A stretch of DNA of 64,000 nucleotides from the NCBI RefSeq assembly GCF_002160985.1, contig NZ_NFLQ01000003.1:186001-250000 (forward strand), in the 5' to 3' direction. The notes under the pieces are model-generated. The model was not told where the DNA came from. It ran no database searches and saw only the letters and a list, made by a program, of their open reading frames with translations. The stretch's first letter is position 1. Each line of letters opens with the position of its first letter. This DNA is from Lachnoclostridium sp. An118. GTDB lineage: Bacteria > Bacillota > Clostridia > Lachnospirales > Lachnospiraceae. This document shows positions 1 through 64,000 of the stretch, piece by piece. The position numbers and the translations under genes were made by a program.

Positions 1-246
1 TACGGGGAGCTGATGTGCTATTTCACTGACCTAGACGAACTGCACCGATACAGAAACAACATCATTCATTATTCATGGTGCAGGAACATGACGGACGTTG
101 CCCGCCATATACTATACAACGACCCAGACTTTACTTCCCTTAGTGAGAGTGTCACTCGCTATTTCGATTTTGAAGCCTACGGGCAGTATCTTGACGACAA
201 CGGACGCTTTGTGGAAACCGACCACGGTATCTATGAACTTCCGTAG
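1..246 (+). CDS. ArdA-like antirestriction protein, C-terminal part
   Basis: The frame is open from base 1 and ends in ELP-stop, so this is the 3' part of a gene that starts before the window. Its C-terminal half closely parallels the next gene (shared pattern MTDVA...FEAYGQYLDDNGRFVETDHGIYE), an acidic DNA-mimic ArdA pattern. ArdA proteins imitate B-form DNA and block type I restriction enzymes, protecting incoming single-copy conjugative DNA. It lies 11 bases before a second ArdA gene, so the element carries at least two. How much of its N-terminus exists is unknown. Family assignment is fairly secure; activity is inferred. Confidence 0.75.
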   Translation, partial: YGELMCYFTDLDELHRYRNNIIHYSWCRNMTDVARHILYNDPDFTSLSESVTRYFDFEAYGQYLDDNGRFVETDHGIYELP

Positions 247-257
247 AAAAGAGGTGT

Positions 258-767
258 GTGCCTGTGGTTGACGACATGAGGGTGTATATCGCTAATCTTG
301 GCAAGTACAATGAGGGTGAACTTGTCGGGGACTGGTTCTCTTTCCCTATCGACGAGGAAGATGTTGCGGAGCGTATCGGGCTGAACAGCTATTATGAGGA
401 ATACGCTGTCCATGATACCGACAACTTTCCCATTGAAATCGGGGAGTATATCTCCATTCAAGAACTCAACGAGATGTACGACATGATTTGTGAGCTTCCC
501 GACTATATCACGGACGCTCTGGACGAGTTTGTTTCCTACTATGGAAGTCTGGAAGAAGTCTACGAGCATAAGGACGAGATTTATTATTATCCTAATTGCG
601 AGGATATGACCGACGTTGCCTATTACTTCATTGATGAGTTACAGGTATTGGGACAGATACCGCTACCGTTACAGAACTATATCGACTATGAAGCATACGG
701 CAGGGACTTGTCCATAGAGGGGACATTCATTGAAACAAGCCGTGGGATATGCGAGATACCATATTAG
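258..767 (+). CDS. ardA: ArdA antirestriction protein (Tn916 orf18 type)
   Basis: A 169-residue, strongly acidic protein of full ArdA length. It opens with the family signature VYIANLGKYNEGELVG and ends with a YIDYEAYGRDL segment. ArdA dimers mimic DNA and inhibit type I restriction-modification complexes during ICE transfer. I used the GTG at 258, just after AAGAGG; an internal ATG at 276 (protein beginning MRVYIANLG) is an alternative start. It sits directly before the transfer genes as in Tn916. The preceding gene is a paralogue, so this region has undergone duplication or acquisition of a second variant. Confidence 0.9.
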   Translation: MPVVDDMRVYIANLGKYNEGELVGDWFSFPIDEEDVAERIGLNSYYEEYAVHDTDNFPIEIGEYISIQELNEMYDMICELPDYITDALDEFVSYYGSLEEVYEHKDEIYYYPNCEDMTDVAYYFIDELQVLGQIPLPLQNYIDYEAYGRDLSIEGTFIETSRGICEIPY

Positions 768-926
768 AGCTGGCAGATCAGCGACAGGCAAGGTCGCTAC
801 TGTCAGCTTTTTCTATCAAGGACAGTCTGAAAATGGCTGTCCTTTTCCATTACAACGAAATCCCGCAAGGGGATACCTCTATGCCGTGAGGAACACGGCA
901 AAAACAATGAAAGGAGCTGAAACGAA

Positions 927-1316
927 TTGAAGAAGATTAAGAGCTACACAGGTATCTGGAACGTGGAGAAGGTCTTGTATGCAATCAATGACTTTACTCT
1001 CCCGTTTCCTGTTACCTTTACCCAGATAACGTGGTTTGTCATCACGGAGTTTGCCGTCATTATCTTAGGGGACTTACCGCCGTTATCGTTTATCGAGGGG
1101 GCATTTCTGAAATACTTCGGTATTCCTGTTGCCCTCACATGGTTTATGAGCCAAAAGACCTTTGACGGCAAGAAGCCTTACAGCTTCTTGAAATCGCAGA
1201 TTACGTTTGTCCTGCGACCAAAAGTGACCTATGCAGGAAAAGCCGTGAAGCTGGAAAAGGAAGTGTTCAGCGAACCCGTCACGGCAGTTAGGAGTGTGAT
1301 GTATGTTCCCGATTAA
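927..1316 (+). CDS. tcpE: TcpE family conjugal transfer membrane protein (orf17)
   Basis: A 129-residue small membrane protein with hydrophobic stretches at about residues 20-75, matching the TcpE/orf17 component of Gram-positive type IV secretion. In the related pCW3 system TcpE is a membrane part of the mating channel. The start is TTG at 927, chosen because AAGGAG lies at 911-916 with normal spacing and no ATG fits. Its last 14 bases overlap the start of the VirB4-like ATPase, indicating translational coupling. The 159 bases before it hold no convincing gene. Confidence 0.85.
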   Translation: MKKIKSYTGIWNVEKVLYAINDFTLPFPVTFTQITWFVITEFAVIILGDLPPLSFIEGAFLKYFGIPVALTWFMSQKTFDGKKPYSFLKSQITFVLRPKVTYAGKAVKLEKEVFSEPVTAVRSVMYVPD

Positions 1317-3750
1317 ATATATCGACAACAACCTTGTCTGGAACAAGGACAATGAGGTATTCGCCTACTATGAGCTGATACCGTATAACTATTCTTTTCT
1401 GTCAGCGGAGCAGAAGTTTATCGTCCATGACAGCTTCCGTCAGCTTATCGCACAGTCCCGTGAGGGAAAGATACACGCCTTGCAGATAGCGACGGAAAGC
1501 TCCATAAGAAGCATACAGGAGCAGTCAAAAAAGCTGGTGACGGGACGACTTCGTGATGTGGCGATACAGAAGATAGACGAACAGACAGAAGCGTTAGTAA
1601 GCATGATTGGGGACAATCAAGTGGACTACCGCTTTTTTATTGGCTTCAAGCTCATTGTGACAGAGGAAAAGGTCAGCCTTGACAGCATGAAGAAATCGGC
1701 GTTTATGACATTCAAAGAGTTTTTGAACGAGGTCAACCATACACTGATAAATGACTTTATCTCCATGCCAGATGATGAAATCAACCGCTACATGAAAATG
1801 GAAAAACTGCTGGAAAATAAAATCTCCCGCCGTTTCAAGTTCCGACGCTTGGACAAGAACGACTTCGGGTATCTTATCGAGCATATCTACGGCAGGGACG
1901 GCGTGGCGTATGAGGACTACGAGTATTCGCTTCCAAAGAAGAAGCTGAAAAAGGCAACGCTTATCAAGCAGTACGACCTTATCCGTCCGACCCGCTGTCT
2001 AATAGAGGAAAGCCAGCGATACTTGCGTTTGGAACATGAGGACAGCGAGAGCTTCGTGTCCTACTTTACCGTCAACGCCATTGTGGGCGAGCTGGATTTT
2101 CCGTCGTCGGAAATCTTCTATTTCCAGCAACAGCAGTTCACGTTTCCTGTTGATACGAGCATGAATGTGGAAATCGTCGGCAACCGCAAGGCACTTTCCA
2201 CGGTGAGAAATAAAAAGAAAGAGCTGAAAGACTTGGACAACCACGCCTATCAGTCTGGAAGCGAAACAAGCTCAAACGTGGTGGACGCATTAGACAGCGT
2301 GGACGAGCTGGAAACCGACCTCGACCAGAGCAAGGAAAGTATGTATAAACTTTCTTACGTTATCCGTGTATCAGCTCCAGACCTTGACGAGCTGAAACGA
2401 CGCTGTGATGAGGTCAAGGACTTTTACGACGACCTCAATGTAAAATTAGTCCGACCTGCTGGGGATATGCTGGGGCTTCACTCTGAATTTCTTCCCGCCA
2501 GCAAGCGTTACATCAATGACTATGTTCAGTATGTGAAATCCGACTTCTTGGCTGGTCTTGGCTTCGGGGCGACACAACAGCTTGGAGAGAATACAGGTAT
2601 CTATATCGGCTATTCCGTAGATACAGGAAGAAACGTCTATTTACAGCCCTCTCTTGCCAGTCAAGGCGTGAAAGGGACAGTCACCAACGCTCTGGCTTCT
2701 GCTTTTGTCGGTTCGCTGGGCGGTGGAAAATCGTTCTGCAATAACCTTATCGTTTACTATTCTGTTCTCTTTGGGGGACAGGCGGTTATCCTTGACCCTA
2801 AATCAGAGCGTGGCAACTGGAAAGAAACGCTCCCAGAGATAGCCCATGAAATCAATATCGTCAACCTTACCAGCGATAAGGAAAACGCTGGGCTTCTTGA
2901 CCCGTTCGTGATTATGAAGAATGTAAAGGACGCTGAAAGTCTGGCGATAGATATTCTCACATTCCTTACGGGGATTTCCTCTAGGGACGGTGAGAAGTTC
3001 CCTGTCCTTAGAAAAGCGGTGCGAGCCGTGACCCAGAGCGATCAGCGAGGACTACTCCATGTGATAGACGAGCTACGCAGAGAGGACACGGCGATAGCCC
3101 GCAATATTGCCGACCATATCGACAGCTTTACGGACTATGACTTTGCACATCTGCTGTTCTCTGACGGTTCGGTATCTAACGCTATCAGCTTGGACAACCA
3201 GCTCAATATCATACAGGTGGCAGATTTGGTACTGCCCGACAAGGACACGACCTTTGAGGAATACACCACCATTGAACTGCTGTCCGTGGCTATGCTGATT
3301 GTCATTAGTACCTTTGCCTTAGACTTCATTCATTCAGACCGCAGTATCTTTAAAATAGTGGATTTAGATGAAGCGTGGGCGTTCCTCAATGTGGCGCAGG
3401 GAGAAACCCTCTCAAACAAGCTGGTGCGTGCGGGACGTGCTATGCAGGCAGGCGTGTACTTCGTCACGCAATCCTCTGGGGACGTGTCCAAAGAGAGCCT
3501 AAAGAACAATATCGGCTTGAAGTTTGCCTTTAGAAGTACCGACATCAATGAGATAAAGCAGACCCTTGAATTTTTCGGTATCGACAAGGACGACGAGAAC
3601 AACCAGAAACGACTTCGTGACTTGGAGAACGGACAATGCCTACTTCAAGATTTGTACGGGCGTGTGGGCGTGGTGCAGATACACCCTGTCTTTGAAGAAT
3701 TACTGCACGCCTTTGATACCAGACCGCCCGTGAAAAGCGAGGTGGAGTGA
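1303..3750 (+). CDS. tcpF: VirB4-like conjugal transfer ATPase (TcpF / orf16)
   Basis: An 815-residue ATPase that powers the ICE mating channel. Walker A is GSLGGGKS at about residues 470-477 and Walker B is VDLDEAW at about 686-692, the usual position in the C-terminal half of VirB4 proteins. The N-terminal half (about 1-400) is the conserved non-catalytic VirB4 domain. The start ATG lies inside the end of tcpE, and the stop overlaps the start of the next gene, so tcpE, this gene, the VirB6-like gene and the NlpC gene form one coupled operon. It acts at the cytoplasmic face of the membrane. No sign of damage. Confidence 0.93.
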   Translation: MFPIKYIDNNLVWNKDNEVFAYYELIPYNYSFLSAEQKFIVHDSFRQLIAQSREGKIHALQIATESSIRSIQEQSKKLVTGRLRDVAIQKIDEQTEALVSMIGDNQVDYRFFIGFKLIVTEEKVSLDSMKKSAFMTFKEFLNEVNHTLINDFISMPDDEINRYMKMEKLLENKISRRFKFRRLDKNDFGYLIEHIYGRDGVAYEDYEYSLPKKKLKKATLIKQYDLIRPTRCLIEESQRYLRLEHEDSESFVSYFTVNAIVGELDFPSSEIFYFQQQQFTFPVDTSMNVEIVGNRKALSTVRNKKKELKDLDNHAYQSGSETSSNVVDALDSVDELETDLDQSKESMYKLSYVIRVSAPDLDELKRRCDEVKDFYDDLNVKLVRPAGDMLGLHSEFLPASKRYINDYVQYVKSDFLAGLGFGATQQLGENTGIYIGYSVDTGRNVYLQPSLASQGVKGTVTNALASAFVGSLGGGKSFCNNLIVYYSVLFGGQAVILDPKSERGNWKETLPEIAHEINIVNLTSDKENAGLLDPFVIMKNVKDAESLAIDILTFLTGISSRDGEKFPVLRKAVRAVTQSDQRGLLHVIDELRREDTAIARNIADHIDSFTDYDFAHLLFSDGSVSNAISLDNQLNIIQVADLVLPDKDTTFEEYTTIELLSVAMLIVISTFALDFIHSDRSIFKIVDLDEAWAFLNVAQGETLSNKLVRAGRAMQAGVYFVTQSSGDVSKESLKNNIGLKFAFRSTDINEIKQTLEFFGIDKDDENNQKRLRDLENGQCLLQDLYGRVGVVQIHPVFEELLHAFDTRPPVKSEVE

Positions 3751-5891
3751 TGAAAGATAGGATAAAGGGGCTTCTGACAAAAAAGAAGCTCTTTCGTTTT
3801 TTCAAGATAGCTGTGATTGTGGTACTGACAACCATTGCTCTGCTCTCCCTATTGGGGACAGTGGCACACGCTTCTGGGCTGGTAGATGATACCGTCAATG
3901 CGGACAACCTGTATTCGCAGTACCCTTTGGAAAACTACCAGCTTGATTTCTATGTGGACAATAGCTGGGGCTGGCTTCCGTGGAACTGGCTGGACGGTAT
4001 CGGGAAATCTGTACAATACGGGCTTTACTGTATCACCAATTTTATCTGGACTATCAGCCTGTATCTAAGTAACGCCACAGGGTACGTCGTCCAGCAGGCG
4101 TATAAGCTGGACTTCATCAACGACATGGCAGACAGTATCGGCAAGAGCATACAGACCCTAGCGGGCGTGACGGAAAACGGCTTTGGAAGTACGGGCTTCT
4201 ATGTGGGCTTCCTGCTTCTCATTATCCTTATCGTGGGTATCTATGTAGCCTACACGGGACTGATAAAGCGAGAAACCAGCAAGGCATTACACGCCGTTAT
4301 CAATTTCATTGTGGTGTTCGTGCTGTCCGCTTCCTTTATTGCCTACGCTCCCGACTATATCAAGAAAATCAATGACTTTTCTTCGGACATTTCCACGGCT
4401 TCGCTGGATTTGGGGACAAAAATCATGCTTCCCGACAGCGACAGTGCGGGAAAAGACAGCGTGGACTTGATAAGGGACAGCCTGTTTTCCATACAGGTAC
4501 AACAGCCGTGGCTACTTTTGCAGTTTGGGAACAGCGATATAGAGGAAATCGGGGCTGACCGTGTGGAAGCTCTGGTATCGGTTAGTCCCTCTGCCGACGA
4601 CGGGGCGACCCGTGAGGACGTGGTGAAAACGGAAATCGAGGATAACGACAATGACAATCTGACGATACCGCAGGTCATCAACCGTCTGGGAATGGTGTTC
4701 TTCCTGCTCATCTTCAATCTGGGGATAACGATATTCGTTTTCCTGCTTACAGGCATGATGATATTCTCCCAGATATTATTTATCATCTTCGCTATGTTCC
4801 TGCCTATCAGTTTTTTACTTTCTATGATACCCAGCTATGAGAACATGGCGAAACAGGCAATCGTGCGAGTGTTCAATACGATTATGACAAGGGCAGGCAT
4901 TACCCTTATTGTCACGGTGGCTTTTTCCATTTCCAGTATGTTCTACAACATCTCTACCGATTACCCGTTCTTTATGATTGCGTTCTTACAGATAGTGTGC
5001 TTTGCAGGTATCTACATGAAGCTGGGCGACCTTATGAGTATGTTCAGCTTAAACGCTGGGGACAGCCAGAGCATGGGACGCAGGATATTCCGTCGCCCGT
5101 ACATGTTCATGCGACACAGGGCTAGGCGTATGGAACACCGTATCGCAAGGGCTGTCGGTGCTGGAAGCGTTGCTGGTGCGGTGGCTGGTACAGTAGCAGG
5201 AACAACCATGAATGACGGTTCTGGGAAATCTACTAGAGCTGGTACGGGCAGAAAAGAACGCCGAGAAAATACTTCTTTTGGAAGCCGAGCGGGTTCAGCC
5301 ATAGGTGCGGTGCTTGATACAAAAAACAAGGTCAAGGACAAGGCAACGGCTGTCAAGGAGAATATCAAGGATATGCCGACACAGACCGCCTATGCCCTGC
5401 ACTCCGCTAAGGAAAAGGCAAAGGAAAATGTGTCCGACTTCAAGCGTGGCATTGTGCAGGGACAGGAAACTAGACAGAGCCAGCGTGCCGATAAGCGTGA
5501 GCAACACAGACAGAATATCGCTGACAAGCGTATAGAACTTCAAAAGGCACAGGAAGCAAAGCAGTCTGGCAAAGCGACGGACGGATCAGCGACAACAGGA
5601 GCTACCCGTCCCCATGACAGACCTGTGACTGCTTCTCCTGCGTCAAAGACAGATACAGGAAAAGCACAGGAAATCAAGCGTCCTGTCACTACGGACAGGG
5701 TACATACCGAGCCGACGAAAGCACAACCTGTCAAGGAGCGTCCGCTTGCTTCAAAATCTGCTGAACCTGTATTGCAGAAACACGGAACAAGGCTCAATGG
5801 TGTAGAGCTGAACCAGCAGACCACCAGAAAAGAGCGAACCATCAAGAAAGCGACCCTAAACATGACAGGAAAGAAAGGACATAAGAAATGA
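3750..5891 (+). CDS. VirB6/TrbL-like conjugal transfer membrane protein (orf15)
   Basis: About 713 residues. There is an N-terminal hydrophobic signal or anchor (about 20-42), further membrane segments near 90-110, 150-175, 185-205, 305-345 and 375-430, then a long hydrophilic, Lys/Arg/Gln/Thr-rich tail from about 450 to the end. This is the layout of the polytopic channel protein of Gram-positive conjugation systems (orf15 of Tn916, VirB6/TrbL-like). The tail holds an Ala/Gly-Val repeat (AGSVAGAVAGTVAG). The ATG at 3750 shares bases with the preceding stop (TGATG) and follows GGTGGAG; a GTG at 3747 is the alternative. It overlaps the NlpC gene by 4 bases. Confidence 0.88.
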   Translation: MKDRIKGLLTKKKLFRFFKIAVIVVLTTIALLSLLGTVAHASGLVDDTVNADNLYSQYPLENYQLDFYVDNSWGWLPWNWLDGIGKSVQYGLYCITNFIWTISLYLSNATGYVVQQAYKLDFINDMADSIGKSIQTLAGVTENGFGSTGFYVGFLLLIILIVGIYVAYTGLIKRETSKALHAVINFIVVFVLSASFIAYAPDYIKKINDFSSDISTASLDLGTKIMLPDSDSAGKDSVDLIRDSLFSIQVQQPWLLLQFGNSDIEEIGADRVEALVSVSPSADDGATREDVVKTEIEDNDNDNLTIPQVINRLGMVFFLLIFNLGITIFVFLLTGMMIFSQILFIIFAMFLPISFLLSMIPSYENMAKQAIVRVFNTIMTRAGITLIVTVAFSISSMFYNISTDYPFFMIAFLQIVCFAGIYMKLGDLMSMFSLNAGDSQSMGRRIFRRPYMFMRHRARRMEHRIARAVGAGSVAGAVAGTVAGTTMNDGSGKSTRAGTGRKERRENTSFGSRAGSAIGAVLDTKNKVKDKATAVKENIKDMPTQTAYALHSAKEKAKENVSDFKRGIVQGQETRQSQRADKREQHRQNIADKRIELQKAQEAKQSGKATDGSATTGATRPHDRPVTASPASKTDTGKAQEIKRPVTTDRVHTEPTKAQPVKERPLASKSAEPVLQKHGTRLNGVELNQQTTRKERTIKKATLNMTGKKGHKK

Positions 5892-6895
5892 AGCTAAGAC
5901 ATATCGCCCTTATCGGCAGTCTGTTTCCCTTTCTTCTTGCGATAGTGCTTTTCTTTGGTGTGCTTATCAGTGCCGAGGACGACGACGGGGGCGGTGGTTC
6001 TTCCTCATGGGTAACGGGCATGAACCTGTCCGCAGAGGTCTTGAAACATCAGCCTATGGTAGAGAAATACGCTAAAGAGTACGGCATATCCGAGTACGTC
6101 CCCTATCTGCTGGCAATCATACAGGTGGAAAGTGGCGGGACAGCCGAGGACGTTATGCAGAGTTCCGAGAGCATGGGCTTACCGCCTAATTCCCTTGATA
6201 CGGAAAGTTCAATCAAGCAGGGGTGCAAATATTTTGCGTCCCTGCTTTCTTCAGCAGAAAATCAAGGCATAGAGGATATAAACGTGGTGATACAGTCCTA
6301 TAACTATGGCGGTGGCTATATCGGCTATGTAGCTTCCAATGGAAAAAAGCACAGCTTCACGCTGGCAGAGAATTTCGCCCGTGACAAGTCTGGCGGGAAG
6401 AAAGTCACCTACACGAACCCTATTGCTGTCGCCCGCAACGGTGGCTGGCGATATGCTTACGGGAATATGTTCTATGTAGAGATAGTCAACCAATATTTAA
6501 CGATTACAAAATTCGATAATGCGACCGTTCAAAAAATCATGGACGAAGCACTGAAATATCAAGGCTGGGACTATGTGTACGGCGGGAGCAATCCTAACAC
6601 TTCTTTTGACTGTTCGGGGCTGGTTCAATGGTGCTATGGCAAGGCTGGTATCAGTCTGCCGAGAACGGCACAGGCACAGTATGACGCTACCCAGCATATC
6701 CCCCTTTCACAGGCACAGGCTGGGGATTTGGTGTTCTTTCACAGTACCTACAATGCGGGGACGTATGTAACCCACGTCGGTATCTATGTGGGAAATAACC
6801 AGATGTACCACGCTGGCGACCCGATAGGCTACACTGATTTGAACAATAGTTACTGGCAACAGCACCTTATTGGAGCTGGCAGAATTAAGCAATAG
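5888..6895 (+). CDS. Bifunctional lysozyme-like / NlpC-P60 peptidoglycan hydrolase (orf14, CwlT-like)
   Basis: A 335-residue two-domain cell-wall hydrolase. An N-terminal anchor (about 7-28) and a Gly/Ser linker precede a lysozyme-like domain (about 45-205) with probable catalytic Glu81 in IIQVESGG. A C-terminal NlpC/P60 endopeptidase domain (about 212-335) has Cys242 in FDCSGLVQW, His296 in VTHVGIYVG and a candidate third residue His308. The same arrangement is known in CwlT of ICEBs1, which locally opens the wall for the conjugation channel. It overlaps the VirB6-like gene by 4 bases (ATGA). All catalytic positions expected for the family are present. Confidence 0.93.
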   Translation: MKLRHIALIGSLFPFLLAIVLFFGVLISAEDDDGGGGSSSWVTGMNLSAEVLKHQPMVEKYAKEYGISEYVPYLLAIIQVESGGTAEDVMQSSESMGLPPNSLDTESSIKQGCKYFASLLSSAENQGIEDINVVIQSYNYGGGYIGYVASNGKKHSFTLAENFARDKSGGKKVTYTNPIAVARNGGWRYAYGNMFYVEIVNQYLTITKFDNATVQKIMDEALKYQGWDYVYGGSNPNTSFDCSGLVQWCYGKAGISLPRTAQAQYDATQHIPLSQAQAGDLVFFHSTYNAGTYVTHVGIYVGNNQMYHAGDPIGYTDLNNSYWQQHLIGAGRIKQ

Positions 6896-6910
6896 AAAGG
6901 AATGGAAATC

Positions 6911-7804
6911 ATGTTCAAGAAGAAAGAAAAACCGATAAAGGAAAAGAAAGTCCGTACTATGAAAGTGGGGACGCATAAGAAGTCCGTCATTGCCCTTTGG
7001 GTGGTGCTTATCGCAAGCGTGAGCTTTGGTGTGTATAAGAATTTTACTGCTATCGACCAGCACACCACGCATGAGATAGAAACCATACAGCTCCGCTTGA
7101 ATGACACCAACGGGATAGAAAATTTCGTGAAGAATTTCTGTAAATCCTACTACACATGGAGCAACAGCAAGGAAGCAATCGAAGCAAGGACACAGGCTAT
7201 CAGTGCCTATCTGACACAGGAATTGCAGGATTTGAATGTTGATACGGTAAGGACGGATATACCGACCAGCTCCACGGTCACGGATGTACTTATCTGGGAC
7301 GTGGAACAGTTTGGGGAGAACGCTTTTTCTGTTACCTACGAAGTAGATCAGCAGATAAAAGAGGGCGACCAGACAAGGAACGTATCAGAAACCTATACCG
7401 TGACCGTTCATGTGGACGCTGACGGGGATATGGTTATCATACAGAACCCTACCCTTGCCCCCGCTATGGAAAAATCCAGCTATGAACCAAAGGCACAGGA
7501 AGCAGACAACAGCGTGGACGCTGATACGGTAAATGACGCTACGGCGTTTCTGGAAACATTCTTTAAGCTGTACCCGACCGCAACGGATAAGGAGCTTGCC
7601 TACTATGTAGAGGGAAACGCTCTTGAACCGATAAACGGGGACTATCTCTTTTCCGAGCTAGTAAACCCAGTATTTACAAAGGACGGAGATAATGTGAATG
7701 TCAAGGTATCTGTGAAGTTCATTGATAACCAGACAAAGGCAACACAGGTATCACAGTATGAGTTGACGCTTCATAAGGATAGTAACTGGAAGATAATAGA
7801 GTAA
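6911..7804 (+). CDS. tcpC: TcpC family conjugal transfer protein (orf13)
   Basis: About 297 residues. A short basic cytoplasmic tail precedes one membrane helix (about residues 26-44 of this frame); the rest is extracellular, with two repeated TcpC/VirB8-like domains (about 70-185 and 200-297). TcpC is the bitopic scaffold of Gram-positive mating channels. The upstream ATG at 6902 directly abuts the AAAGGA at 6896-6901, so the ATG at 6911, 9 bases away from that site, is the better start; the choice changes three residues. This is the last transfer gene before the cargo block. Confidence 0.9.
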   Translation: MFKKKEKPIKEKKVRTMKVGTHKKSVIALWVVLIASVSFGVYKNFTAIDQHTTHEIETIQLRLNDTNGIENFVKNFCKSYYTWSNSKEAIEARTQAISAYLTQELQDLNVDTVRTDIPTSSTVTDVLIWDVEQFGENAFSVTYEVDQQIKEGDQTRNVSETYTVTVHVDADGDMVIIQNPTLAPAMEKSSYEPKAQEADNSVDADTVNDATAFLETFFKLYPTATDKELAYYVEGNALEPINGDYLFSELVNPVFTKDGDNVNVKVSVKFIDNQTKATQVSQYELTLHKDSNWKIIE

Positions 7805-7813
7805 AACCAGTAC

Positions 7814-7842
7814 TTGTTTTTTTATTGTTCGAGTTGTATAAT
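7814..7842 (+). promoter_or_regulatory. SigA-type promoter of the first AbrB gene
   Basis: TTGTTT at 7814-7819, a 17-base spacer and a perfect TATAAT at 7837-7842. An imperfect inverted repeat (GTATAA ... TTATAC, 7836-7860) overlaps the -10 and start region. It resembles a degenerate copy of the perfect palindrome before the second AbrB gene, suggesting autoregulation. Confidence 0.7.
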
Positions 7843-7882
7843 AAGTAGGAAATGTTATACGATTTTAGAGAGGAGCGAGTTC

Positions 7883-8122
7883 ATGTCTGATGAAAACAAA
7901 AAAACAAAGAATGATAAATTTGTCGGCTCTGTGAAAGTAGGTCCAAAGGGACAGATTGTTATACCCAAAGAAGCAAGAGAAATGCTAAATATCAGTACAG
8001 GTGATACTTTGGTCTTATTAGCAGACGCAAAACAAGGTATCGCTGTTCAAAAATATGAGGTTTACAAAGATTTTTTTGAACAAGTGTTTAACTCTGGGCA
8101 ATCACCTACGAAGTCAGAATAA
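7883..8122 (+). CDS. AbrB/SpoVT-type transcriptional regulator (cargo, copy 1)
   Basis: A 79-residue protein with the AbrB swapped-hairpin DNA-binding domain at about residues 13-60: VKVGPKGQIVIPKEAREML followed by the typical GDTLVLLAD turn. The ATG at 7883 follows GAGAGGAG with good spacing. These regulators bind DNA as dimers or tetramers. It is about half identical, by eye, to the second AbrB gene 155 bases downstream and differs from the ICE backbone in base composition. It is followed by a strong terminator, so it is mainly monocistronic. Its likely targets are the palindromes at its own promoter and in front of the AbrB-ABC operon. Confidence 0.85.
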   Translation: MSDENKKTKNDKFVGSVKVGPKGQIVIPKEAREMLNISTGDTLVLLADAKQGIAVQKYEVYKDFFEQVFNSGQSPTKSE

Positions 8123-8133
8123 ATTAAATTATT

Positions 8134-8165
8134 AAGACGGTGCTTTTATGGCACCGTCTTTTTTA
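8134..8165 (+). terminator. Rho-independent terminator after AbrB copy 1
   Basis: A perfect 10-base stem, AAGACGGTGC / GCACCGTCTT (8134-8143 with 8151-8160), a 7-base loop and a run of T residues to 8165. It separates the first AbrB gene from the AbrB-ABC operon. Confidence 0.92.
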
Positions 8166-8185
8166 TAACTTTTAGCAAAAAGTAG

Positions 8186-8263
8186 GAAAAGTAATACTTT
8201 TCTATTGACGTTTTACTCTGCTGGTGTTAATATTGGTATAACAAGTAATACTTGTTATACCAA
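8186..8263 (+). promoter_or_regulatory. Promoter with two flanking palindromic operators for the AbrB-ABC operon
   Basis: The promoter is TTGACG (8205-8210), a 17-base spacer and TAATAT (8228-8233). A 17-base perfect palindrome (8186-8202, core AAAGTAATACTTT) ends just before the -35. A 31-base perfect palindrome (8233-8263, centre A at 8248, core AAGTAATACTT) starts at the last base of the -10 and covers the start site. Both share the core AGTAATACT with an odd-base centre. Paired sites on either side of a promoter are a classic repression layout. The AbrB proteins encoded on both sides are the obvious candidates; that link is inferred. Confidence 0.82.
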
Positions 8264-8277
8264 AAGGAGGAGATATA

Positions 8278-8511
8278 GTGAATAGAGATGTTACAGAACA
8301 CTATTCCCACAATGGACGATATTTAGGCACCTTAAAAGTGGGAACAAAAGGACAAATTCTTATTCCAAAAGAGGTAAGGGATTTCTTTGGTATTCATATC
8401 GGCGAGCTATTAGTGTTACTTGCTGATAAAGACAAAGGAATTGCCTTACAGAAAATGGACGGTTGTAACGAAGCGTTTCAAATGGCATTTCAAAAGGAGG
8501 ACAAAGAATGA
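8278..8511 (+). CDS. AbrB-type transcriptional regulator (cargo, copy 2)
   Basis: A 77-residue paralogue of the upstream AbrB gene, with LKVGTKGQILIPKEVRD and GELLVLLADKDKGIALQK in the same positions. It starts with GTG at 8278, 7 bases after AAAGGAGG. Its stop overlaps the start of the ABC ATPase gene (ATGA), so regulator and exporter are translationally coupled. AbrB-ABC-2 transporter cassettes of this kind recur in Firmicutes accessory DNA, where the regulator is thought to control the exporter. The ligand or signal is unknown. Confidence 0.86.
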   Translation: MNRDVTEHYSHNGRYLGTLKVGTKGQILIPKEVRDFFGIHIGELLVLLADKDKGIALQKMDGCNEAFQMAFQKEDKE

Positions 8512-9239
8512 ATGCAATAGAAATTAGAGATTTAACAAAGCGATATGGAAATTTAACAGCAGTTAATTCTCTTTCGCTTAATATCAAACAAGGAGAATTT
8601 TTCGCAATGCTTGGTTCAAATGGTGCAGGAAAAACAACAACTATTAAAATGTTGAGCTGTCTGACAGAGCCAACAAGTGGTGATGCCCTTATGTTAGGAA
8701 ACAGTTTGAGAAAACAGGCAGATAAAGTAAAAGATATTATCAACCTTTCTCCACAGGAAACAGCCGTTGCACCAAAGCTGACAGTTAAAGAAAATCTGAT
8801 GATGATTGCCCGCTTACATGGTAGTTCTAAACAGGAAGCAAGGGAAAAAGCCGACAAAATCATGGAAACTTTTGAACTAACTGACCGAAAAAATGACAGA
8901 GCAAAACAGTTATCGGGTGGCTGGCAGAGAAAATTAAGTATCGCAATGGCTTTGATAAGTAATCCTAAAATTCTTTTCCTTGATGAACCGACAATCGGGC
9001 TTGACGTAAGAGCAAGACGAGAATTATGGGGAACAATGGAAAAATTGAAAGGAAAATTAACTTTGATTTTAACAACACATTATCTTGAAGAAGCAGAGGA
9101 ATTAGCTGACCGTATCTGTATTATGGATAAGGGTGTTGTGCAGGTTCTTGGTACGGCTGATGAAATTATCAAGGTATCTGGTGCTAGAAATTTTGAAGAA
9201 GCATTTTTGATGTATACAGAAAGGGGTACTGAATTATGA
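8508..9239 (+). CDS. ABC transporter ATP-binding protein (cargo exporter)
   Basis: A 243-residue ATPase. Walker A is GSNGAGKTT (about 36-44), the Q-loop region is SPQETAV (about 81), the signature LSGGWQRK is at 135-142, Walker B is ILFLDEP (155-161) and the switch His is in TTHYLEEAEE. The family is the drug/lantibiotic/CcmA-like export ATPases that partner ABC-2 permeases. It overlaps the AbrB gene and the permease gene by 4 bases each. It could export a toxic peptide or drug, or provide bacteriocin immunity; no biosynthesis gene is nearby, so a self-protection role is only inferred. Confidence 0.93.
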   Translation: MNAIEIRDLTKRYGNLTAVNSLSLNIKQGEFFAMLGSNGAGKTTTIKMLSCLTEPTSGDALMLGNSLRKQADKVKDIINLSPQETAVAPKLTVKENLMMIARLHGSSKQEAREKADKIMETFELTDRKNDRAKQLSGGWQRKLSIAMALISNPKILFLDEPTIGLDVRARRELWGTMEKLKGKLTLILTTHYLEEAEELADRICIMDKGVVQVLGTADEIIKVSGARNFEEAFLMYTERGTEL

Positions 9240-9970
9240 GATTTACTATTTTTACAGGACGTAATTTTAAAGAAATTGTGCGAGATCCCATGAGTATTCT
9301 CATGTGTCTCGGATTTCCTGTTTTGCTGATTATTGCGTTAGCTTTGATGAAAGAAAGTATCGGTGGAATGGCTGATGTATTTGAAGTCCAAAATTTTGCA
9401 CCGAGTATGACGATTTTAGGAATGGCGTTTCTAAGTACCTTTGTAGGTACGTTGATGTCCACCGATAGGAATAGTTCTTTCCTAACCCGATTATTTGCGT
9501 CACCTATGAAGGGAATTGATTACATCTTAGGATATTCTATACCTATAATTCCGCTTGCAATTTTACAGGCTGTTTGCTGTTTTGGTGTAGCTCTGTTCTT
9601 CGGATTAGAATTAAATATAAATATTTTTATAGCTATTTTGACCTTAATTCCAGTGGCGATATTATTTATCAGTTTTGGCTTATTTATTGGTAGTGTACTT
9701 TCAACAAATAATGCGGTCAATGGATTTGGAACAATCTTAGTGAATGCAACAGTGTTTTTAAGTGGTGCTGTCTTATCATTGGATATGATTGGTGGTACAT
9801 TCAAAACGGTCTGCGATTTACTACCATTCAGTCATGCAGTAAATGCGGTAAATTATGCAATAAACGGTAATTTTTCAGATATACCATTACAGCTTGTATG
9901 GGTTTTAGGATACGCTCTGGTACTTATCATTCCGTCTGTTATTATCTTTAAACGCAGAATGAAAGGCTAA
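9236..9970 (+). CDS. ABC-2 type transporter permease (cargo exporter)
   Basis: A 244-residue membrane protein with about six hydrophobic segments (near 20-40, 55-75, 100-125, 135-160, 168-190 and 220-240). It has the ABC-2 permease pattern: an N-terminal amphipathic RNFKEIVRDP, then a TRLFASPMKG loop and a final membrane helix followed by the basic tail KRRMKG. It overlaps the ATPase gene by 4 bases, so the two form one exporter. The substrate cannot be read from the sequence. The gene is A+T-rich compared with the transfer genes. Confidence 0.9.
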   Translation: MRFTIFTGRNFKEIVRDPMSILMCLGFPVLLIIALALMKESIGGMADVFEVQNFAPSMTILGMAFLSTFVGTLMSTDRNSSFLTRLFASPMKGIDYILGYSIPIIPLAILQAVCCFGVALFFGLELNINIFIAILTLIPVAILFISFGLFIGSVLSTNNAVNGFGTILVNATVFLSGAVLSLDMIGGTFKTVCDLLPFSHAVNAVNYAINGNFSDIPLQLVWVLGYALVLIIPSVIIFKRRMKG

Positions 9971-9972
9971 TA

Positions 9973-10353
9973 ATGATTAAGGTATTCTCTCTTACAAATT
10001 TAAACGTTGAATATATTACAGATTATCAAGGGTTAGCGATTTTTCAACAGATACAGAATTATTTACTCCCGATAAATAACGGCTCTTTAGAGAATATTGC
10101 AATTTTAGATATGGACGCTGATAAAGATATTATTTTAAGTGAACTACAAGAATGTGCAATCTTTCATAGGATAGCTTTATCCTCTTGCTGGACATTAGAC
10201 AAAGTTATCATTGCATTAGAATGTAATTGCCTAGCTTTTTTGGAAAATGGTAACTTGACTTCAATTAACGATACTATCAATTTAGTAACAAGGCATAAAG
10301 TTAGCGTATTTGATAAATCTGTTATAGCGATTATAAATTCTTTTCTAATCTAA
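9973..10353 (+). CDS. Unrecognised protein coupled to the cargo exporter
   Basis: A 126-residue protein I do not recognise. Its ATG lies two bases after the permease stop, so it is probably the fourth gene of the AbrB-ABC operon. It has no signal peptide or clear membrane helix. The end (KSVIAIINSFLI) is hydrophobic, and there are Cys residues at about 55, 68 and 77. A role as accessory or immunity partner of the exporter would fit its position but is a guess. Confidence 0.6.
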   Translation: MIKVFSLTNLNVEYITDYQGLAIFQQIQNYLLPINNGSLENIAILDMDADKDIILSELQECAIFHRIALSSCWTLDKVIIALECNCLAFLENGNLTSINDTINLVTRHKVSVFDKSVIAIINSFLI

Positions 10354-10372
10354 TCGGTAATGAGGTGACAAA

Positions 10373-10597
10373 ATGATTGGTCTTAAAAAACGAGATATGA
10401 GAACTATTTTAAAAGCTGGGGCAAAAGCCAGAGGATTGTCGCTACCAGAGTTTAGGGCTGAAATACAGGAGAATATTGACAACTCTATGAATAGTCAAGA
10501 CCCAGTGGTACAGAAACGATTTAAAAAGTATTTTGGTAATAAGATACCTACACCAGAAGAATACATTTACACAATTACAAAGAAAACTAAGATTTAG
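10373..10597 (+). CDS. Small basic protein of unknown function, end of cargo operon
   Basis: A 74-residue basic protein starting LKKRDMRTILKAGAKARGLSLP and ending in KKTKI. The pattern (KAGAKARG, then a RFKKYFGNKIPTPEEYIYTI segment) resembles a group of small Clostridia proteins often found in accessory DNA; I cannot assign a function. A possible binding site, GAGGTG, lies 6 bases before the ATG. It is 19 bases after the previous gene and last before a hairpin at 10603-10637. It could be a nucleic-acid-binding protein judging by its charge. Confidence 0.55.
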   Translation: MIGLKKRDMRTILKAGAKARGLSLPEFRAEIQENIDNSMNSQDPVVQKRFKKYFGNKIPTPEEYIYTITKKTKI

Positions 10598-10602
10598 GTG
10601 CT

Positions 10603-10637
10603 TATCCTGCTTCCTGCAAAGCAGATCAGCAGGATAG
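10603..10637 (+). terminator. Hairpin after the cargo operon, weak terminator candidate
   Basis: TATCCTGCT (10603-10611) pairs perfectly with AGCAGGATA (10629-10637). There is no clear run of T residues afterwards, so it may be an RNA-stabilising hairpin. It lies between the convergent cargo operon and the XRE repressor gene. Confidence 0.4.
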
Positions 10638-10666
10638 CTTATGCGAGGAAAAAGAAAACGAGAAGC

Positions 10667-11029
10667 CTATTTGCTTCCCGTCCCCTTGTATTTCATGATA
10701 CCGTCGATTGTTCCTTGAATGATTTTGAGTTCTTCATCTGTCAGTTCATCAAGCGATACGTCTATCTGCCTGCGGATTGTAGATTTTTCCGCTTTCTCCT
10801 GCGGATAGAAGTATTCATCAACAGAGATATGGAACATTGTCACTAAATCATGAAATAACTGGAAGCTGGGGTGTTTCCCTATATTCTCAATATCTGCGAT
10901 ATGACGTTCTCCGTAAAAGACCTTATCGCCTAAATCATTACGGGAAAGCCCAGCTTTTTCTCTCGCTTCTCTGATTGCCAGTCCTAACGGACGGAAATCA
11001 AAGCTGTGCGTGTCTTTCTTTTTCCTCAT
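10667..11029 (-). CDS. XRE-family regulator (Tn916 orf9 type)
   Basis: A 120-residue reverse-strand protein with an N-terminal helix-turn-helix (about 15-70: LGLAIREAREKAGLSRNDLG ... HIADIENIGKHPS), followed by a short C-terminal helical domain. It matches orf9 of Tn916, which sits in reverse orientation before orf7 and is regarded as a repressor of the orf7/orf8 control genes. It is divergent from orf7 across a 525-base structured region. Presumably it represses the forward promoter there, holding excision and transfer off. Confidence 0.9.
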   Translation of the reverse strand: MRKKKDTHSFDFRPLGLAIREAREKAGLSRNDLGDKVFYGERHIADIENIGKHPSFQLFHDLVTMFHISVDEYFYPQEKAEKSTIRRQIDVSLDELTDEELKIIQGTIDGIMKYKGTGSK

Positions 11030-11118
11030 TTCAAATCACCTGTCATGAGTTTATACTTCATGGCACATGATTAGAATGTGTTAAAAGCGCATATATTATG
11101 CGTTAGTAATTCGTATCA

Positions 11119-11434
11119 ATATTACCTTGACGGTAAATAAAAAAAACCGTTCTAAGGTAATATCTTTTTCCATGTCTTTCAATCTGATTAGGACGGTTTT
11201 GGATAACCAGAGCTGTCCTTTTCTTCTGCACTCACGGCACAGCTCTGGATAAGGGGGGGGTGTGCTATGATTGCGTATCAGCGAACACGCCAGTATTCAC
11301 AACTGAATAACCGCCTTACAATGGTTATCCAGTCAGCACACCCTAAACATGAGTTAAAAATTCATATCGCAAACATAGCAAAAACAGTCTGTTGGTACAT
11401 TCATGTGCTGATTGACTGTTTTTGTTATTTATGA
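11119..11434 (+). promoter_or_regulatory. Structured leader / control region between orf9 and orf7
   Basis: A stretch packed with inverted repeats: 11119-11128 with 11154-11163 (ATATTACCTT arms); 11143-11152 with 11191-11200 (AAAACCGT arms); 11207-11216 with 11239-11248 (CCAGAGCTGT arms); 11201-11208 with 11323-11330 (GGATAACC arms); 11258-11266 with 11335-11343 (GGGTGTGCT arms); and 11380-11389 with 11414-11423 (AAAAACAGTC arms) followed by a short T-rich run. Some pairings exclude each other. This looks like a folded RNA leader with a terminator before orf7. That it acts by attenuation is inferred. Confidence 0.55.
11267..11434 (+). CDS. Possible 55-residue small ORF in the orf7 leader
   Basis: An ATG at 11267, 6 bases after a G-rich run (AAGGGGGGGG, 11251-11260), opens a 55-codon frame ending at 11434 (MIAYQRTRQYSQLNN ... 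CFCYL). Its ribosome site and start are paired in the GGGTGTGCT/AGCACACCC stem, and its end overlaps the terminator-like hairpin. It could be a regulatory leader peptide, or only an open frame inside a structured RNA. I recognise no family. Confidence 0.25.
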   Translation: MIAYQRTRQYSQLNNRLTMVIQSAHPKHELKIHIANIAKTVCWYIHVLIDCFCYL

Positions 11435-11554
11435 GAAGTTCAATATTTTTTTGAATTTCTTTCTTATACAGGTTAGCAAATCACCCACTCCTGTACCGAT
11501 GTGGGGCGGAAAGAGGGATAGATACCTTTTACGTCTGGACAGAGAGGGGGTGAG

Positions 11555-11980
11555 ATGATGAAACCGTCTGACTTCCAAAAGACAATCCAGTGTCAGTTTG
11601 ACTGTAAGCTCAAACGTACTGTTAAGGGCGTTATCTGGAATTATAAAAAGGAATTAAAACGTCGTAAAGATAAAGAAATTCCTTTCTGTGAACTTCCAGA
11701 AATCGTTGTTGAAAAGCTGGCTGTATGGGACGAGTACATGAGTGACTATACCGTGTTTGAAGTATGCGGCGTTGAAATCCGAGTGCTTGATGAAGAACTT
11801 TCAGAAGCGTTAAAGCAATTATCGGAACGCAACCGTGAAAATCTTCTGATGTACTACTTTCTGGAAATGAGCGATACAGAAATTGCAAAAGCACAGAAAA
11901 TTTCCAGAGCAGGAGTTTTTAAAAACCGTTACAGAGCTTTACAAAATTTGAAGAAAACACTGACAAAGGAGCGTGAATAA
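11555..11980 (+). CDS. Sigma-70-like regulator (Tn916 orf7 type)
   Basis: About 141 residues. A C-terminal sigma-region-4-like HTH (about 85-135) reads LKQLSERNRENLLMYYFLEMSD ... AKAQKISRAGVFKNR in two segments. This matches Tn916 orf7, a sigma-factor-like activator needed for expression of xis/int and transfer genes. Two ATGs (11555, 11558) follow AGAGGGGG, and I used the first. Orf8 starts 4 bases after its stop. It is probably controlled by the orf9-like repressor and the upstream structured leader. Confidence 0.85.
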   Translation: MMKPSDFQKTIQCQFDCKLKRTVKGVIWNYKKELKRRKDKEIPFCELPEIVVEKLAVWDEYMSDYTVFEVCGVEIRVLDEELSEALKQLSERNRENLLMYYFLEMSDTEIAKAQKISRAGVFKNRYRALQNLKKTLTKERE

Positions 11981-11983
11981 AAC

Positions 11984-12232
11984 ATGAAAAAAGGGTACAA
12001 ACTTCCACCCTATCGACTTATTTCATCTGCTGTGGACGGAAATGAACAGTCTATTGAAAGAATACTGGCATTTTATGACCCGTACATATCAAAATGCTGT
12101 TTGCGTCCTCTATATGATGAATACGGTAATGTTTATATCGTAGTAGATATGGAGCTTAAAGGGCGTATCAGAGAAGCTATTATCAAAATGATTTTAGACT
12201 TCGATATCGGTACTGTTCCAACAGAAGAATAA
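11984..12232 (+). CDS. Helix-turn-helix control protein (Tn916 orf8 type)
   Basis: An 82-residue protein of the conserved orf8 family (PPYRLISSAVDGNEQSIERI near the start, then AFYDPYISKC, ending in FDIGTVPTEE). Orf7 and orf8 form an operon in Tn916-like elements and regulate conjugation and excision genes. It starts with ATG 4 bases after the orf7 stop, with GGAGCG just upstream. The exact biochemical role of orf8 is not settled in the family. Confidence 0.82.
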   Translation: MKKGYKLPPYRLISSAVDGNEQSIERILAFYDPYISKCCLRPLYDEYGNVYIVVDMELKGRIREAIIKMILDFDIGTVPTEE

Positions 12233-12607
12233 AGCAATTATGGCAGGGCATGATTTGTTGAAATCCCCTCTTTCCTGTCCTGCCCTCTGCTTTTACACAT
12301 GAGAGCCTATGGCTTTCGCCACTGTTCTTTGACAAGTGAATAAAGCAGACAGATACGTTTGTGATACAGCGAGCCACGGGGACTGTACGCCACGACCTTT
12401 TCCATAAGGGGAAGCGAGCGACCCATGCAGTGATCCGAGAGTGACCGTTGGAAAAGTCGCTTTGCCACGACCTGTATTCACAGAATAATGATACATCCGC
12501 ATGGTGCGGTTCTGCCCACAGGAATGGGAATGGCTGAAATGCCAGTGGAGCTTGCCAAAGCCGTCTGTCTGCTTCCATAAGACACACAGTAAAGGGGGTG
12601 CATACTT
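12233..12607 (+). other. Gene-free 375-base stretch between orf8 and xis
   Basis: No convincing coding frame. A 10-base direct repeat GCCACGACCT occurs at 12389-12398 and 12464-12473, and TTTTCCA (about 12397-12403) can pair with TGGAAAA (12449-12455). It may hold the xis-int promoter and binding sites for element regulators. I see no clear SigA promoter or terminator. Confidence 0.4.
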
Positions 12608-12811
12608 ATGAACAATACTGATGTGCCTATCTGGGAGAAGTACACGCTGACGATTGAGGAAGCGTCAAAATACTTCCGTATCGGGGAAAAGAAATTGCGT
12701 AAGCTGGCAGAGGAAAACCTCGACGCTGGCTGGGTGATTGTGAATGGAAACCGTGTGCAGATTAAGCGAAAACAGTTTGAAAAAATCATTGATACATTAG
12801 ACGAAATCTAA
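12608..12811 (+). CDS. xis: Excisionase (Tn916 Xis type)
   Basis: A 67-residue basic protein with a MerR-like winged helix: [20 protein letters not shown], then [19 protein letters not shown]. It has the length and pattern of Tn916 Xis, a DNA-bending protein that directs integrase toward excision. It has an ATG start after AAAGGGGG (12592-12599). It lies 79 bases before int as in Tn916. Confidence 0.92.
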
Positions 12812-12890
12812 TGTCAGCGAGCCGTAGGTATGGTATAATAAAGTATAGCGTATCAACGGCTCATTCCTTGACGGAAAGGAGCTTCGCACT

Positions 12891-14087
12891 ATGTCTAATG
12901 TAAAGAGAAAAGACAGCAAGGGACGCAATTTACGACTTGGAGAGAGCCAGAGAAAAGACGGAAGATACGTTTACAAATATACCGATATGTACGGGCAACC
13001 ACAGTTTGTCTATGCTTGGAAACTTGTTCCGACAGACAAGACACCCGCTGGGAAACGTGAAGATTTGTCATTGAGGGAAAAGCAGAAAAAGATTAAGAAA
13101 GACCTCGACGACGGTATCAATACCATAGGTGGGAAAATGACAGTCTGCCAGCTCTACGCAAAGAAGAACAGCCAGAGAAAAAATGTGAAACGCAACACAG
13201 AAAAAGGTCGCCAGTATCTTATGAAAATTCTGGAAAACGACCCTCTGGGTGCAAGGAGCATTGATACGGTGAAGCTATCGGACGGTAAGGAATGGGCTAT
13301 GCGAATGTATGAGAATGGCTTTTCCTACAAGACGATTAGCAACTACAAGCGTTCTCTGAAAGCGTCATTCTATATGGCGATTGAGGACGACTGTATCAGA
13401 AAAAATCCTTTTAACTTCAAATTGAGCGACGTTCTGGAAGATAATTCAGAACCCAAAGTCATTCTCACGCCAGAGCAGGAAGAAAAATTGCTTGCCTTTA
13501 TGGAACAGGACAAGACGTACAGCAAGTATTATGATGAAGTGGTTATTCTTCTGGAAACGGGGCTTCGTATCTCTGAATTTTGCGGTCTGACAGTCCATAT
13601 TGATATGGCGAACCGTATCATCAATGTAGACCATCAGCTATTGAAAGACAGCGAAATCGGCTACTACATTGAAACACCTAAGACCAAAAAAGGAGAACGC
13701 CAGCTTCCAATGACAGAAAGAGCCTATCAAGCCTTTAAGCGAGTGTTACAGAACAGAGGAAAGGCAGAGCCTATCGTTATCAATGGTTACAGCAATTTCC
13801 TGTTCCTAAACCAAAAGGGCTTCCCTAAAGTGGCTGGCAACTACGAAAGTATGTTGCGTGGGCTTGTGAAGAAATACAACAAGACACATAAAGACCAGCT
13901 ACCAAACATCACACCGCACTCATTCAGACATACCTACTGCACGAACATGGCAAACAAAGGAATGAACCCGAACACCCTGCAATACATCATGGGACATTCA
14001 AACATCACCATGACATTAGGGTACTACGCACACGGTACTTTCAATTCAGCAAAAGCAGAAATTGAAAGACTGGCTCTTGCTTCTTAA
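12891..14087 (+). CDS. int: Tyrosine recombinase / integrase (Tn916 Int type)
   Basis: A 398-residue integrase. An N-terminal arm-binding domain (about 1-75) is followed by a core-binding domain (about 85-180) and a catalytic domain (about 190-398). Catalytic residues seen are Arg226 (TGLRISE), His343 and Arg346 (TPHSFRHTYC), His369 (MGHSNITM) and nucleophile Tyr379 in LGYYAHGT. Length and tyrosine position agree with Tn916 Int. It is the last gene of the element and catalyses insertion and excision. ATG at 12891 follows GGAAAGGAG. No damage seen. Confidence 0.95.
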   Translation: MSNVKRKDSKGRNLRLGESQRKDGRYVYKYTDMYGQPQFVYAWKLVPTDKTPAGKREDLSLREKQKKIKKDLDDGINTIGGKMTVCQLYAKKNSQRKNVKRNTEKGRQYLMKILENDPLGARSIDTVKLSDGKEWAMRMYENGFSYKTISNYKRSLKASFYMAIEDDCIRKNPFNFKLSDVLEDNSEPKVILTPEQEEKLLAFMEQDKTYSKYYDEVVILLETGLRISEFCGLTVHIDMANRIINVDHQLLKDSEIGYYIETPKTKKGERQLPMTERAYQAFKRVLQNRGKAEPIVINGYSNFLFLNQKGFPKVAGNYESMLRGLVKKYNKTHKDQLPNITPHSFRHTYCTNMANKGMNPNTLQYIMGHSNITMTLGYYAHGTFNSAKAEIERLALAS

Positions 14088-14337
14088 ATCGGTGATTGTA
14101 CTACTCATTTACTACTTTTGGTTGCATTTTCATGCTGGTAAATGCCAGCTTATGCAGAGTATCTTCCAAAAGGAAAATGCCGATAAAGCCCTAAAATACA
14201 GGCTATACCGACATTTACCAGCTTATGAAAAGATAATCAGAAATTTAGTGAGTTTTTCACACCAAAATTCAATCACTTTCCACAGGCTATTTTTTAACTT
14301 TAGACAATTCTATTGTACAACCTGCGCAGAAATTTTA
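14088..14337 (+). other. ICE right-end region (attachment-site side)
   Basis: Non-coding sequence between int and the uxaA promoter. TACTACT occurs at 14099-14105 and 14110-14116, 11 bases apart (one helical turn), a plausible pair of arm-type integrase or Xis sites. GCTGGTAAATG (from about 14134) and CATTTACCAGC (about 14212) form a long-range inverted repeat. ACAGGCT recurs near 14206, 14283 and 14352. The exact end of the element cannot be placed without an empty-site sequence. Confidence 0.5.
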
Positions 14338-14383
14338 TTGACTTTTTTTCCTACAGGCTGTATTTTAAATGTAAACGCTTACA
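14338..14383 (+). promoter_or_regulatory. uxaA promoter with CcpA cre box
   Basis: TTGACT (14338-14343), a 17-base spacer and TATTTT (14361-14366), followed by TGTAAACGCTTACA at 14370-14383. The last is a perfect palindrome fitting the CcpA consensus and covers the expected transcription start. It predicts glucose repression of the uronate genes. The promoter lies on the chromosomal side of the ICE end and appears intact. Confidence 0.83.
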
Positions 14384-14406
14384 ATCTGCAGAAAGGGAAA
14401 AAGCAC

Positions 14407-15690
14407 TTGAATATGAAATCAACCATTTTAAAGATCCATCCGAATGACAATGTAGCAGTCGCCCTCTCATTTCTCAAAAAGGGGATGGAGCTGAACACAG
14501 GCGCAGAGAGCTTTATCCTGGAGGAGGATATCCCTCAGGGACATAAGCTTGCTCTGAGAGACATTCCTTCAGGCACCTCTGTCGTCAAGTACGGCTCCCC
14601 TATTGGCACCGCCTCCTCCTACATTCAAAAGGGCTCCTGGGTGCATACCCATAACCTGAAAACGGATCTGGACGGCCAGCTTACCTATTCCTATAAAGGC
14701 CATATCATCGAGCCCGCACCGAGAGAGGAACGCTTTTTTTCCGGATACAGGCGCAGCGGCGGAAAGGCCGGTGGTGTCCTGGTGCTGGGACTTGGCTGTG
14801 AAAACAGCAGCATCGAAGTGTTGAAATCATATATCGGAGAATATGATCCGCAGAGGGTGCGTTTTCTGGTCACACAGGAGTGCGTTGACGAAATAGCGGA
14901 AGGGCTGAAAATCGAGAGGGAGCTGTGCGACTATGCCTCCTCTTTTCAACGGGAGCCCATCTCCTGCCGGGAGCTGATCGTGGGCCTGAAATGCGGCGGT
15001 TCTGACGGTCTCTCCGGCATCACCGCCAACCCGACGGTGGGGGTTTTCTCTAATCTTCTGATCGCAAGAGGGGGGACAACCATCCTGACTGAGGTGCCGG
15101 AAATGTTCGGCGCAGAAGCCCTCCTGTTGAACCGCTGCAGAGACGAAGCCGTCTTTCGAAAAACAGTGGACCTCATCAATTCCTTTAAAAATTATTTCCA
15201 AAGCCATGGCCAGACAATCTACGAGAACCCATCTCCCGGCAACAAAAAAGGCGGTATATCCACTCTGGAGGACAAGTCTCTTGGCTGTACTCAGAAGTCC
15301 GGCTCCGCCCCTGTTGAGGATGTTCTGCGATATGGTCAGGCCATAAAAAAGCGCGGTCTCAACCTTCTGAGTGCTCCGGGAAATGACCTTGTGGCCTCCA
15401 CTGCCCTGGCTGCGGCCGGAGCCCAAATCATTCTCTTTACTACCGGCCGGGGGACCCCTTTTGCTTCCCCCGTACCTACGGTAAAGATTTCCAGCAACTC
15501 GGCCCTCTTTGAGTCCAAGCCCGGCTGGATCGACTTCAACTGCGGTACTCTGGCCGAGGGAGGAACTGTGGAAGAGACAGGCGCCGCCCTGTTTGATCAT
15601 GTCCTGGAGGTGGCATCCGGCCGGTATGTAAGGTCAGAGGAGGCCGGTTTTCATGACATGGCCATCTTCAAGCAGGGAGTAACCCTCTGA
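14407..15690 (+). CDS. uxaA: Altronate dehydratase with an apparent internal deletion
   Basis: About 427 residues, against roughly 495 for UxaA. The N-terminal SAF domain (about 1-100: LKIHPNDNVAVAL, DIPQGHKLALRDI) and the C-terminal domain are well preserved (GLGCENSS, CGGSDGLSGITANP, EVPEMFGAEALL, TLEDKSLGCTQKSG, IAIFK-like end MAIFKQGVTL). Between FFSGYRRSGGK and AGGVLVLGLG, at about 14761-14772, the block that normally holds VGVRNE, PTVGCVN and HxYGCSQxGDD is absent. UxaA converts D-altronate to 2-keto-3-deoxygluconate in galacturonate catabolism. The deletion is in frame, but activity is doubtful. Start: TTG at 14407 fits the AAAGGG site best; ATG at 14413 is the alternative. Confidence 0.85.
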   Translation: MNMKSTILKIHPNDNVAVALSFLKKGMELNTGAESFILEEDIPQGHKLALRDIPSGTSVVKYGSPIGTASSYIQKGSWVHTHNLKTDLDGQLTYSYKGHIIEPAPREERFFSGYRRSGGKAGGVLVLGLGCENSSIEVLKSYIGEYDPQRVRFLVTQECVDEIAEGLKIERELCDYASSFQREPISCRELIVGLKCGGSDGLSGITANPTVGVFSNLLIARGGTTILTEVPEMFGAEALLLNRCRDEAVFRKTVDLINSFKNYFQSHGQTIYENPSPGNKKGGISTLEDKSLGCTQKSGSAPVEDVLRYGQAIKKRGLNLLSAPGNDLVASTALAAAGAQIILFTTGRGTPFASPVPTVKISSNSALFESKPGWIDFNCGTLAEGGTVEETGAALFDHVLEVASGRYVRSEEAGFHDMAIFKQGVTL

Positions 15691-15717
15691 CAACAGACCG
15701 CAAGGGAGGTTAAACAC

Positions 15718-17226
15718 ATGAAAAAAATAAGCTATCAGACATTGAAGGACAACGGATACAAGGGGTATCTCCTCAGAACAGCACCGGAAAGAGTGATCCA
15801 GTTCGGAACAGGAGGCTTTCTGAGAGCATTTGCAGAGGACTTTATTGACCGGATGAACGAGAAGGCTGATTTCCACTCCAAGGTGGTACTGGTGCAGCCC
15901 ATCCCCCACCACTCCTCCCCCAACCTTCAGGATTTCATCAATGAGCAGGAAGGACTTTACACCTTATATCTGAGAGGGACAGAAAACGGGCAGGCAGTGG
16001 AGGAAAAAAGAGTCATCTCCTGTGTGAGCCGCTGTCTCAACGCCTACAGTGAATACGAAAAAGTTCTGGAATGTGCCGGGAATCCCGAGCTTCTCTTTGT
16101 CATCAGCAACACCACAGAAGCAGGAATTGTCTATGACCCCGACTGCCGTTTTGAGGACAGCCCCGCAGCAAGCTTTCCCGCAAAGCTGACGCAGCTTCTC
16201 TACCACCGTTTTCAGATTTTCAAAAATATACCCGGCAAAGGGCTGATCATCCTCCCCTGCGAACTCATAGAGGACAACGGCAGGGAACTGGAAAGCTGTG
16301 TCCTCAGACACGCCCGGGACTGGAATCTGGGAGAAGCTTTTACAAGGTGGATCCTGGAAGAGAATCTGTTCTGCTCCACTCTGGTAGACCGGATCGTAAC
16401 CGGTTATCCCCGGTCAGAAGCAGAACGTCTGAACTCAGAAAACAGCTTTGAGGATCAGGCAATGGATGCGGGAGAGCTCTTTGGATCATGGGTCATCGAG
16501 GCCCCTGATTCTCTAAAGGAAGAATTCCCCTGCGAGGAGGCTGGTCTCCCCATTCTTATCACAGACGACTGCAGACCCTACCGGGAGAGGAAGGTGCGCA
16601 TACTGAACGGTGCGCACACTGCCATGGCTCTGGGGGCTTATCTGTCAGGCCGGGATATTGTGCGGGACTGTATGGAAGACCCGGTGATCCGCACCTTCAT
16701 GAATGCTGTCGTCTTCCGGGAGATCATTCCCACCCTGACACTGCCCGAGGAGGAGCTGAAAAATTTCGCCGTCTCTGTCACAGATCGGTTTAGCAATCCT
16801 TATATAGACCACTCCCTGCTCTCCATCTCCCTGAACTCCACCTCGAAGTGGAAAGCACGGATCCTTCCCTCTCTGACCAGGTACATGGAAAAATTTGAGG
16901 GCCGCATCCCTCCCTGTCTTTGCGCCTCCCTGTCCCTCCTGCTCTCCTTTTATCACGGCCGGGAGCTGACCGATCAGGGCCTCTCCTCCTCCAGGGAAAC
17001 CGGGGATACCTACCTGATCCATGACGACCGGACTATCCTGCAGTTTTATGAAGCACACAGGGATGACGCTCCGGCAGCATACATACATGCCGCCCTATCC
17101 AGCTCCGCCTTCTGGGGGCTGGACCTGACAAAGCTTCCGGGACTGGAGGGGCAGGTGCTCCGGGACTATCTCCTCATCCAGAGAGATGGCTGTCACGAGC
17201 TGATGCGAAGAGCCGCCGGGCTCTGA
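15718..17226 (+). CDS. uxaB: Tagaturonate reductase (mannitol dehydrogenase family)
   Basis: A 502-residue NAD-dependent long-chain polyol dehydrogenase. The N-terminus has VIQFGTGGFLRAFAEDF (Rossmann, about 23-40), with VISNTTEAGI further on, and the catalytic domain has RKVRILNGAHTAMAL (about 288-302). It is of full family length. UxaB reduces tagaturonate to altronate, the substrate of UxaA, so the two adjacent genes form consecutive steps of galacturonate breakdown. ATG at 15718 follows GGGAGG, 27 bases after uxaA, indicating one operon under the cre-controlled promoter. Fructuronate reductase is the other possible activity in this family. Confidence 0.88.
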   Translation: MKKISYQTLKDNGYKGYLLRTAPERVIQFGTGGFLRAFAEDFIDRMNEKADFHSKVVLVQPIPHHSSPNLQDFINEQEGLYTLYLRGTENGQAVEEKRVISCVSRCLNAYSEYEKVLECAGNPELLFVISNTTEAGIVYDPDCRFEDSPAASFPAKLTQLLYHRFQIFKNIPGKGLIILPCELIEDNGRELESCVLRHARDWNLGEAFTRWILEENLFCSTLVDRIVTGYPRSEAERLNSENSFEDQAMDAGELFGSWVIEAPDSLKEEFPCEEAGLPILITDDCRPYRERKVRILNGAHTAMALGAYLSGRDIVRDCMEDPVIRTFMNAVVFREIIPTLTLPEEELKNFAVSVTDRFSNPYIDHSLLSISLNSTSKWKARILPSLTRYMEKFEGRIPPCLCASLSLLLSFYHGRELTDQGLSSSRETGDTYLIHDDRTILQFYEAHRDDAPAAYIHAALSSSAFWGLDLTKLPGLEGQVLRDYLLIQRDGCHELMRRAAGL

Positions 17227-17231
17227 TATGA

Positions 17232-17272
17232 AAGAGGAGGAGCTGCGGACTCATGCCGGAGCTCCTCCTCTT
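17232..17272 (+). terminator. Bidirectional hairpin after uxaB
   Basis: A perfect 13-base stem, AAGAGGAGGAGCT (17232-17244) with AGCTCCTCCTCTT (17260-17272). It lies between the convergent uxaB and DUF5714 genes. The T-run is short, so termination strength is uncertain. Confidence 0.65.
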
Positions 17273-17284
17273 CTCTGCAAATAT

Positions 17285-18001
17285 TTATCCCTGATAGTAG
17301 GGGCATTTCCCCCTCAGGCACTGCCGGTTTTCCCCGGAGAAGGTACAGACGATCCTCTCCGGCAGCTCCATCCCCACTCCCAGCTCCTCCCCCGCCATGC
17401 GGACCGCCTCCCGCACGGCTGTGAAGGTATCTCTCTTGCAGCACCTGGGCCCTCCGATCTCTCCGATGGCCTCCAGCGCCCTGGCTGTCATCCGGTTGGA
17501 AAGTCCCCAGGATTTCCCCGCAAGGGGTGTGGCCCCTGTGACAATGCTCATGAAGATGCCCGTGCTCACCCCGGCGCCGCAGCAGCCCCAAAAGCCGCAG
17601 ACACCGCCCGGGATCTGGCTGCCTCTCTCCTCCATCTGTCCAAGGGCCTCCTCCAGACAGATCTGTCCCCCGCAGTTGTGGTAAGCTGCAAGGAGGGCCG
17701 CTCCCGCCATCACATGGTGCTCCGGGCCGTGCATATAGATAAACGGGTCCTCCATAACAGCCTGCATGATGGCGATAGGGTCCCTAAGGGAGGTCTCCAT
17801 GCAGATCCGGCGGATCGTCTCCAGCCCTTTCTTCTCATGGCAGGTGTCACAGACATAGTGGCCCGCCTGGCAGGCGGCGTGGCTCTTCTCCTTCCTTCCG
17901 CAAAGGGCACAGGTCATCTCCACTGCCTCTTTATGATACACCAGCTCCTGCCCGCAGAGCAGGCAGCCTCCTCTTCCTGTTTTTCTGTTCTCTTTCTCCA
18001 C
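17285..18001 (-). CDS. DUF5714 domain protein, cysteine-rich
   Basis: A 238-residue protein with an N-terminal zinc-ribbon-like part (about 13-60, with CLLCG, CALCG, CDTCH) and a conserved body with MHGPEHHVMAGAALLAAYHN, GVCGFWGCCGAGVSTG, PRCCKRDTF and ending CLRGKCPYY. This is the DUF5714 family, found in Clostridia and methanogens, often with SAM or metal chemistry; its function is not established. About 17 Cys residues suggest metal or Fe-S binding. It is 5 bases downstream of nagA and probably co-transcribed with it. Confidence 0.8.
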   Translation of the reverse strand: MEKENRKTGRGGCLLCGQELVYHKEAVEMTCALCGRKEKSHAACQAGHYVCDTCHEKKGLETIRRICMETSLRDPIAIMQAVMEDPFIYMHGPEHHVMAGAALLAAYHNCGGQICLEEALGQMEERGSQIPGGVCGFWGCCGAGVSTGIFMSIVTGATPLAGKSWGLSNRMTARALEAIGEIGGPRCCKRDTFTAVREAVRMAGEELGVGMELPERIVCTFSGENRQCLRGKCPYYQG

Positions 18002-18006
18002 GGTCC

Positions 18007-19167
18007 CTATCTGCCTTTCCCGGTCAGCATTTTTCCATCCTTGATGACCGCCTTCAGGTTGAGTTCCTGATCCAGGAGCACCAGATCCGCCTTCTTCCCC
18101 GAAGTGATGGACCCCCGGCTCTCATACACGCCAAGACTCTTTGCCGGGTTCATGGTGGCACAGGCCACAGCCGTCTCAAGGGGAATGCCCATCTCCTTCA
18201 CCGCCGTGCGCACACAGTCCATCAGATTCGTGACAGAGCCTGCCAGAGCCCCGTCAGACACAAGGGTGGCGTGATTGCCCACTACATCTACGTCCAGTCC
18301 GCCCAGCGTATACCTGCCATCCGGCATACCCGTGGCCCGCATGCTGTCACTGATGAAAATGATCCTGTCCTCTCCCAGCATCTTAAAGGTTGTCCGCACA
18401 GCAGCCGGATGGATGTGGACGCCGTCACAGATCAGCTCCGCCATCACATGGGGGCTGTCCGCCACCGCCCCCACCACGCCGGGAGCCCGGTGGGTAAAGG
18501 CGGGCATGGCGTTGTACAGATGCACCGCATGGCAGGCACCCCTGTCATAGGCAGCCTTTGCCGAATCATAGTCCGCATTGGTGTGGGCCAGCGATACATG
18601 GACCTCATCCTTCACCGCCTCCACAAATTCCAGCGCCCCCTCCCTCTCCGGGGCCACGCCTATATAGTTCACTGTTCCCTCTGCCGCCTTTTGGAAACGG
18701 CGGAAGACATCCACGTCACAGAGGAGGATATTTCTGGCATCCTGGGCCCCCTTCTTGGCTTCACTGATAAAGGGTCCTTCCATGTTCACTCCCAGGAAAT
18801 CCGCTCTCCCCTGGTCTGGCCGGTCCTTCTGCTTCCTGCCGTAGGACGCTCCTGTGGCAAGGATATCCTCCAGCTCCTCCACCGGCAGGGTCATGGTAGC
18901 CGGGTTGATCCCTGTGACACCCACAGATGCCTCATACTCCGCGATCCCCGCGATAGCCTCCTCTGTGCCATCGCAGAAATCATAGCCCATGCATCCGTGG
19001 AAATGGATATCAATGAGCCCGGGAATGGCATAGCATCCCTCGCCGTCCAGGGTCTCCTCCGGCTCCCCGGCTGCCCCGCTGTCTGCAAAAAGCCCGTTTT
19101 CGATCCAGATCTCCCCCTCTTCAAAGCGCTTGTCTTCTTTGTATATTCTTACATTTCTGATATGCAT
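18007..19167 (-). CDS. nagA: N-acetylglucosamine-6-phosphate deacetylase
   Basis: A 386-residue amidohydrolase. It has the metal HxH at residues 55-57 (GLIDIHFHGCMGYDF), the catalytic-site NMEGPFIS, the SLAHTNADYD and HLYNAMPAF His motifs, and the ISDSMRATGMPDG Asp motif. It removes acetate from GlcNAc-6-P in amino-sugar use and wall recycling, in the cytoplasm. Full length. No nagB is adjacent. It is transcribed from a good promoter at 19215-19243 together with the DUF5714 gene. Confidence 0.95.
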   Translation of the reverse strand: MHIRNVRIYKEDKRFEEGEIWIENGLFADSGAAGEPEETLDGEGCYAIPGLIDIHFHGCMGYDFCDGTEEAIAGIAEYEASVGVTGINPATMTLPVEELEDILATGASYGRKQKDRPDQGRADFLGVNMEGPFISEAKKGAQDARNILLCDVDVFRRFQKAAEGTVNYIGVAPEREGALEFVEAVKDEVHVSLAHTNADYDSAKAAYDRGACHAVHLYNAMPAFTHRAPGVVGAVADSPHVMAELICDGVHIHPAAVRTTFKMLGEDRIIFISDSMRATGMPDGRYTLGGLDVDVVGNHATLVSDGALAGSVTNLMDCVRTAVKEMGIPLETAVACATMNPAKSLGVYESRGSITSGKKADLVLLDQELNLKAVIKDGKMLTGKGR

Positions 19168-19214
19168 ATCCTATTCTCCTTCCGCCGCCTGCCTGGGCAG
19201 CCTTTGCTAAAAAC

Positions 19215-19243
19215 ATTATAGTATACTCTTCCCTCAAGAACAA
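19215..19243 (-). promoter_or_regulatory. Promoter of nagA
   Basis: On the reverse strand: TTGTTC (19238-19243), a 17-base spacer and TATAAT (19215-19220). It lies about 50 bases before the nagA start. Confidence 0.75.
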
Positions 19244-19245
19244 CA

Positions 19246-19270
19246 CGGAGACCGAAAATTTCGGTCTCCG
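19246..19270 (-). terminator. Hairpin after the small membrane protein gene
   Basis: A perfect inverted repeat, CGGAGACCGA (19246-19255) with TCGGTCTCCG (19261-19270), lying just after the stop of the reverse-strand gene at 19295. It slightly abuts the nagA -35. Confidence 0.65.
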
Positions 19271-19294
19271 CTCCACATTTGAAACACTGGTCTT

Positions 19295-19624
19295 TCAGAA
19301 TACGAATTTCAGGATCATCACTGCTGTAGCAGCGGTGAGGAGCAGGCAGGCTGCCATCCTCTGTCCTTTGCTTTTTGCTTTCAGATACAGGACAAGCGAT
19401 GCAATGCACAGAGCTCCGAGTCCCATCGTCACCACCCGCTGCCCGGTCCAGTTCATCGGCATGGACACGGCCTGGAGAGCCGCAAGGGCAATCCCCCATA
19501 CAGACATACTGTAAAAGATCACCTTTTTTGCCTTTTCACTCTTTACCAGATAGAGAGCAAGAAAGCCTGCAATACTGATCACACAGATCACCAGATAAAA
19601 ACTCACTAAAAATCCTAATGCCAT
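19295..19624 (-). CDS. Small four-helix membrane protein of unknown function
   Basis: A 109-residue, very hydrophobic protein with four predicted membrane segments (about 4-26, 36-53, 63-80 and 88-108) separated by short basic loops (KSEKAKK, KAKSKGQR). I recognise no family. It is alone between nagA and the two-component system, with its own following hairpin. ATG at 19624 follows AGGAGGAAT. Confidence 0.6.
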   Translation of the reverse strand: MALGFLVSFYLVICVISIAGFLALYLVKSEKAKKVIFYSMSVWGIALAALQAVSMPMNWTGQRVVTMGLGALCIASLVLYLKAKSKGQRMAACLLLTAATAVMILKFVF

Positions 19625-19742
19625 TTTTTATTCCTCCTGATACTACTTTATTTTTTCTCTCAGAACGGGAGGTCATCTCCCTTTCTGTCACATAGAATAC
19701 CAGGACATTCTAAAGAAACCCGGCATGTGTTTCTGAAGAATC

Positions 19743-20795
19743 CTAAAGACAGGGTGGAATGTGAAGAGTGATCCGAATCTCATAGACACCCCCGCCGCAG
19801 CGGATTTCCGCTCCGCCCCCATATGCCTCTGCCGTCACCTGTATATTTTTCAGCCCGATCAGGCTGCTCTGTGTCCCGGGCTCAGGCTCCCTGCGCACAC
19901 GGTTTTTCTGGAAAATGACCAGCGTGTTCCCGCTGCTCTCCACAGTCAGCTCCACCGCCCCTGACGGGTCCGCATATTTCTCCACGTTGGATACCAGGTT
20001 GTCCATCATCCGCTGAAGGGCCGTTATATCTGCCTGCCCGGAGAAGGAGGCGCACCCGGAAATGTCCGTTCTGCAGGAAAAGCGCTCCTCAAGCAGCTCC
20101 TCCCACTGTCCCGCGAACTGTTCCACGAGGAAACGGATGTCCTCCACCTTCTCCCAGGTCCCGGTCTTCCCTTCCAGGAGCTGGTCCATCAGCTCTTTCA
20201 CCTGGATCGTTCTGGTCCGGACCAGCTCCATATAGCCCTGCATCTCCTCCTCCGTGACAGTCCCTCTTTTCTCCAGCAGCTCTGTGTAGGACAGCATGGA
20301 TGTGAGAGGGGTCCGGATATCATGGGACAGGGAGCGGATAAAGGCCTCCCTTGCCTCCTTCATCTCCTGCTCCCTTCTCCTCAGCTCCCTCTGGGCAGCC
20401 GCCAGGTAGTTGATGCTCTCCGCCAGCCGGGTCAGCTCGTCCTCCCCCTCCAGGGGTATCTGTCCCTCCTCCTGTCTCTGCATTTTCTCCACGCCCTTCA
20501 TGATCTGTATCAGGTAAGACAGCCTCTGCCCCAGAAGGAGGAGGAACAGGACCACAAAGACCGTCCCCGCCGCTCCGATACAAAGGCCTCTGAGCCATAC
20601 CTCCAGAGCGCCGTACATGGCCTCCTCCAGATGGATCTGCCTCCGGTCCAGATAAATGTGCGCAAGAGACTCCGAGGTAGTGTATAAAAAGAGAAACGCA
20701 AAGGCCGAGACGATCGCTGCCAGCACCAGATACTCAAAAATTTCCCCGGACAGCCTTCTCGCCCTCTCAGATTTTTGCTTTCTTCTATTCCACAT
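19743..20795 (-). CDS. Sensor histidine kinase
   Basis: A 350-residue membrane kinase with two membrane helices (about 21-40 and 70-90) flanking a very short external loop, a HAMP-like segment and coiled linker, HisKA with phospho-His158 (SLSHDIRTPLTSMLS), then a divergent HATPase domain (N-box DNLVSNVEKYA, final SLIGLKNIQVTAEAYGGG). The small sensor loop points to sensing within the membrane. ATG at 20795 has AAAGGGG upstream and overlaps the response-regulator stop by 11 bases. Together they form a two-component operon; its target is unknown. Confidence 0.9.
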   Translation of the reverse strand: MWNRRKQKSERARRLSGEIFEYLVLAAIVSAFAFLFLYTTSESLAHIYLDRRQIHLEEAMYGALEVWLRGLCIGAAGTVFVVLFLLLLGQRLSYLIQIMKGVEKMQRQEEGQIPLEGEDELTRLAESINYLAAAQRELRRREQEMKEAREAFIRSLSHDIRTPLTSMLSYTELLEKRGTVTEEEMQGYMELVRTRTIQVKELMDQLLEGKTGTWEKVEDIRFLVEQFAGQWEELLEERFSCRTDISGCASFSGQADITALQRMMDNLVSNVEKYADPSGAVELTVESSGNTLVIFQKNRVRREPEPGTQSSLIGLKNIQVTAEAYGGGAEIRCGGGVYEIRITLHIPPCL

Positions 20796-21489
20796 AGTAC
20801 CCCTTTCCCCATGCAGTCTTGATATACCTGGGATTTCTGGAGTCATCCCCCAGCTTTTTCCGTATGTTTTTGATATGCACCATGATGGTGGTGTCTCCCA
20901 CAGCCTCGTCCTCCCATATGCTCTGGTAAATATTGTCCAGCGAGTAAATTTTCTTTCTGTGCCGGATGAGCAGCTCCAGTATCCTGTACTCCGTGTAGGT
21001 CAGGACAATGAGCTCTCCCCCCTTCCACACAGACTGCCGGTCCGTGTCCAGCCTCAGGTCCTTGTAGGCCAGCTCGTCCCCCTCCTCTCTGCCGGAAGTC
21101 CGGCACTGCATCCTGGCATATTCCCTGCTCCTCCGCAGGAGAGCTTTCACCCGCAGAAGGAGCTCTCCGTTGGAGAAGGGCTTCACAAGATAATCGTCCG
21201 CCCCTGCCTCAAATCCCATTTTCTTATCCGCCTCTCCGGAGTAGGCAGTGAGAAACATGATGGGGGCGTAGCAGGTCTTCCGGATCTCCATCCCAGCTGC
21301 AAACCCGGACATTCCCGGCATGTTCACATCCAGGATATACAGGTCGATATCCTCGGAGGCAAGCTGTACCGCCTCCTGCCCGTCCCTGGCCATCACTGCC
21401 TCATAGCCCTCTTCACCCAGCACCATCCCCAGGATCTGTCGTATCTCCTTTTCATCGTCCGCCACAAGTATTTTAGCCTTTCCGTCCAT
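20785..21489 (-). CDS. OmpR-family response regulator
   Basis: About 234 residues. The receiver domain (1-120) has the acidic pair at D11/D12, phospho-acceptor Asp54 (YILDVNMPG) and Lys in DDYLVKPF. The winged-helix DNA-binding domain (about 135-232) contains LTYTEYRILELLIRH and DTTIMVHIKNIRKKLG. I chose ATG at 21489 because GGGAGG lies 5 bases upstream; an upstream ATG at 21507 lacks such a site. It acts with the adjacent kinase. It is divergent from the cysteine desulfidase gene, which may be a target, though nothing in the sequence proves that. Confidence 0.92.
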   Translation of the reverse strand: MDGKAKILVADDEKEIRQILGMVLGEEGYEAVMARDGQEAVQLASEDIDLYILDVNMPGMSGFAAGMEIRKTCYAPIMFLTAYSGEADKKMGFEAGADDYLVKPFSNGELLLRVKALLRRSREYARMQCRTSGREEGDELAYKDLRLDTDRQSVWKGGELIVLTYTEYRILELLIRHRKKIYSLDNIYQSIWEDEAVGDTTIMVHIKNIRKKLGDDSRNPRYIKTAWGKGYYVE

Positions 21490-21589
21490 AAAAACCTCCC
21501 TCTCCATGACCTTGCATCTGTCTTACCTAGAATGTATCACAGCCGCCCTGCCTTCTCAATCTTTTTCCAAAAAAATGCCGGCAGACTCG

Positions 21590-21618
21590 TTGTCCCCTCC
21601 CCGCTTTTTTGCTATAGT
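21590..21618 (+). promoter_or_regulatory. Promoter of the cysteine desulfidase gene
   Basis: TTGTCC (21590-21595), a 17-base spacer and TATAGT (21613-21618), about 40 bases before the ATG at 21658. Confidence 0.65.
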
Positions 21619-21657
21619 TACGTGTAGGAATATCTATTTTGTACAAAGGGGAAAAGT

Positions 21658-22941
21658 ATGGATCAGAAAATCTATGACAGTTATGTGGAAATACTAAAGA
21701 GAGAGCTTGTGCCGGCTCTGGGCTGCACAGAGCCCATTGCGCTGGCCTATGCCTCAGCAAAATCCGTGGAGCTGCTGGAAGCTTTCCCGGAGCGCATGGA
21801 GGCCCTGTGCAGCGGGAATATCATCAAAAATGTGAAGGGCGTCAAAGTCCCCTGCTCCGGCGGTCTCAAGGGCGTGGAGGCTGCCGTCATCCTGGGGGCT
21901 GTCGGGGGAGACGCCTCCCGGGAGCTGGAGGTTCTGGAGAGCGTGCGGGAGGAGGACCGGGCACGCACAAATGCGCTGCTGAAGGAGCACTTCTGCACCT
22001 GCCTCCTCAAAGAGGGAGTGCCCAACCTCTTCATTGAGATCCGCGCCTACAGGGGAGCGGACAGCTCCGTAGTGAGGATTGAGCAGAAGCACACCAGCAT
22101 CACCTATATGGCACGCAACGGCCGCACTCTGTTTGAGAAGGAGACTTCCCGCCAGGAGCACCAGGCGGACAAATCCCTCCTCAGTCTGCAGGACATCGTC
22201 ACCTTCGCAAGGGAGGTGGACCTGGCCGATGTAAGAGAGTACCTGGAACGCCAGATCCAGTACAACATGGCCATCTCCGAGGAGGGACTGCAGCATGAGT
22301 GGGGCGCCGGCGTAGGGCAGATGGTGCTGGAGGAATTCGGGCACGACACGCGCTGGAAGGCCATCGCCAGAGCTGCCGCAGGGTCAGACGCCCGCATGAG
22401 CGGCTGCTCCCTGCCGGTCATCATCATCTCCGGCTCCGGCAATCAGGGCATGACCTGCTCCCTGCCGGTCATCGAGTACGCCCGCTCCACAGGGAAATCC
22501 CAGGAGGAGCTCCTGCGGGCCCTGTGTGTCTCCAACCTCACCGCCCAGGACCAGAAGCGCTACATCGGCCCTCTCTCCGCTTACTGCGGGGCTGTCTGCG
22601 CTGCCGCCGGGGCCGGCGCCGGCATCACCTTCCTGTGCGGCGGCACAGCCGGGCAGATCGAGAACACAGTGGTGAACACCATTGTCAACGCCGGGGGCAT
22701 TACCTGTGACGGCGCCAAGCCAAGCTGCGCCGCCAAGATATTCTCCTCCCTCCAGGCCGCCTTCCTCGGCCACAGCCTGGCCATGCGTGGCTTTCGCTTC
22801 GAGGCCGGCGAGGGCCTTGCCATGGACACCGCCGAAGATACCGTGAAGGCCATCGGCTACATGGGCCGGGAGGGCATGCGTCAGACCGACATCGAAATCC
22901 TCAATCTGATGCTCGGGAAGACAGATATATCCTCCTTGTAG
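21658..22941 (+). CDS. cyuA: L-cysteine desulfidase family protein
   Basis: A 427-residue protein of the serine dehydratase alpha-like / UPF0597 family. It has LGCTEPIALAYASAKS near the N-terminus, SGCSLPVIIISGSGNQGM in the middle and conserved Cys residues in YCGAVCAA, FLCGG, ITCDG and PSCAAKIFSS that would hold a 4Fe-4S cluster. CyuA-type enzymes break L-cysteine into sulfide, ammonia and pyruvate under anaerobic conditions. The start has AAAGGGG upstream. Its last 41 bases overlap the 3' end of the convergent ABC-F gene. The exact substrate is inferred from the family. Confidence 0.88.
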   Translation: MDQKIYDSYVEILKRELVPALGCTEPIALAYASAKSVELLEAFPERMEALCSGNIIKNVKGVKVPCSGGLKGVEAAVILGAVGGDASRELEVLESVREEDRARTNALLKEHFCTCLLKEGVPNLFIEIRAYRGADSSVVRIEQKHTSITYMARNGRTLFEKETSRQEHQADKSLLSLQDIVTFAREVDLADVREYLERQIQYNMAISEEGLQHEWGAGVGQMVLEEFGHDTRWKAIARAAAGSDARMSGCSLPVIIISGSGNQGMTCSLPVIEYARSTGKSQEELLRALCVSNLTAQDQKRYIGPLSAYCGAVCAAAGAGAGITFLCGGTAGQIENTVVNTIVNAGGITCDGAKPSCAAKIFSSLQAAFLGHSLAMRGFRFEAGEGLAMDTAEDTVKAIGYMGREGMRQTDIEILNLMLGKTDISSL

Positions 22942-24412
22942 ACACACTCTCGGCAAAAGCCCTGTCATGCTCCACCAGGAGCATGGTGGGGCTATATTTT
23001 TGTATCAGCCCGGCAATCTGTCCTCTGGAAAAAATATCAATATAATTCATGGGCTCATCCCAGATGTACAGATGTGCCTGCTGGCTCAGGCTGGCCGCCA
23101 GTAGCACTTTTTTCTTCTGCCCCAGGCTGTAGTCCTCCATCGGCTTTTCAAACTGCGTTCTGGAAAAGTCCATCTTCCGCAGCAGGGCCATAAAGAGCGT
23201 CAGGTCCATCCCCCGCTCCCTGGCAAGGTCACGCAGATTTCCCGACAGTCCTCCCGGATCCTGGGGCACGTAGGACAGGACAAGGCCCGGCGCCAGGTCG
23301 ATACGCCCTCCGGCAAGGCAGGTATCCTCCCCCGAGACAGCTCCCAGTATGGCCCGGAGCACCGTGGATTTCCCGGAGCCGTTCCCCCCGGCAAGGAGCA
23401 CACGCTCCCCCTGGTCTATGTGCATGCTCCATTTTTCAAGCACAGTCCGCTCTCCGTAGGAGAGCGCCACATCCTCCATCTGCACCAGCCGCCTTTTGTG
23501 GTGGATAAGAGGGCATATCTTCAGCTCCTCCGCCGTCTCCACATTTTTCAAAAGCCTTCTCTTTTCCTCCGCTGCTGACTGCATCCGGCTCTCTATATTT
23601 TTGGAGCGCTTCATCATCTTGGCCGCCCTGTGGCCCACAAACCCCCTGTCCGGCTTCAGTCCCCCGGCCCCTGCGCCCTTCTTTGTCTTTTCCACAGCCG
23701 CCGACCAGCGCTCCGTGCGGGCGGCCGCCGCCTCCAGGCGACGGATATCCTTTTTCAGCCTCTCATTTTCCCCCTGCTCAAAGGCATCCTTCTTCGCCTT
23801 CTCCGCCTCCCAGGTGGTGAAATCTCCCCGGACCACTTCCATATCCCTCCGGTTGATGGCCAGGATGTGGTCCACACACCCGTCCAGGAAATACCGGTCA
23901 TGGGACACGAGGATAAATCCCTTCTTTCCCCGCAGATATCTCATCAGGCTCTCCCTGGCCTCCATGTCCAGATGGTTGGTGGGCTCGTCGATGAGAAGGA
24001 ACGCATTTTCCCTGGCAAACAGAGCCGCCAGCATGACTCTCGTCTGCTCGCCTCCGCTTAAGGTGTCAAAGGGCCGGTACAGGATTTCCGGGTCCATGTC
24101 CAGGCAGGTCAGCTCCCTGCACACCTTCCACAGCTCATAAGACGGGGCCGCCTCCCCTATCACCTCTATCACATTGGCCTGCATATGCTGCACGGAGAAT
24201 GGGAAATACTCCATCTCCACACTGGCCCGGATACTGCCCCCATACTCATACTCTCCCGCGAGAAGCTTGAGAAGGGTGGTCTTCCCCCGGCCGTTCCTCC
24301 CTGTGAGCCCCAGCTTCCAGTCTGTGTCTACCACGAAGGACACGTCCTCAAAGACCGGCTCGATCCCTCTGTCGTAGCAGAAGCTCAGATGTTCCACCTG
24401 TATCATTGACAT
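22901..24412 (-). CDS. ABC-F ribosomal protection protein, Lsa type
   Basis: A 503-residue soluble protein with two ABC domains and no membrane domain. First Walker A is GRNGRGKTT (38-46), with signature LSGGEQTR and FLLIDEPTNHLD. The second domain has GGNGSGKST and YSLGQKKKV, with LYIWDEPMNYID. The basic inter-domain linker (about 195-320) is the ribosome-reaching arm. The start SMIQVEHLSFCYD and DTDWKLGLTGRNGRGKTT closely recall Lsa/Vga-group proteins, which displace lincosamides, pleuromutilins and streptogramin A from the ribosome. The ATG at 24412 follows GAGGAGGA at 8 bases. The upstream leader supports an antibiotic-responsive role; resistance itself is inferred. Confidence 0.9.
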   Translation of the reverse strand: MSMIQVEHLSFCYDRGIEPVFEDVSFVVDTDWKLGLTGRNGRGKTTLLKLLAGEYEYGGSIRASVEMEYFPFSVQHMQANVIEVIGEAAPSYELWKVCRELTCLDMDPEILYRPFDTLSGGEQTRVMLAALFARENAFLLIDEPTNHLDMEARESLMRYLRGKKGFILVSHDRYFLDGCVDHILAINRRDMEVVRGDFTTWEAEKAKKDAFEQGENERLKKDIRRLEAAAARTERWSAAVEKTKKGAGAGGLKPDRGFVGHRAAKMMKRSKNIESRMQSAAEEKRRLLKNVETAEELKICPLIHHKRRLVQMEDVALSYGERTVLEKWSMHIDQGERVLLAGGNGSGKSTVLRAILGAVSGEDTCLAGGRIDLAPGLVLSYVPQDPGGLSGNLRDLARERGMDLTLFMALLRKMDFSRTQFEKPMEDYSLGQKKKVLLAASLSQQAHLYIWDEPMNYIDIFSRGQIAGLIQKYSPTMLLVEHDRAFAESVSTRRIYLSSRASD

Positions 24413-24463
24413 AGCGTCATTCCTCCTCTCAGGGCGCACGCAGACAGCTCCTTCCCGGCATAC

Positions 24464-24493
24464 AAAAGGGACACGGGAAAATTCCCGTGTCCC
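24464..24493 (-). terminator. Attenuator-type terminator before the ABC-F gene
   Basis: On the reverse strand a 10-12 base stem (GGGACACGGG arms, 24468-24479 with 24482-24493) is followed by TTTT (24464-24467). It lies between the promoter at 24672-24700 and the ABC-F start at 24412, so readthrough is needed for expression. TCCCGGC upstream (about 24585-24591) is complementary to GCCGGGA just after the hairpin, a possible competing pairing. Confidence 0.8.
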
Positions 24494-24618
24494 AGCAGTA
24501 TTTTTCGGATCATATTTTACATGGATACAAGGATTTTCATTTCTGCATGCGCACAAAATCTCTCCCGCCGCAGGCATTTTGCAGCCGGGACATTTTACGC
24601 CTATATGGATTTCATATA

Positions 24619-24639
24619 TTATCTGCAGAAATTCTTCAT
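24619..24639 (-). CDS. Six-residue leader peptide of the ABC-F gene
   Basis: A reverse-strand ATG at 24637-24639, preceded by AAAGGGGTG, encodes MKNFCR then TAA. It starts about 30 bases after the promoter -10. Short translated leaders ahead of a terminator are typical of antibiotic-inducible ARE ABC-F genes, where drug-stalled ribosomes on the leader prevent termination. A second mini-frame (MKSI) follows shortly after. Translation is inferred from spacing alone. Confidence 0.5.
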   Translation of the reverse strand: MKNFCR

Positions 24640-24671
24640 CCTTTCACCCCTTTGTCTTTTCTTTCCCGTCC

Positions 24672-24700
24672 AAAATACCACAGCCTGCTCTGTCTGTCAA
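24672..24700 (-). promoter_or_regulatory. Strong promoter of the ABC-F leader
   Basis: On the reverse strand: a perfect TTGACA (24695-24700), a 17-base spacer and TATTTT (24672-24677). It overlaps the stop of the upstream membrane-protein gene. The transcript would have a leader of about 250 bases with a mini-ORF and terminator. Confidence 0.8.
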
Positions 24701-25056
24701 CACCTGACCACGCTGCTGTTCCTGTACACACTGAGAAGGATGCCGGCGTACAGGCAGGTCACGCAGAGATTGGAGCCTCCCAGCGTGTAGAAGGGCATAT
24801 AGGCCGCTGTCCGGTCCGCTCGGTAGCCGTCCCTCTCCCCCGGTGCACCGCTGGCCCAGCTGGCTGCGCAGACCAGCAGGAGGGCGGCTGCCACGGCTGT
24901 TCCCAGGCGCATCAGCAGGAGGCGCACCTCCCTGCCGAACCAGCCCTTTGCCGTCGCTGCAAACAGCAGGGCAAAGCCGATGAATGTAAAAACCGATGTC
25001 ACAAAGCCGCTCCCACTGCCAAACAGCCACCCGGCGGCAGAAAACGCCCCGGACAA
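24697..25056 (-). CDS. Hypothetical membrane protein with unclear start
   Basis: About 119 residues, three hydrophobic segments (about 8-35, 45-65 and 95-112) and a polar loop SGAPGERDGYRADRT. The only available start is TTG at 25056 with no ribosome binding site. The frame is open for a further stretch to a stop near 25125 without any ATG or GTG, so this may be the remnant of a gene that lost its 5' end. No family recognised. Inverted repeats (GGCTGCC, CAGAGAA arms) lie at about 25080-25120 just upstream. Confidence 0.4.
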   Translation of the reverse strand: MSGAFSAAGWLFGSGSGFVTSVFTFIGFALLFAATAKGWFGREVRLLLMRLGTAVAAALLLVCAASWASGAPGERDGYRADRTAAYMPFYTLGGSNLCVTCLYAGILLSVYRNSSVVRC

Positions 25057-25207
25057 ACGCCGGATGATAGTAAATAAGAATGGCTGCCGGGCAGCCTCAG
25101 AGAAATGACCTTCTCTGTGAGTGGTTTACATTATACACAGGATCATGATAACTGGCAAGCCAGGATAGTGCACAAAATATGAGCGACATCTTTGTGGGAT
25201 TTTTTTC

Positions 25208-25236
25208 TTGTCATATACAGGACATATAAATATAAT
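25208..25236 (+). promoter_or_regulatory. Promoter of the LURP-one-like gene
   Basis: TTGTCA (25208-25213), a 17-base spacer and a perfect TATAAT (25231-25236), 42 bases before the ATG at 25278. Confidence 0.78.
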
Positions 25237-25277
25237 GGGAGAAAATCAGACATGACAGATGACAGGAGGGTAAATCT

Positions 25278-25748
25278 ATGAAGCTGCTTTTTAAACAGAG
25301 GTTCTTTTCGTGGTTTGACAGCTATGACATCTATGACGAGGCAGGGAATACAGTCTATGAGGTACAGGGACAGCTTTCCTGGGGCCACTGTCTGAAGATT
25401 TTCGACGCCTCGGGCTGTGAGATAGGTACAGTAAAGGAGCAGGTGTTCTCCCTGCTGCCCAGGTTCGAGCTGTACAGGGGAGACACCTGTATCGGCTGCA
25501 TCAGCAAGGAGCTCTCCTTCCTGAAGCCAAGATACAACATCGACTGCAACGGCTGGCATGTAGAAGGAGATTTTCTGGAGTGGGATTACAGTATCCTGGA
25601 CGGGACAGATGCCTGCATTGCCCGGATTTCCAAACAGCTCCTCAACCTGACAGACACCTATGTGATCGATGTGGATGATCCCGGGGACGCCCTGTGTGCC
25701 CTCATGCTGACGCTTGCTATCGATGCGGAGAAATGCTCCCGAAATTAG
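25278..25748 (+). CDS. LURP-one-related / tubby-like fold protein
   Basis: A 156-residue beta-rich protein with the repeating strand pattern of LURP-one-related proteins: FFSWFDSYDIYDEAGNTVYE, VQGQLSWGHCLKIFDASG, then ISKELSFLKPRYNIDCNGWHVEG. The family shares the Tubby-like barrel, possibly a membrane-lipid sensor; its role in bacteria is unknown. Full length for bacterial members. ATG follows GGAGGGT. Its stop overlaps the end of convergent truA by 4 bases. Confidence 0.8.
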   Translation: MKLLFKQRFFSWFDSYDIYDEAGNTVYEVQGQLSWGHCLKIFDASGCEIGTVKEQVFSLLPRFELYRGDTCIGCISKELSFLKPRYNIDCNGWHVEGDFLEWDYSILDGTDACIARISKQLLNLTDTYVIDVDDPGDALCALMLTLAIDAEKCSRN

Positions 25749-26566
25749 CTCTCCTCCCCGTACCGGATCTCCATAAGAACCAGTCCCTGGGGCGGCGCCG
25801 TCACACCGGCCTCGGTGCGGACCCGCGCTTCCAGTATCTCTTTTACTTTTTCCGGCTCGTAAAAGCCCCGCCCCACCCGGATCAGGGTGCCGGCGATGAT
25901 GCGGACCATGTTGTAGAGAAAGCCGTTGCCGCTGACGCGGATGACGATCTCCTTTGCCTCCGCCTCCCTGTAGGAGAAATTTCCTTCCGTGCAGGGGCGC
26001 TCCTCCACCTCCAGGCTGTCGATGCGCCGCACCGTGTCCTCTGTGTTGGTGCGGATACAGCAGAAACTGGCAAAATCGTGCTCTCCCACGAGATAAGCTG
26101 CGCCCTTCCTCATCTTCTCCACATCCAGAGGCACGTACACAAAGGTGCTGGTGTGCTTTTTCATGGGATTGGCCGTCCTGGCATTGTAAATGTGGTACTC
26201 GTATGTTTTGGTGATGTTGTCCTGGTATCTGGGATGCCAGGAGAGGGGCACCTCCTGGGACTTTACGATCACAATGTCCTCCGGCAGCTTCTGGTTCAGA
26301 GCCAGTGCCATCCGCTCCGGCGGAATGGTGCTCTCCGTGTCAAAGACCGCCACATTTCCCAGGGCATGGACACCGGAGTCGGTGCGGCTGGCGCCAATGA
26401 CCCGGATGTCCTCCTTTGTGAGTGTACTGAGTTTTTTATTGAGGACCTCCTCTATCGTGATCCCGTTTGGCTGGACCTGCCAGCCACAGTAGTTTGTACC
26501 GTCGTAGGCCACTGTCAGCTTTATCCGTCTCAAGTTTCTTTTCCTCTCTAAAACATACCGGGACAT
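25745..26566 (-). CDS. truA: tRNA pseudouridine(38-40) synthase
   Basis: A 273-residue TruA. The catalytic Asp is in GASRTDSGVHALG (about 57). DGTNYCGWQVQPNGITIE lies at the N-terminus and NGFLYNMVRIIAGTL near the end. It makes pseudouridine in the anticodon arm of many tRNAs. The start at 26566 (MSRYVLERKRN) gives a slightly longer N-terminus than usual before the first conserved strand (RIKLTVAYDG); a later start is not available as ATG. It forms an operon with ecfA1-ecfA2-ecfT, a common Firmicutes arrangement. Confidence 0.95.
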   Translation of the reverse strand: MSRYVLERKRNLRRIKLTVAYDGTNYCGWQVQPNGITIEEVLNKKLSTLTKEDIRVIGASRTDSGVHALGNVAVFDTESTIPPERMALALNQKLPEDIVIVKSQEVPLSWHPRYQDNITKTYEYHIYNARTANPMKKHTSTFVYVPLDVEKMRKGAAYLVGEHDFASFCCIRTNTEDTVRRIDSLEVEERPCTEGNFSYREAEAKEIVIRVSGNGFLYNMVRIIAGTLIRVGRGFYEPEKVKEILEARVRTEAGVTAPPQGLVLMEIRYGEES

Positions 26567-26591
26567 TCATACATGCCCCGGAAAATCCATC

Positions 26592-27416
26592 CTAAAAGAT
26601 CCATATGTGGAAGGGAACATACCGTCCGATGACCACCACTGCCACCACATACACGGCCATGACAATGTAAGCCATCCGGTCCCTGCTCTTGTACCGCAGA
26701 GGCTTCATTTTTGTGCGCCCTTCCCCTCCCCGGTAGCACCTGGCCTCCATGGCCATGGCAAGGTCGTTGGCCCGGCGGAAAGCAGATACAAAGAGAGGCA
26801 CCAGAATGGGGATCATGCTTTTCACCCGCTGGATGATATTGCCGCTTTCCAGATCTGCTCCTCTTGCGATCTGGGCTTTCATGATCTTATCCGTCTCCTC
26901 CAGAAGGATAGGGATAAAACGGAGGGCGATGGACATCATCATGGCCACCTCATGCACCGGAACATGGATCTTATTAAGGGGATGCAGAAGGCTCTCGATG
27001 CCGTCTGTCAGCGCGTTGGGCGTCGTGGTAAAGGTCATCAGCGATGAGCCGGCGATCAGATAGATCAGACGGATCGCCATAAATACCGCGGTCCGCAGGC
27101 CCTCCTCCGTAATGGTAAAGATCCAGGCGTGGAACAGCGTCTCTCCGCCTCTTGTGAGAAAGAGGTTGAAGAGAACCGTGATCATCAGCAGCATGATAAT
27201 GGGCTTCATGCCCTTCATGATATAGGAAAAAGGTACCTTTGACATGCGTATGATGGACACAAGAAAAATGGTGGCCACCAGATATCCGGGAATACTGTTG
27301 AAGAGAAACAGGGAAATCAGATAGAGCAGCGTCCCCACCAGCTTCACCCTCGGGTCCAGGCGGTGCAGGATGCTCTGGGCCGGATAATATTGTCCTATTG
27401 TAATGTCTCTTATCAT
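26592..27416 (-). CDS. ecfT: ECF transporter transmembrane subunit
   Basis: A 274-residue membrane protein of the CbiQ/EcfT family: DITIGQYYPAQSILHRLDPR at the start, five or six membrane segments and the ATPase-coupling Ala-Arg-Gly motifs (ARGADLE about 188, then EARCYRGGEGR about 238). EcfT joins the two ATPases to interchangeable S components to import vitamins and metals. It directly follows ecfA2 and precedes truA. Confidence 0.93.
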   Translation of the reverse strand: MIRDITIGQYYPAQSILHRLDPRVKLVGTLLYLISLFLFNSIPGYLVATIFLVSIIRMSKVPFSYIMKGMKPIIMLLMITVLFNLFLTRGGETLFHAWIFTITEEGLRTAVFMAIRLIYLIAGSSLMTFTTTPNALTDGIESLLHPLNKIHVPVHEVAMMMSIALRFIPILLEETDKIMKAQIARGADLESGNIIQRVKSMIPILVPLFVSAFRRANDLAMAMEARCYRGGEGRTKMKPLRYKSRDRMAYIVMAVYVVAVVVIGRYVPFHIWIF

Positions 27417-28280
27417 CTATACACTCCCCCGCCTTTTCTTCACAGCCTCCATGATCTCGTCCGCAGCCTCCTCCACTGTGGTGGCCGTCACCCCCACGTC
27501 GAACCCGGCCTCTCTTATATCGTGCATGATGTAAGTGACCTGGGGGGCTGCAAGACCGATCTTCTCCAGCTCCTGGTAATGGGAAAATACCTGTTTCGGT
27601 GTGTCGTTGTACAGGATCCTGCCTTTGTTCATGACAATGATCCGGTCCGCGTATTTTGCAATGTCCTCCATACTGTGGGACACAAGGATCACCGTCATAT
27701 CGCTCTGCCTGTGCAGGTATGCGATCTGGTCCAGTATCTCGTCCCGGCCCTTGGGATCCAGGCCGGCAGTGGGCTCGTCCAGCACAAGGACGCCGGGGCG
27801 CATGGCCAGGACGCCTGCAATGGCCGCCCGCCTCTTCTGTCCGCCGGACAGCTCAAAGGGGGAGGATTTCCAGTATTTTTCCTTCAGCCCCACAAGGCGC
27901 AGCGCCTCTGTGGCTCTCTTTTCACATTCCTCCGGAGTAAGCCCCTGGTTCTTCGGGCCAAAGCACACATCCGTCAGCACATCCACCTCGAAAAGCTGAT
28001 GCTCCGGGTACTGGAAGACAAGCCCCACCTGGCTGCGGAGCTTCCGCATATCGTACCCTTCCGCGTAAATGTTTTCTCCGTTGTAAAAGACCGTGCCGCT
28101 GGTGGCCCGTATGAGACCGTTCAGATGCTGGGTCAGTGTGGATTTCCCGGACCCGGTGTGGCCGATGATGCCCACAAACTCCCCGTGAGGGATCTCAAGG
28201 CAGATGTCAGAGAGCGCCTTCTTCTCGTAGGCTGTGCCCGGGCTGTATATATAATTGACGTGTTCTAATTTAATCGACAT
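27417..28280 (-). CDS. ecfA2: ECF transporter ATPase A2
   Basis: A 287-residue ATPase. Walker A is GHTGSGKST (about 40-48), Q-loop [11 protein letters not shown], signature LSGGQKRR and Walker [13 protein letters not shown]. The C-terminal EcfA domain is present. It overlaps the end of ecfA1 by 16 bases, so translation is coupled. It pairs with EcfA1 to power the general ECF module. Confidence 0.94.
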
Positions 28281-29122
28281 AGCGCTTCCACCAGCTCTTC
28301 CTTTTTCAATATTCCGGCAGGGATAGCAAGTCCCCGCTTTCTCAGTTCATCTGCCAGCATGGTCACCTGGGGGACGTCCAGCCGGTAGGATTTTAACGTA
28401 TCCACCTGGGAGAAGATCTCCCGGGGCGTTCCCTGCATGACAATATGGCCGTGGTCCATGACAAAGATCCGGTCCGCGTAGATCACTTCCTCCATATAGT
28501 GGGTGATGAGAATGACCGTCACATGCTTCCTGTGGCGCAGCTCACGCACCGTCCGCAGGACTTCCTTCCGTCCGTCCGGGTCCAGCATGGCGGTGGGCTC
28601 GTCCAGCACAATGCACTTTGGCTCCATGGCAATGACGCCGGCAATGGCCACCCTCTGCTTCTGCCCGCCGGACAGCTTGTTTGGCGAGTGGTGCCGGTAC
28701 TCGATCATGCCCACGGACTTAAGGCTGTCCTCCACCCGCTTCCAGATCTCGTCTGTGGGGACGCCTAAGTTCTCCGGGCCAAAGCCCACGTCCTCCTCCA
28801 CTACGGTGCCGATAATCTGGTTGTCCGGGTTCTGGAACACCATGCCCGCACTCTGGCGCACATTCCACAATTCCTGGGGATCTTTCGTATTCCGGCCGTC
28901 CACCCACATGGTGCCTCCTGTGGGAACGAGAATAGCGTTCATGTGTTTGGCCAGGGTAGACTTGCCGGAGCCGTTGTGGCCCAGAATGGCAATAAACTGG
29001 CCTTCCTCTATGCCAAGATCCACCTCATCGATGGCCCGGGAGGTGCCGATGACATTTCCTTCTTCATCTCTTTTTTCATATTCAAATATGAGCTTTTCTG
29101 TCTGGATCATATTATGTTTCAT
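28265..29122 (-). CDS. ecfA1: ECF transporter ATPase A1
   Basis: A 285-residue ATPase. Walker A is GHNGSGKST (about 48-56), Q-loop [11 protein letters not shown], signature LSGGQKQR and Walker [16 protein letters not shown]. It is the first gene of the ecfA1-ecfA2-ecfT-truA group. The usual ribosomal-protein genes do not precede it; a strong terminator lies upstream instead. I used ATG at 29122; a start at the internal [11 protein letters not shown] is also possible. Confidence 0.94.
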
Positions 29123-29168
29123 ATCAGTTTTTCCATCTCCATGGGGAAAATCCTAATGATCTTCCCGT

Positions 29169-29208
29169 TAAAATAAGACACAGCGCTTACATGCTGTGTC
29201 TTATTTTA
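29169..29208 (-). terminator. Strong terminator after the cyclophilin gene
   Basis: A perfect 16-base stem (29169-29184 with 29193-29208, arms TAAAATAAGACACAGC) with an 8-base loop and A/T-rich ends. It works in either direction and separates the cyclophilin gene from the ECF operon. Confidence 0.93.
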
Positions 29209-29308
29209 AGTGATTATGCTCTATTTTGCAAGGTCTGGGACTTTCCTTTTCATTTCCTCCTCTACCTGCCGGTCATCACATTTCTTTTAAATTCTGCCCA
29301 CGTCACCT

Positions 29309-29827
29309 CTACGCCTTCTGCGGCTCCTGGTACTCCACTCCCATGGTATCCACAGTCACCTTTTTCATCCTCTGCACTTCCAGCGGTCTGTCGCTGTAGT
29401 CTGTAGGAGTCTGGGCAATCTTATTTACAATATCCATGCCCTCTGTGATCTTTCCGAAAGCCGCGTAAGCGCCGTCCAGATGGGGAGAGTTCTTGTGCAT
29501 GATAAAGAACTGGCTTCCTGCCGAGTCCGGATGCATGGCTCTTGCCATGGACAGCACGCCCTCTGTGTGCTTCAGATCATTTGCAAAGCCGTTCTGGCTG
29601 AACTCGCCTTTGATGGTGTAGCCCGGGCCGCCCATGCCTGTTCCGTCGGGGCATCCGCCCTGGATCATAAAACCGCTGATGACCCGGTGGAAAATAAGGC
29701 CGTCGTAGAAGCCTTTGTTCACCAGCGAGATAAAGTTGTCCACTGTGTTGGGAGCGATCTCGGGATAGAGCTCCGCCTTCATGATATCTCCGTTTTCCAT
29801 TTCAAATGTAACGACTGGATTTGCCAT
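29309..29827 (-). CDS. Cyclophilin-type peptidyl-prolyl cis-trans isomerase
   Basis: A 172-residue cytoplasmic cyclophilin with the core motifs VDNFISLVNKGFYDGLIFHR, FMIQGGCPDGTG, AGSQFFIMHKNSPHLDGAYA and FGKITEGMDIV. It speeds proline isomerisation during protein folding. There is no signal peptide. It is monocistronic, with a strong terminator after it. Confidence 0.95.
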   Translation of the reverse strand: MANPVVTFEMENGDIMKAELYPEIAPNTVDNFISLVNKGFYDGLIFHRVISGFMIQGGCPDGTGMGGPGYTIKGEFSQNGFANDLKHTEGVLSMARAMHPDSAGSQFFIMHKNSPHLDGAYAAFGKITEGMDIVNKIAQTPTDYSDRPLEVQRMKKVTVDTMGVEYQEPQKA

Positions 29828-29992
29828 TTTTTGTCTACCTCATTTCTTCTGTTTTTTCAGAAATTGTCTTTCCTGGGTATTGTAGCACAGAGGAAAAAAT
29901 ACTGCAATCCGGGCAGATCCTCTCTGCTCTTCGCTTTCATTTATGTCCATTAAATATAAATTTTATTAATATTATAGATACAAATTATTAAA

Positions 29993-30021
29993 TTGACTTT
30001 GTATTCTTCTGATGCTACGAT
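29993..30021 (+). promoter_or_regulatory. Promoter of the aminotransferase gene
   Basis: TTGACT (29993-29998), a 17-base spacer and TACGAT (30016-30021), about 55 bases before the ATG at 30078. The preceding sequence is very A+T-rich. Confidence 0.65.
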
Positions 30022-30077
30022 TTTTCCATAGTAATAAATTCACAATACACTTTGCAATTTACTTTGGAGGAGATGCT

Positions 30078-31256
30078 ATGGAGTACAAGACAGCAAAACG
30101 AATGGAAAGCCTGCCTTTTTCCGAGATCCGTGCAGTGATGGAAAAGGCCACAAAGATGCAGCAGGCGGGAGAAAACGTCATTCATCTGGAAATCGGACGT
30201 CCGGATTTTGACACGCCGGAAAAGATCAAGGAAGCCGCTTATGAGAGTCTGAAGGCGGGGCATGTATTTTACACCTCCAACTACGGAATACCGGCTCTGA
30301 GAAAAGAGATCGCCAAATGGGAAACAGAGCATCACGGTGTACAGTATGATGCCGATGAGGTTCTTGTGACAGTAGGTGTCGGCGAAGCCACCTACGCTTC
30401 CATGGCAGCCTTCCTGGAAGACGGAGACGAAGTTCTCGTGCCCAATCCGGTATGGCTGAACTACATTCACGTTCCGTCCTCTCTGGGAGCTGTCCCTGTG
30501 ACATACAATCTGAAAGAGGAGAACAACTACCAGATTGACATGGAAGAGCTGGCATCCAAGATCACAGATAAGACAAAGATGATCGTCATCGTCAACCCCA
30601 GCAACCCCACAGGAGGCGTTCTCTCCAGAGAGACCCTGGAAAAGCTCAGCCAGCTTGCCATCAAGAATGACCTTCTGGTGGTGGCAGACGAGATCTACAG
30701 CCAGCTTGTCTATGACGATACAAAACATGTCAGCATTGCCTCCCTTCCCGGCATGAAGGAGAGGACCATCACACTGGGCGGCTTTTCCAAGGCTTATTCC
30801 ATGACCGGCTGGCGTCTTGGATACATGTGCGCTCCCAGGGGCATTATCGCCGCCTGCGTCAGAGTACACCAGTATACCATCACCTGCGCTTCCTCCTTTG
30901 TACAGGAGGCCGCTGTGACCGCTCTTCGTGACTGCTCGGACGATGTGGAAGCTATGCGCCAGGAGTATCAGAGACGGAAGGATTACGCGGTGAAAGCCCT
31001 CAATGAGATCAACGGCATCAGCTGCAATGATCCCCAGGGCGCGTTCTACATCTTTGTAAATGTCAAGAGTCTGGGCATGTCCTCCATGGAGGTGGCCGAG
31101 TACTTCCTTGAGGAGGCAAAGGTAGCCATGGTTCCCGGCTCCGCTTTCGGATCCGAAGGCGAAGGATATCTGAGACTGTCCTACGCCTGCAGCTACGAGG
31201 ATCTCCAGGAAGCTATCCGCAGGATAAAGGACGCGGTAGAGAAACTGAAAAAATAA
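30078..31256 (+). CDS. Class I/II pyridoxal-phosphate aminotransferase
   Basis: A 392-residue fold-type I aminotransferase. The PLP Lys238 is in GGFSKAYSMTGWRLGY. NPSNPTGG is at about 173-180, the ADEIYSQLVYDD motif (Asp204, Tyr207) follows, and the substrate Arg is in YLRLSYACS. It resembles aspartate/aromatic-type aminotransferases. ATG at 30078 has GGAGG at 30066-30070. It is followed 27 bases later by an RraA-like gene in what appears to be a two-gene operon, suggesting a shared catabolic route through a 2-oxo acid; the substrate is unknown. Confidence 0.88.
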   Translation: MEYKTAKRMESLPFSEIRAVMEKATKMQQAGENVIHLEIGRPDFDTPEKIKEAAYESLKAGHVFYTSNYGIPALRKEIAKWETEHHGVQYDADEVLVTVGVGEATYASMAAFLEDGDEVLVPNPVWLNYIHVPSSLGAVPVTYNLKEENNYQIDMEELASKITDKTKMIVIVNPSNPTGGVLSRETLEKLSQLAIKNDLLVVADEIYSQLVYDDTKHVSIASLPGMKERTITLGGFSKAYSMTGWRLGYMCAPRGIIAACVRVHQYTITCASSFVQEAAVTALRDCSDDVEAMRQEYQRRKDYAVKALNEINGISCNDPQGAFYIFVNVKSLGMSSMEVAEYFLEEAKVAMVPGSAFGSEGEGYLRLSYACSYEDLQEAIRRIKDAVEKLKK

Positions 31257-31283
31257 AGCTACAAAAAGAAAGAGGTTAGAGAA

Positions 31284-31964
31284 ATGGCAGTAGGATGCAG
31301 AATTAAAAGAAACTTTGAGAGACCGGACAAGGAACTGGTGGAAGCTTTCCGCGGAATTCCGGTAGCCAACATTGATGACCAGTGCGGCAGGATCGCTGCG
31401 GTAGACGCCAGCATTTATCCCTTAAATCCCAAGGCCCGCCTTCTGGGAACCGCCTTTACTGTAAATGCACCGGCAGGAGACAATCTTCTGTTCCACAAGG
31501 CGCTGGATATGGCTCAGCCGGGGGATGTCATCGTCCTGGCAAACAAGGGCAGCATGAGCCGCTCCTTATGCGGGGAGATCATGAGCAGCTACGCAAAATC
31601 CAGAGGTCTGGCAGGCATTATCATCGACGGATGCGTGCGTGACAGCTACGCTCTCAGCCAGATGGATTTCCCGGTATACGCAAAAGGCGTGACTCCCAAC
31701 GGACCCTACAAGAACGGACCGGGGGAAATGAACTTCCCCGTATCCTTTGCAGGCATCATCATCAATCCAGGGGATATCATCGTGGGAGACTCTGACGGAC
31801 TGATCGCCATCAGACCCGAGTTCGCCAAAGAGCTGGCCGAGAAGGCAAGAGCCTACCACGCAGGTGAGGAAAAACAGCTGGAAGGCATCCACACCCGCGG
31901 CGAGTGGCCCCGTCCATGGGTAGATGAGACCCTGGAAAAGGTTGGATTTGAATTTGTAGACTAA
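31284..31964 (+). CDS. RraA-family aldolase-like protein
   Basis: A 226-residue protein of the RraA / 4-hydroxy-4-methyl-2-oxoglutarate aldolase fold: VANIDDQCGRIAAVDASIYP, APAGDNLLFHKALDMAQPGD, the metal and substrate motif GGIIIDGCVRDS-like (AGIIIDGCVRDSYAL) and GDIIVGDSDGLIAI. Members cleave or decarboxylate 2-oxo acids with a divalent metal; the older label demethylmenaquinone methyltransferase is misleading. Its neighbour is the PLP aminotransferase, which could supply the oxo acid. It is terminated by the hairpin at 31991. Confidence 0.85.
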   Translation: MAVGCRIKRNFERPDKELVEAFRGIPVANIDDQCGRIAAVDASIYPLNPKARLLGTAFTVNAPAGDNLLFHKALDMAQPGDVIVLANKGSMSRSLCGEIMSSYAKSRGLAGIIIDGCVRDSYALSQMDFPVYAKGVTPNGPYKNGPGEMNFPVSFAGIIINPGDIIVGDSDGLIAIRPEFAKELAEKARAYHAGEEKQLEGIHTRGEWPRPWVDETLEKVGFEFVD

Positions 31965-31990
31965 GCTGTCGATCAGATACAGGGCAAAAT

Positions 31991-32013
31991 AAAAAAGGAC
32001 CGTCCGGTCCTTT
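31991..32013 (+). terminator. Bidirectional terminator
   Basis: AAAAAAGGACCG and CGGTCCTTTTTT form a compact stem flanked by A and T runs on both sides. It serves the RraA-like gene and the convergent reverse-strand gene ending at 32015. Confidence 0.9.
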
Positions 32014-32014
32014 T

Positions 32015-32638
32015 TTATTTCCCATCTTCCAGGACGTAGAGAACCATCCCGCCCTTTTTCTCATACCCGGTATCCCACATTTCCTCAAAATCCAGCCTGG
32101 TGGCAGCTCCGTAGGTGGCCGCCGTCACATAGAACCGGCCCTCCCTCTCCTGGTAGCCGGTGAGAAGAAACCAGTGCCAGGTAAAATCTCCGAACTGCTT
32201 TTTATCCTTGTGGTAGAGCAGAAGATACGGCACGGGGAGCCCCTTGTCAATCTGCCTTCTGACCGCCGCTTTGGCCTCCTCCACATCCGTCTCCCCGTGA
32301 AGGGGCTCCATGTGAAGGCTTCTGCCGTCCTCATTTCCCAGATCCGCAAGATAGCGGGCATACCCTTCTATATAAGTTTCCAGCCTGTCGATGCCTCCTG
32401 CCCTGGGCTTCAGATAGGGCTTCATCTTCATGCTGAACTCCTTGTAAGCCTGTTTTGTGAGACAACCCGCGTCACCGGGATACAGCCCCTTCATTCCCTT
32501 TCGCAGAGCCAGATAGATGCAGGTGTCACAGGCTGTGGCCGCCCCGCAGCCGCCCACGTGCATGACGATATTGGTAAACCAGTCCTGGCTTCCGCCGTAG
32601 GCGCCTTCAATCTCAAAATAATCCAGATGTCTTTCCAT
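32015..32638 (-). CDS. Hypothetical protein with a papain-like Cys/His pattern
   Basis: A 207-residue soluble protein that I do not recognise by name. VGGCGAATACDTCIYLAL near residue 31 and TWHWFLLTGYQ near 153 resemble the Cys and His motifs of C39-like or transglutaminase-like peptidase folds, with a following YVTAATYGA segment as a possible third element. No signal peptide, so a cytoplasmic enzyme. It is monocistronic and shares a terminator with the RraA-like gene. Confidence 0.6.
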   Translation of the reverse strand: MERHLDYFEIEGAYGGSQDWFTNIVMHVGGCGAATACDTCIYLALRKGMKGLYPGDAGCLTKQAYKEFSMKMKPYLKPRAGGIDRLETYIEGYARYLADLGNEDGRSLHMEPLHGETDVEEAKAAVRRQIDKGLPVPYLLLYHKDKKQFGDFTWHWFLLTGYQEREGRFYVTAATYGAATRLDFEEMWDTGYEKKGGMVLYVLEDGK

Positions 32639-32781
32639 AGATGTATCTTCCCTTCATTTTTTCTGTCATAATCTTTTGAAATTCTTCATAATTTCCTGCC
32701 ATTTATCTTTATATCTTTTCATTATACTGGATACAACAAAAGAAAACTTACTCTATATATACTTTACAGGAGGGGATTTTT

Positions 32782-33378
32782 ATGAGAGCTGCCGTTACTT
32801 ACGTAGAAAATATACTGGTCACACACAGGCCCGCGCTGTCCTGCCGGCAGGACTACTCTGTGTCCTCCCTTGTCCTTATGTTCTTTACCTTTTCCGGCAT
32901 TGGCTGGCTCTGGGAGGTGGGCCTTCACCTGGTGGTGGACGGCATGTTCTTCAACCGGGGCTTCATGGCCGGCCCCTGGCTTCCCATCTACGGGACAGGG
33001 GGCGTGCTGATCCTGGTGCTTCTGAAAAAATGGCGCAGCCGCCCGCTCCTGTCTTTTGGCCTCATTGTGCTTCTGTGCGGCACGGTGGAGTATTTCGCCG
33101 GGCTCTTCCTGGAGACCATGTTCGGTGTCCGCTGGTGGAACTACAGCGACATGCTCTTCCAGATCCAGGGCAGAGTCTGCCTGGAAGGACTGCTGCTTTT
33201 CGGCACAGGCGGCCTCTTTATCATCTACATCGCTGCCCCTGCGCTGGATGGGCAGTTCAGCCGCCTGTCCGTCTACCGAAAAAGGCTGCTGTGTGTGATC
33301 CTGTGCGCTCTCTTTGCCGCAGACCTGGTGCGCTCCTTCCTCTCCCCCAACATGGGACCGGGGATCACTTCGCTTTGA
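32782..33378 (+). CDS. Putative ABC transporter permease-like membrane protein (CmpB family)
   Basis: A 198-residue protein with about five membrane helices and the family motifs FSGIGWLWEVGLHL, NRGFMAGPWLPIYGTGG, TVEYFAGLFLETMFG and RWWNYSDM. This family (PF06541 type) is named as an ABC permease but has no known partner ATPase; its function is open. It has ATG after GGAGGGG. Its last 14 bases overlap the end of the convergent sirtuin gene. Confidence 0.8.
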   Translation: MRAAVTYVENILVTHRPALSCRQDYSVSSLVLMFFTFSGIGWLWEVGLHLVVDGMFFNRGFMAGPWLPIYGTGGVLILVLLKKWRSRPLLSFGLIVLLCGTVEYFAGLFLETMFGVRWWNYSDMLFQIQGRVCLEGLLLFGTGGLFIIYIAAPALDGQFSRLSVYRKRLLCVILCALFAADLVRSFLSPNMGPGITSL

Positions 33379-34093
33379 TCTGTCCCAGGATCTCCCCGAT
33401 GGGCGCCGATATGGAAAGCTGCGCTCCCACTTCCCTGGCTGTGGCGCTTTTATTGATGACCACCAGATGCTTCCCGCGGAAATAATCAATAAACCCGGCC
33501 GCCGGATACACCACAAGGGAGGTGCCCCCGATGATGAGCGTATCTGCCTCCGCAATGGCACGGATGCTCTTTTCTATTGTCATGGAGTCCAGGCTCTCCT
33601 CATAGAGGACCACGTCCGGCTTGATGATGCCGCCGCACTCGCACCTGGGAATGCCCGGGGACGCCTTTACATAGGCCGCATCGTAGAACCGGCCGCACTT
33701 CTGGCAGTAGTTCCTGTGGATGCTGCCGTGAAGCTCATACACCTTCTTACTTCCCGCCTTCTGATGCAGTCCGTCGATATTCTGGGTGATGACCGCTGTG
33801 AGGCGCCCTGCCTCCTCCAGCTGGGCCAGCTTCCTGTGAGCCGCATTTGGCTCCGCCTCCAGACACATCATCTTTTCTTTATAGAATTCATAGAAAACAT
33901 CCGGGTGGGCTTTAAAGAAGCTGTGGCTCACCACCTGCTCCGGCGCGTATTTGTAGTGCTGATGGTAAATGCCGTCCGCGCTCCGGAAGTCCGGTATCCC
34001 GCTCTCCGTGGAGACGCCGGCCCCTCCGAAAAAGACGATCCGCCGGCTGTCGTCTATGATCTCCTGCAGTTTTCTTACTTCCTCCTGGTACAT
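33365..34093 (-). CDS. cobB: NAD-dependent protein deacylase (sirtuin)
   Basis: A 242-residue Sir2 enzyme. It has the NAD motif FFGGAGVSTESGIPDFRS (about 21-38), TQNIDGLHQKAG (103-114) and catalytic His122 (YELHGS). The zinc Cys residues are 130, 133, 151 and 153 (CQKCG, CECGG). The mid-region with Ala-Glu-Pro-Asn-Ala-Ala-His fits class U/M bacterial sirtuins. It removes acyl groups from lysines, linking metabolism to protein activity. It is 12 bases after the PPC-domain gene and probably co-transcribed with it. Confidence 0.94.
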   Translation of the reverse strand: MYQEEVRKLQEIIDDSRRIVFFGGAGVSTESGIPDFRSADGIYHQHYKYAPEQVVSHSFFKAHPDVFYEFYKEKMMCLEAEPNAAHRKLAQLEEAGRLTAVITQNIDGLHQKAGSKKVYELHGSIHRNYCQKCGRFYDAAYVKASPGIPRCECGGIIKPDVVLYEESLDSMTIEKSIRAIAEADTLIIGGTSLVVYPAAGFIDYFRGKHLVVINKSATAREVGAQLSISAPIGEILGQIKAK

Positions 34094-34105
34094 ACTGTCA
34101 CCTTC

Positions 34106-34525
34106 TTAAAACTGAAATAAATTTAATCCGATCTCCTCGCTGTAGCGCCGGTCCACCACGCCCGGTATCACCGTGATGACCATCTCGCAGGTGGCGCTGA
34201 CCACCGCCCGATTCAGATGTCCCCCAAAGACTTCCCCTTTTTCATTTCCGGCGCTTATATGCAGATGCGCGTAAAATTCCCCGTCCATGGTGCTGATGGT
34301 GCCTGTCAGTGACACGATCTCAAAGCTGCCCTCAAATTCATTGGCCAGGTATTTCTTTTCCTCCGTCTTAAAAACACCTGCTGTAAACTGGCTGATAGCC
34401 CCGAGCGCCTGGATGGAGGCCAGCTTTATCTCCTCTTTCAGAGCAATCTCTTTTACCTGGTCCAGGATTTCCTCTCCCTTGTCAATTCTTGCAACAATCG
34501 TATTGTCAAATCTCCTGTATTCCAC
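34106..34525 (-). CDS. PPC domain (DUF296) DNA-binding-like protein
   Basis: A 139-residue protein of the PPC/DUF296 family: MEYRRFDNTIVARIDKGEEI at the start, ALGAISQFTAGVF, then AHLHISAGNEKGEVFGGHLN with metal-binding His residues and a GVVDRRYSEEIGLNLFQF end. Plant homologues bind AT-rich DNA; the bacterial role is unclear. I chose GTG at 34525 because AAAGGAGG lies 7 bases upstream, instead of the longer frame from 34570, which overlaps a terminator. Confidence 0.82.
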   Translation of the reverse strand: MEYRRFDNTIVARIDKGEEILDQVKEIALKEEIKLASIQALGAISQFTAGVFKTEEKKYLANEFEGSFEIVSLTGTISTMDGEFYAHLHISAGNEKGEVFGGHLNRAVVSATCEMVITVIPGVVDRRYSEEIGLNLFQF

Positions 34526-34567
34526 AGTGAGCCCTCCTTTCACTTTCACTACATCCATTGTATCATG

Positions 34568-34605
34568 CAAAAAGGAGAAAGAGTACCCCTCGATACTCTT
34601 TCTCC
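34568..34605 (-). terminator. Terminator of the fatty-acid operon
   Basis: On the reverse strand a perfect 12-base stem (GGAGAAAGAGTA arms, 34574-34585 with 34594-34605) is followed by TTTTTG. It lies 13 bases after the MarR-gene stop and closes the 12-gene fab/acc operon. Confidence 0.9.
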
Positions 34606-34617
34606 CGCTGTGTTCCT

Positions 34618-35076
34618 CTATCTTACTTTCTGACTGTACCCTTTAAAAAATTCGGACAGTCCTTCCAGTGTCTTTACAAGAACAGGGATCTCATCCTCCG
34701 TCAGTTTGTCCAGGATCGCCTGGGTCATCTGCCGGTGATAGTCCTCGTGGTGATGGAAGGCTTTGATCCCCTTCTCTGTCAGTCTGACGTAGACCACCCG
34801 CCGGTCCTTCTCGCTGCGGCGGCGCTCCACGTAGGCTTTGTTCACAAGGCTGTTCATGGCTGTCGTAAGAGAGCCCACGGTGATATTCAGTTTTCTGGCG
34901 ATGGAGGACATATTGTTCCCCTCGCCCAGGCCGATGGCCTCAATGACGTGCATATCATTGTTTGTCAGATCTTTAAATTCCTCTGTGATGATGGCCTTCT
35001 CCTCCAGTTCCCATATCTCGTGGAACAGATTGACAAGAATATCGTTGATGGCCCTGTATGCATCCTCCATGAACAT
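34618..35076 (-). CDS. fabT: MarR-family regulator, FabT-like
   Basis: A 152-residue winged-helix regulator. The DNA-binding part (about 40-100) reads NDMHVIEAIGLGEGNNMSSI, ARKLNITVGSLTTAMNSLV and the wing RRSEKDRRVVYVRLTEKG, a pattern characteristic of FabT. FabT with acyl-ACP represses fatty-acid synthesis genes. In streptococci fabT is near the start of the operon; here it is the last gene. A TTTGA-N3-TCAAA site at the fabH promoter is a fitting operator, so a feedback loop is likely. Confidence 0.82.
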   Translation of the reverse strand: MFMEDAYRAINDILVNLFHEIWELEEKAIITEEFKDLTNNDMHVIEAIGLGEGNNMSSIARKLNITVGSLTTAMNSLVNKAYVERRRSEKDRRVVYVRLTEKGIKAFHHHEDYHRQMTQAILDKLTEDEIPVLVKTLEGLSEFFKGYSQKVR

Positions 35077-35092
35077 TTTCCTTTCTATGATC

Positions 35093-36193
35093 TTACAGAA
35101 GTGACTCTATGACTTCCCTCACTGTCTCTATCCTGTCTGTCTTCCAGGCGTTTGCGCCGCAGAAGAGAAGGGCGTCCTCCACCTCTCCTTTGGCAGCACA
35201 GATAAGGGCGTCTGTGATGCAGTAGGGGATTTTTGCCGGATTGCAGGTGTGAAGACATTTGTGACAGGGGCTGTGAGGGATCTGCTCCCCTCCCATGACC
35301 CGCTCCATAAAACGGTTCCGGATGGCCCGCCCCGGCATGCCCACCGGGCTCTTCACGATCACGATGTCCTCTTTGCCGGCACGGATGTATGCCTCCTTGT
35401 ACCGGATGTCTGCGTCGCATTCCTCTGTGGTGACAAAACGGCTGGCCACCTGGATGGCGTCCGCCCCCAGCTGGAAAGCTTTCTGTGCCTTCTCCCGGTT
35501 GTCGATGCCCCCTGCAAGAGCCACCGGGATCTTCCGCCCGTATTTCTCCTCAAAGGAGCGGACCGTCTGAAGGATGGCCCTTATCTCCTCCTCGTAAGCG
35601 TGAGAAATATCCGCCTGCCCAGGCGCCGCAAACTGTTCCAACTGTTCCCCGGTGAAGCCCAGGTGTCCCCCTGCAAGGGGGCCTTCCACAACGAGAAGGT
35701 CCGGCAGCCTCCTGTACTTTCTATCCCAGTACCGGAGGACCACACGGGCCGCTTTCTCTGTGGAGACAATGGGCGCCAGCGCAGGCTCTGTCTCCCTTCC
35801 AGCTTCCCGGGCCGCCTCCGACACATCCCTGGGCAGATCCATGGGAAGTCCGGCACCGGAAATGATGATGTCCGCTCCCGCCTTCACGGCAGCCCTCACG
35901 TACTCCTCATAGCACCTGCTGGCCACCATGATGTTAAAGCCGATGACCCCCTCCGGAGAGAGGGACCTTGCCTTGTCAAATTCCTTCTTCACAGCGCGCA
36001 GGTTTGCTCCCAGGGAGTCGCGGTCAAAGTCCGGCTCCCGGAATCCTATCTGGGCGGTGGAGATAATGCCCACGCCTCCCTCGCCGGCCACGGCTCCTGC
36101 CAGGCGGCCCAGACTGATGCCCACACCCATGCCGCCCTGGATCAGAGGAAGCCTGGCCTCCCTGGTTCCCAGTTTCAAAGGTTTTATTTCCAT
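35093..36193 (-). CDS. Nitronate monooxygenase family flavoprotein (FabK-like)
   Basis: A 366-residue TIM-barrel FMN protein: LPLIQGGMGVGISLGRLAGA at the N-terminus, VEGPLAGGHLGF with the active-site His, and ALAGGIDNREKAQKAFQLGADAIQ in two parts for FMN-phosphate binding. A Cys-rich tail (HSPCHKCLHTCNPAKIPYC) is typical of the Clostridia form. It is a homologue of FabK but distinct from the FabK earlier in the same operon. It lies between accDA and the MarR gene. Its role in lipid metabolism is inferred only from position. Confidence 0.85.
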   Translation of the reverse strand: MEIKPLKLGTREARLPLIQGGMGVGISLGRLAGAVAGEGGVGIISTAQIGFREPDFDRDSLGANLRAVKKEFDKARSLSPEGVIGFNIMVASRCYEEYVRAAVKAGADIIISGAGLPMDLPRDVSEAAREAGRETEPALAPIVSTEKAARVVLRYWDRKYRRLPDLLVVEGPLAGGHLGFTGEQLEQFAAPGQADISHAYEEEIRAILQTVRSFEEKYGRKIPVALAGGIDNREKAQKAFQLGADAIQVASRFVTTEECDADIRYKEAYIRAGKEDIVIVKSPVGMPGRAIRNRFMERVMGGEQIPHSPCHKCLHTCNPAKIPYCITDALICAAKGEVEDALLFCGANAWKTDRIETVREVIESLL

Positions 36194-36202
36194 ATAAATC
36201 TC

Positions 36203-37921
36203 CTACATCCGTCGGAAGCGCTCATACCGCCTCTGGGTCAGCTCCTCCACCGGCACATTTTCATATTTCTCCAGGAATTCCTCTATGCCCTCTGAAATCC
36301 TGCCTGTCACCTCCTCCAGGTTCAGGACCGTATAGTGGGAGGGCTCGGAGAATACCTTCTCCACGACACCTGCCTTGTACAGGTCGCGGGCCGTCAGCTT
36401 CATGACACCCGCCGCCTCCTTCGCCTTTGTGCTGTCCTTCCAGAGGATGCTGGCAAAGCCCTCCGGGGACAGGATGGAGTAAATGGAATTCTCCAGCATC
36501 CACACCTCATCCGCCGTAGCCATGGCAAGGGCACCGCCGCTGCCTCCCTCTCCGATGATGATGGAGAGCACCGGCACCTTCAGGCCGGACATCTCATAAA
36601 TATTTTTGGCAATGGCCTCTCCCTGCCCTCTCTCCTCGGCTTCCAGGCCGCAGAAGGCTCCCGGTGTGTCCACAAAGCAGATGACCGGGCGGCCGAACTT
36701 CTCCGCCTGCTTCATGAGGCGGAGGGCCTTGCGATACCCGTCCGGAGACGGCATTCCGAAGTTGCGCTCGATATTTTCCTTCGTAGTGGTCCCCTTGGCC
36801 TGGGCAATGACAGTCACCGGCTGGCCGTGAAATCTGGCGATGCCGCCGATGATGGCTTTGTCGTCCGCAAAATACCGGTCGCCGTGGAACTCCATAAAAT
36901 CTGTAAAGAGCGACTGGATGTAGTCAGATCCTACCGGCCGGTCCTTCATGCGGGAAATCTGGACTCTCTCCCAGGCGGATAGCCCGCCCTCTTTGTCGGG
37001 AGCAGGTGTCTCCATCCTCTTCTCCGGACAGGGAGCGGTCTGCTCCCTGCGGGGCCTGTCTGCCTTCTGGTGCATCTGCAGGATCTCGGAGAGGACCGTC
37101 TTCTGCTCCTCCCTCGCCACGATGCGGTCGATGAAGCCGTGCTCCAGCAGGAACTCGGACCTCTGGAAGCCCTTGGGCAGTTTCTGTCCGATGGTCTGCT
37201 CAATGACCCTGGGACCTGCAAAGCCGATGAGGGCCTTGGGCTCTGCCAAAATGACATCTCCCAGCATGGCAAAGCTGGCCGTAACCCCTCCGGTAGTAGG
37301 GTCCGTCAGGACGGAGATATAGAGAAGCCCCGCATCACTATGGCGCTTCAGGGCCGCAGCTGTCTTGGCCATCTGCATGAGGGAGATAATGCCCTCCTGC
37401 ATCCTGGCGCCCCCGGAGCAGGCAAAGAGGATGACCGGAAGCCTTTCCTTTGTGGCCCGCTCCACAGCCCGGGCTATCTTCTCTCCCACGGCCTCCCCCA
37501 TGCTGGACATGAGGAACCGGCCGTCACAGACGCCTATCACTGTCTCCAGACCGTTGATCTCCGCCTTTCCTGTCACAACCGCCTCGGTAAGCTTTGTCTT
37601 CTCCTGCACGGCTGCCAGCTTCTCCGGATAGCCTTTATAGTCCATGGGATTTCCGCCCACAAGCTCCTTGTCCCACTCCTCAAATGTACCGTCGTCGGTG
37701 ATCATCTCAATGCGTCTGTAGGCGTGGACACGGAAATAGCCGCCGCACTTCGGGCAGATATAGTAGCCTCTCTTTACGTCCTCGGCAATGATGGCGCTGC
37801 CGCATTTGTTGCACTTGCGCAGCAGGCCCTCCGGCACCTCCGGCCGCCTCTCCCGCAGGGAGATGTATCCCTTTCTCCCCGAGACAGCTCTTGTCTTTTT
37901 AAACATATTTTCTAACTTCAT
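36203..37921 (-). CDS. accDA: Acetyl-CoA carboxylase carboxyltransferase, beta-alpha fusion
   Basis: A 572-residue single chain. Residues 1-290 are AccD with the zinc ribbon CNKCG...CPKCGGYF and GSMGEAVGEKIARA plus CSGGARMQEGI. From about 310 on it is AccA (RPVGSDYIQSLFTDFMEFHG, FGMPSPDGYRKALRLMKQAE, GEGGSGGALAMATADEVW). The two halves meet in a charged linker near 280-310. It transfers CO2 from biotin on AccB to acetyl-CoA, giving malonyl-CoA. Most bacteria keep two genes; fusions are known in some Clostridia. It sits 2 bases after accC. Confidence 0.94.
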   Translation of the reverse strand: MKLENMFKKTRAVSGRKGYISLRERRPEVPEGLLRKCNKCGSAIIAEDVKRGYYICPKCGGYFRVHAYRRIEMITDDGTFEEWDKELVGGNPMDYKGYPEKLAAVQEKTKLTEAVVTGKAEINGLETVIGVCDGRFLMSSMGEAVGEKIARAVERATKERLPVILFACSGGARMQEGIISLMQMAKTAAALKRHSDAGLLYISVLTDPTTGGVTASFAMLGDVILAEPKALIGFAGPRVIEQTIGQKLPKGFQRSEFLLEHGFIDRIVAREEQKTVLSEILQMHQKADRPRREQTAPCPEKRMETPAPDKEGGLSAWERVQISRMKDRPVGSDYIQSLFTDFMEFHGDRYFADDKAIIGGIARFHGQPVTVIAQAKGTTTKENIERNFGMPSPDGYRKALRLMKQAEKFGRPVICFVDTPGAFCGLEAEERGQGEAIAKNIYEMSGLKVPVLSIIIGEGGSGGALAMATADEVWMLENSIYSILSPEGFASILWKDSTKAKEAAGVMKLTARDLYKAGVVEKVFSEPSHYTVLNLEEVTGRISEGIEEFLEKYENVPVEELTQRRYERFRRM

Positions 37922-37923
37922 TT

Positions 37924-39288
37924 TTACGCTTCTTTCCGGGCTCTTTCAAGCTCTTCGATGAATTCGATGTCTATGTTTCCGGCAATGTAGTCCGGGTTTT
38001 CCAGTATCCCGTACTGGTAGTCCACGTTGGTGTCAATGCCCTCAATGATGACTTCTCCCAGGGCGCTTCTCATCTTGCGGATGGCCTCGTCCCTGTTCTT
38101 CGCCCAGACGATCAGCTTGGCGATCATGGAGTCATAGTAGGGCGGTATAGTGTAACCGCTGTAGATGGCGGAGTCGATCCGGATGCCCTTGCCTCCCGGC
38201 AGATACATGTCGGTGATGGTTCCCGGTGAAGGCCGGAAGCCTTTTTCCGGGTTCTCCGCATTGATCCTGCACTCGATGGCATGACCGGTAAGATGTACAT
38301 CCTCCTGCCGGTAGGAGAGCTCCCTGCCGGAGGCGATGCGGATCTGCTCCTTGATAAGGTCGATGCCTGTCACCCACTCGGTCACCGGGTGCTCCACCTG
38401 GATACGGGTGTTCATCTCCATAAAGTAGAAGTTCCCGTTCTTCTCCAGGAGGAACTCAATGGTTCCCGCATTCACATACCCGGCTGCTTTTGCCGCCTTC
38501 ACGGCAGCCTCCCCCATTTTCCGGCGGAGCTCCTCTGAAATAGCCACGGAAGGGGACTCCTCGATCATCTTCTGGTGGTTTCTCTGGATGGAACAGTCCC
38601 TCTCTCCTAAATGGATCACATGGCCATGGCTGTCCGCCAGGATCTGGAACTCAATATGGCGGGGATGCTGTACAAAGTGCTCGATGTACATGGTATTGTC
38701 GCCGAACGCCATCTGCGTCTCTTTCTGGGCTGTCTGGAAGCTGCTCTCAAACTCCTCCGGCGTCTGCGCCACGCGCATGCCCTTTCCGCCGCCTCCAAGA
38801 GCTGCCTTCACGATCACCGGGTAGCCGATCTCCTCCGCGATCTTCGCTCCCTCTTTTGCGTCGTACACAGGCTCTTTGCTGCCCGGGATCACCGGTACTC
38901 CGGCAGCCACCATGGTGTTCCTGGCCTCCTGCTTGTTTCCCAGCCGGGCAATGACGTCCGATCCGGGGCCGATAAAGGTGATGTTGCACTGCTCGCACAG
39001 CTCCGCAAACCGGCTGTTCTCAGAGAGAAAGCCAAATCCCGGATGGATGGCATCGGCGCCGGAAATGATGGTGGCGCTGATGATCCGGTCCATGCTCAGA
39101 TAGCTCTCCGTGGAGGGCGCCGGGCCAATGCAGATGGCCTCGTCCGCAAGCTGTGTGTGGAGGGCCTCCCTGTCTGCCTCCGAGTAGACGGCCACGGTCT
39201 CAATCCCCATCTCCCGGCAGGCCCGGATAATGCGGACCGCGATCTCGCCCCGGTTGGCGATCAGTACTTTTTTGATCATCTGGCTCAT
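37924..39288 (-). CDS. accC: Acetyl-CoA carboxylase biotin carboxylase subunit
   Basis: A 454-residue ATP-grasp enzyme. It has KVLIANRGEIAVRIIRACRE at the N-terminus, IHPGFGFLSEN (about 81-91), the glycine-rich ATP loop ALGGGGKGMR (163-172) and FMEMNTRIQVEHPVTE with the catalytic Arg and Glu. It carboxylates biotin on AccB using ATP and bicarbonate. Full length. It is between fabZ and accDA in the operon. Confidence 0.96.
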   Translation of the reverse strand: MSQMIKKVLIANRGEIAVRIIRACREMGIETVAVYSEADREALHTQLADEAICIGPAPSTESYLSMDRIISATIISGADAIHPGFGFLSENSRFAELCEQCNITFIGPGSDVIARLGNKQEARNTMVAAGVPVIPGSKEPVYDAKEGAKIAEEIGYPVIVKAALGGGGKGMRVAQTPEEFESSFQTAQKETQMAFGDNTMYIEHFVQHPRHIEFQILADSHGHVIHLGERDCSIQRNHQKMIEESPSVAISEELRRKMGEAAVKAAKAAGYVNAGTIEFLLEKNGNFYFMEMNTRIQVEHPVTEWVTGIDLIKEQIRIASGRELSYRQEDVHLTGHAIECRINAENPEKGFRPSPGTITDMYLPGGKGIRIDSAIYSGYTIPPYYDSMIAKLIVWAKNRDEAIRKMRSALGEVIIEGIDTNVDYQYGILENPDYIAGNIDIEFIEELERARKEA

Positions 39289-39311
39289 TTCTCTTTCATC
39301 CTCCCGTCAGT

Positions 39312-39740
39312 CTATCCTACCATAAAGGTCAGTTCCGCGCTGACTACCACCTTGCCGTCCACGCTGGCAGTGGCCTCTCCGATCCCCATAGGCCCTTTGG
39401 CCTTGATGATCCTTGTCTCCAGCTTTACTTTATCTCCCGGCACGATCTTGCCTTTGAACTTGCATTTATTGATGCCGCCGAAGTAGGCGATCTTTCCTTT
39501 GTTCTCCTCTTTGCTCAGGATGGCCACAGCCCCTACCTGGGCCAGCGCCTCCACCGTCAGCACACCGGGCATTACCGGCTCCTGGGGAAAATGTCCCTTG
39601 AAGAAATCTTCTCTGTATGTGACGCATTTATAACCTACCGCAAACTGTCCCGGCTCATAGTCCTCGATGTAGTCCACAAGGAGGAAGGGATGGCGGTGGG
39701 GAATGATCTCCTTGATCTGGTTGATATCCAAATGGTTCAT
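39312..39740 (-). CDS. fabZ: 3-hydroxyacyl-ACP dehydratase
   Basis: A 142-residue hot-dog-fold dehydratase. IIPHRHPFLLVDYI precedes FFKGHFPQEPVMPGVL (active-site His) and VEALAQVGA (active-site Glu). The start is ATG at 39740, after AGGAAGGAG; the frame upstream overlaps accB and lacks support. It dehydrates 3-hydroxyacyl-ACP in elongation. Confidence 0.95.
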   Translation of the reverse strand: MNHLDINQIKEIIPHRHPFLLVDYIEDYEPGQFAVGYKCVTYREDFFKGHFPQEPVMPGVLTVEALAQVGAVAILSKEENKGKIAYFGGINKCKFKGKIVPGDKVKLETRIIKAKGPMGIGEATASVDGKVVVSAELTFMVG

Positions 39741-39765
39741 GCTCTTTGTCTCCTTCCTGTATTTC

Positions 39766-40236
39766 CTATGAAAGGCGGAACAGAGGCTGTCCGTACTCCA
39801 CGGCCTGACCGTTTTCCACGTAGATCTCCTCCACTGTCCCGTCAAAGTCGCTCTCAATCTCGTTCATCAGCTTCATGGCTTCCACGATGGCCATGACCTG
39901 TCCTTTCTTTACTGTCGTTCCGACAGACACATAGGGATCCGCATCCTCTGCCGGAGCTGCGTAGAATGTTCCCACCAGGGGGCTCTTCACGATCTTGCCG
40001 GAGGGCTCTGCAGATGTCTTCTCTTCTGCTGCCTTGTCAGCCTGTGCAGCCGCTGCGGGAGCTGCTGCCTGCACGGTCGGAACCGCCACAGTACTCTCAG
40101 CCGCCTGCAGAGCTGTGACGATGGTCTCTTTTTCTTTTGTCAGATGGAGCTTTACGCCCTTTTCTTCGTATTTCAGTCCGGTCAGCTCTGAGTCGGAGAC
40201 TGCCTGGATGAGTTTTAACAGGTTCTCAAATTCCAT
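39766..40236 (-). CDS. accB: Acetyl-CoA carboxylase biotin carboxyl carrier protein
   Basis: A 156-residue protein: an N-terminal helical domain, an Ala/Pro-rich linker (about 45-80) and a biotinyl domain with Lys122 in VEAMKLMNEIE. It carries biotin between AccC and AccDA. It sits between fabF and fabZ as in other Firmicutes operons. Confidence 0.96.
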   Translation of the reverse strand: MEFENLLKLIQAVSDSELTGLKYEEKGVKLHLTKEKETIVTALQAAESTVAVPTVQAAAPAAAAQADKAAEEKTSAEPSGKIVKSPLVGTFYAAPAEDADPYVSVGTTVKKGQVMAIVEAMKLMNEIESDFDGTVEEIYVENGQAVEYGQPLFRLS

Positions 40237-40252
40237 GATCTCGCACCTCTTT

Positions 40253-41494
40253 TTATTCTTCGTATTTCTTGATCAGCACGGTTGCGTTGTGTCCGCCAAA
40301 GCCAAGAGAGTTGGTCATGGCGTAGTGGATCTCCTTCTCCACCGGAGCGCCTACCGCATAGTTAAGGTCACAGTCCTCGTCTGTCTCCACGGTTCCCATG
40401 GTCTGGTGGATAAACCCTTCCTCCACGGATTTCACAAGAGTGATGAACTCCACGCCGCCGGCTGCACCTAAGAGATGGCCGATCATGGATTTTGTGGAGT
40501 TGATGACTACGTCTTTTGCCGCGTCGCCGAAAGCCTTCTTGATGGCTCTTGTCTCGAAGAGGTCATTGTGGTGTGTACTTGTGCCGTGGGCATTGATGTA
40601 CTCTACCTGGGAAGGTGAAACTTCCGCCTCCTCCATGGCAAGCTCCATGGCCTTGGCAGCACCTGCGCCGTCCTCTGCCGGTGAAGTGATGTGGTAAGCG
40701 TCTCCTGTGGCGCCGTATCCCACGACCTCCGCATAGATCTTCGCTCCTCTTGCCTTTGCGTGTTCCAGTTCCTCCAGAACAACCACGCCTGCTCCTTCAC
40801 CCATGACGAAGCCGTCTCTGTCTTTGTCAAAGGGGCGGGATGCCGTGGCCGGATCCGGGTTGGTGGAAAGGGCGGTGAGGGCGGTAAATCCTGCCACTCC
40901 TGTGGGGCAGATAGCGCTCTCTGTTCCCCCTGCAAGCATAATGTCCGCGTCACCATACTGGATAGCCCGGAAGGCGTCTCCGATACAGTGGGTTCCTGTG
41001 GCACAGGCTGTCACCACATTGGAGCATTTTCCCCGCAGGCCAAGCTGGATGGAAACATTTCCTGCCGCCATGTTGCAGATCATAAGGGGCACCATCAGCG
41101 GGTTTACCTTGTTAGGGCCTTTTGTCTTGATCTTCTCGTAGCTGGACTCCACCTGCTGCAGGCTTCCGATACCGGAGCCGATGATGACGCCGGCCCGGAA
41201 GGAGTCCTCTTTCTCCATGTCAATACCTGCGTCGTCGAAAGCTTCCTTTGCAGCCGCCACAGCGTACTGTGAGAAAGCCTCCATCCTTCTTGCAGCCTTG
41301 AAATCCATCCGGTCCTTTGCCACAAAATCTTTGACTTCTGCCGCCAGTTTTACTTTATATTCAGTGGTATCAAACTTCGTGATAGGCGCGATGCCCACCT
41401 TTCCTTCCTTTACTCCCGCCCAGAACTCGGGAACTGTATTTCCCAGGGGGGTGATGGCCCCAAGCCCTGTCACAACTACTCTTCTCTTCATCAT
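40253..41494 (-). CDS. fabF: 3-oxoacyl-ACP synthase II
   Basis: A 413-residue condensing enzyme: catalytic Cys164 (VTACATGTH), His motifs [11 protein letters not shown] and [11 protein letters not shown], and GFGGHNATV near the end. It elongates acyl-ACP with malonyl-ACP. Two adjacent ATGs (41494 and 41491) overlap the fabG stop; GGAGGA upstream supports either. Confidence 0.96.
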
Positions 41495-42231
41495 ATCGCC
41501 ATTCCTCCGTCTACCTGGATCACCTGTCCTGTAATATAGCCTGCATCGTCAGAAGCCAGGAAGGCCGCTGTCTTTGCGATATCCTCCGGCTTTCCAAATC
41601 TTCCAAGAGGGATCTGGGCCACAGACGCCTCTTTCACTGCGTCAGAGAGGACCTCCGTCATCTCTGTCTCGATAAATCCGGGAGCGATGGCGTTCACCGT
41701 GATGCCCCTGGAAGCCAGCTCTCTTGCCACAGCCTTTGTAAGGCCGATGACGCCCGCCTTGGAGGAGGCGTAATTGGCCTGTCCCGCATTGCCTGCAATG
41801 CCCACAACAGAGGACATATTGATGATACGGCCGCTTCTCTGCTTCAGCATCTGTCTGGACGCGAAGCGGATAGTGTTGAAGGTACCCTTAAGGTTGGTCT
41901 CGATGACGCTGTCAAAATCCGCCTCGGACATCTTCATCAGAAGTCCGTCTCTTGTGATGCCTGCATTGTTGACAAGAATATCCAGTCTTCCGTATGTTTT
42001 GATAACATCCTGGATAAAAGCCTGGCATTTCTCAAAATCAGATACATTGCACTGATAGACTTCCGCTTTTCCTCCGGCTGCCTCGATCTCTTTTTTCACT
42101 TCCTCCGCCCGGTCCTTTGAACCGTTGTAGTTGACTACCACGAAGGCTCCCTGGGAAGCCAGTTCCAGGGCGATGGCCCTTCCGATCCCGCGGGAAGCTC
42201 CTGTTACTACTGCAATCTTTCCATCTAACAT
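41491..42231 (-). CDS. fabG: 3-oxoacyl-ACP reductase
   Basis: A 246-residue short-chain dehydrogenase: the NADPH loop [14 protein letters not shown] (about 8-21), [13 protein letters not shown], and the catalytic Ser-Tyr-Lys in [14 protein letters not shown]...NYASSKAG. It reduces 3-oxoacyl-ACP. It overlaps fabF by 4 bases and lies 51 bases after fabD. Confidence 0.95.
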
Positions 42232-42282
42232 TTTCTCGTACAGGACGGTTGACCGCCCCTGCCTCCTTTTTGCTTTTCGACT

Positions 42283-43215
42283 TTATTTCAGACTTTCCGC
42301 CACTTTCTCCACGTCGGCCCATGTGCCTACGTTATAGACCGTCACATCGCGGCTGATCTTTCTCATGAAACCGGCAAGGGTCCTGCCCGGCCCGATCTCA
42401 ATGAAGGTGTCCACGCCGTCCGCGATGAGATTTTCCATGCTCTGCTGCCAGCGCACGGAGGAGCTTACCTGCTCTGCCAGAAGCTCTTTTGTCTGGCTGA
42501 TGTCTGTCACCTGCTGCGCTGTCACGTTTGTCACATAGGGCACGTCAAGAGGGGACAGCTCCACGCTTTCCAGCACCTGCGCCAGCTCCTCCCCGGCCTT
42601 CTTCAGCATGGGGGAGTGGAAAGGTCCGCTGACATTCAGCATGACCGCTCTTTTTGCTCCGGCTTCTTTCAGCTTTTCTGCCGCAGCCTCCACTGCCTTT
42701 GTCTCCCCGGTAATGACGATCTGCCCCGGGCAGTTGTAGTTGGCAACAGACACGCCTTCCATGCCGTCAGTGACTGCCTCGATCTCTTCGCCGGTCATGC
42801 CCATGATGGCGCACATGGCACCCTCCCCTGCAGGAACCGTGTTCTGCATGAGAAGGCCTCTTTTTCTCACAAGGCGGATGGCATCCTCGTCCTTCATGCC
42901 GCCTGCCGCCGCAATGGCACAGTACTCGCCAAGACTTAAGCCCGCTGTCACATCCGGGCGGATCCCCGCCTCCACAAGCGGCTTTGTCATGGCCAGGCAG
43001 GTGGTCACAAGGGCTGCCTGTGTGTACTCTGTAAGGTCCAATTTATCGTTCTCATGAAAGCACAGGTCTTTCATGTCAATGTCCATGTTATCTTTCAGCA
43101 CCTCTGAAGCCATGTCGTACACAGCCTGCGCGGAAGCGCTGTTCTCGTAGAAATCCTGGCCCATGCCGCATTTCTGCGCGCCCTGGCCGGGATAAATAAA
43201 TGCAATCTTACTCAT
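42283..43215 (-). CDS. fabD: Malonyl-CoA:ACP transacylase
   Basis: A 310-residue acyltransferase: FIYPGQGAQKCGMGQDF, nucleophile Ser94 in AGLSLGEYCAI, the catalytic His in SGPFHSPML and the FIEIGPGRTLAGF end. It loads malonate onto ACP. The start overlaps the fabK stop by 8 bases. Confidence 0.95.
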   Translation of the reverse strand: MSKIAFIYPGQGAQKCGMGQDFYENSASAQAVYDMASEVLKDNMDIDMKDLCFHENDKLDLTEYTQAALVTTCLAMTKPLVEAGIRPDVTAGLSLGEYCAIAAAGGMKDEDAIRLVRKRGLLMQNTVPAGEGAMCAIMGMTGEEIEAVTDGMEGVSVANYNCPGQIVITGETKAVEAAAEKLKEAGAKRAVMLNVSGPFHSPMLKKAGEELAQVLESVELSPLDVPYVTNVTAQQVTDISQTKELLAEQVSSSVRWQQSMENLIADGVDTFIEIGPGRTLAGFMRKISRDVTVYNVGTWADVEKVAESLK

Positions 43216-44146
43216 AAAAGCCCGCTCCTTTGATCAGTGCATCTGTCTCGCTTACCAGTTTATCGATCAGCTCCTTGCAGGACATTCTCTCTTTCACCAT
43301 GCCGGCGATCTGTCCTGCCATGACGCTTCCGTTCTTCACGTCGCCCTCCACAACTGCCTTGCGAAGACCGCCCAGTGTCAGAAGCTCCAGCTCCTCAAAG
43401 CCTGCGCCTTTATTTTCCAGCTCCAGATATTTCTTTGTCATGTCGTTTCTCAGCGCGCGTACCGGATGTCCTGTGGTGCGGCCTGTGACACGGGAGTCGA
43501 TATCTTTTGCCTTGATGATGCGTTCTTTGTAATTTTCATGTACCTGGGACTCATCTGTGACAACAAAGTGTGTGCCCATCTGCACGCCCTTTGCGCCCAG
43601 CATGAACGCTGCGGCAATGCCTCTTCCGTCAGCGATACCGCCTGCGGCGATGACCGGAATATTTACCGCATCCACCACCTGGGGTACCAGGACCATGGTC
43701 GTATTTTCTCCGATGTGTCCGCCGGCTTCTGTCCCTTCTGCGACAACCGCGTCAGCGCCGCAGCGCTCCATACGTTTTGCAAGTGCAACGGATGCGACAA
43801 CAGGGATGACTTTTACGCCTGCTTCCTTCCACATCTTCATGTATTTCTCCGGGCTTCCGGCTCCGGTGGTAACCACCTTTACGCCTTCTTCCACGATCAC
43901 CTTCGCAACGTCGTCCGCGTACGGGCTCATCAGCATGATGTTGACGCCGAAAGGCTTATCTGTCAGTTTTTTTGCTTCTCTGATCTGTTCGCGCACCCAG
44001 TCTGCCGGAGCGCTTGCTGCTCCTATCAGTCCAAGCCCACCGGCATTTGATACGCCGGCTGCCAAGTGATATTCAGCGACCCAGGCCATACCGCCCTGGA
44101 TAATCGGATATTCAATTCCCAGTAATTCCGTTACTTCTGTTTTCAT
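43208..44146 (-). CDS. fabK: Enoyl-ACP reductase II
   Basis: A 312-residue FMN TIM-barrel enzyme: IEYPIIQGGMAWVAEYHLAA, GVNIMLMSPYADDVAKVIVE, VVAEGTEAGGHIGE with the active-site His, and VIAAGGIADGRGIAAAFMLG. FabK is the flavin enoyl reductase used in place of FabI by many Firmicutes and is insensitive to triclosan. No fabI is in the operon, so this is probably the enoyl reductase. It lies between acpP and fabD. Confidence 0.94.
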   Translation of the reverse strand: MKTEVTELLGIEYPIIQGGMAWVAEYHLAAGVSNAGGLGLIGAASAPADWVREQIREAKKLTDKPFGVNIMLMSPYADDVAKVIVEEGVKVVTTGAGSPEKYMKMWKEAGVKVIPVVASVALAKRMERCGADAVVAEGTEAGGHIGENTTMVLVPQVVDAVNIPVIAAGGIADGRGIAAAFMLGAKGVQMGTHFVVTDESQVHENYKERIIKAKDIDSRVTGRTTGHPVRALRNDMTKKYLELENKGAGFEELELLTLGGLRKAVVEGDVKNGSVMAGQIAGMVKERMSCKELIDKLVSETDALIKGAGFYE

Positions 44147-44210
44147 ATTGACAACCTCTTTTTCTTTTTTCGTCTTTTTATTCTGATGAAATATATACTG
44201 CTTATCTGAT

Positions 44211-44435
44211 CTATTTGTGGGACTCGATGTAGGAAATCACGTCGCCTACTGTAGCGATCTGCTCCAGATCCTCTGTGGGGATCTCCACGTCGTACTCTTC
44301 CTCCAGAGCCATTACAAGCTCAAACAGGTCCAGAGAGTCAGCGCCAAGATCATCCTTGAAGGAAGTTGCCTCTGTGATTGTTCCTGCGTCTACTCCTAAT
44401 GAGTCTGCTACCATTTCTTTGATCTTTTCCAGCAT
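44211..44435 (-). CDS. acpP: Acyl carrier protein
   Basis: A 74-residue acidic four-helix protein with the phosphopantetheine Ser34 in [10 protein letters not shown]. It carries growing acyl chains. It follows fabH across 78 bases that include a GC hairpin (CGCCGC/GCGGCG). Confidence 0.96.
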
Positions 44436-44513
44436 TGTCTTGTTCTCCTTTTCTTTTACCTTTTTACTTGGATTTTATCTATGCCATCGCCGCGCTTTTG
44501 CGGCGCTGCACGC

Positions 44514-45479
44514 TTATTTTGTCCAGTCTATGACTGCTGCCCCCCAGGACAGGCCGGCTCCAAATCCGGCGATCACGATTCTCTGCCCCTTCTTCAGCCT
44601 TCCATCCCGGTTCAGCTCATCCAGCAGGATAGGGATGCTGGCAGAAGACGTATTACCGTACTCCTGCAGGTTCATGGGGAATTTTTCGATGGGTTCCTCC
44701 ATCCGCTTTGCCACGGACTCCACGATCCTTCTGTTGGCCTGGTGGAGCACATACAGGTCGATGTCCTCCTTTGTAAGGCCGTTTTTCTCAAGGACCTCAC
44801 CGATCACTTCCGGCACCTTCTTCACAGCAAATTTGAACACGCCACGGCCGTCCATCTGCATAAGCATCTCCTCCTCCGGGATGCTCTCCCAGTTCCGGTT
44901 GTAGCGGCTGGTACATGTCAGGGCCTCGCCCTTGGCTCCCTCCGAGTGGGTCACCGGATAGTAGAAGGTTCCCTCCCCGGCTTTCACCACCGCGGCGCCG
45001 GCGCCGTCTCCAAAGAGGATACATGTGCCTCTGTCCTTCCAGTTTGTCAGATTGGACAGGCTCTCGCTCCCGATCACAAGGATGGTGCTGTACATGCCGG
45101 AGGCCAGATAGGCCAGAGCGGAGCTGTAGCCCAGCACAAAGCCGGTGCAGGCCGCGCTCATGTCGTAGCAGGTGGCGTTCACAGCGCCAATCTCTTTTTG
45201 CACCTCGCAGGCCGCGCAGGGCAGGATCACGTTGGAGGAGATGGTGGACACAAGGATCAGATCCACTTCCTCCGGAGCAGTGCCGCTGTTCTCCAGCGCT
45301 TTTCTGGCTGCATCGGCGGCCATGGACACTGTCGTCTCCTCAGTGATGATGTGGCGCCGCACCACTCCGGTTCTCTCCTGGATCCACTCGTCGCTGGTCT
45401 CCACAAGCTGGGCAATATCATTGTTATCCATCGTATGTACAGGCACACTTGAGCCTGTACCGCATATCACTCCGGTCAT
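44514..45479 (-). CDS. fabH: 3-oxoacyl-ACP synthase III
   Basis: A 321-residue initiation enzyme: Cys111 in DMSAACTGFVLGY, the His motif VLHQANRRIVE and the Asn motif YGNTSSASIP. It condenses acyl-CoA with malonyl-ACP to start synthesis. It is the first gene of the operon, behind a promoter with a FabT-like operator. Confidence 0.96.
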   Translation of the reverse strand: MTGVICGTGSSVPVHTMDNNDIAQLVETSDEWIQERTGVVRRHIITEETTVSMAADAARKALENSGTAPEEVDLILVSTISSNVILPCAACEVQKEIGAVNATCYDMSAACTGFVLGYSSALAYLASGMYSTILVIGSESLSNLTNWKDRGTCILFGDGAGAAVVKAGEGTFYYPVTHSEGAKGEALTCTSRYNRNWESIPEEEMLMQMDGRGVFKFAVKKVPEVIGEVLEKNGLTKEDIDLYVLHQANRRIVESVAKRMEEPIEKFPMNLQEYGNTSSASIPILLDELNRDGRLKKGQRIVIAGFGAGLSWGAAVIDWTK

Positions 45480-45524
45480 GTTCTTTGCTTCCTCGATTCT
45501 TCTGTTATTTCAGCATTTCAAATA

Positions 45525-45554
45525 TTTTTATTTTGAAATATTTTGACTTTCAAA
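45525..45554 (-). promoter_or_regulatory. fabH operon promoter with FabT-type operator
   Basis: Reverse strand: TTGAAA (45548-45553), a 17-base spacer and TAAAAA (45525-45530). TTTGA-AAG-TCAAA (45542-45554) overlaps the -35, fitting the FabT pattern TTTGA-N3-TCAAA. A second inverted repeat (ATTTCAAA/TTTGAAAT arms, 45515-45539) covers the -10. Repression by the MarR protein at the operon's end is inferred. Confidence 0.72.
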
Positions 45555-45602
45555 GTATATAGCAGGTCTCTGCTCCTGTCAAGGGTTTTAGGCAAACAAT
45601 CT

Positions 45603-46334
45603 CTATCTCTTCTGTGCCCGCACGAGGAGCATCATAGGCCGGCGCATTTCATCCCTCATACCCGGCAGCCCCAGCATGGCGGGATCGGGAACCGCCTCTT
45701 CCACAGCCGTCAGGGTAAACCCAAAGGCAAGCAGTCCTCCCAGTATCTGGGTCAGGGTATGGTGCTGCTTTGCCACCTCCTCCCCGAGAAAGACTGTCTT
45801 CCTCTCCCCGGGATAGAAGTAATCGTCCACCGGCCAGTGCAAAGCCCGCCCCTGGCTGTCACGGACCCACTCCTCCCTCACGCTCCCCGTAAATACCGGA
45901 TGCTCCATATTGATAAGAAAGATCCCCCCGCTTTTCAGGGTCCGGTACACCTTCCTGTATATACTGTCCAGGTCCTGGATATAGTGGAGCACCAGGTTGG
46001 ACACCGCCAGGTCAAACTCCTCCTCCGGATATTCGTACTCCTCCAGAGAGCAGACCCGATAGCGTATCCTCCCCTCCGGGTTCCGCCTCCTGGCCTCCCC
46101 GATCATGCGGCCGCTCTGGTCGATGGCCGTCACAGACGCAGCGCCCCTTTCGGCCGCATAGGCGCTGTGCCAGCCGTAGCCGCACCCAAGGTCCAGCACT
46201 GTCTTTCCCTCCAGCTCTGGAAAAAGTCTTTTGAACTGGTGCCATTCCCCGGCCCCCTCCAGCCCCATCCGGCTTCTGTCCATCTGCCCGTAGGCCTGAA
46301 AAAATGTCGGATCATCGTAGATATTCCCCATCAT
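45603..46334 (-). CDS. Class I SAM-dependent methyltransferase
   Basis: About 243 residues. SAM motif I is VLDLGCGYGWHSAYAAERGA (about 45-64), followed by AIDQSGRMIGEAR and a Ubi/biotin-synthesis-type methyltransferase layout with FDLAVSNLVLHYIQDLD. The substrate is unknown; small-molecule methylation is likely. I took ATG at 46334 (MMGNIYDDPTFF), because AGGAAGGA lies just upstream, over an earlier ATG at 46370. Confidence 0.86.
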   Translation of the reverse strand: MMGNIYDDPTFFQAYGQMDRSRMGLEGAGEWHQFKRLFPELEGKTVLDLGCGYGWHSAYAAERGAASVTAIDQSGRMIGEARRRNPEGRIRYRVCSLEEYEYPEEEFDLAVSNLVLHYIQDLDSIYRKVYRTLKSGGIFLINMEHPVFTGSVREEWVRDSQGRALHWPVDDYFYPGERKTVFLGEEVAKQHHTLTQILGGLLAFGFTLTAVEEAVPDPAMLGLPGMRDEMRRPMMLLVRAQKR

Positions 46335-46414
46335 ATCCTTCCTCTCTTCTCTTTCCTCTGCCACCGGCATGCCCCGGGCAGCGGAAGTTATTGTACAGAC
46401 TGAGGCTATTATAC

Positions 46415-46443
46415 TTGAAAAATAACCGGAAAAATAGTATAAA
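46415..46443 (+). promoter_or_regulatory. Promoter of the DUF368 gene
   Basis: TTGAAA (46415-46420), a 17-base spacer and TATAAA (46438-46443). The transcript leader then contains a 14-base palindrome, TGACGGCGCCGTCA (46481-46494). Confidence 0.68.
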
Positions 46444-46531
46444 TATATGGTCTGTTAAATATGGAAGTAATAAAAAGAGCTGACGGCGCCGTCACCGGGC
46501 GCCCAGTATTTAAGAAAGGATCTATGAGCAA

Positions 46532-47377
46532 ATGAATAAGAAAGAAAACAGCAAGATGTCACCTGTGCAGTTTGTATTTCGCATTGTCCAGGGTGCCCTG
46601 ATCGGCCTGGGAGCCGTTCTCCCCGGCATCTCAGGCGGAGTCCTGGGTGTCATCTTCGGCATTTACAAGCCCATCATGGAGCTTTTATCCCACCCCTTTA
46701 AAAATTTCAGGACCCATGTGCCAAAGCTGATCCCCGTCTTCATCGGCGGTATCATCGGCTTCCTGGGAGTGGCCAACATCCTCGCCTTTTTCCTGAACAA
46801 GTACCCGGATCCTTCTGTCTGCCTCTTCATCGGCCTCATCGGCGGCATGCTCCCCTCCCTCTTCCGCGAGGCAGGGGAACAGGGGCGCACAAAGGGCTCC
46901 TGGATTTCCCTCGTAGTGTGCATGTGCGTGATCTTCGCCCTGCTCATCGGGCTGGATATGACTTCCTATGAAGTGACGCCCAGCTTTGGCTGGTATCTGT
47001 TCTGCGGATTCTGCCTGGCCCTGAGCGTCATCGCCCCGGGCATGAGCTTTTCCACCCTGCTGATGCCCCTGGGCCTGTACACTCCCTTCGTGGAGGGCAT
47101 CGGCCACTTTGACATGGCCATCCTCATCCCCGGAGGCATCGGAGCCGTAGTGACTGTCATCCTGCTGGCCAAAGCCATCAACGCACTCTTTGACCACCAC
47201 TATTCCATTGCCTTCCACGGCATTGTGGGCATTGTCATCGCGGCCACGGTCATGATCATCCCCGTGTCCGGCTTCACATCAGCCGGCTCAGCTATCGTCA
47301 ACAGTATCTGCATTGTAGTGGGCGTGGTCATCGCGCTGGCCCTGGATAAGTTCAACAGCAGTGTAAAAGTAGAATAG
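46532..47377 (+). CDS. popT: DUF368 / PopT undecaprenyl-phosphate translocase
   Basis: A 281-residue polytopic membrane protein with about eight helices and the duplicated DUF368 signature: LIGLGAVLPGISGGVLGVIFGIY near residue 20 (in two segments) and SVIAPGMSFSTLLMPLGLY near 165. DUF368 proteins (PopT) and DedA proteins have been identified as carriers returning undecaprenyl phosphate to the inner leaflet for wall synthesis. ATG at 46532 is 11 bases after AAAGGA; an earlier ATG at 46524 gives only a three-codon frame. Confidence 0.88.
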   Translation: MNKKENSKMSPVQFVFRIVQGALIGLGAVLPGISGGVLGVIFGIYKPIMELLSHPFKNFRTHVPKLIPVFIGGIIGFLGVANILAFFLNKYPDPSVCLFIGLIGGMLPSLFREAGEQGRTKGSWISLVVCMCVIFALLIGLDMTSYEVTPSFGWYLFCGFCLALSVIAPGMSFSTLLMPLGLYTPFVEGIGHFDMAILIPGGIGAVVTVILLAKAINALFDHHYSIAFHGIVGIVIAATVMIIPVSGFTSAGSAIVNSICIVVGVVIALALDKFNSSVKVE

Positions 47378-47385
47378 TATAAAGG

Positions 47386-47416
47386 GGACGTAATACTTTT
47401 AAAAAGTATTACGTCC
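47386..47416 (+). repeat. 31-base perfect palindrome after popT
   Basis: GGACGTAATACTTTT (47386-47400), centre A, then its exact reverse complement to 47416. No T-run follows, so it may be a hairpin terminator of modest strength or a protein-binding palindrome. Its core GTAATACTTTT by chance resembles the AbrB operators of the ICE. Confidence 0.7.
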
Positions 47417-47498
47417 GGAATTACTACAACTGGTGTGTAATTGTGTCAGATAACCCTGTCATTTGTCCGGCTCCAGAGCTGACCGGAAAACAGAAAAC

Positions 47499-47563
47499 AA
47501 AGTCCCTGCCCGAGATCGCCAGGACCGGCTGTGCCGGAGAAAGCGATTTCGGGCAGGGACTTT
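47499..47563 (-). terminator. Large bidirectional terminator of the sda operon
   Basis: A perfect 15-base stem, AAAGTCCCTGCCCGA (47499-47513) with TCGGGCAGGGACTTT (47549-47563), extended by a wobble and five more pairs. The loop holds a further CCGGC/GCCGG hairpin. A/T-rich runs lie outside both arms, so it serves popT and the convergent sda genes. Confidence 0.9.
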
Positions 47564-47593
47564 TTACACCTTTCCCTTATGATGTCCTTCCTT

Positions 47594-48469
47594 TTAATCC
47601 GTCTGAATGATGCGCTCTGCGATCTCCACTCCCGTGATGCTGGCCGCAACGCCGCCCGCTCCGGTCTCCCGCAGGGTCACATCCATCTTCTCACCCACTT
47701 CACGCATAGCGTCGATGACCTGGTCCACTGGTATCCGGCTTGTAATGCCAGCCAGAGCCATATCAGCCGCGGCCAGCGCGTTGACGGCGCCTCCCACGTT
47801 TCTCTTGACACAGGGCACTTCCACAAGGCCCGCCACCGGGTCGCACACAAGGCCCATCAGATTCTTGAGCGCCATGGCAGCCGCATGGCCCATGGTCTCC
47901 GCATCCGCCCCCTTCACATGGCAGATGGCAGCCGCAGCCATAGCGGAGCCGGAACCGATCTCAGCCTGGCAGCCTCCCGCTGCTCCGGCCAGGAAAGCCC
48001 GGTTGGCAATGACCTGGCCGACACCGGCAGCCACATACATGGCCTCCACCATCTTTTCCTCCGGTACCTCATACTCCTTGAAGAAGGGAACAAGCACTGC
48101 GGGAAGCACACCGCAGGCTCCCGCCGTGGGCGCCGCTATGATACGCTTCATACAGGCATTGTTGCACCCCATTTTCAGGGCAACTGTCATAACCTTTGCC
48201 ATAAAGTCACCACAGAGGGTGTCTCCCTTTTTCTGGTACTCTTCCATGAGGCCGCCCTCTTTCCCCACAAGGCCGCTCCTGGAAATGCGTTCGGGCTCAT
48301 AGGTGTCCACGTTCTCACACATGATCTGCCACATGCGTGTCATCTCCTTCCAGGAGCTCTCCTCGGACACTGCCCTCTCACTGCAGTCCTCCATCTGGAC
48401 TGCCTTCCAGAACTCAATCCCCTCTCTTTTACATCTCTCTTTGATTGCTTCTATCGATCCATATGACAT
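47594..48469 (-). CDS. sdaAA: L-serine dehydratase, alpha subunit
   Basis: A 291-residue iron-sulfur enzyme subunit: conserved Cys residues in MGCNNACMKRIIAAPTAGAC, GAAGGCQAEIGSGSAMAAAA and CDPVAGLVEVPCVKRN, which hold a 4Fe-4S cluster. It deaminates serine to pyruvate with SdaAB. It starts 15 bases after sdaAB. Full length for the two-subunit form. Confidence 0.95.
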   Translation of the reverse strand: MSYGSIEAIKERCKREGIEFWKAVQMEDCSERAVSEESSWKEMTRMWQIMCENVDTYEPERISRSGLVGKEGGLMEEYQKKGDTLCGDFMAKVMTVALKMGCNNACMKRIIAAPTAGACGVLPAVLVPFFKEYEVPEEKMVEAMYVAAGVGQVIANRAFLAGAAGGCQAEIGSGSAMAAAAICHVKGADAETMGHAAAMALKNLMGLVCDPVAGLVEVPCVKRNVGGAVNALAAADMALAGITSRIPVDQVIDAMREVGEKMDVTLRETGAGGVAASITGVEIAERIIQTD

Positions 48470-48484
48470 ATCTCTGCGTCCCTC

Positions 48485-49162
48485 CTATTCATCCTCGGCT
48501 CCACTCACATTGAGGAACGTTACCTTGATGATACCGTCCAGATTTTCCAGCCAGGAAATCGCACTGTCCGGGATGATCTGATCCGTCTCAATGACCATGA
48601 CCGCATATCCGCCTCTCTTGTCCCTGAAAAGCTGCATTGTAGCGATATTAATATTCTTCTGGCTCAAAATGTTGGCCACCTGGGCCACATGCCCCGGCTG
48701 ATCCTGATTGTGCACGATCAGCGTGTTGCTCTCTGCGTTAAAATTCACTTCAATCCCGTCCAGCTTGCTCACTACGATCCGGCCGCCGCCGATGGAACAT
48801 GCCTGGATGTCCAGGCTGTCCGCGCCGTCCGCCTCCAGGAGCATCTGCACCGTGTTGGGATGAGCCCCCCGGATATCTTTCTTCTGGATAGTGAAATCCA
48901 GTCCTTCTTCCTTTGCGATGCGGAAGCTGTCCGGAATCCTCATATCATCCGGCTTCATCCCCAGAAGCCCGGCCACGATGGCCCGGTCCGTCCCGTGCCC
49001 TTCCCCGGTGGCTGCAAAGGACCCGTGCAGATAAATGGTGGCCTTCTGCGGCTGCCTCCCCAGAAGCTGCCTGCCGATCAGGCCGATACGGTCTGCGCCT
49101 GCCGTATGGGAACTGGAAGGTCCTACCATGACAGGACCCAAAATGTCAAAAATACTTGCCAT
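48485..49162 (-). CDS. sdaAB: L-serine dehydratase, beta subunit
   Basis: A 225-residue subunit: MASIFDILGPVMVGPSSSHT at the start, HGSFAATGEGHGTDRA in the middle and a C-terminal ACT domain (about 150-215; QDQPGHVAQVANILSQKNIN). The ACT domain is probably the serine-sensing part. I chose ATG at 49162; the frame extends upstream to 49375 across the tRNA gene, which cannot be coding. Confidence 0.95.
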   Translation of the reverse strand: MASIFDILGPVMVGPSSSHTAGADRIGLIGRQLLGRQPQKATIYLHGSFAATGEGHGTDRAIVAGLLGMKPDDMRIPDSFRIAKEEGLDFTIQKKDIRGAHPNTVQMLLEADGADSLDIQACSIGGGRIVVSKLDGIEVNFNAESNTLIVHNQDQPGHVAQVANILSQKNINIATMQLFRDKRGGYAVMVIETDQIIPDSAISWLENLDGIIKVTFLNVSGAEDE

Positions 49163-49220
49163 ACTGCTATACCTTTCCTTTCTTTTCAAATTAACAAAGC
49201 ACGTCTGTATGTCTGCCACT

Positions 49221-49226
49221 ATTATA
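49221..49226 (-). promoter_or_regulatory. Extended -10 promoter of sdaAB-sdaAA
   Basis: Reverse strand TGGTATAAT, with TATAAT at 49221-49226 and the TGn extension. No good -35 is present at the usual distance. It is about 60 bases before the sdaAB start. Confidence 0.55.
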
Positions 49227-49308
49227 CCATACACTTCCATATGGCGCTCCAGAAAAATTTTTTTATTTTTTGAAAAAAATGTTTGCAATTTACTCCGGCA
49301 TATGATAT

Positions 49309-49314
49309 TATAAT
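49309..49314 (+). promoter_or_regulatory. -10 element of the tRNA-Leu promoter
   Basis: A perfect TATAAT at 49309-49314, ten bases before the tRNA. TTTGCA/TTGCAA about 18-20 bases upstream (near 49282) is the likely -35. Confidence 0.6.
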
Positions 49315-49323
49315 CTTCGTCGA

Positions 49324-49406
49324 GCGGAGATGGCGGAATGGCAGACGCGCTAGATTCAGGTTCTAGTGGGAGCAATCCTGTGAGGGTTCAAGTCCCTTTC
49401 TCCGCA
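49324..49406 (+). tRNA. tRNA-Leu (anticodon CAG)
   Basis: An 83-base class II tRNA. Acceptor arms are GCGGAGA (49324-49330) and TCTCCGC (49399-49405), with discriminator A at 49406. The anticodon stem-loop is CTAGA-TTCAGGT-TCTAG, giving CAG. The variable arm is long (TGGGAGCAATCCTG), and the T arm is AGGGTTCAAGTCCCT. CCA is not encoded. It directly borders the decayed island at 49407-57600. Confidence 0.95.
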
Positions 49407-49465
49407 TTAGAATAGCCATACTTAAACCTGCACGAAAAAATTCGCGGTTTGAGTAGTTTTTATAG

Positions 49466-49508
49466 AGTGGGCAGTGCGATTTGGCGAGTTGGACTGCTCA
49501 CTTTTTTT
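49466..49508 (+). terminator. Terminator downstream of tRNA-Leu
   Basis: AGTGGGCAGT (49466-49475) pairs with ACTGCTCACT (49493-49502) with one G-U pair, followed by seven T residues to 49508. Confidence 0.85.
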
Positions 49509-49619
49509 ATACTTTTCTCATCATCTGATTGCAGCAGATCGTCCTTACTTAAACCATCATCAAAAAATGAGGGTTCTGCGAGGTTGCGCCAAAAAGGACT
49601 CTGCTTCTTTCTCAGTTAA

Positions 49620-49750
49620 TTGTGACCGCAATACCTGAACGAATACGCTTTCCTGATCCGATACAGGATCATTCCCCTTTTATGACGCATTGACTAAACC
49701 GCGCGCTATCAAAGATTTTTACGAAAACGATGAGCTTATTGCGGTCACAA
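49620..49750 (+). repeat. 14-base inverted repeat around the HsdR remnant
   Basis: TTGTGACCGCAATA at 49620-49633 is exactly complementary to TATTGCGGTCACAA at 49737-49750. The right arm is inside the HsdR-like coding remnant, so the left arm may be an inverted duplicate made during a rearrangement. Confidence 0.6.
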
Positions 49751-49845
49751 AGGAACTTACGGAAAACCTCCGCAGAAATCGGACCATCGATTGGCAAAAG
49801 CGCGATCCCGCCAGAGGCAGACTTTTCACCTTTTTGTATACTTAA
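49657..49845 (+). pseudogene. Remnant of type I restriction endonuclease HsdR (C-terminal end)
   Basis: The frame from about 49681 reads KPRAIKDFYENDELIAVTKE and then ENLRRNRTIDWQKRDPARGR before diverging and stopping at 49845. The block FYENDxLIxxTKEL...RRNRTIDWQKRxxAR is a hallmark of the C-terminal domain of type I restriction R subunits (DUF3387). No start or upstream domains are present and two stops precede it in frame. It is a dead fragment of a lost type I system. Gene-free DNA around it (49509-49656 and 49846-49922) shows nothing else I can identify. Confidence 0.72.
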
Positions 49846-49922
49846 ATTTTACAAAAATGCGATAGCGGCCTCCTCTCAACGAATGATATACTATGTAGAA
49901 AAACAAATAGGAGAAAGTCAAA

Positions 49923-51053
49923 GTGGAGAAGAATAAAGGCTATGAAAGAGGAGTAAAACTTTTTATTGCAATAGTCTGCGTCATGATCGTCTTACCAATT
50001 ATCCTTCTGATGGCGCTTGACTGGTTTATCAATGATACGGATTTGGTAATGGGAATAACCGGTTTCGCTCAAAAGGTGGCTTTTCGAAGCGCACTGAGCT
50101 TGGCTGCGCTGATCATAGCCATTGTCTGTCTGGTAAAATTTTTCCTGTCAGAGAAGCGCATAAGGCATATCGTCGGATATTTCGCCGGGATTTTAATCTG
50201 CGTTGCAGTTATATTTTTTGCGATACGTCCGCTTGTTTTGGATGCACCTTATCTTGATCATCCGCTCCTCACCTATCTCAATAAACTTGATCTTGACAGG
50301 TCGTCCGGAACAGGGGACGCGTCTACACGGTATTACCTGCGCGGTCGGGATGCAGATGGTAAAAAGCACTCATTTGAAATCACCGAAGATCGATATGATG
50401 AGGGGATCCAGCTGAGAAGAGAAAAAAATGGGATTGCCAAAGCAGCCTATCTGCCCCATACATCCGTATTAATAGCGCTGGAATATATGGAAGACCTTGA
50501 TGGTGCCGGCCGGGAAATGTACCTGCCAAATCCTGAACTGCCAAACAACTGGAACAGTTTTGCTATCCAGATTGATGACGACGTGTACACAATCCCATGC
50601 AGGCTTTCCGATTTCCTTGAAAATGGATGGTCGCTGTCAGAAGGTGACCCTGACAGTCGGTTAGCTGGAGCTGATCAACCGTATGGCGAATTTCCCAATC
50701 GGGATCTATCATTGACCAATGATAAAGAGCAAAGCATTTCTGTCACGGTATATAACACATCGGAATCATCGGTACCGGTCAAAGATGGCACGGTCGGACG
50801 TCTGGCTGTGTCCGACGACAGCCTTGATTTCTATGGAGCTGACCTCCAGCTTCCGGGTGGCCTGATGCTTGGCTGGGCTACGGTGGAGGACGTGATCGGT
50901 CAATATGGCGAGCCGTCAGACAGATATGAAAATTACAACGTAACTTATGAGTTGGAAGGAGCCGAATATACAAAGCACTTGGATCTGACATTTTATAACG
51001 GATTTCTGAGTGGTATTGTGATTCAAAACCATGAGTATTACCGAGAATATTAA
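49923..51053 (+). CDS. Hypothetical membrane protein
   Basis: A 376-residue protein: three membrane helices at about 13-36, 52-72 and 83-103, then a large extracellular or cytoplasmic hydrophilic domain (about 110-376) with no recognised motif. The C-terminal part, GLMLGWATVEDVIGQYGEPSD, resembles conserved repeats of small Clostridia lipoprotein-like domains but is not diagnostic. GTG at 49923 follows AGGAG. It is first in a run of poorly conserved genes after the tRNA. Confidence 0.65.
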   Translation: MEKNKGYERGVKLFIAIVCVMIVLPIILLMALDWFINDTDLVMGITGFAQKVAFRSALSLAALIIAIVCLVKFFLSEKRIRHIVGYFAGILICVAVIFFAIRPLVLDAPYLDHPLLTYLNKLDLDRSSGTGDASTRYYLRGRDADGKKHSFEITEDRYDEGIQLRREKNGIAKAAYLPHTSVLIALEYMEDLDGAGREMYLPNPELPNNWNSFAIQIDDDVYTIPCRLSDFLENGWSLSEGDPDSRLAGADQPYGEFPNRDLSLTNDKEQSISVTVYNTSESSVPVKDGTVGRLAVSDDSLDFYGADLQLPGGLMLGWATVEDVIGQYGEPSDRYENYNVTYELEGAEYTKHLDLTFYNGFLSGIVIQNHEYYREY

Positions 51054-51097
51054 GTTGATTTTTGCGACAACATGTCTAAACAAGGAGGCTAACAAAA

Positions 51098-51520
51098 ATG
51101 GCACTACTGATGAATGATACGGACATGAAACAAATGCTGGAATCTATCCGCCCGGAAGGGGAAACTTATCAGGGAGAAGCATGGGGGACGCTTATGTCAG
51201 GAACTGCGGAGATGCTGGCACTGTGAGCACTGAGCAATGTATCCTGTTATGTGGGCGTGACGGAGAAGTCACTGGTCATTGCCGTCCTTGAAACATTCGA
51301 TATCTCACACATTTATGGAAAGATTTGTATTCCTTTCAATCAGTTTGATGAAGTGAAGATAAAAAAGGGGCTCGTACCATCCCAGCGGATTATTAAAATG
51401 AAAAGTGGAAAAACGAAGCTCAAGCTTTCTCTGGTGAATAACACCATAACAGCAAAAGTGAAAGACCAGAAACTGGGAATGCAGAAGATATGCGAGGCAC
51501 TGGAGAAGGTCGCAAAATAA
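51098..51520 (+). pseudogene. Small conserved protein interrupted by an in-frame TGA
   Basis: From ATG at 51098 (AAGGAGG at 51082-51088) the frame runs 42 codons (MALLMNDTDMKQMLESIRPE ... GTAEMLAL), meets TGA at 51224-51226 and continues in the same frame to 51520 (ALSNVSCYVGVTEKSL ... CEALEKVAK). The reading on both sides is continuous and protein-like, so this is one gene of about 140 codons with a nonsense codon. The second half alone (from about 51251) could be translated but lacks a ribosome site. The family is unknown to me; the second half is a basic beta-rich domain with repeated LKLSLVNNTI-type strands, reminiscent of PH-like modules. Confidence 0.7.
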
Positions 51521-51553
51521 ATATCCGGAGATCCAGAAGCTGAGGAGAGGACT

Positions 51554-52213
51554 TTATGGTTCCCTCCTCTTTTTATAATGCTGGAAAAGGGCATATAGCC
51601 CCAGCAGCCCAAAAACAGCCAGCGTGATTTTTATCCCTGCAAGCATACACCATACTCCGGCAATAAGCAGCGCAATAATGGCGGCCACTAGTTTGCCCAT
51701 GATCCGCTCCCTTTTATCCGGATCGCGGATGAGCTTTGTCAAAATCAGGAAAATCAGCAGGAACACGGATACTGCAGAGCCAAACAGGAAAAAGACAATG
51801 CCCAGCTTATAGCTCACGGAAACGCCGTAGCCTTCTACATTGACTACATCTGTTTGTGTCGGGTTATATCGGATATCTATTTGTTCCCCAACTTCAAATG
51901 GGCGGTTGGATGTCCATACGTTCCCAATCCCTGTGCAGAGGCTGCCCTTCGTTGTTTTATAGCGGACGATTGGCGCATAGAAATATCGGAAGGAATCATC
52001 AGCATCTCCCATCCTGCTTTCGTATCCCACAACCGTGCCTGTTGTGGTGCCAGTATAACCGGCCTCTTCTTGATGGGCCGAATAGAGAATCCCTCCACCG
52101 ATGAGCATAAAACCAACTGTAAAAATCAGGATGAACAATCCGGCGCATAGCCGGAGGATCCATGGCCTCCTCCGGAGACTTGTCTTGTTCGTATTGTCTT
52201 CTTGTGCGCCCAT
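51554..52213 (-). CDS. DUF3592 membrane protein
   Basis: A 219-residue protein: a membrane helix at about 22-48, an extracellular beta domain (55-130: TGTVVGYESRMGDADDSFRY, YAPIVRYKTTKGS, FEVGEQIDIRYNP), then helices at about 135-160 and 172-210. This is the DUF3592 layout; function unknown. ATG at 52213 follows AAGGGAGGG and lies inside the 3' end of the serine hydrolase gene (88-base overlap). Confidence 0.8.
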   Translation of the reverse strand: MGAQEDNTNKTSLRRRPWILRLCAGLFILIFTVGFMLIGGGILYSAHQEEAGYTGTTTGTVVGYESRMGDADDSFRYFYAPIVRYKTTKGSLCTGIGNVWTSNRPFEVGEQIDIRYNPTQTDVVNVEGYGVSVSYKLGIVFFLFGSAVSVFLLIFLILTKLIRDPDKRERIMGKLVAAIIALLIAGVWCMLAGIKITLAVFGLLGLYALFQHYKKRREP

Positions 52214-53616
52214 AGAATCCCTCCCTTCAGAAAGCCTACGGCCAGAAGCAGTACAGCAGAAACAATAATGGTCAAGAAAACGTCAGGAAGAAAAGCCTGA
52301 ACGACCCAGAGGGGAATTTTCAAAAATACCGGAACAGCCATCAGCAGGAAGGCGGGTAAAAGAAAATGCAAGCCAATCAAAGAGTACACTCCCGGCAATT
52401 TGTTGCCGCGCAGTAGCAGTACGCGTTCCCGGTATTTGGAAAGTCGGCATAACGGAATGATTGCTATTGTCAGTACAGCCAACATAGTCAGGTTGAGCCA
52501 GAGATGGTTCAGGGCATACGTGCTGCCCGATATTTCATTTGGCGCATCCCCCAGGAGCATGAGCGCCACGCCCCACCCCAGCGAATCTATCATGGCGTTT
52601 GCCGCAAAATAATCGTTTACATTGGCCGTAACAGCCATCGCAAGGCTGCTCTCCGGCAGCAGAAAGATGCAGGCGTTCCCGGTTTCGACAAGGCCGTTGT
52701 GCCGCAGAACCGGCTCAGAAAGAGGAGCCTCGATACGCGTCCACCCGTACCCGTACCAATAAGGGATGTCGCCCTCCACATAGATGGTGTCCCCATAAAA
52801 CATCGTATCGATGCTGGATTCTGAAAGAATGCCGCTTCCTCTATCCAGATACATCTGTAGGTATTTCCCCAAATCTTCTGTGGAGGATGAGATGTAACCG
52901 GCAGGGACAGTAATCCAGTCATCCTTGGAGGAAGGATATTTGAGGCTTGTTTTGATGCTGAAGCCCCAATAGTTTGTATGGCCATCAATCAGACCATTTT
53001 TCTCGCTTTCGTCCTGCGTAGCGGCAGTATGGGAAAGCTGCAGCGGCTCGAAGAGATTCTTCGTTATGTAATCACTGTACGATTCACCACTGACAGCCTC
53101 GATTATTTCACCAAGCAGGGAATAATTTACATTGGCGTAATGATGCACACCCTGCTCGTTCACGATCTTATAATTTTCTAAGGTCTGGTACTGGCCAAGA
53201 CCGCTTGTATGATTCAGCAGTTGGCTCACTGAAATCCTGTCACCATCGGTTGCACCCGGCAGATATGTGGAGACAGGTGCATTCAGGTCAACTTTTCCCT
53301 GCTCAACCAGCTGCATGATACAGGCGGCAGTGAAGGATTTACTGACCGAGCCCAGATAAAAGGGGGTTTCGCTGCTTTCGCAGTCTCCATAATTTCCGGA
53401 AAATAATACTGCGTCTTTGTTTACAATCGTCACAGACAGTGCGGGAATATGGGCATCGTCTACGGCAGATCGCAGATAATCATCAATCTCGCGGTAATCA
53501 ACAGGATTTTTCTGGTATCCATCCTGAGCATAGACGGGCTGTGCTGTTATCAAAATGCTCAGGCAGCAAAAAACACAGAAACACAAAAGTAATGCTATCG
53601 TTCGTTTCTTCAACAT
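52126..53616 (-). CDS. Serine hydrolase, beta-lactamase / penicillin-binding fold
   Basis: A 496-residue protein: a signal peptide (about 1-30, ending PVYAQ), a class C beta-lactamase-like domain (40-370) with the catalytic SxxK in LGSVSKSFTAAC (about 90) and the Tyr-x-Asn motif in HYANVNYSLLGEI, and three or four membrane helices at the C-terminus. Such membrane-anchored proteins are usually D-Ala-D-Ala or ester hydrolases, not true resistance enzymes. The last 30 residues after LKGGIL (WAHKKTIRTR...) run into the next gene and look like readthrough past a lost stop. Confidence 0.85.
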   Translation of the reverse strand: MLKKRTIALLLCFCVFCCLSILITAQPVYAQDGYQKNPVDYREIDDYLRSAVDDAHIPALSVTIVNKDAVLFSGNYGDCESSETPFYLGSVSKSFTAACIMQLVEQGKVDLNAPVSTYLPGATDGDRISVSQLLNHTSGLGQYQTLENYKIVNEQGVHHYANVNYSLLGEIIEAVSGESYSDYITKNLFEPLQLSHTAATQDESEKNGLIDGHTNYWGFSIKTSLKYPSSKDDWITVPAGYISSSTEDLGKYLQMYLDRGSGILSESSIDTMFYGDTIYVEGDIPYWYGYGWTRIEAPLSEPVLRHNGLVETGNACIFLLPESSLAMAVTANVNDYFAANAMIDSLGWGVALMLLGDAPNEISGSTYALNHLWLNLTMLAVLTIAIIPLCRLSKYRERVLLLRGNKLPGVYSLIGLHFLLPAFLLMAVPVFLKIPLWVVQAFLPDVFLTIIVSAVLLLAVGFLKGGILWAHKKTIRTRQVSGGGHGSSGYAPDCSS

Positions 53617-53722
53617 AAGCCATTTTCGACCTTTTCCTATACTTATATTTAATATGTATCTGGCGTGAATTTAACAAATGACCGTTCCCAGTATTCTTGA
53701 AAACGGTCATTTGAGAAAGACT

Positions 53723-53902
53723 TTATTCTATTGATCCACCCGCTGTGTTTTTCTTGAAAACCAGAATACCTTTAGAAGAAGGCATGATTGAGCAGGAGAT
53801 CAGTTCAAACCCTTCCTGCTCCATTTTGTTGGCCGCCTCTTCCACTTTTGCGGCCATGTCTTTCACCTTGGGGGAATACTTTATTACCACTGTTTTGTAC
53901 AT
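53723..53902 (-). CDS. Small 59-residue protein, DUF4177-like
   Basis: A complete small gene: GGAGG, 8 bases, ATG at 53902, then MYKTVVIKYSPKVKDMAAKV, EEAANKMEQEGFELISCSIM and PSSKGILVFKKN, ending at 53723. The strand-helix-strand layout with KMEQEGFELIS matches small DUF4177-type proteins. No partner is obvious; function unknown. It is probably easily missed by automated annotation because of its length. Confidence 0.68.
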   Translation of the reverse strand: MYKTVVIKYSPKVKDMAAKVEEAANKMEQEGFELISCSIMPSSKGILVFKKNTAGGSIE

Positions 53903-54180
53903 TGTATTTACCTCCGATCTGCCCGGGAGCCTCTGAGGCGTGTTGATAATGTCTTAAGCCTTATAGGCATCTACAACCTGGATTATACCAGAAAGGAAAT
54001 AGCCTGGCAACTTATAATTTCAAAGGCTTGTGTCCACACAAAATTCATATCCTCACCAGGAGAATATCTGTTTACCAAAAGTTTATCTGGGCTTTACTTT
54101 CAAATGGTGGCAATTTTGCCAAGTGCAAAGGTATAATTATCTTGGATGATTATATGTACATCTGAGAGGAGGAGCAGTCA

Positions 54181-54969
54181 GTGGACAATTCAACGGCATT
54201 TTGGAACATTATATTCCCGACAATTTCCCCTTTTGCCATAATTATTGTATTCTTCCTGCTGTGGCGCATTATAAGGCGGCTGGAACAGCGAAAGTGGAAA
54301 CCGATAACAGCCCGCGTTCTCCGTATTGAGAAAATCGACAAGAAAGGTAGAGATGGCGTTTTAGAGCCGCGAAAATATAAACTGGATCTCGTATTCCAAT
54401 GGCAGGGTGTAGACTGGCACCGAAGCTGGATATTCCCTCGCATATATGATCTTCCAAAAGCGGGCGATATTCTCCAACTGCGCTACCATCCGCAGAAGGA
54501 GGATTTCCAACTCGTCACGAGTCTGGCGGAGAAACAAAAAATCAGGCATGCTCGTCTGGTTTTGCTGCTGGTTATTGGCATAGTTATTTTTGTGCCGTCA
54601 GTGTTGTTTGGTTTGCTGCTCTTTCATTTGCCGCAGGAGCAACATGTCCTTTCCGAAAGCGCAGTATGGTTATTTTTTGCAGCGCCGCTTCTTGTTATAT
54701 TCTTGGTCGTGCGTATCTATGGAGCCCGCCGCACCCGCCGCAAAATCGAATCGGGAGAATTTCAGCCTATCGCTGCGCAAGTTCACGGATTCCGCAAAGA
54801 CAGCGAGGGCAATGTTTACGCATTCTGTCTCGTCAGAGTCAACGGTCAGGAAAAAGAAGTCACCCTGCCCATCGTCTATAGCAAGAATTATGAAGTCGGC
54901 CAATGGGTTACTCTTTATTTAAATCCAGATAATGGTGAGATATACGCTTACCCTGACACACATAAATGA
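54181..54969 (+). CDS. DUF3592-like membrane protein
   Basis: A 262-residue protein: a membrane helix at about 14-32, a beta domain (40-115: PITARVLRIEKIDKKGRDGV, LDLVFQWQGVDWHRSW, PKAGDILQLRYHPQKEDF), helices at about 122-145 and 157-177, then a second beta domain (185-262; RVNGQEKEVTLPI, VGQWVTLYLNPDNGEIYAYP). Both beta parts recall DUF3592. GTG at 54181 after GAGGAGGAG. It is a second member of the same general type as the gene at 51554. Confidence 0.72.
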   Translation: MDNSTAFWNIIFPTISPFAIIIVFFLLWRIIRRLEQRKWKPITARVLRIEKIDKKGRDGVLEPRKYKLDLVFQWQGVDWHRSWIFPRIYDLPKAGDILQLRYHPQKEDFQLVTSLAEKQKIRHARLVLLLVIGIVIFVPSVLFGLLLFHLPQEQHVLSESAVWLFFAAPLLVIFLVVRIYGARRTRRKIESGEFQPIAAQVHGFRKDSEGNVYAFCLVRVNGQEKEVTLPIVYSKNYEVGQWVTLYLNPDNGEIYAYPDTHK

Positions 54970-55102
54970 GCTGTTTCTTGCACTAATTTTACACAGGTTT
55001 CACCATGGCAGGATAGAAAAATAGAATACGTTTGAATATCATTAGTAAAATAAGATAATCATACAAGCCCTAATTCAAAGATATTTAAGAGGAAAAACTT
55101 GC

Positions 55103-55747
55103 ATGGATAATATGAAAATAAGTGCCATTCTTTATTCAATAGTGGCAATTATATTTATCCTATGTGCGGCCACTGGAGGCAGTCCTGCGTTTTATGGGGT
55201 TGCGGCTGCCTTTATTGCTCTGGCGGCGGCATCATACCCTAAGAAAGACAAGAAAGATTGCGAGCAGACTGGAATTCCTGCAATCAGCTATAAAGATGAA
55301 CCATCTCTTTCCAACATGCGAGTTATTATTTTCATCGGAGGATTATATGCGGGAGGTGTTAGAGGCCTCACAAAGACTTTACGGAACTTCCACCTGCGCG
55401 ATAACCAGAAGCTGATTCTTGTCACAGTTGGTCTGGCCAATCCAAATGAGCAAGAAAATCGAGACAATATACGTGTTTCCCTGCAAAAGCAGTTATCTCC
55501 AGAAGTGTTTTACAAGATCAAATTTTTTCATCTTCGTGGAAGGATTGACTATAACAAGCTCACTTTTGTATATAGTATGATGATGAAACTACGTTATCAT
55601 TCTTTACGCAAGAAACCACTCGAAACGTTGACATCGGAAGATCGCACGTTTATTAATACCTACGGAAAACAGGCGAGTTTTATTGATTTCAATGCTCTAA
55701 AACCGATCATCAAAGAAATATATTTACCGGTCGAACGTGTTCCATAA
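55103..55747 (+). CDS. Membrane segment joined to the C-terminal half of a flavodoxin domain
   Basis: A 214-residue protein. Residues 5-45 form two hydrophobic segments; from about 70 onward the sequence follows the second half of flavodoxin-like proteins (VIIFIGGLYAGGVRGLTKTL, KLILVTVGLANPNEQENR, then FHLRGRIDYNKLTFVYSMMM). The FMN phosphate loop (Thr/Ser-rich, near the N-terminus of normal flavodoxins) is missing and replaced by the membrane part, so FMN binding is doubtful. It could be a fusion or a decayed flavodoxin that captured a new start. ATG at 55103. Confidence 0.65.
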   Translation: MDNMKISAILYSIVAIIFILCAATGGSPAFYGVAAAFIALAAASYPKKDKKDCEQTGIPAISYKDEPSLSNMRVIIFIGGLYAGGVRGLTKTLRNFHLRDNQKLILVTVGLANPNEQENRDNIRVSLQKQLSPEVFYKIKFFHLRGRIDYNKLTFVYSMMMKLRYHSLRKKPLETLTSEDRTFINTYGKQASFIDFNALKPIIKEIYLPVERVP

Positions 55748-55772
55748 AACATATCCGACCGGTATTGTTTTT

Positions 55773-56402
55773 CTACATTCTTTCCGGCGCATAAATCACC
55801 ATCAGATCTATATACTTCTCATTGTCTCCCTGCTCTTCAAAATCATACCGGACAATATAGTTCCCGGATACTATAACCTCGGTAAGGATTGCTCAGGGTA
55901 TACAGCTCTCCAGTAGTGAAGTTAATCAGGGAATAACGGGTGCTGGCAAGATATGCCTCATCTGACATAACTGCTCCGTCAGCGGTTCACAGTCCAGTCT
56001 GCCCGCATCCCCCAGATAAATCTTTACGTCGGATATTCCACGCTCCGGCCACGGATTGCACACGATAGAGCCATTGCCTCCTCCAAAAGAAGAGATATGT
56101 GTGCCAGAACCGCCTTCTAGTGTTTCATTCCCGTCATCGTCGTAAGTTCGCACACTCGTGTCTATTACCGTCAGATCCGGCCAGTAAATAATGCCGACAG
56201 AATCAAATTTATAATAGTAGTCAAGCAGTCCACCCGGTGGGTTGCCACACACAAAACAGTCTTCCTGATCAACAAAAGACTCTAATGTTAACTCATATTC
56301 CGGCTCCTGATTGTTTGTTTTAGTTTCTTCGTGGGGTGTCGTACTACAGCCAGAGAGAATAATCTTAAAGGAAAATAAAAGGAATAGATTTCTTTGCTTC
56401 AT
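55773..56402 (-). pseudogene. Lipoprotein gene with two frameshifts
   Basis: The gene starts at 56402 with a lipoprotein signal (FKIILSGCSTTP, lipobox Cys19) and stays open to 55926. Near 55985 the protein-like reading moves to another frame (GAVMSDEAYLASTRYSLINF, TTGELYTLSNP), and near 55880 to a third (EVIVSGNYIVRYDFEEQGDN, EKYIDLMVIYAPERM, stop 55773-55775). Joined together, these give one protein of about 210 residues. Two indels therefore disable it, or the sequence has errors there. Function unknown. Confidence 0.7.
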
Positions 56403-56457
56403 CAGTCGCCTCCTGCAAAAGAAAAAAGGACGCTCCTGCCTAGCAGAAAAGACGTCC

Positions 56458-56742
56458 TTATTTCCTGATAATTCCCTGTATATAAGCCTTCACCAATTCC
56501 TGTTGCCGACTGTCCATCGAGTTCCAATCTTTTAGCAGTTCTTCCTGATCTTTGGTCAAATCCAAAACTTTGTCGTCTTCGGCAAAGAACTGCGATAAAG
56601 TGATGCCAAAACCATCACATATTTTTTCTAAAGTCTGGATTGTGGGTACGCTTTTCCGGTTCAGCAACGTAGAGATTGATGACTGAGCAATTCCTGATTT
56701 CTGAGCAAGCCGATATCTGCTCATATGCTTTTTCTCACACAA
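56458..56742 (-). CDS. XRE-family regulator, short N-terminus
   Basis: A 94-residue protein with a helix-turn-helix (about 7-60: MSRYRLAQKSGIAQSSISTL, LNRKSVPTIQTLEKICDGFG) and a C-terminal helical tail. Relatives normally have ten or more residues before CEKKHMS; here the frame is closed by a stop just upstream, so the start is TTG at 56742 or ATG at 56724 and the N-terminus looks cut. It overlaps the 3' end of the esterase gene by 22 bases. Confidence 0.7.
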   Translation of the reverse strand: MCEKKHMSRYRLAQKSGIAQSSISTLLNRKSVPTIQTLEKICDGFGITLSQFFAEDDKVLDLTKDQEELLKDWNSMDSRQQELVKAYIQGIIRK

Positions 56743-57575
56743 TTTTTGTTGGCAAACTTAGTACCCGCATCGTATGGATACTTATTGCCGGGTTTGTCAA
56801 TAGGTAGCTCACCCCTGTCAAGCCGTTCTAATATTGAGGCGCGGCAAGCCAAAGCTGCTTTGACCTGCCTGTTCAAAATCCACGAAATGCCTGCTGCTGT
56901 TCTCTGGTCAGCATTTTTAAAATGATTGCCCGGATTGAGCTGAAAGAACGTATCAATACCGTGGCCTGCATAGAAACTCCGGATTCTTTCGGTATTTTCC
57001 TGTACTGTTTTCAGACAGGGGTTTCTTGTCCTTCTCTCCAGATCCCCGAGGGAAAAGAAAACGCAGTCCGGAATCCTTTTCATCTCATGAGAAGTGATAT
57101 AATCCATAAGGCCCGGAAACCAGAGTGAGCCGGACACGCTTGCGATCCTCGAAAAAAGGTCTGTCCGGTACAGAGAATACACTGTAAACAGCCCGGCCAG
57201 AGAATAACCTGCCAACCCTCTCCACGAGACGCCATCCGCCATCTTTTCTGCCCGCGGCATGATTTCTTCCCTTAAAAGCTGCAGATAGTCGTCGGCGCCT
57301 CCGATACAGGGAGTGCTTTTCTTCGAGAGCGGTGGGATATCCCACGGGGCCATATCGTGTTCCCACTTCAGACCGCTCACGGCGACAAGGGTAAAAGCGG
57401 GATTGTCCATGTTTTCCAGCGCCCGGTATACATTATCACCTTCTCCCTCAAAAGTATTTATATACACAATAGGGCTGTCAGGTTCGGGGCTTGGGTAGAC
57501 CTCTATCCTTTTATCCGCTGTATTGAATTCGTATTTGTCAATCTGCTCTCTTTCCACTTCTGTGTCACATCCCAT
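56721..57575 (-). CDS. Alpha/beta-hydrolase esterase (enterochelin-esterase-like)
   Basis: A 284-residue soluble hydrolase: nucleophile Ser in LAGYSLAGLFTVYSLYR (about 125) and the catalytic His in NPGNHFKNAD (about 221), with a SVSGSLWFPG strand between. The family includes siderophore esterases and feruloyl esterases; the substrate is unknown. After the usual end (GISWILNRQ, about 236) there is an extra 48-residue tail that overlaps the XRE gene and looks unrelated, possibly a product of rearrangement. Confidence 0.78.
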   Translation of the reverse strand: MGCDTEVEREQIDKYEFNTADKRIEVYPSPEPDSPIVYINTFEGEGDNVYRALENMDNPAFTLVAVSGLKWEHDMAPWDIPPLSKKSTPCIGGADDYLQLLREEIMPRAEKMADGVSWRGLAGYSLAGLFTVYSLYRTDLFSRIASVSGSLWFPGLMDYITSHEMKRIPDCVFFSLGDLERRTRNPCLKTVQENTERIRSFYAGHGIDTFFQLNPGNHFKNADQRTAAGISWILNRQVKAALACRASILERLDRGELPIDKPGNKYPYDAGTKFANKNCVRKSI

Positions 57576-57644
57576 CGATTATTCCTGATATGTAAATTAT
57601 ACTATGTCGATAGATAAAAACAAAATAGATATCTTTATGATAAC

Positions 57645-57682
57645 AAAAAGCTTCGGCCCAGATTGATCTTGCCAAAGCTTTT
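57645..57682 (-). terminator. Terminator of the sugar/phosphoester import operon
   Basis: AAAAGCTT (57646-57653) pairs with AAGCTTTT (57675-57682), extended by GGC/GCC after a mismatch. On the reverse strand it ends in TTTTT. It follows the last gene of the operon. Confidence 0.75.
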
Positions 57683-57698
57683 CCTTTTTTCGTGGTTT

Positions 57699-58781
57699 CT
57701 ATATTCTCTCCTCCGTCTGGGCGTCAAACAAATGGATCTTCTCCGGACGGAAGTTAAAGTGTACCCGGTCGCCCTTGCGGATGGGCGTGTCGGCCTCCAC
57801 TCTGACCGCCACGTTCCCGCCGTCGTGGTCAAAATACAGGTAGGTCTCCGCCCCCAGCATCTCGTACACGCGGACGCGGCTCTCGATGCCCGTGTCAGCG
57901 ATCAGCATATCCTCCGGCCGCACACCGATGATGATGTCTTTGCCCAGCTCGCTCTTTTGCTTCACTCTGTCCGCCAGCTCCGCAGGCAGCTCGATCTGCA
58001 TGCCCGCTGTGCTGGCGTAGACCTTCTCATAGCGCATCTGGCATCTGCCCTTGAAGAAATTCATGGGCGGCATGCCGATAAATCCTGCCACGAACACATT
58101 GGCAGGCTCATTGTAGAGCACCTCCGGGGAGGCGATCTGCTGGATCTCTCCGGCCTTCATGACCACGATCTTCGTGCCCAGGGTCATGGCCTCTGTCTGG
58201 TCGTGGGTCACGTAGATAAAGGTGCTGTCCAGCTCTCTGTACAGCTTCTGTATCTCCCTCCTCATCTGGGTCCTGAGCTTGGCGTCCAGATTGGATAAAG
58301 GCTCATCCATCAGGAAGGCTTTGGGCTGGCGCACAATGGCCCGGCCCATGGCCACTCTCTGCTTCTGGCCGCCGGAGAGCTCTGCCGGGCGTCTGTCCAG
58401 CACCTGCTCCAGCCCCAGTATCTTTGCCACTTCCTCCACCTTCTGCCTGCGCTCCTTTTTCGGCACATGCTTCAGTCTCAGACTGTAGGCCATGTTTTCC
58501 GCCACGGTCATGTGGGGATAGAGCGCGTAATTCTGGAATACCATGGCTATATCACGGTCACAGGACTGCACGTCATTCATGGTCTTTCCATCCATCACAA
58601 GAGTGCCGTCGGAAATCTTCTCCAGTCCGGCGATCATGCGCAGCGTTGTGGATTTTCCGCATCCGGAAGGTCCCACGAACACCACGAAATCCCTGTCGTG
58701 AATATCCAGGGTAAAATTCTTTACCGCGGTAACTCCATCTTCAAATTTTTTATATACATGGTTTAACTGAATTTCAGCCAC
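57699..58781 (-). CDS. ugpC: Carbohydrate ABC importer ATPase (UgpC/MsmK type)
   Basis: A 360-residue MalK-like ATPase. Walker A is GPSGCGKST (37-45), Q-loop VFQNYALYPHM, signature LSGGQKQR and Walker B AFLMDEPLSNLD. A C-terminal OB/TOBE regulatory domain runs from about 240 on. I chose GTG at 58781, 6 bases after AAGGAGGA; the frame upstream overlaps the HAD gene. It powers the permeases at 62429 and 63281. MsmK-type ATPases can serve several sugar importers. Confidence 0.93.
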   Translation of the reverse strand: MAEIQLNHVYKKFEDGVTAVKNFTLDIHDRDFVVFVGPSGCGKSTTLRMIAGLEKISDGTLVMDGKTMNDVQSCDRDIAMVFQNYALYPHMTVAENMAYSLRLKHVPKKERRQKVEEVAKILGLEQVLDRRPAELSGGQKQRVAMGRAIVRQPKAFLMDEPLSNLDAKLRTQMRREIQKLYRELDSTFIYVTHDQTEAMTLGTKIVVMKAGEIQQIASPEVLYNEPANVFVAGFIGMPPMNFFKGRCQMRYEKVYASTAGMQIELPAELADRVKQKSELGKDIIIGVRPEDMLIADTGIESRVRVYEMLGAETYLYFDHDGGNVAVRVEADTPIRKGDRVHFNFRPEKIHLFDAQTEERI

Positions 58782-58830
58782 AGTTATTCCTCCTTGTCCG
58801 TGTCTGATATACTTTCTTTTCTGCCGCTTT

Positions 58831-59562
58831 TCAGGACATCCGCTCAAGGAGCCCCGGCAGCTCCTTAACAGAGTCCAGGATATAGTCTGCCTCTCCCCGG
58901 AAATCCTCCTCGCTGCTGACGCCGCTCAAGACGCCTATGGCGATGCCGCCGTTGTTCCTTGCGAAGGCCACGTCATTGTAGGTGTCCCCCACCACAGCGA
59001 TCTCCTCCGGCTTCAGGTTGAATTTATGCTGGAACTCCAGGAACATGTCCGCCTCCGGCTTGGGTCTTTTTACGCCGTCATCGGCTCCCACGTAGTCAAA
59101 CTCCTGATAGGTGCCCAGCTTTTTCAGGCAGCTCTTGGCGGAGCGCATGGTGTCTGCCGTGGCAAGTCCCACGCAGATGCCCCTCTCCTTTAGGGCCCGC
59201 AGCATCTTTTTGATATCTGTGACCTGCGTGTAGCTCACATTTTTCCCAGTCACATTCTCGTCGAAGAGGCGCTCCAGCTGCTCCTGGACTCTGGCCGGAT
59301 CCAGAGTGATCCCCTTCTTTTCCAGCGCCTGGCAGATATCTGCCGCTATCTCCTGGTAGGACTTGTAGGCCAGGGCTCCTCTCGGGTCCACCTTCCCGTC
59401 CTCCACTCCCATGGCACGCAGCACGTAGTCGGTCATGTCCTTGTCCGGCTGGATGTGGTTTTCCTCGAGAAATGCGGGCGTCACAGCCAGGGCCGCCTGG
59501 AGCCACAGGGAGAAAAAGTCCACCAGTGTCCCGTCTTTGTCAAATAAAATTCCTCTGATCAT
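58831..59562 (-). CDS. HAD-superfamily phosphatase (phosphoglycolate-phosphatase-like)
   Basis: A 243-residue enzyme: DxD nucleophile motif GILFDKDGTLVDF (Asp8, Asp10), GLATADTMRS (motif II), Lys in KRPKPEADMF and GDTYNDVAFARNNG with acidic motif IV. A helical cap lies at about 17-85. It dephosphorylates a small phosphate ester in the cytoplasm. It sits 2 bases after the PHP gene in the import operon, suggesting work on the imported compound. Confidence 0.9.
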   Translation of the reverse strand: MIRGILFDKDGTLVDFFSLWLQAALAVTPAFLEENHIQPDKDMTDYVLRAMGVEDGKVDPRGALAYKSYQEIAADICQALEKKGITLDPARVQEQLERLFDENVTGKNVSYTQVTDIKKMLRALKERGICVGLATADTMRSAKSCLKKLGTYQEFDYVGADDGVKRPKPEADMFLEFQHKFNLKPEEIAVVGDTYNDVAFARNNGGIAIGVLSGVSSEEDFRGEADYILDSVKELPGLLERMS

Positions 59563-59563
59563 A

Positions 59564-61069
59564 TTAAAGTTCTTCCATTGTCTTTTTTATTTCGCCAAAG
59601 GTGCGGTACCGGGAGTTCGCCGATCCTCTGAACACAGGGTTCATGTAGCCGAGGAATTCCTTCTCCCGGCTGCGGACGTCCAGGCGAAGCCACTGCCACT
59701 TTTCTTCCTCAAGTTCAGCGTCAGCCAGCACCTCCCATTTTCCGCCTTCCAGTTCTCTGACCTCCAGCTCTCTGACTTCCAGCTCCCGGGAAGCGCCGTT
59801 TCTCACCAGAGAGACCACCGGCTTTTCAGCAAGCCCCTCTATCAGCACCTGTATCGTTACTCTGTCCACGTCCTCAGGGAGCTCATCTCCCGGAAGAAAG
59901 GTCCTGCCGGCTCCGTGGATCACGGGAGTCATCCTGCAGAAGCGGGTGACGCACATGTGCCCGGCCTTCACGGCCGCCATGAGGTTGTCCGGCGTAAGCT
60001 CCCCGCAGCAGACCCAGGTAGCCGGGTCTCCGGGAATGGAGGGAAGGTCCGCCCCCTCGTAGCGCTCCTCTATGAGATTGTGGGAGTCGCTGCCGCCCAC
60101 ACCGTAGATCCGATGACCATCCTGCCAGAGGGCGTCCAGGAAGCGCACGGCCTTCTCGTTGGAGTCTTTGGCGTCTGTGTAAGTTGGGTCGTTGATGATC
60201 TCCAGGCAGTCGATGTCATCCAGGTCAGTCTGGTCATAGCGCCATTTCCATATGGTGAGGAAGGGGTGGTTGATGCTTGTGATCCAATGGTTCTCCCTCG
60301 CCTCCCGGATTGTCTCCTCCATGTAGCTGTCCACGATCTCCTCGCCGTTGTGAGCCACAATGTCCAGGATCCGCTCCGGCAGCTTTGTGATGCCGAACAG
60401 GTTCATATGTCCCTTGTCCGTCGTCACCTCTATGCCGGGAAGGATGCACAGGGATGTGTCACACCAGCCTGTGTGCATCAGATTGTGCTCTGTGGGCACG
60501 TAGAAGTCCATGTCCATATCCACTGCCTTCTTCATGGCATTTTCCAGGGGCTCCTTCCCGTCGGACAGCCTTGTGTGGGTGTGGAAATCCCCCTTATACC
60601 ACTGCTTTTTTGTGCCGTACACCTTGTCCCAGCGGTACTTTTCCGGGGAAATCTCCAGGGTGTCCTCCACCCAGGCGAGGCCGCCCATGGGGTCTGACAC
60701 AGGGCCCTCCCCGTCGGACACGGTCATGGTGATACAGCCTCTCTTGTCCCCCAGCCTCTGGTGCAGATACTCCGTAAAGATGCCCAGGCACACCTGCCAC
60801 GTTCCCGGCTGTATCCTGCCCGGCACGCCTCCTATGGTAGTGTCCTTTGGGCCCTTTCCCACGCACAGGCCCTGGTCTCCCCAGGCCAGCTGCTTCTGAA
60901 GACGGATATGTCCCTCCGGGTCCTCCAGGATGAGAAAGCTCATATAGCGGAATTCCTCCGGCAGATCCACTTTGATATACAGTCTTTCTGTGTCACAGGG
61001 AACCACCAGCGGCTCCCTGTGCAGATTTTCAGCCTCCCGGCTGACGGTAAATTTCAGTTCCTGTCTCAT
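59564..61069 (-). CDS. PHP-domain phosphoesterase (CehA/McbA family)
   Basis: A 501-residue protein: an N-terminal beta-sandwich (about 1-155), then a PHP domain with KGDFHTHTRLSDGKEPLENA (metal His-x-His), VPTEHNLMHTG, GIEVTTDKGHMNLFGI and SINHPFLTIWKW, and VGGSDSHNLIEERYEG later. This is the CehA/McbA-type metallohydrolase layout. Members cleave phosphate or carbamate esters. ATG at 61069 nearly overlaps the stop of the binding-protein gene. There is no signal peptide. Near 438-450 the short repeat RELEVRELEVRELEG occurs. Confidence 0.88.
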   Translation of the reverse strand: MRQELKFTVSREAENLHREPLVVPCDTERLYIKVDLPEEFRYMSFLILEDPEGHIRLQKQLAWGDQGLCVGKGPKDTTIGGVPGRIQPGTWQVCLGIFTEYLHQRLGDKRGCITMTVSDGEGPVSDPMGGLAWVEDTLEISPEKYRWDKVYGTKKQWYKGDFHTHTRLSDGKEPLENAMKKAVDMDMDFYVPTEHNLMHTGWCDTSLCILPGIEVTTDKGHMNLFGITKLPERILDIVAHNGEEIVDSYMEETIREARENHWITSINHPFLTIWKWRYDQTDLDDIDCLEIINDPTYTDAKDSNEKAVRFLDALWQDGHRIYGVGGSDSHNLIEERYEGADLPSIPGDPATWVCCGELTPDNLMAAVKAGHMCVTRFCRMTPVIHGAGRTFLPGDELPEDVDRVTIQVLIEGLAEKPVVSLVRNGASRELEVRELEVRELEGGKWEVLADAELEEEKWQWLRLDVRSREKEFLGYMNPVFRGSANSRYRTFGEIKKTMEEL

Positions 61070-61070
61070 T

Positions 61071-62366
61071 TTATAACGCGTCCAGCGCCTCCTGTGCAGT
61101 TGCCTGCGCCGCATCCAGCGCCTCCTGCGCCGGTACGTTCTCCAGTTCCACCTGGTCTGCCGCGATCTTCAGAGCGTCCAGGATCTTTCCGCCCGTCGGG
61201 TCGATGAGGGCAGATGTGCCGTGCATTGCCTGCTGGAGCGGTACAAGAGCGTGGGGGTTCTCATCTGTGTAGGCCTTGAAATCCGGCACCTCCTGGGTGG
61301 ACTCGCGGACAGCCACGTACCCTGTCGCCATGGACCATTTCGCCTGGTTCTCCGGTGTTGTGAAGTACTTCATGAACTCGTACACGCCCTGCTTCTCCTC
61401 GTCGGAAGATCCCTCCAACATGACAAGCTGGAGCGCGTCCGCTGTGGGCGCTGACGGGTTGTCGTTAAATCCGGGCTGCTCGATGGCGCCTACGATATTG
61501 AAGTCAAGGTCTGCCTGGTCTCCTGAGGATCCCGTGTACCCGCCGGCCTTGTTCTGGAGCACATCGTCAATGGTGGTGTACCAGTACTCCCAGCCCTGTC
61601 CGCCGGAGTTTACCTTCATGATCTTGTCGTCGTGGATCCATTTGCGGAAGCTCTCCCATACGTCCACCCACTCTTTGGAGTTGATCAGGCATGTCTCGCC
61701 GTCCTCGCTGAGGAGAGACGCACCGTTGCTGAGAGCTGCGTCCACAAGGTTCCCGTAGCCCCACATGGGCTCCCATCCAACCACGCTGTCTGTTGTGATC
61801 TTCTCGGCTGCCGCCTCCAGGTCCTGCCATGTCTTGATGGTGGTGGGGTCGATCCCTGCGTCGGCAAAGATCTGCTTGTTGTAGTAGAGCACCTGTGTAG
61901 TTCCGTAGGCCGGAAGGGCAAAGAGCTTTCCGTCCGCGTCCACGCCCTGGTCATAGAAGACCGGAATGTAGTCCTCTTTGTCGAACTCGTCGTCAGCGTC
62001 CACAAACTCATTGATGTCTGCCACCAGGTTCTTCTCTGAGAGGTTTCTGGACTTGTCTGTGTCGAGAAGGGCCATGTCCGGCGCGTTCTTTCCGGCAATA
62101 CCTGCCTGGAGCTTCTCGTAGGTCTCTGTGTAGTCTGCCTGTGTGGTGGTGGCAACCTCGTACTCATCCTGGGATGCGTTGAAGTCGTCCACGATCTCCT
62201 GGAACACGTTCACAGCTGTCTTTCCGCCTGAGTACCACAGGTCGATCTGGAGCTTTCCGTCTGCTGTCGTTGTGGGCTCAGAGGAGGAGGAACCGCCGCC
62301 GCAGCCCGCCAGAAGGGATGTTGCCATAGCGCATAATAAAAGTGCAGATACAATTCTTTTCTTCAT
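61071..62366 (-). CDS. Extracellular solute-binding lipoprotein (UgpB/MalE type)
   Basis: A 431-residue lipoprotein: signal SALLLCAMATSLLAGCGGG with lipobox Cys22, a Ser-rich linker and a family 1 solute-binding domain (DLWYSGGKTAVNVFQEIVDD, FALPAYGTTQVLYYNKQIFA). The pattern is close to UgpB-like glycerol-3-phosphate or sugar binding proteins. ATG at 62366 has AAAGGAG upstream. It captures the substrate outside the membrane for the two permeases. The substrate cannot be named from the sequence. Confidence 0.92.
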   Translation of the reverse strand: MKKRIVSALLLCAMATSLLAGCGGGSSSSEPTTTADGKLQIDLWYSGGKTAVNVFQEIVDDFNASQDEYEVATTTQADYTETYEKLQAGIAGKNAPDMALLDTDKSRNLSEKNLVADINEFVDADDEFDKEDYIPVFYDQGVDADGKLFALPAYGTTQVLYYNKQIFADAGIDPTTIKTWQDLEAAAEKITTDSVVGWEPMWGYGNLVDAALSNGASLLSEDGETCLINSKEWVDVWESFRKWIHDDKIMKVNSGGQGWEYWYTTIDDVLQNKAGGYTGSSGDQADLDFNIVGAIEQPGFNDNPSAPTADALQLVMLEGSSDEEKQGVYEFMKYFTTPENQAKWSMATGYVAVRESTQEVPDFKAYTDENPHALVPLQQAMHGTSALIDPTGGKILDALKIAADQVELENVPAQEALDAAQATAQEALDAL

Positions 62367-62428
62367 GATATTTCTCCTTTTTTGCTTTTTTTCTTTCCTT
62401 TGTTTTGAATGATATATGTAAGAGGGTT

Positions 62429-63265
62429 TTATCCCTTCATACCCGTGTCTCCGCCGATACCGTTGATGAACCATTTCTGGGTGAAGGCAAACAGTATCAG
62501 GAGGGGCAGTACGATGATGGCGCTGCCGGCCATGACAAGGGGCCACTCGGTCCCGTAGGCTCCGCCCTCGATGAAAAACTTCCGAAGTCCCTGGGACACC
62601 AGCATCTTTGAGTCTGAGTCCGTGATCAGGGAGGGCCACATGTAGTTGTTGTAGCAGGTGATAAAGTTCATAAGTCCCATCGTTATGAAGGAGGACTTTG
62701 TCATGGGACACACCACTCTCCAGAGGATCTGCCAGTGGTTGGCCCCGTCTATCCTGGCCGCCTCGATCATACCCGCAGGCACCTGCATGAAGGCCTGCCT
62801 CAGAAGGAAGATGCCGAATATGCTGACGCATCCGGAGATGATCAGTCCTGTGTATGTGTTCAGAAGTCCCCAGTCTGCCAGGATGATGTAGCTGGGAATG
62901 TAGGTGGCTGCCGTGGGCAGCATGTAGGTTCCCATGATCACCGCGAAGAGGATCTTCTTTCCCTTAAATTTCATAAACACGATGGCGTAGGCGATCATGG
63001 CCCCGGTCACAATCTGGATGAGCAGGGTAAAGGCTGACACATACAGACTGTTTGCCACATATTTCAGAAGGGGCGAGTCAAAAATGACTTCAGAAAAATT
63101 CTGCCACTGGAACTCTGCCGGGAAAAAGGCCGACACATTCATGATCTCCGCCTTTGTCTTCAACGCACTTAATATCATCCAGATAAAGGGGAAGACTGTA
63201 AATACGCAGAACACAAGAAGCACAATGATCTTGCCTGTTTTTTGGATTCCTGTTCTTATCTTCAT
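62429..63265 (-). CDS. ugpE: Carbohydrate ABC importer permease (UgpE type)
   Basis: A 278-residue permease with six membrane helices and the EAA loop EAARIDGANHWQILWRVVCP (about 187). It is MalG/UgpE-like. It is between the other permease and the binding-protein gene, all in one direction. Confidence 0.92.
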   Translation of the reverse strand: MKIRTGIQKTGKIIVLLVFCVFTVFPFIWMILSALKTKAEIMNVSAFFPAEFQWQNFSEVIFDSPLLKYVANSLYVSAFTLLIQIVTGAMIAYAIVFMKFKGKKILFAVIMGTYMLPTAATYIPSYIILADWGLLNTYTGLIISGCVSIFGIFLLRQAFMQVPAGMIEAARIDGANHWQILWRVVCPMTKSSFITMGLMNFITCYNNYMWPSLITDSDSKMLVSQGLRKFFIEGGAYGTEWPLVMAGSAIIVLPLLILFAFTQKWFINGIGGDTGMKG

Positions 63266-63280
63266 ACTTTTCCCTCTCTT

Positions 63281-64000
63281 CTAGTAGTGGACCCATTTCT
63301 TGGAGGCCGTAAACTGCACTGCCGACAGGAATACGGTCAGGATGATCATGACGATGGCCACCGCGGTAGCCTGCCCCATGTTAAATTCCTCAAATCCAAG
63401 CTGGTAATACATGTATAAAAGTGTCCTTGTACTTCCCGACGGCCCTCCCTGGGTCAGGATCTGTATCTGGTCATAGGCCTGCAGGGAGGTGACCATGGTG
63501 ATGATGACGAGGAAGAAGGTGGTGGGCGAGATGCACGGGAGCGTCACGTCCCGAAATCTCTGCCAGCCCTTTGCCCCGTCCAGCCCGCTCGCCTCGTAGA
63601 GCTCCTTGGGAACCTTCTCCAGGGCGGACAGGTAAAAGATCATGGCATATCCAAGGCTCTTCCAGACCGTCACGATGATGACCGCCAGCATGGCCGTGTC
63701 AGAGCTTTTGATCCACTGGAGTGCTGGAAGATGCAGAAATTCCAGCACTGTGTTCGCAATTCCCGTATCCGGGTCATAGATCCATGTCCACACGATGGAA
63801 ATTGCCACTGTAGGCGTGATCCACGGGGAAAAGAGGATGAACTTGATGATCCCGCTCCCCTTAAACGCCTTCTGCATCAGCAGCGCCAGGAGCAGTCCCA
63901 GGACGATGGTGGGGATGAGGGTCCCCACTGTGAACACGATGGTGTTCCACAGGGCATCGTAGAAACGTGCGTCCTTGAAGAGCGCTATAAAGTTGTCAAG
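63281..64000 (-). CDS. ugpA: Carbohydrate ABC importer permease (UgpA type), N-terminus outside the window
   Basis: At least 240 residues. The reverse-strand frame continues without a stop to the last base (...LDNFIALFKDARFYDALWNT), so the start lies beyond 64000. It has MalF/UgpA-like helices and the EAA loop YEASGLDGAKGWQRFRDVTLP (in two parts). It is the first visible gene of the operon ugpA-ugpE-binding protein-PHP-HAD-ugpC. Confidence 0.92.
   Translation of the reverse strand, partial: LDNFIALFKDARFYDALWNTIVFTVGTLIPTIVLGLLLALLMQKAFKGSGIIKFILFSPWITPTVAISIVWTWIYDPDTGIANTVLEFLHLPALQWIKSSDTAMLAVIIVTVWKSLGYAMIFYLSALEKVPKELYEASGLDGAKGWQRFRDVTLPCISPTTFFLVIITMVTSLQAYDQIQILTQGGPSGSTRTLLYMYYQLGFEEFNMGQATAVAIVMIILTVFLSAVQFTASKKWVHY

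Follow-up and report, generated by a model that had tools for sequence, protein, structure and literature searches.

A conserved short leader and a putative ribosome-mediated attenuator upstream of an Lsa-like ABC-F gene in Lachnoclostridium sp. An118

An ABC-F gene on the chromosome of Lachnoclostridium sp. An118 is preceded by a promoter, a six-codon open reading frame, and an intrinsic terminator, which raises the question of whether its transcription is controlled by ribosomes that stall on the leader in the presence of an antibiotic. The window analyzed here is a stretch of 64,000 nucleotides (contig NZ_NFLQ01000003.1, positions 186,001 to 250,000), and all positions refer to its first letter. 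Ribosome-mediated attenuation of the ABC-F gene had been proposed in an earlier note made from the sequence alone, and it is supported here by the leader, the promoter, the terminator, and their conservation in relatives. We put the probability at about 0.83 that positions 24412–24700 (Table 1) attenuate transcription by way of ribosomes on the leader, as in vmlR and cplR.

Table 1. Positions of the putative attenuator elements and of the ABC-F gene in the window
Feature	Position	Strand	Basis
Sigma-70 type promoter TTGACA-17-TATTTT, extended -10 TG	24672..24700	(-)	Sequence
-35 box TTGACA	24700-24695	(-)	Perfect match
-10 box TATTTT, TG upstream	24677-24672	(-)	4/6 match only
Leader Shine-Dalgarno stretch AAAGGGGTG, containing GGGGTG (24650-24645)	24645..24653	(-)	Sequence
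Leader ORF ATG AAG AAT TTC TGC AGA TAA (MKNFCR + stop)	24619..24639	(-)	Sequence, relatives
Small conserved hairpin ATATGAAATCCATAT directly 3' of the leader stop	24603..24617	(-)	RNAalifold (six sequences), alignment
3' arm TGCAGAAAT, complement of leader ATTTCTGCA	24539..24547	(-)	Pairing across relatives
GAAAATCCTTGTATCC segment, including ATCCTTGTATCC; candidate antiterminator strand	24523..24538	(-)	Folds, pairing tests
Intrinsic terminator hairpin, 11 pairs, then TTTTGT (24467-24462)	24468..24493	(-)	Scan; -21.8 kcal/mol
ABC-F gene Shine-Dalgarno AGGAGGA	24421..24427	(-)	Sequence
Lsa-like ABC-F protein gene, 503 aa + stop, start ATG 24412	22901..24412	(-)	NCBIfam profiles

The ABC-F protein, scanned without its start methionine, scored 441.2 bits against the NCBIfam profile of ribosomal protection-like ABC-F proteins (NF000355), which is above the cut-off of 380, and 657.1 bits against the Lsa profile (NF000167), which is under the curated cut-off of 750. 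The likeness to Lsa that had been noted earlier stands, with a score short of the curated Lsa threshold. The closest solved relative was Lsa(A) (7nhk, 432 bits), and the second-best match within the same genome reached only 97 bits. The gene probably guards ribosomes against certain antibiotics, and related ABC-F genes (E up to 1e-120) were present in 159 of the 397 family genomes. A longer N-terminus was considered (the ABC-F frame is open back to 24577 across the terminator, giving 558 aa from that ATG) and was dropped after the upstream sequences of relatives were inspected.

Three neighboring frames were also recorded. A convergent gene for 427 aa (21658–22941, forward strand), which we tentatively take to be cyuA-like (cysteine desulfidase/UPF0597), overlaps the end of the ABC-F gene by 41 bases and was present in seven loci of the window's clade with 78–83% identity. 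A LURP-one-related gene (LOR, PF04525; 25278–25748, forward strand) is transcribed away from the ABC-F gene, and its relative was found only in L064 (57% identical) among loci L009–L069. The 3' end of a 119-aa open frame (24697–25056, reverse strand) lies within the -35 box; the frame had no Pfam or NCBIfam match, and its residues 86–118 were 67% identical in L012, L038, and L039.

Plain scans for the control elements were by themselves little proof, as six promoter-like sites were found in 3.2 kb against 2.3 expected and six terminator-like sites against 2.5 expected; conservation settles the matter. The promoter TTGACA-17-TATTTT recurs in L031, and L010 has TTGACA-17-TATCGT. Promoter scores of at least 11 (of 13) were obtained for 26 of 70 loci and for none of 70 shuffled controls, while L011, L012, L038, and L042 scored below 11. 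The promoter had been called perfect, a description that fits its -35 box and fails for its -10 box. Within 24300–24900, no Rfam family reached its gathering score. Elsewhere in the window, positions 12485–12548 of the forward strand scored 39.2 bits for RF02913 (pemK RNA), whose gathering score is 34.8.

For the comparison with relatives, 59 of the loci L001–L069 were retained after removal of the own-genome paralogues L002–L008, the partial loci L032 and L033, and L034, which had 26% identity. Adding L070–L149 gave 139 upstream regions, 136 of which had at least 200 bases (L013, L059, and L126 were left out). The window's clade received 100/100 support in the tree of the 59 proteins and includes, among its named members, two Claveliimonas, two Candidatus Blautia, and Eubacterium sp. 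ER2. All ten rows of this clade carried the leader MKNFCR, MKIFCR, or MKTFCR at a distance of 227 to 316 bases from the gene, with protein identities of 63–100%, and a G-rich stretch precedes the leader ATG in the upstream regions of the clade relatives too. The six-codon leader MKNFCR is present as first described, and it is conserved. It is because of such conservation that we consider the leader, promoter, and terminator a genuine attenuator.

Beyond the clade, many other Lachnospiraceae orthologues have leaders of the form M...SC[R/K]*. By a plain pattern, a short ORF ending in [SFTLAI]C with or without R/K was found in 76 of the 136 upstream regions, some of these by chance, and 60 regions were without a leader of that type; a stricter pattern that also demanded a Shine-Dalgarno sequence selected 70 loci, of which 62 were distinct. 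In the remaining upstream regions, MRR, MRK, MKR, MIIR, or MKNR leaders were found, or none was detected. The leaders of related ABC-F genes among L014–L149 are graded in length (MRR/MRK, MIIR/MKNR, MIIISR, and MIIISCR), and to judge from their sequences, it looks as if one leader had gained or lost codons singly.

Leader types, with labels that were partly assigned by hand, grouped on the protein tree: they required 19 changes, shuffled labels required 35.3, and none of 200 shuffles came down to 19; L013 and L059 were too short for a call, and L043 was labeled as having none despite MSIYSCK at -524. The FCR ending also occurred outside the window's clade in L042, L048, and L053. When genomes of the family were searched, the window-type pattern gave one match each in 2 of 397 genomes, both of the window's genus, and its reversed control gave no matches in the 397. 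A broader pattern, which does not catch the window's own leader, matched 23 times, in 22 of the 299 genomes searched (twice with the reversed control), and 17 of the 23 lay directly upstream of ABC-F genes when coordinates were matched by eye. Of the six matches away from ABC-F genes, five were within other long open frames and one (L172) was at the start of such a frame; none was retained as a case of the leader preceding another gene.

The second half of the leader in the window, ATTTCTGCA, is complementary to the post-stop segment TGCAGAAAT, and the Shine-Dalgarno stretch pairs with ATCCTTGTATCC, extending a conserved alternative helix (SL-1) that would belong to the repressed state. The leader arm and its partner read TTTTCTGCA/TGCAGAAAA in L010, CTTTCTGCA/TGCAGAAAG in L011, and CATTCTTGC/GCAGGAATG in L118, and the first base pair of the helix changes on both sides together in L010 and L011. 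Averaged over the 62 distinct loci, a locus's own arms scored 21.3 for pairing, compared with 18.0 (sd 0.35) for arms permuted among loci, and 0 of 2000 permutations were as high; since the loci share ancestry, this and the other permutation results exaggerate independence. The window's own score was matched by 1.2% of plain shuffles.

The helix also appeared in the predicted folds. For the window, RNAfold gave SL-1 and the terminator, with the leader and its Shine-Dalgarno stretch in one long hairpin that has the ATG within an internal loop, and RNAalifold with six clade sequences gave the SL-1 hairpin, the small post-stop hairpin, and the terminator. In the clade alignment, 3 of the 37 predicted pairs varied on both sides, none of them within SL-1, and the covariation term was unfavourable (+1.78); for L010 and L011, MAFFT appears to have misaligned the 3' arm here. 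Across the wider set of relatives, the leader arm and the downstream segment covary, and the helix acts as the anti-antiterminator in our best model.

What is conserved in the leader was examined at the level of codons. Because a leader pattern that admits just some codons ahead of Cys yields a partly circular codon table, the count was made with any codon allowed at that place. Among the resulting 65 distinct leaders, Ser before Cys (49 codons) was always encoded by TCT or TCC, and Arg after Cys (24 codons) was always encoded by AGA. The Cys-less leaders L090 (Tyr) and L015 (Arg) have 3' partners that follow the altered letters. When 24 hand-picked leaders without a plain SC or FC ending were matched to the DNA downstream of them, the scores ranged from 13.6 to 27.4, several of them no higher than the shuffled background, and the partner of L044 was off the expected arm. 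The frozen synonymous sites, together with the partner changes in L090 and L015, suggest that the leader letters, more than the peptide, are the main conserved thing, seemingly for the sake of RNA pairing. The earlier note had named a lack of protein-like conservation of the leader as a refuting result; the leader is kept in relatives, but with its synonymous sites frozen, protein-like conservation is not a suitable refutation test.

These data bear directly on the possibility that the peptide is the sensor, in which case the nascent chain, with Ser/Phe-Cys(-Arg/Lys) at its end, would arrest the drug-bound ribosome near the leader end. Such arrest of a drug-bound ribosome by the nascent chain is the mode of MsrDL and ErmCL. 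In favour of a peptide sensor, the ending recurs in frame: ATG and TGC were in one frame in each of the 26 distinct loci that satisfied a strict motif test blind to frame (108 of the 136 loci failed it, the window included), with ATG-TGC spacings of 12, 15, and 18. A constraint on the position of the nearby stop would, however, explain the kept frame. The frozen Ser and Arg codons, the matching partner strands of the two Cys-less leaders, and the MRR, MRK, and MIIR leaders of other orthologues also speak against a peptide sensor, which we consider unlikely. If the letters are indeed kept for pairing, a leader peptide can recur as a side effect of it, and consensus peptides of uORFs should be read with caution.

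The terminator hairpin with its T-run, described earlier as a 12-base hairpin, is present with a stem of 11 pairs and a 4-base loop; 12 pairs are formed only with a 2-base loop. Between leader and gene, an intrinsic terminator of -9 kcal/mol or lower was found in 59 of the 62 distinct loci. The effect of a stalled ribosome was modeled by blocking -16 to +16 around the leader ATG and folding the RNA up to the terminator loop. In the window, the number of bases in the terminator 5' arm and loop that pair with upstream sequence went from 3 to 13 of 16, with GAAAATCCTTGTATCC (24538–24523) paired to GGGACACGGGAATTTTC (24493–24477). In 11 further loci (the set of 12 was hand-picked from the 70), upstream pairing increased in nine and decreased in two (L040, from 7 to 6; L109, from 15 to 11), and the new terminator partner in L010 differs from the SL-1 3' arm. 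The terminator 5' arm of the masked window stayed occupied until 21 of the 26 terminator bases had been made. Even with the ribosome there, the minimum-energy structure at full length retains the terminator; as the terminator wins energetically beyond those 21 bases, antitermination would have to be kinetic, for which the short T-run would be helpful.

Compared with dinucleotide shuffles, the antiterminator of the window had a p value of 0.30, or 0.075 with a strand two bases longer. The corresponding values in the clade were 0.36 (L036), 0.39 (L010), 0.04 (L011), and 0.08 (L038), only L011 being below 0.05, and when arms were exchanged, some foreign clade arms out-paired the own arm with the terminator. 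The window's own antiterminator is weakly supported. Outside the clade, the freed arm was complementary to the terminator 3' arm, with p < 0.05 in 42 of 54 distinct loci, and 0 of 2000 permutations reached the observed 3'-arm pairing in 59 loci. For the terminator 5' arm, p < 0.05 was reached by 3 of these 54 loci, which is close to chance, although in the full set of 59 loci the observed mean was equalled by just 11 of 2000 permutations. One tentative reading, to which we give less than even odds, is that a single homologous switch exists in two wirings: in most Lachnospiraceae with the leader, the coding letters would be echoed in the terminator 3' arm, the one freed strand being able to pair with this arm or with the leader, and in the window's clade this echo would have been lost, the freed strand taking the 5' arm instead, while the peptides drift with the helix.

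The statistical weakness of the window's antiterminator is what could be expected if there were no switch, that is, if a fixed terminator ended or damped transcription behind a chance short ORF. The conservation of the leader, its covariation with the downstream segment, and its tie to one gene family argue against this explanation and make it very unlikely. An attenuator reading charged tRNA at the lone Cys codon under cysteine (or arginine) starvation is less likely still. The Cys codon recurs, although the search pattern required Cys, and the cysteine desulfidase-like neighbor is conserved in the seven clade loci. However, attenuators of amino-acid biosynthesis (trp/cys type) contain successive codons that specify the amino acid they sense and are kept in relatives, and the leader here has one Cys codon rather than a run, with Cys missing from L090, L015, and L044. 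The neighbor is, moreover, convergent, and the flanks covered for the other loci among L009–L069 did not contain it; the controlled gene is of the ribosome-protection type. The least credible switch is the one suggested in the earlier note, in which TCCCGGC (24590–24584) and GCCGGGA (24459–24453) compete with the terminator: the heptamers are both in the window and mutually complementary, but they occur in 0 of 9 clade relatives, and GCCGGGA, being located past the terminator, would be transcribed too late to compete.

For the preferred reading, a ribosome-mediated attenuator, we infer that the leader is translated, that a drug stalls the ribosome on it, that an antiterminator forms in this species, and that the gene is thereby induced. 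In the uninduced state, ribosomes would translate the six leader codons and depart, the leader's second half, together with the Shine-Dalgarno stretch, would fold onto 24547–24523 (SL-1, the anti-antiterminator), the terminator at 24493–24468 would form, and transcription would end. Under induction, a blocker of early elongation would pin the ribosome at the leader start; lincosamides, streptogramin A, and pleuromutilins are the presumed classes, from the relationship to Lsa. The footprint of the stalled ribosome would mask the Shine-Dalgarno stretch and the leader arm, so that SL-1 would not form, and the freed 3' arm would seize the terminator 5' arm while the polymerase clears the short T-run, allowing transcription of the ABC-F gene. 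If true, gut commensals would possess inducible, antibiotic-sensing control of a gene of the ribosome-protection type, together with a leader family that has testable base-pairing rules.

Several features of this model have counterparts in known systems. In vmlR of Bacillus subtilis, the uORF MIN is located in a bulge of SL-1, which serves as the anti-antiterminator; a terminator, an antiterminator (by prediction), a pause hairpin, and a hairpin sequestering the Shine-Dalgarno sequence are also described (PMC9226507). The uORFs of vmlR and cplR were found experimentally to be needed for drug induction (PMC9226507, PMC10201436). Our locus resembles vmlR in the chromosomal ABC-F gene, the tiny uORF inside the first hairpin, the intrinsic terminator, and, more tentatively, the antiterminator predicted upon block of the first hairpin, and it differs in the leader itself, as the uORF described for vmlR has three codons (MIN, with MDN, MDK, and MRK elsewhere) compared with MKNFCR (PMC9226507). 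It shares the short uORF in a 5' hairpin and the terminator with cplR of Clostridioides difficile, for which full-length mRNA is reported to be induced by the drug; unlike our locus, cplR is described with the uORF MR[I/M] and with a terminator hairpin containing the Shine-Dalgarno sequence of the gene, whereas the hairpin here stops approximately 55 bases upstream of the ABC-F start (PMC10201436). The same source gives MK[L/Q] as the uORF of VmlR2 and MAGN as that of lsa(A); the latter gene, which encodes the nearest solved protein, also has its uORF upstream, but MAGN is dissimilar to M..FCR or M...SC[RK] (PMC10201436).

None of the uORFs named from these sources and from PMC12421871 (MIN, MR[I/M], MK[L/Q], MAGN, MLV, and MVGDDDISG) resembles M...SC[RK] or M..FCR, and the leader family was not found in the portions of the open-licence literature covered, including those of the uORF4u paper (PMC10219788). 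According to PMC12421871, Streptomyces are5sc and tiaA also have a uORF and a predicted terminator/antiterminator, and ribosomes are stalled at the start codon by lincosamides, streptogramin A, and tiamulin; their uORFs (MLV in are5sc and MVGDDDISG in tiaA) are, unlike the present leader, actinobacterial. Attenuators of this kind are already known, and the leader that such an attenuator would use here, or rather the leader that it would use in the window and its relatives is new among the open-licence papers searched.
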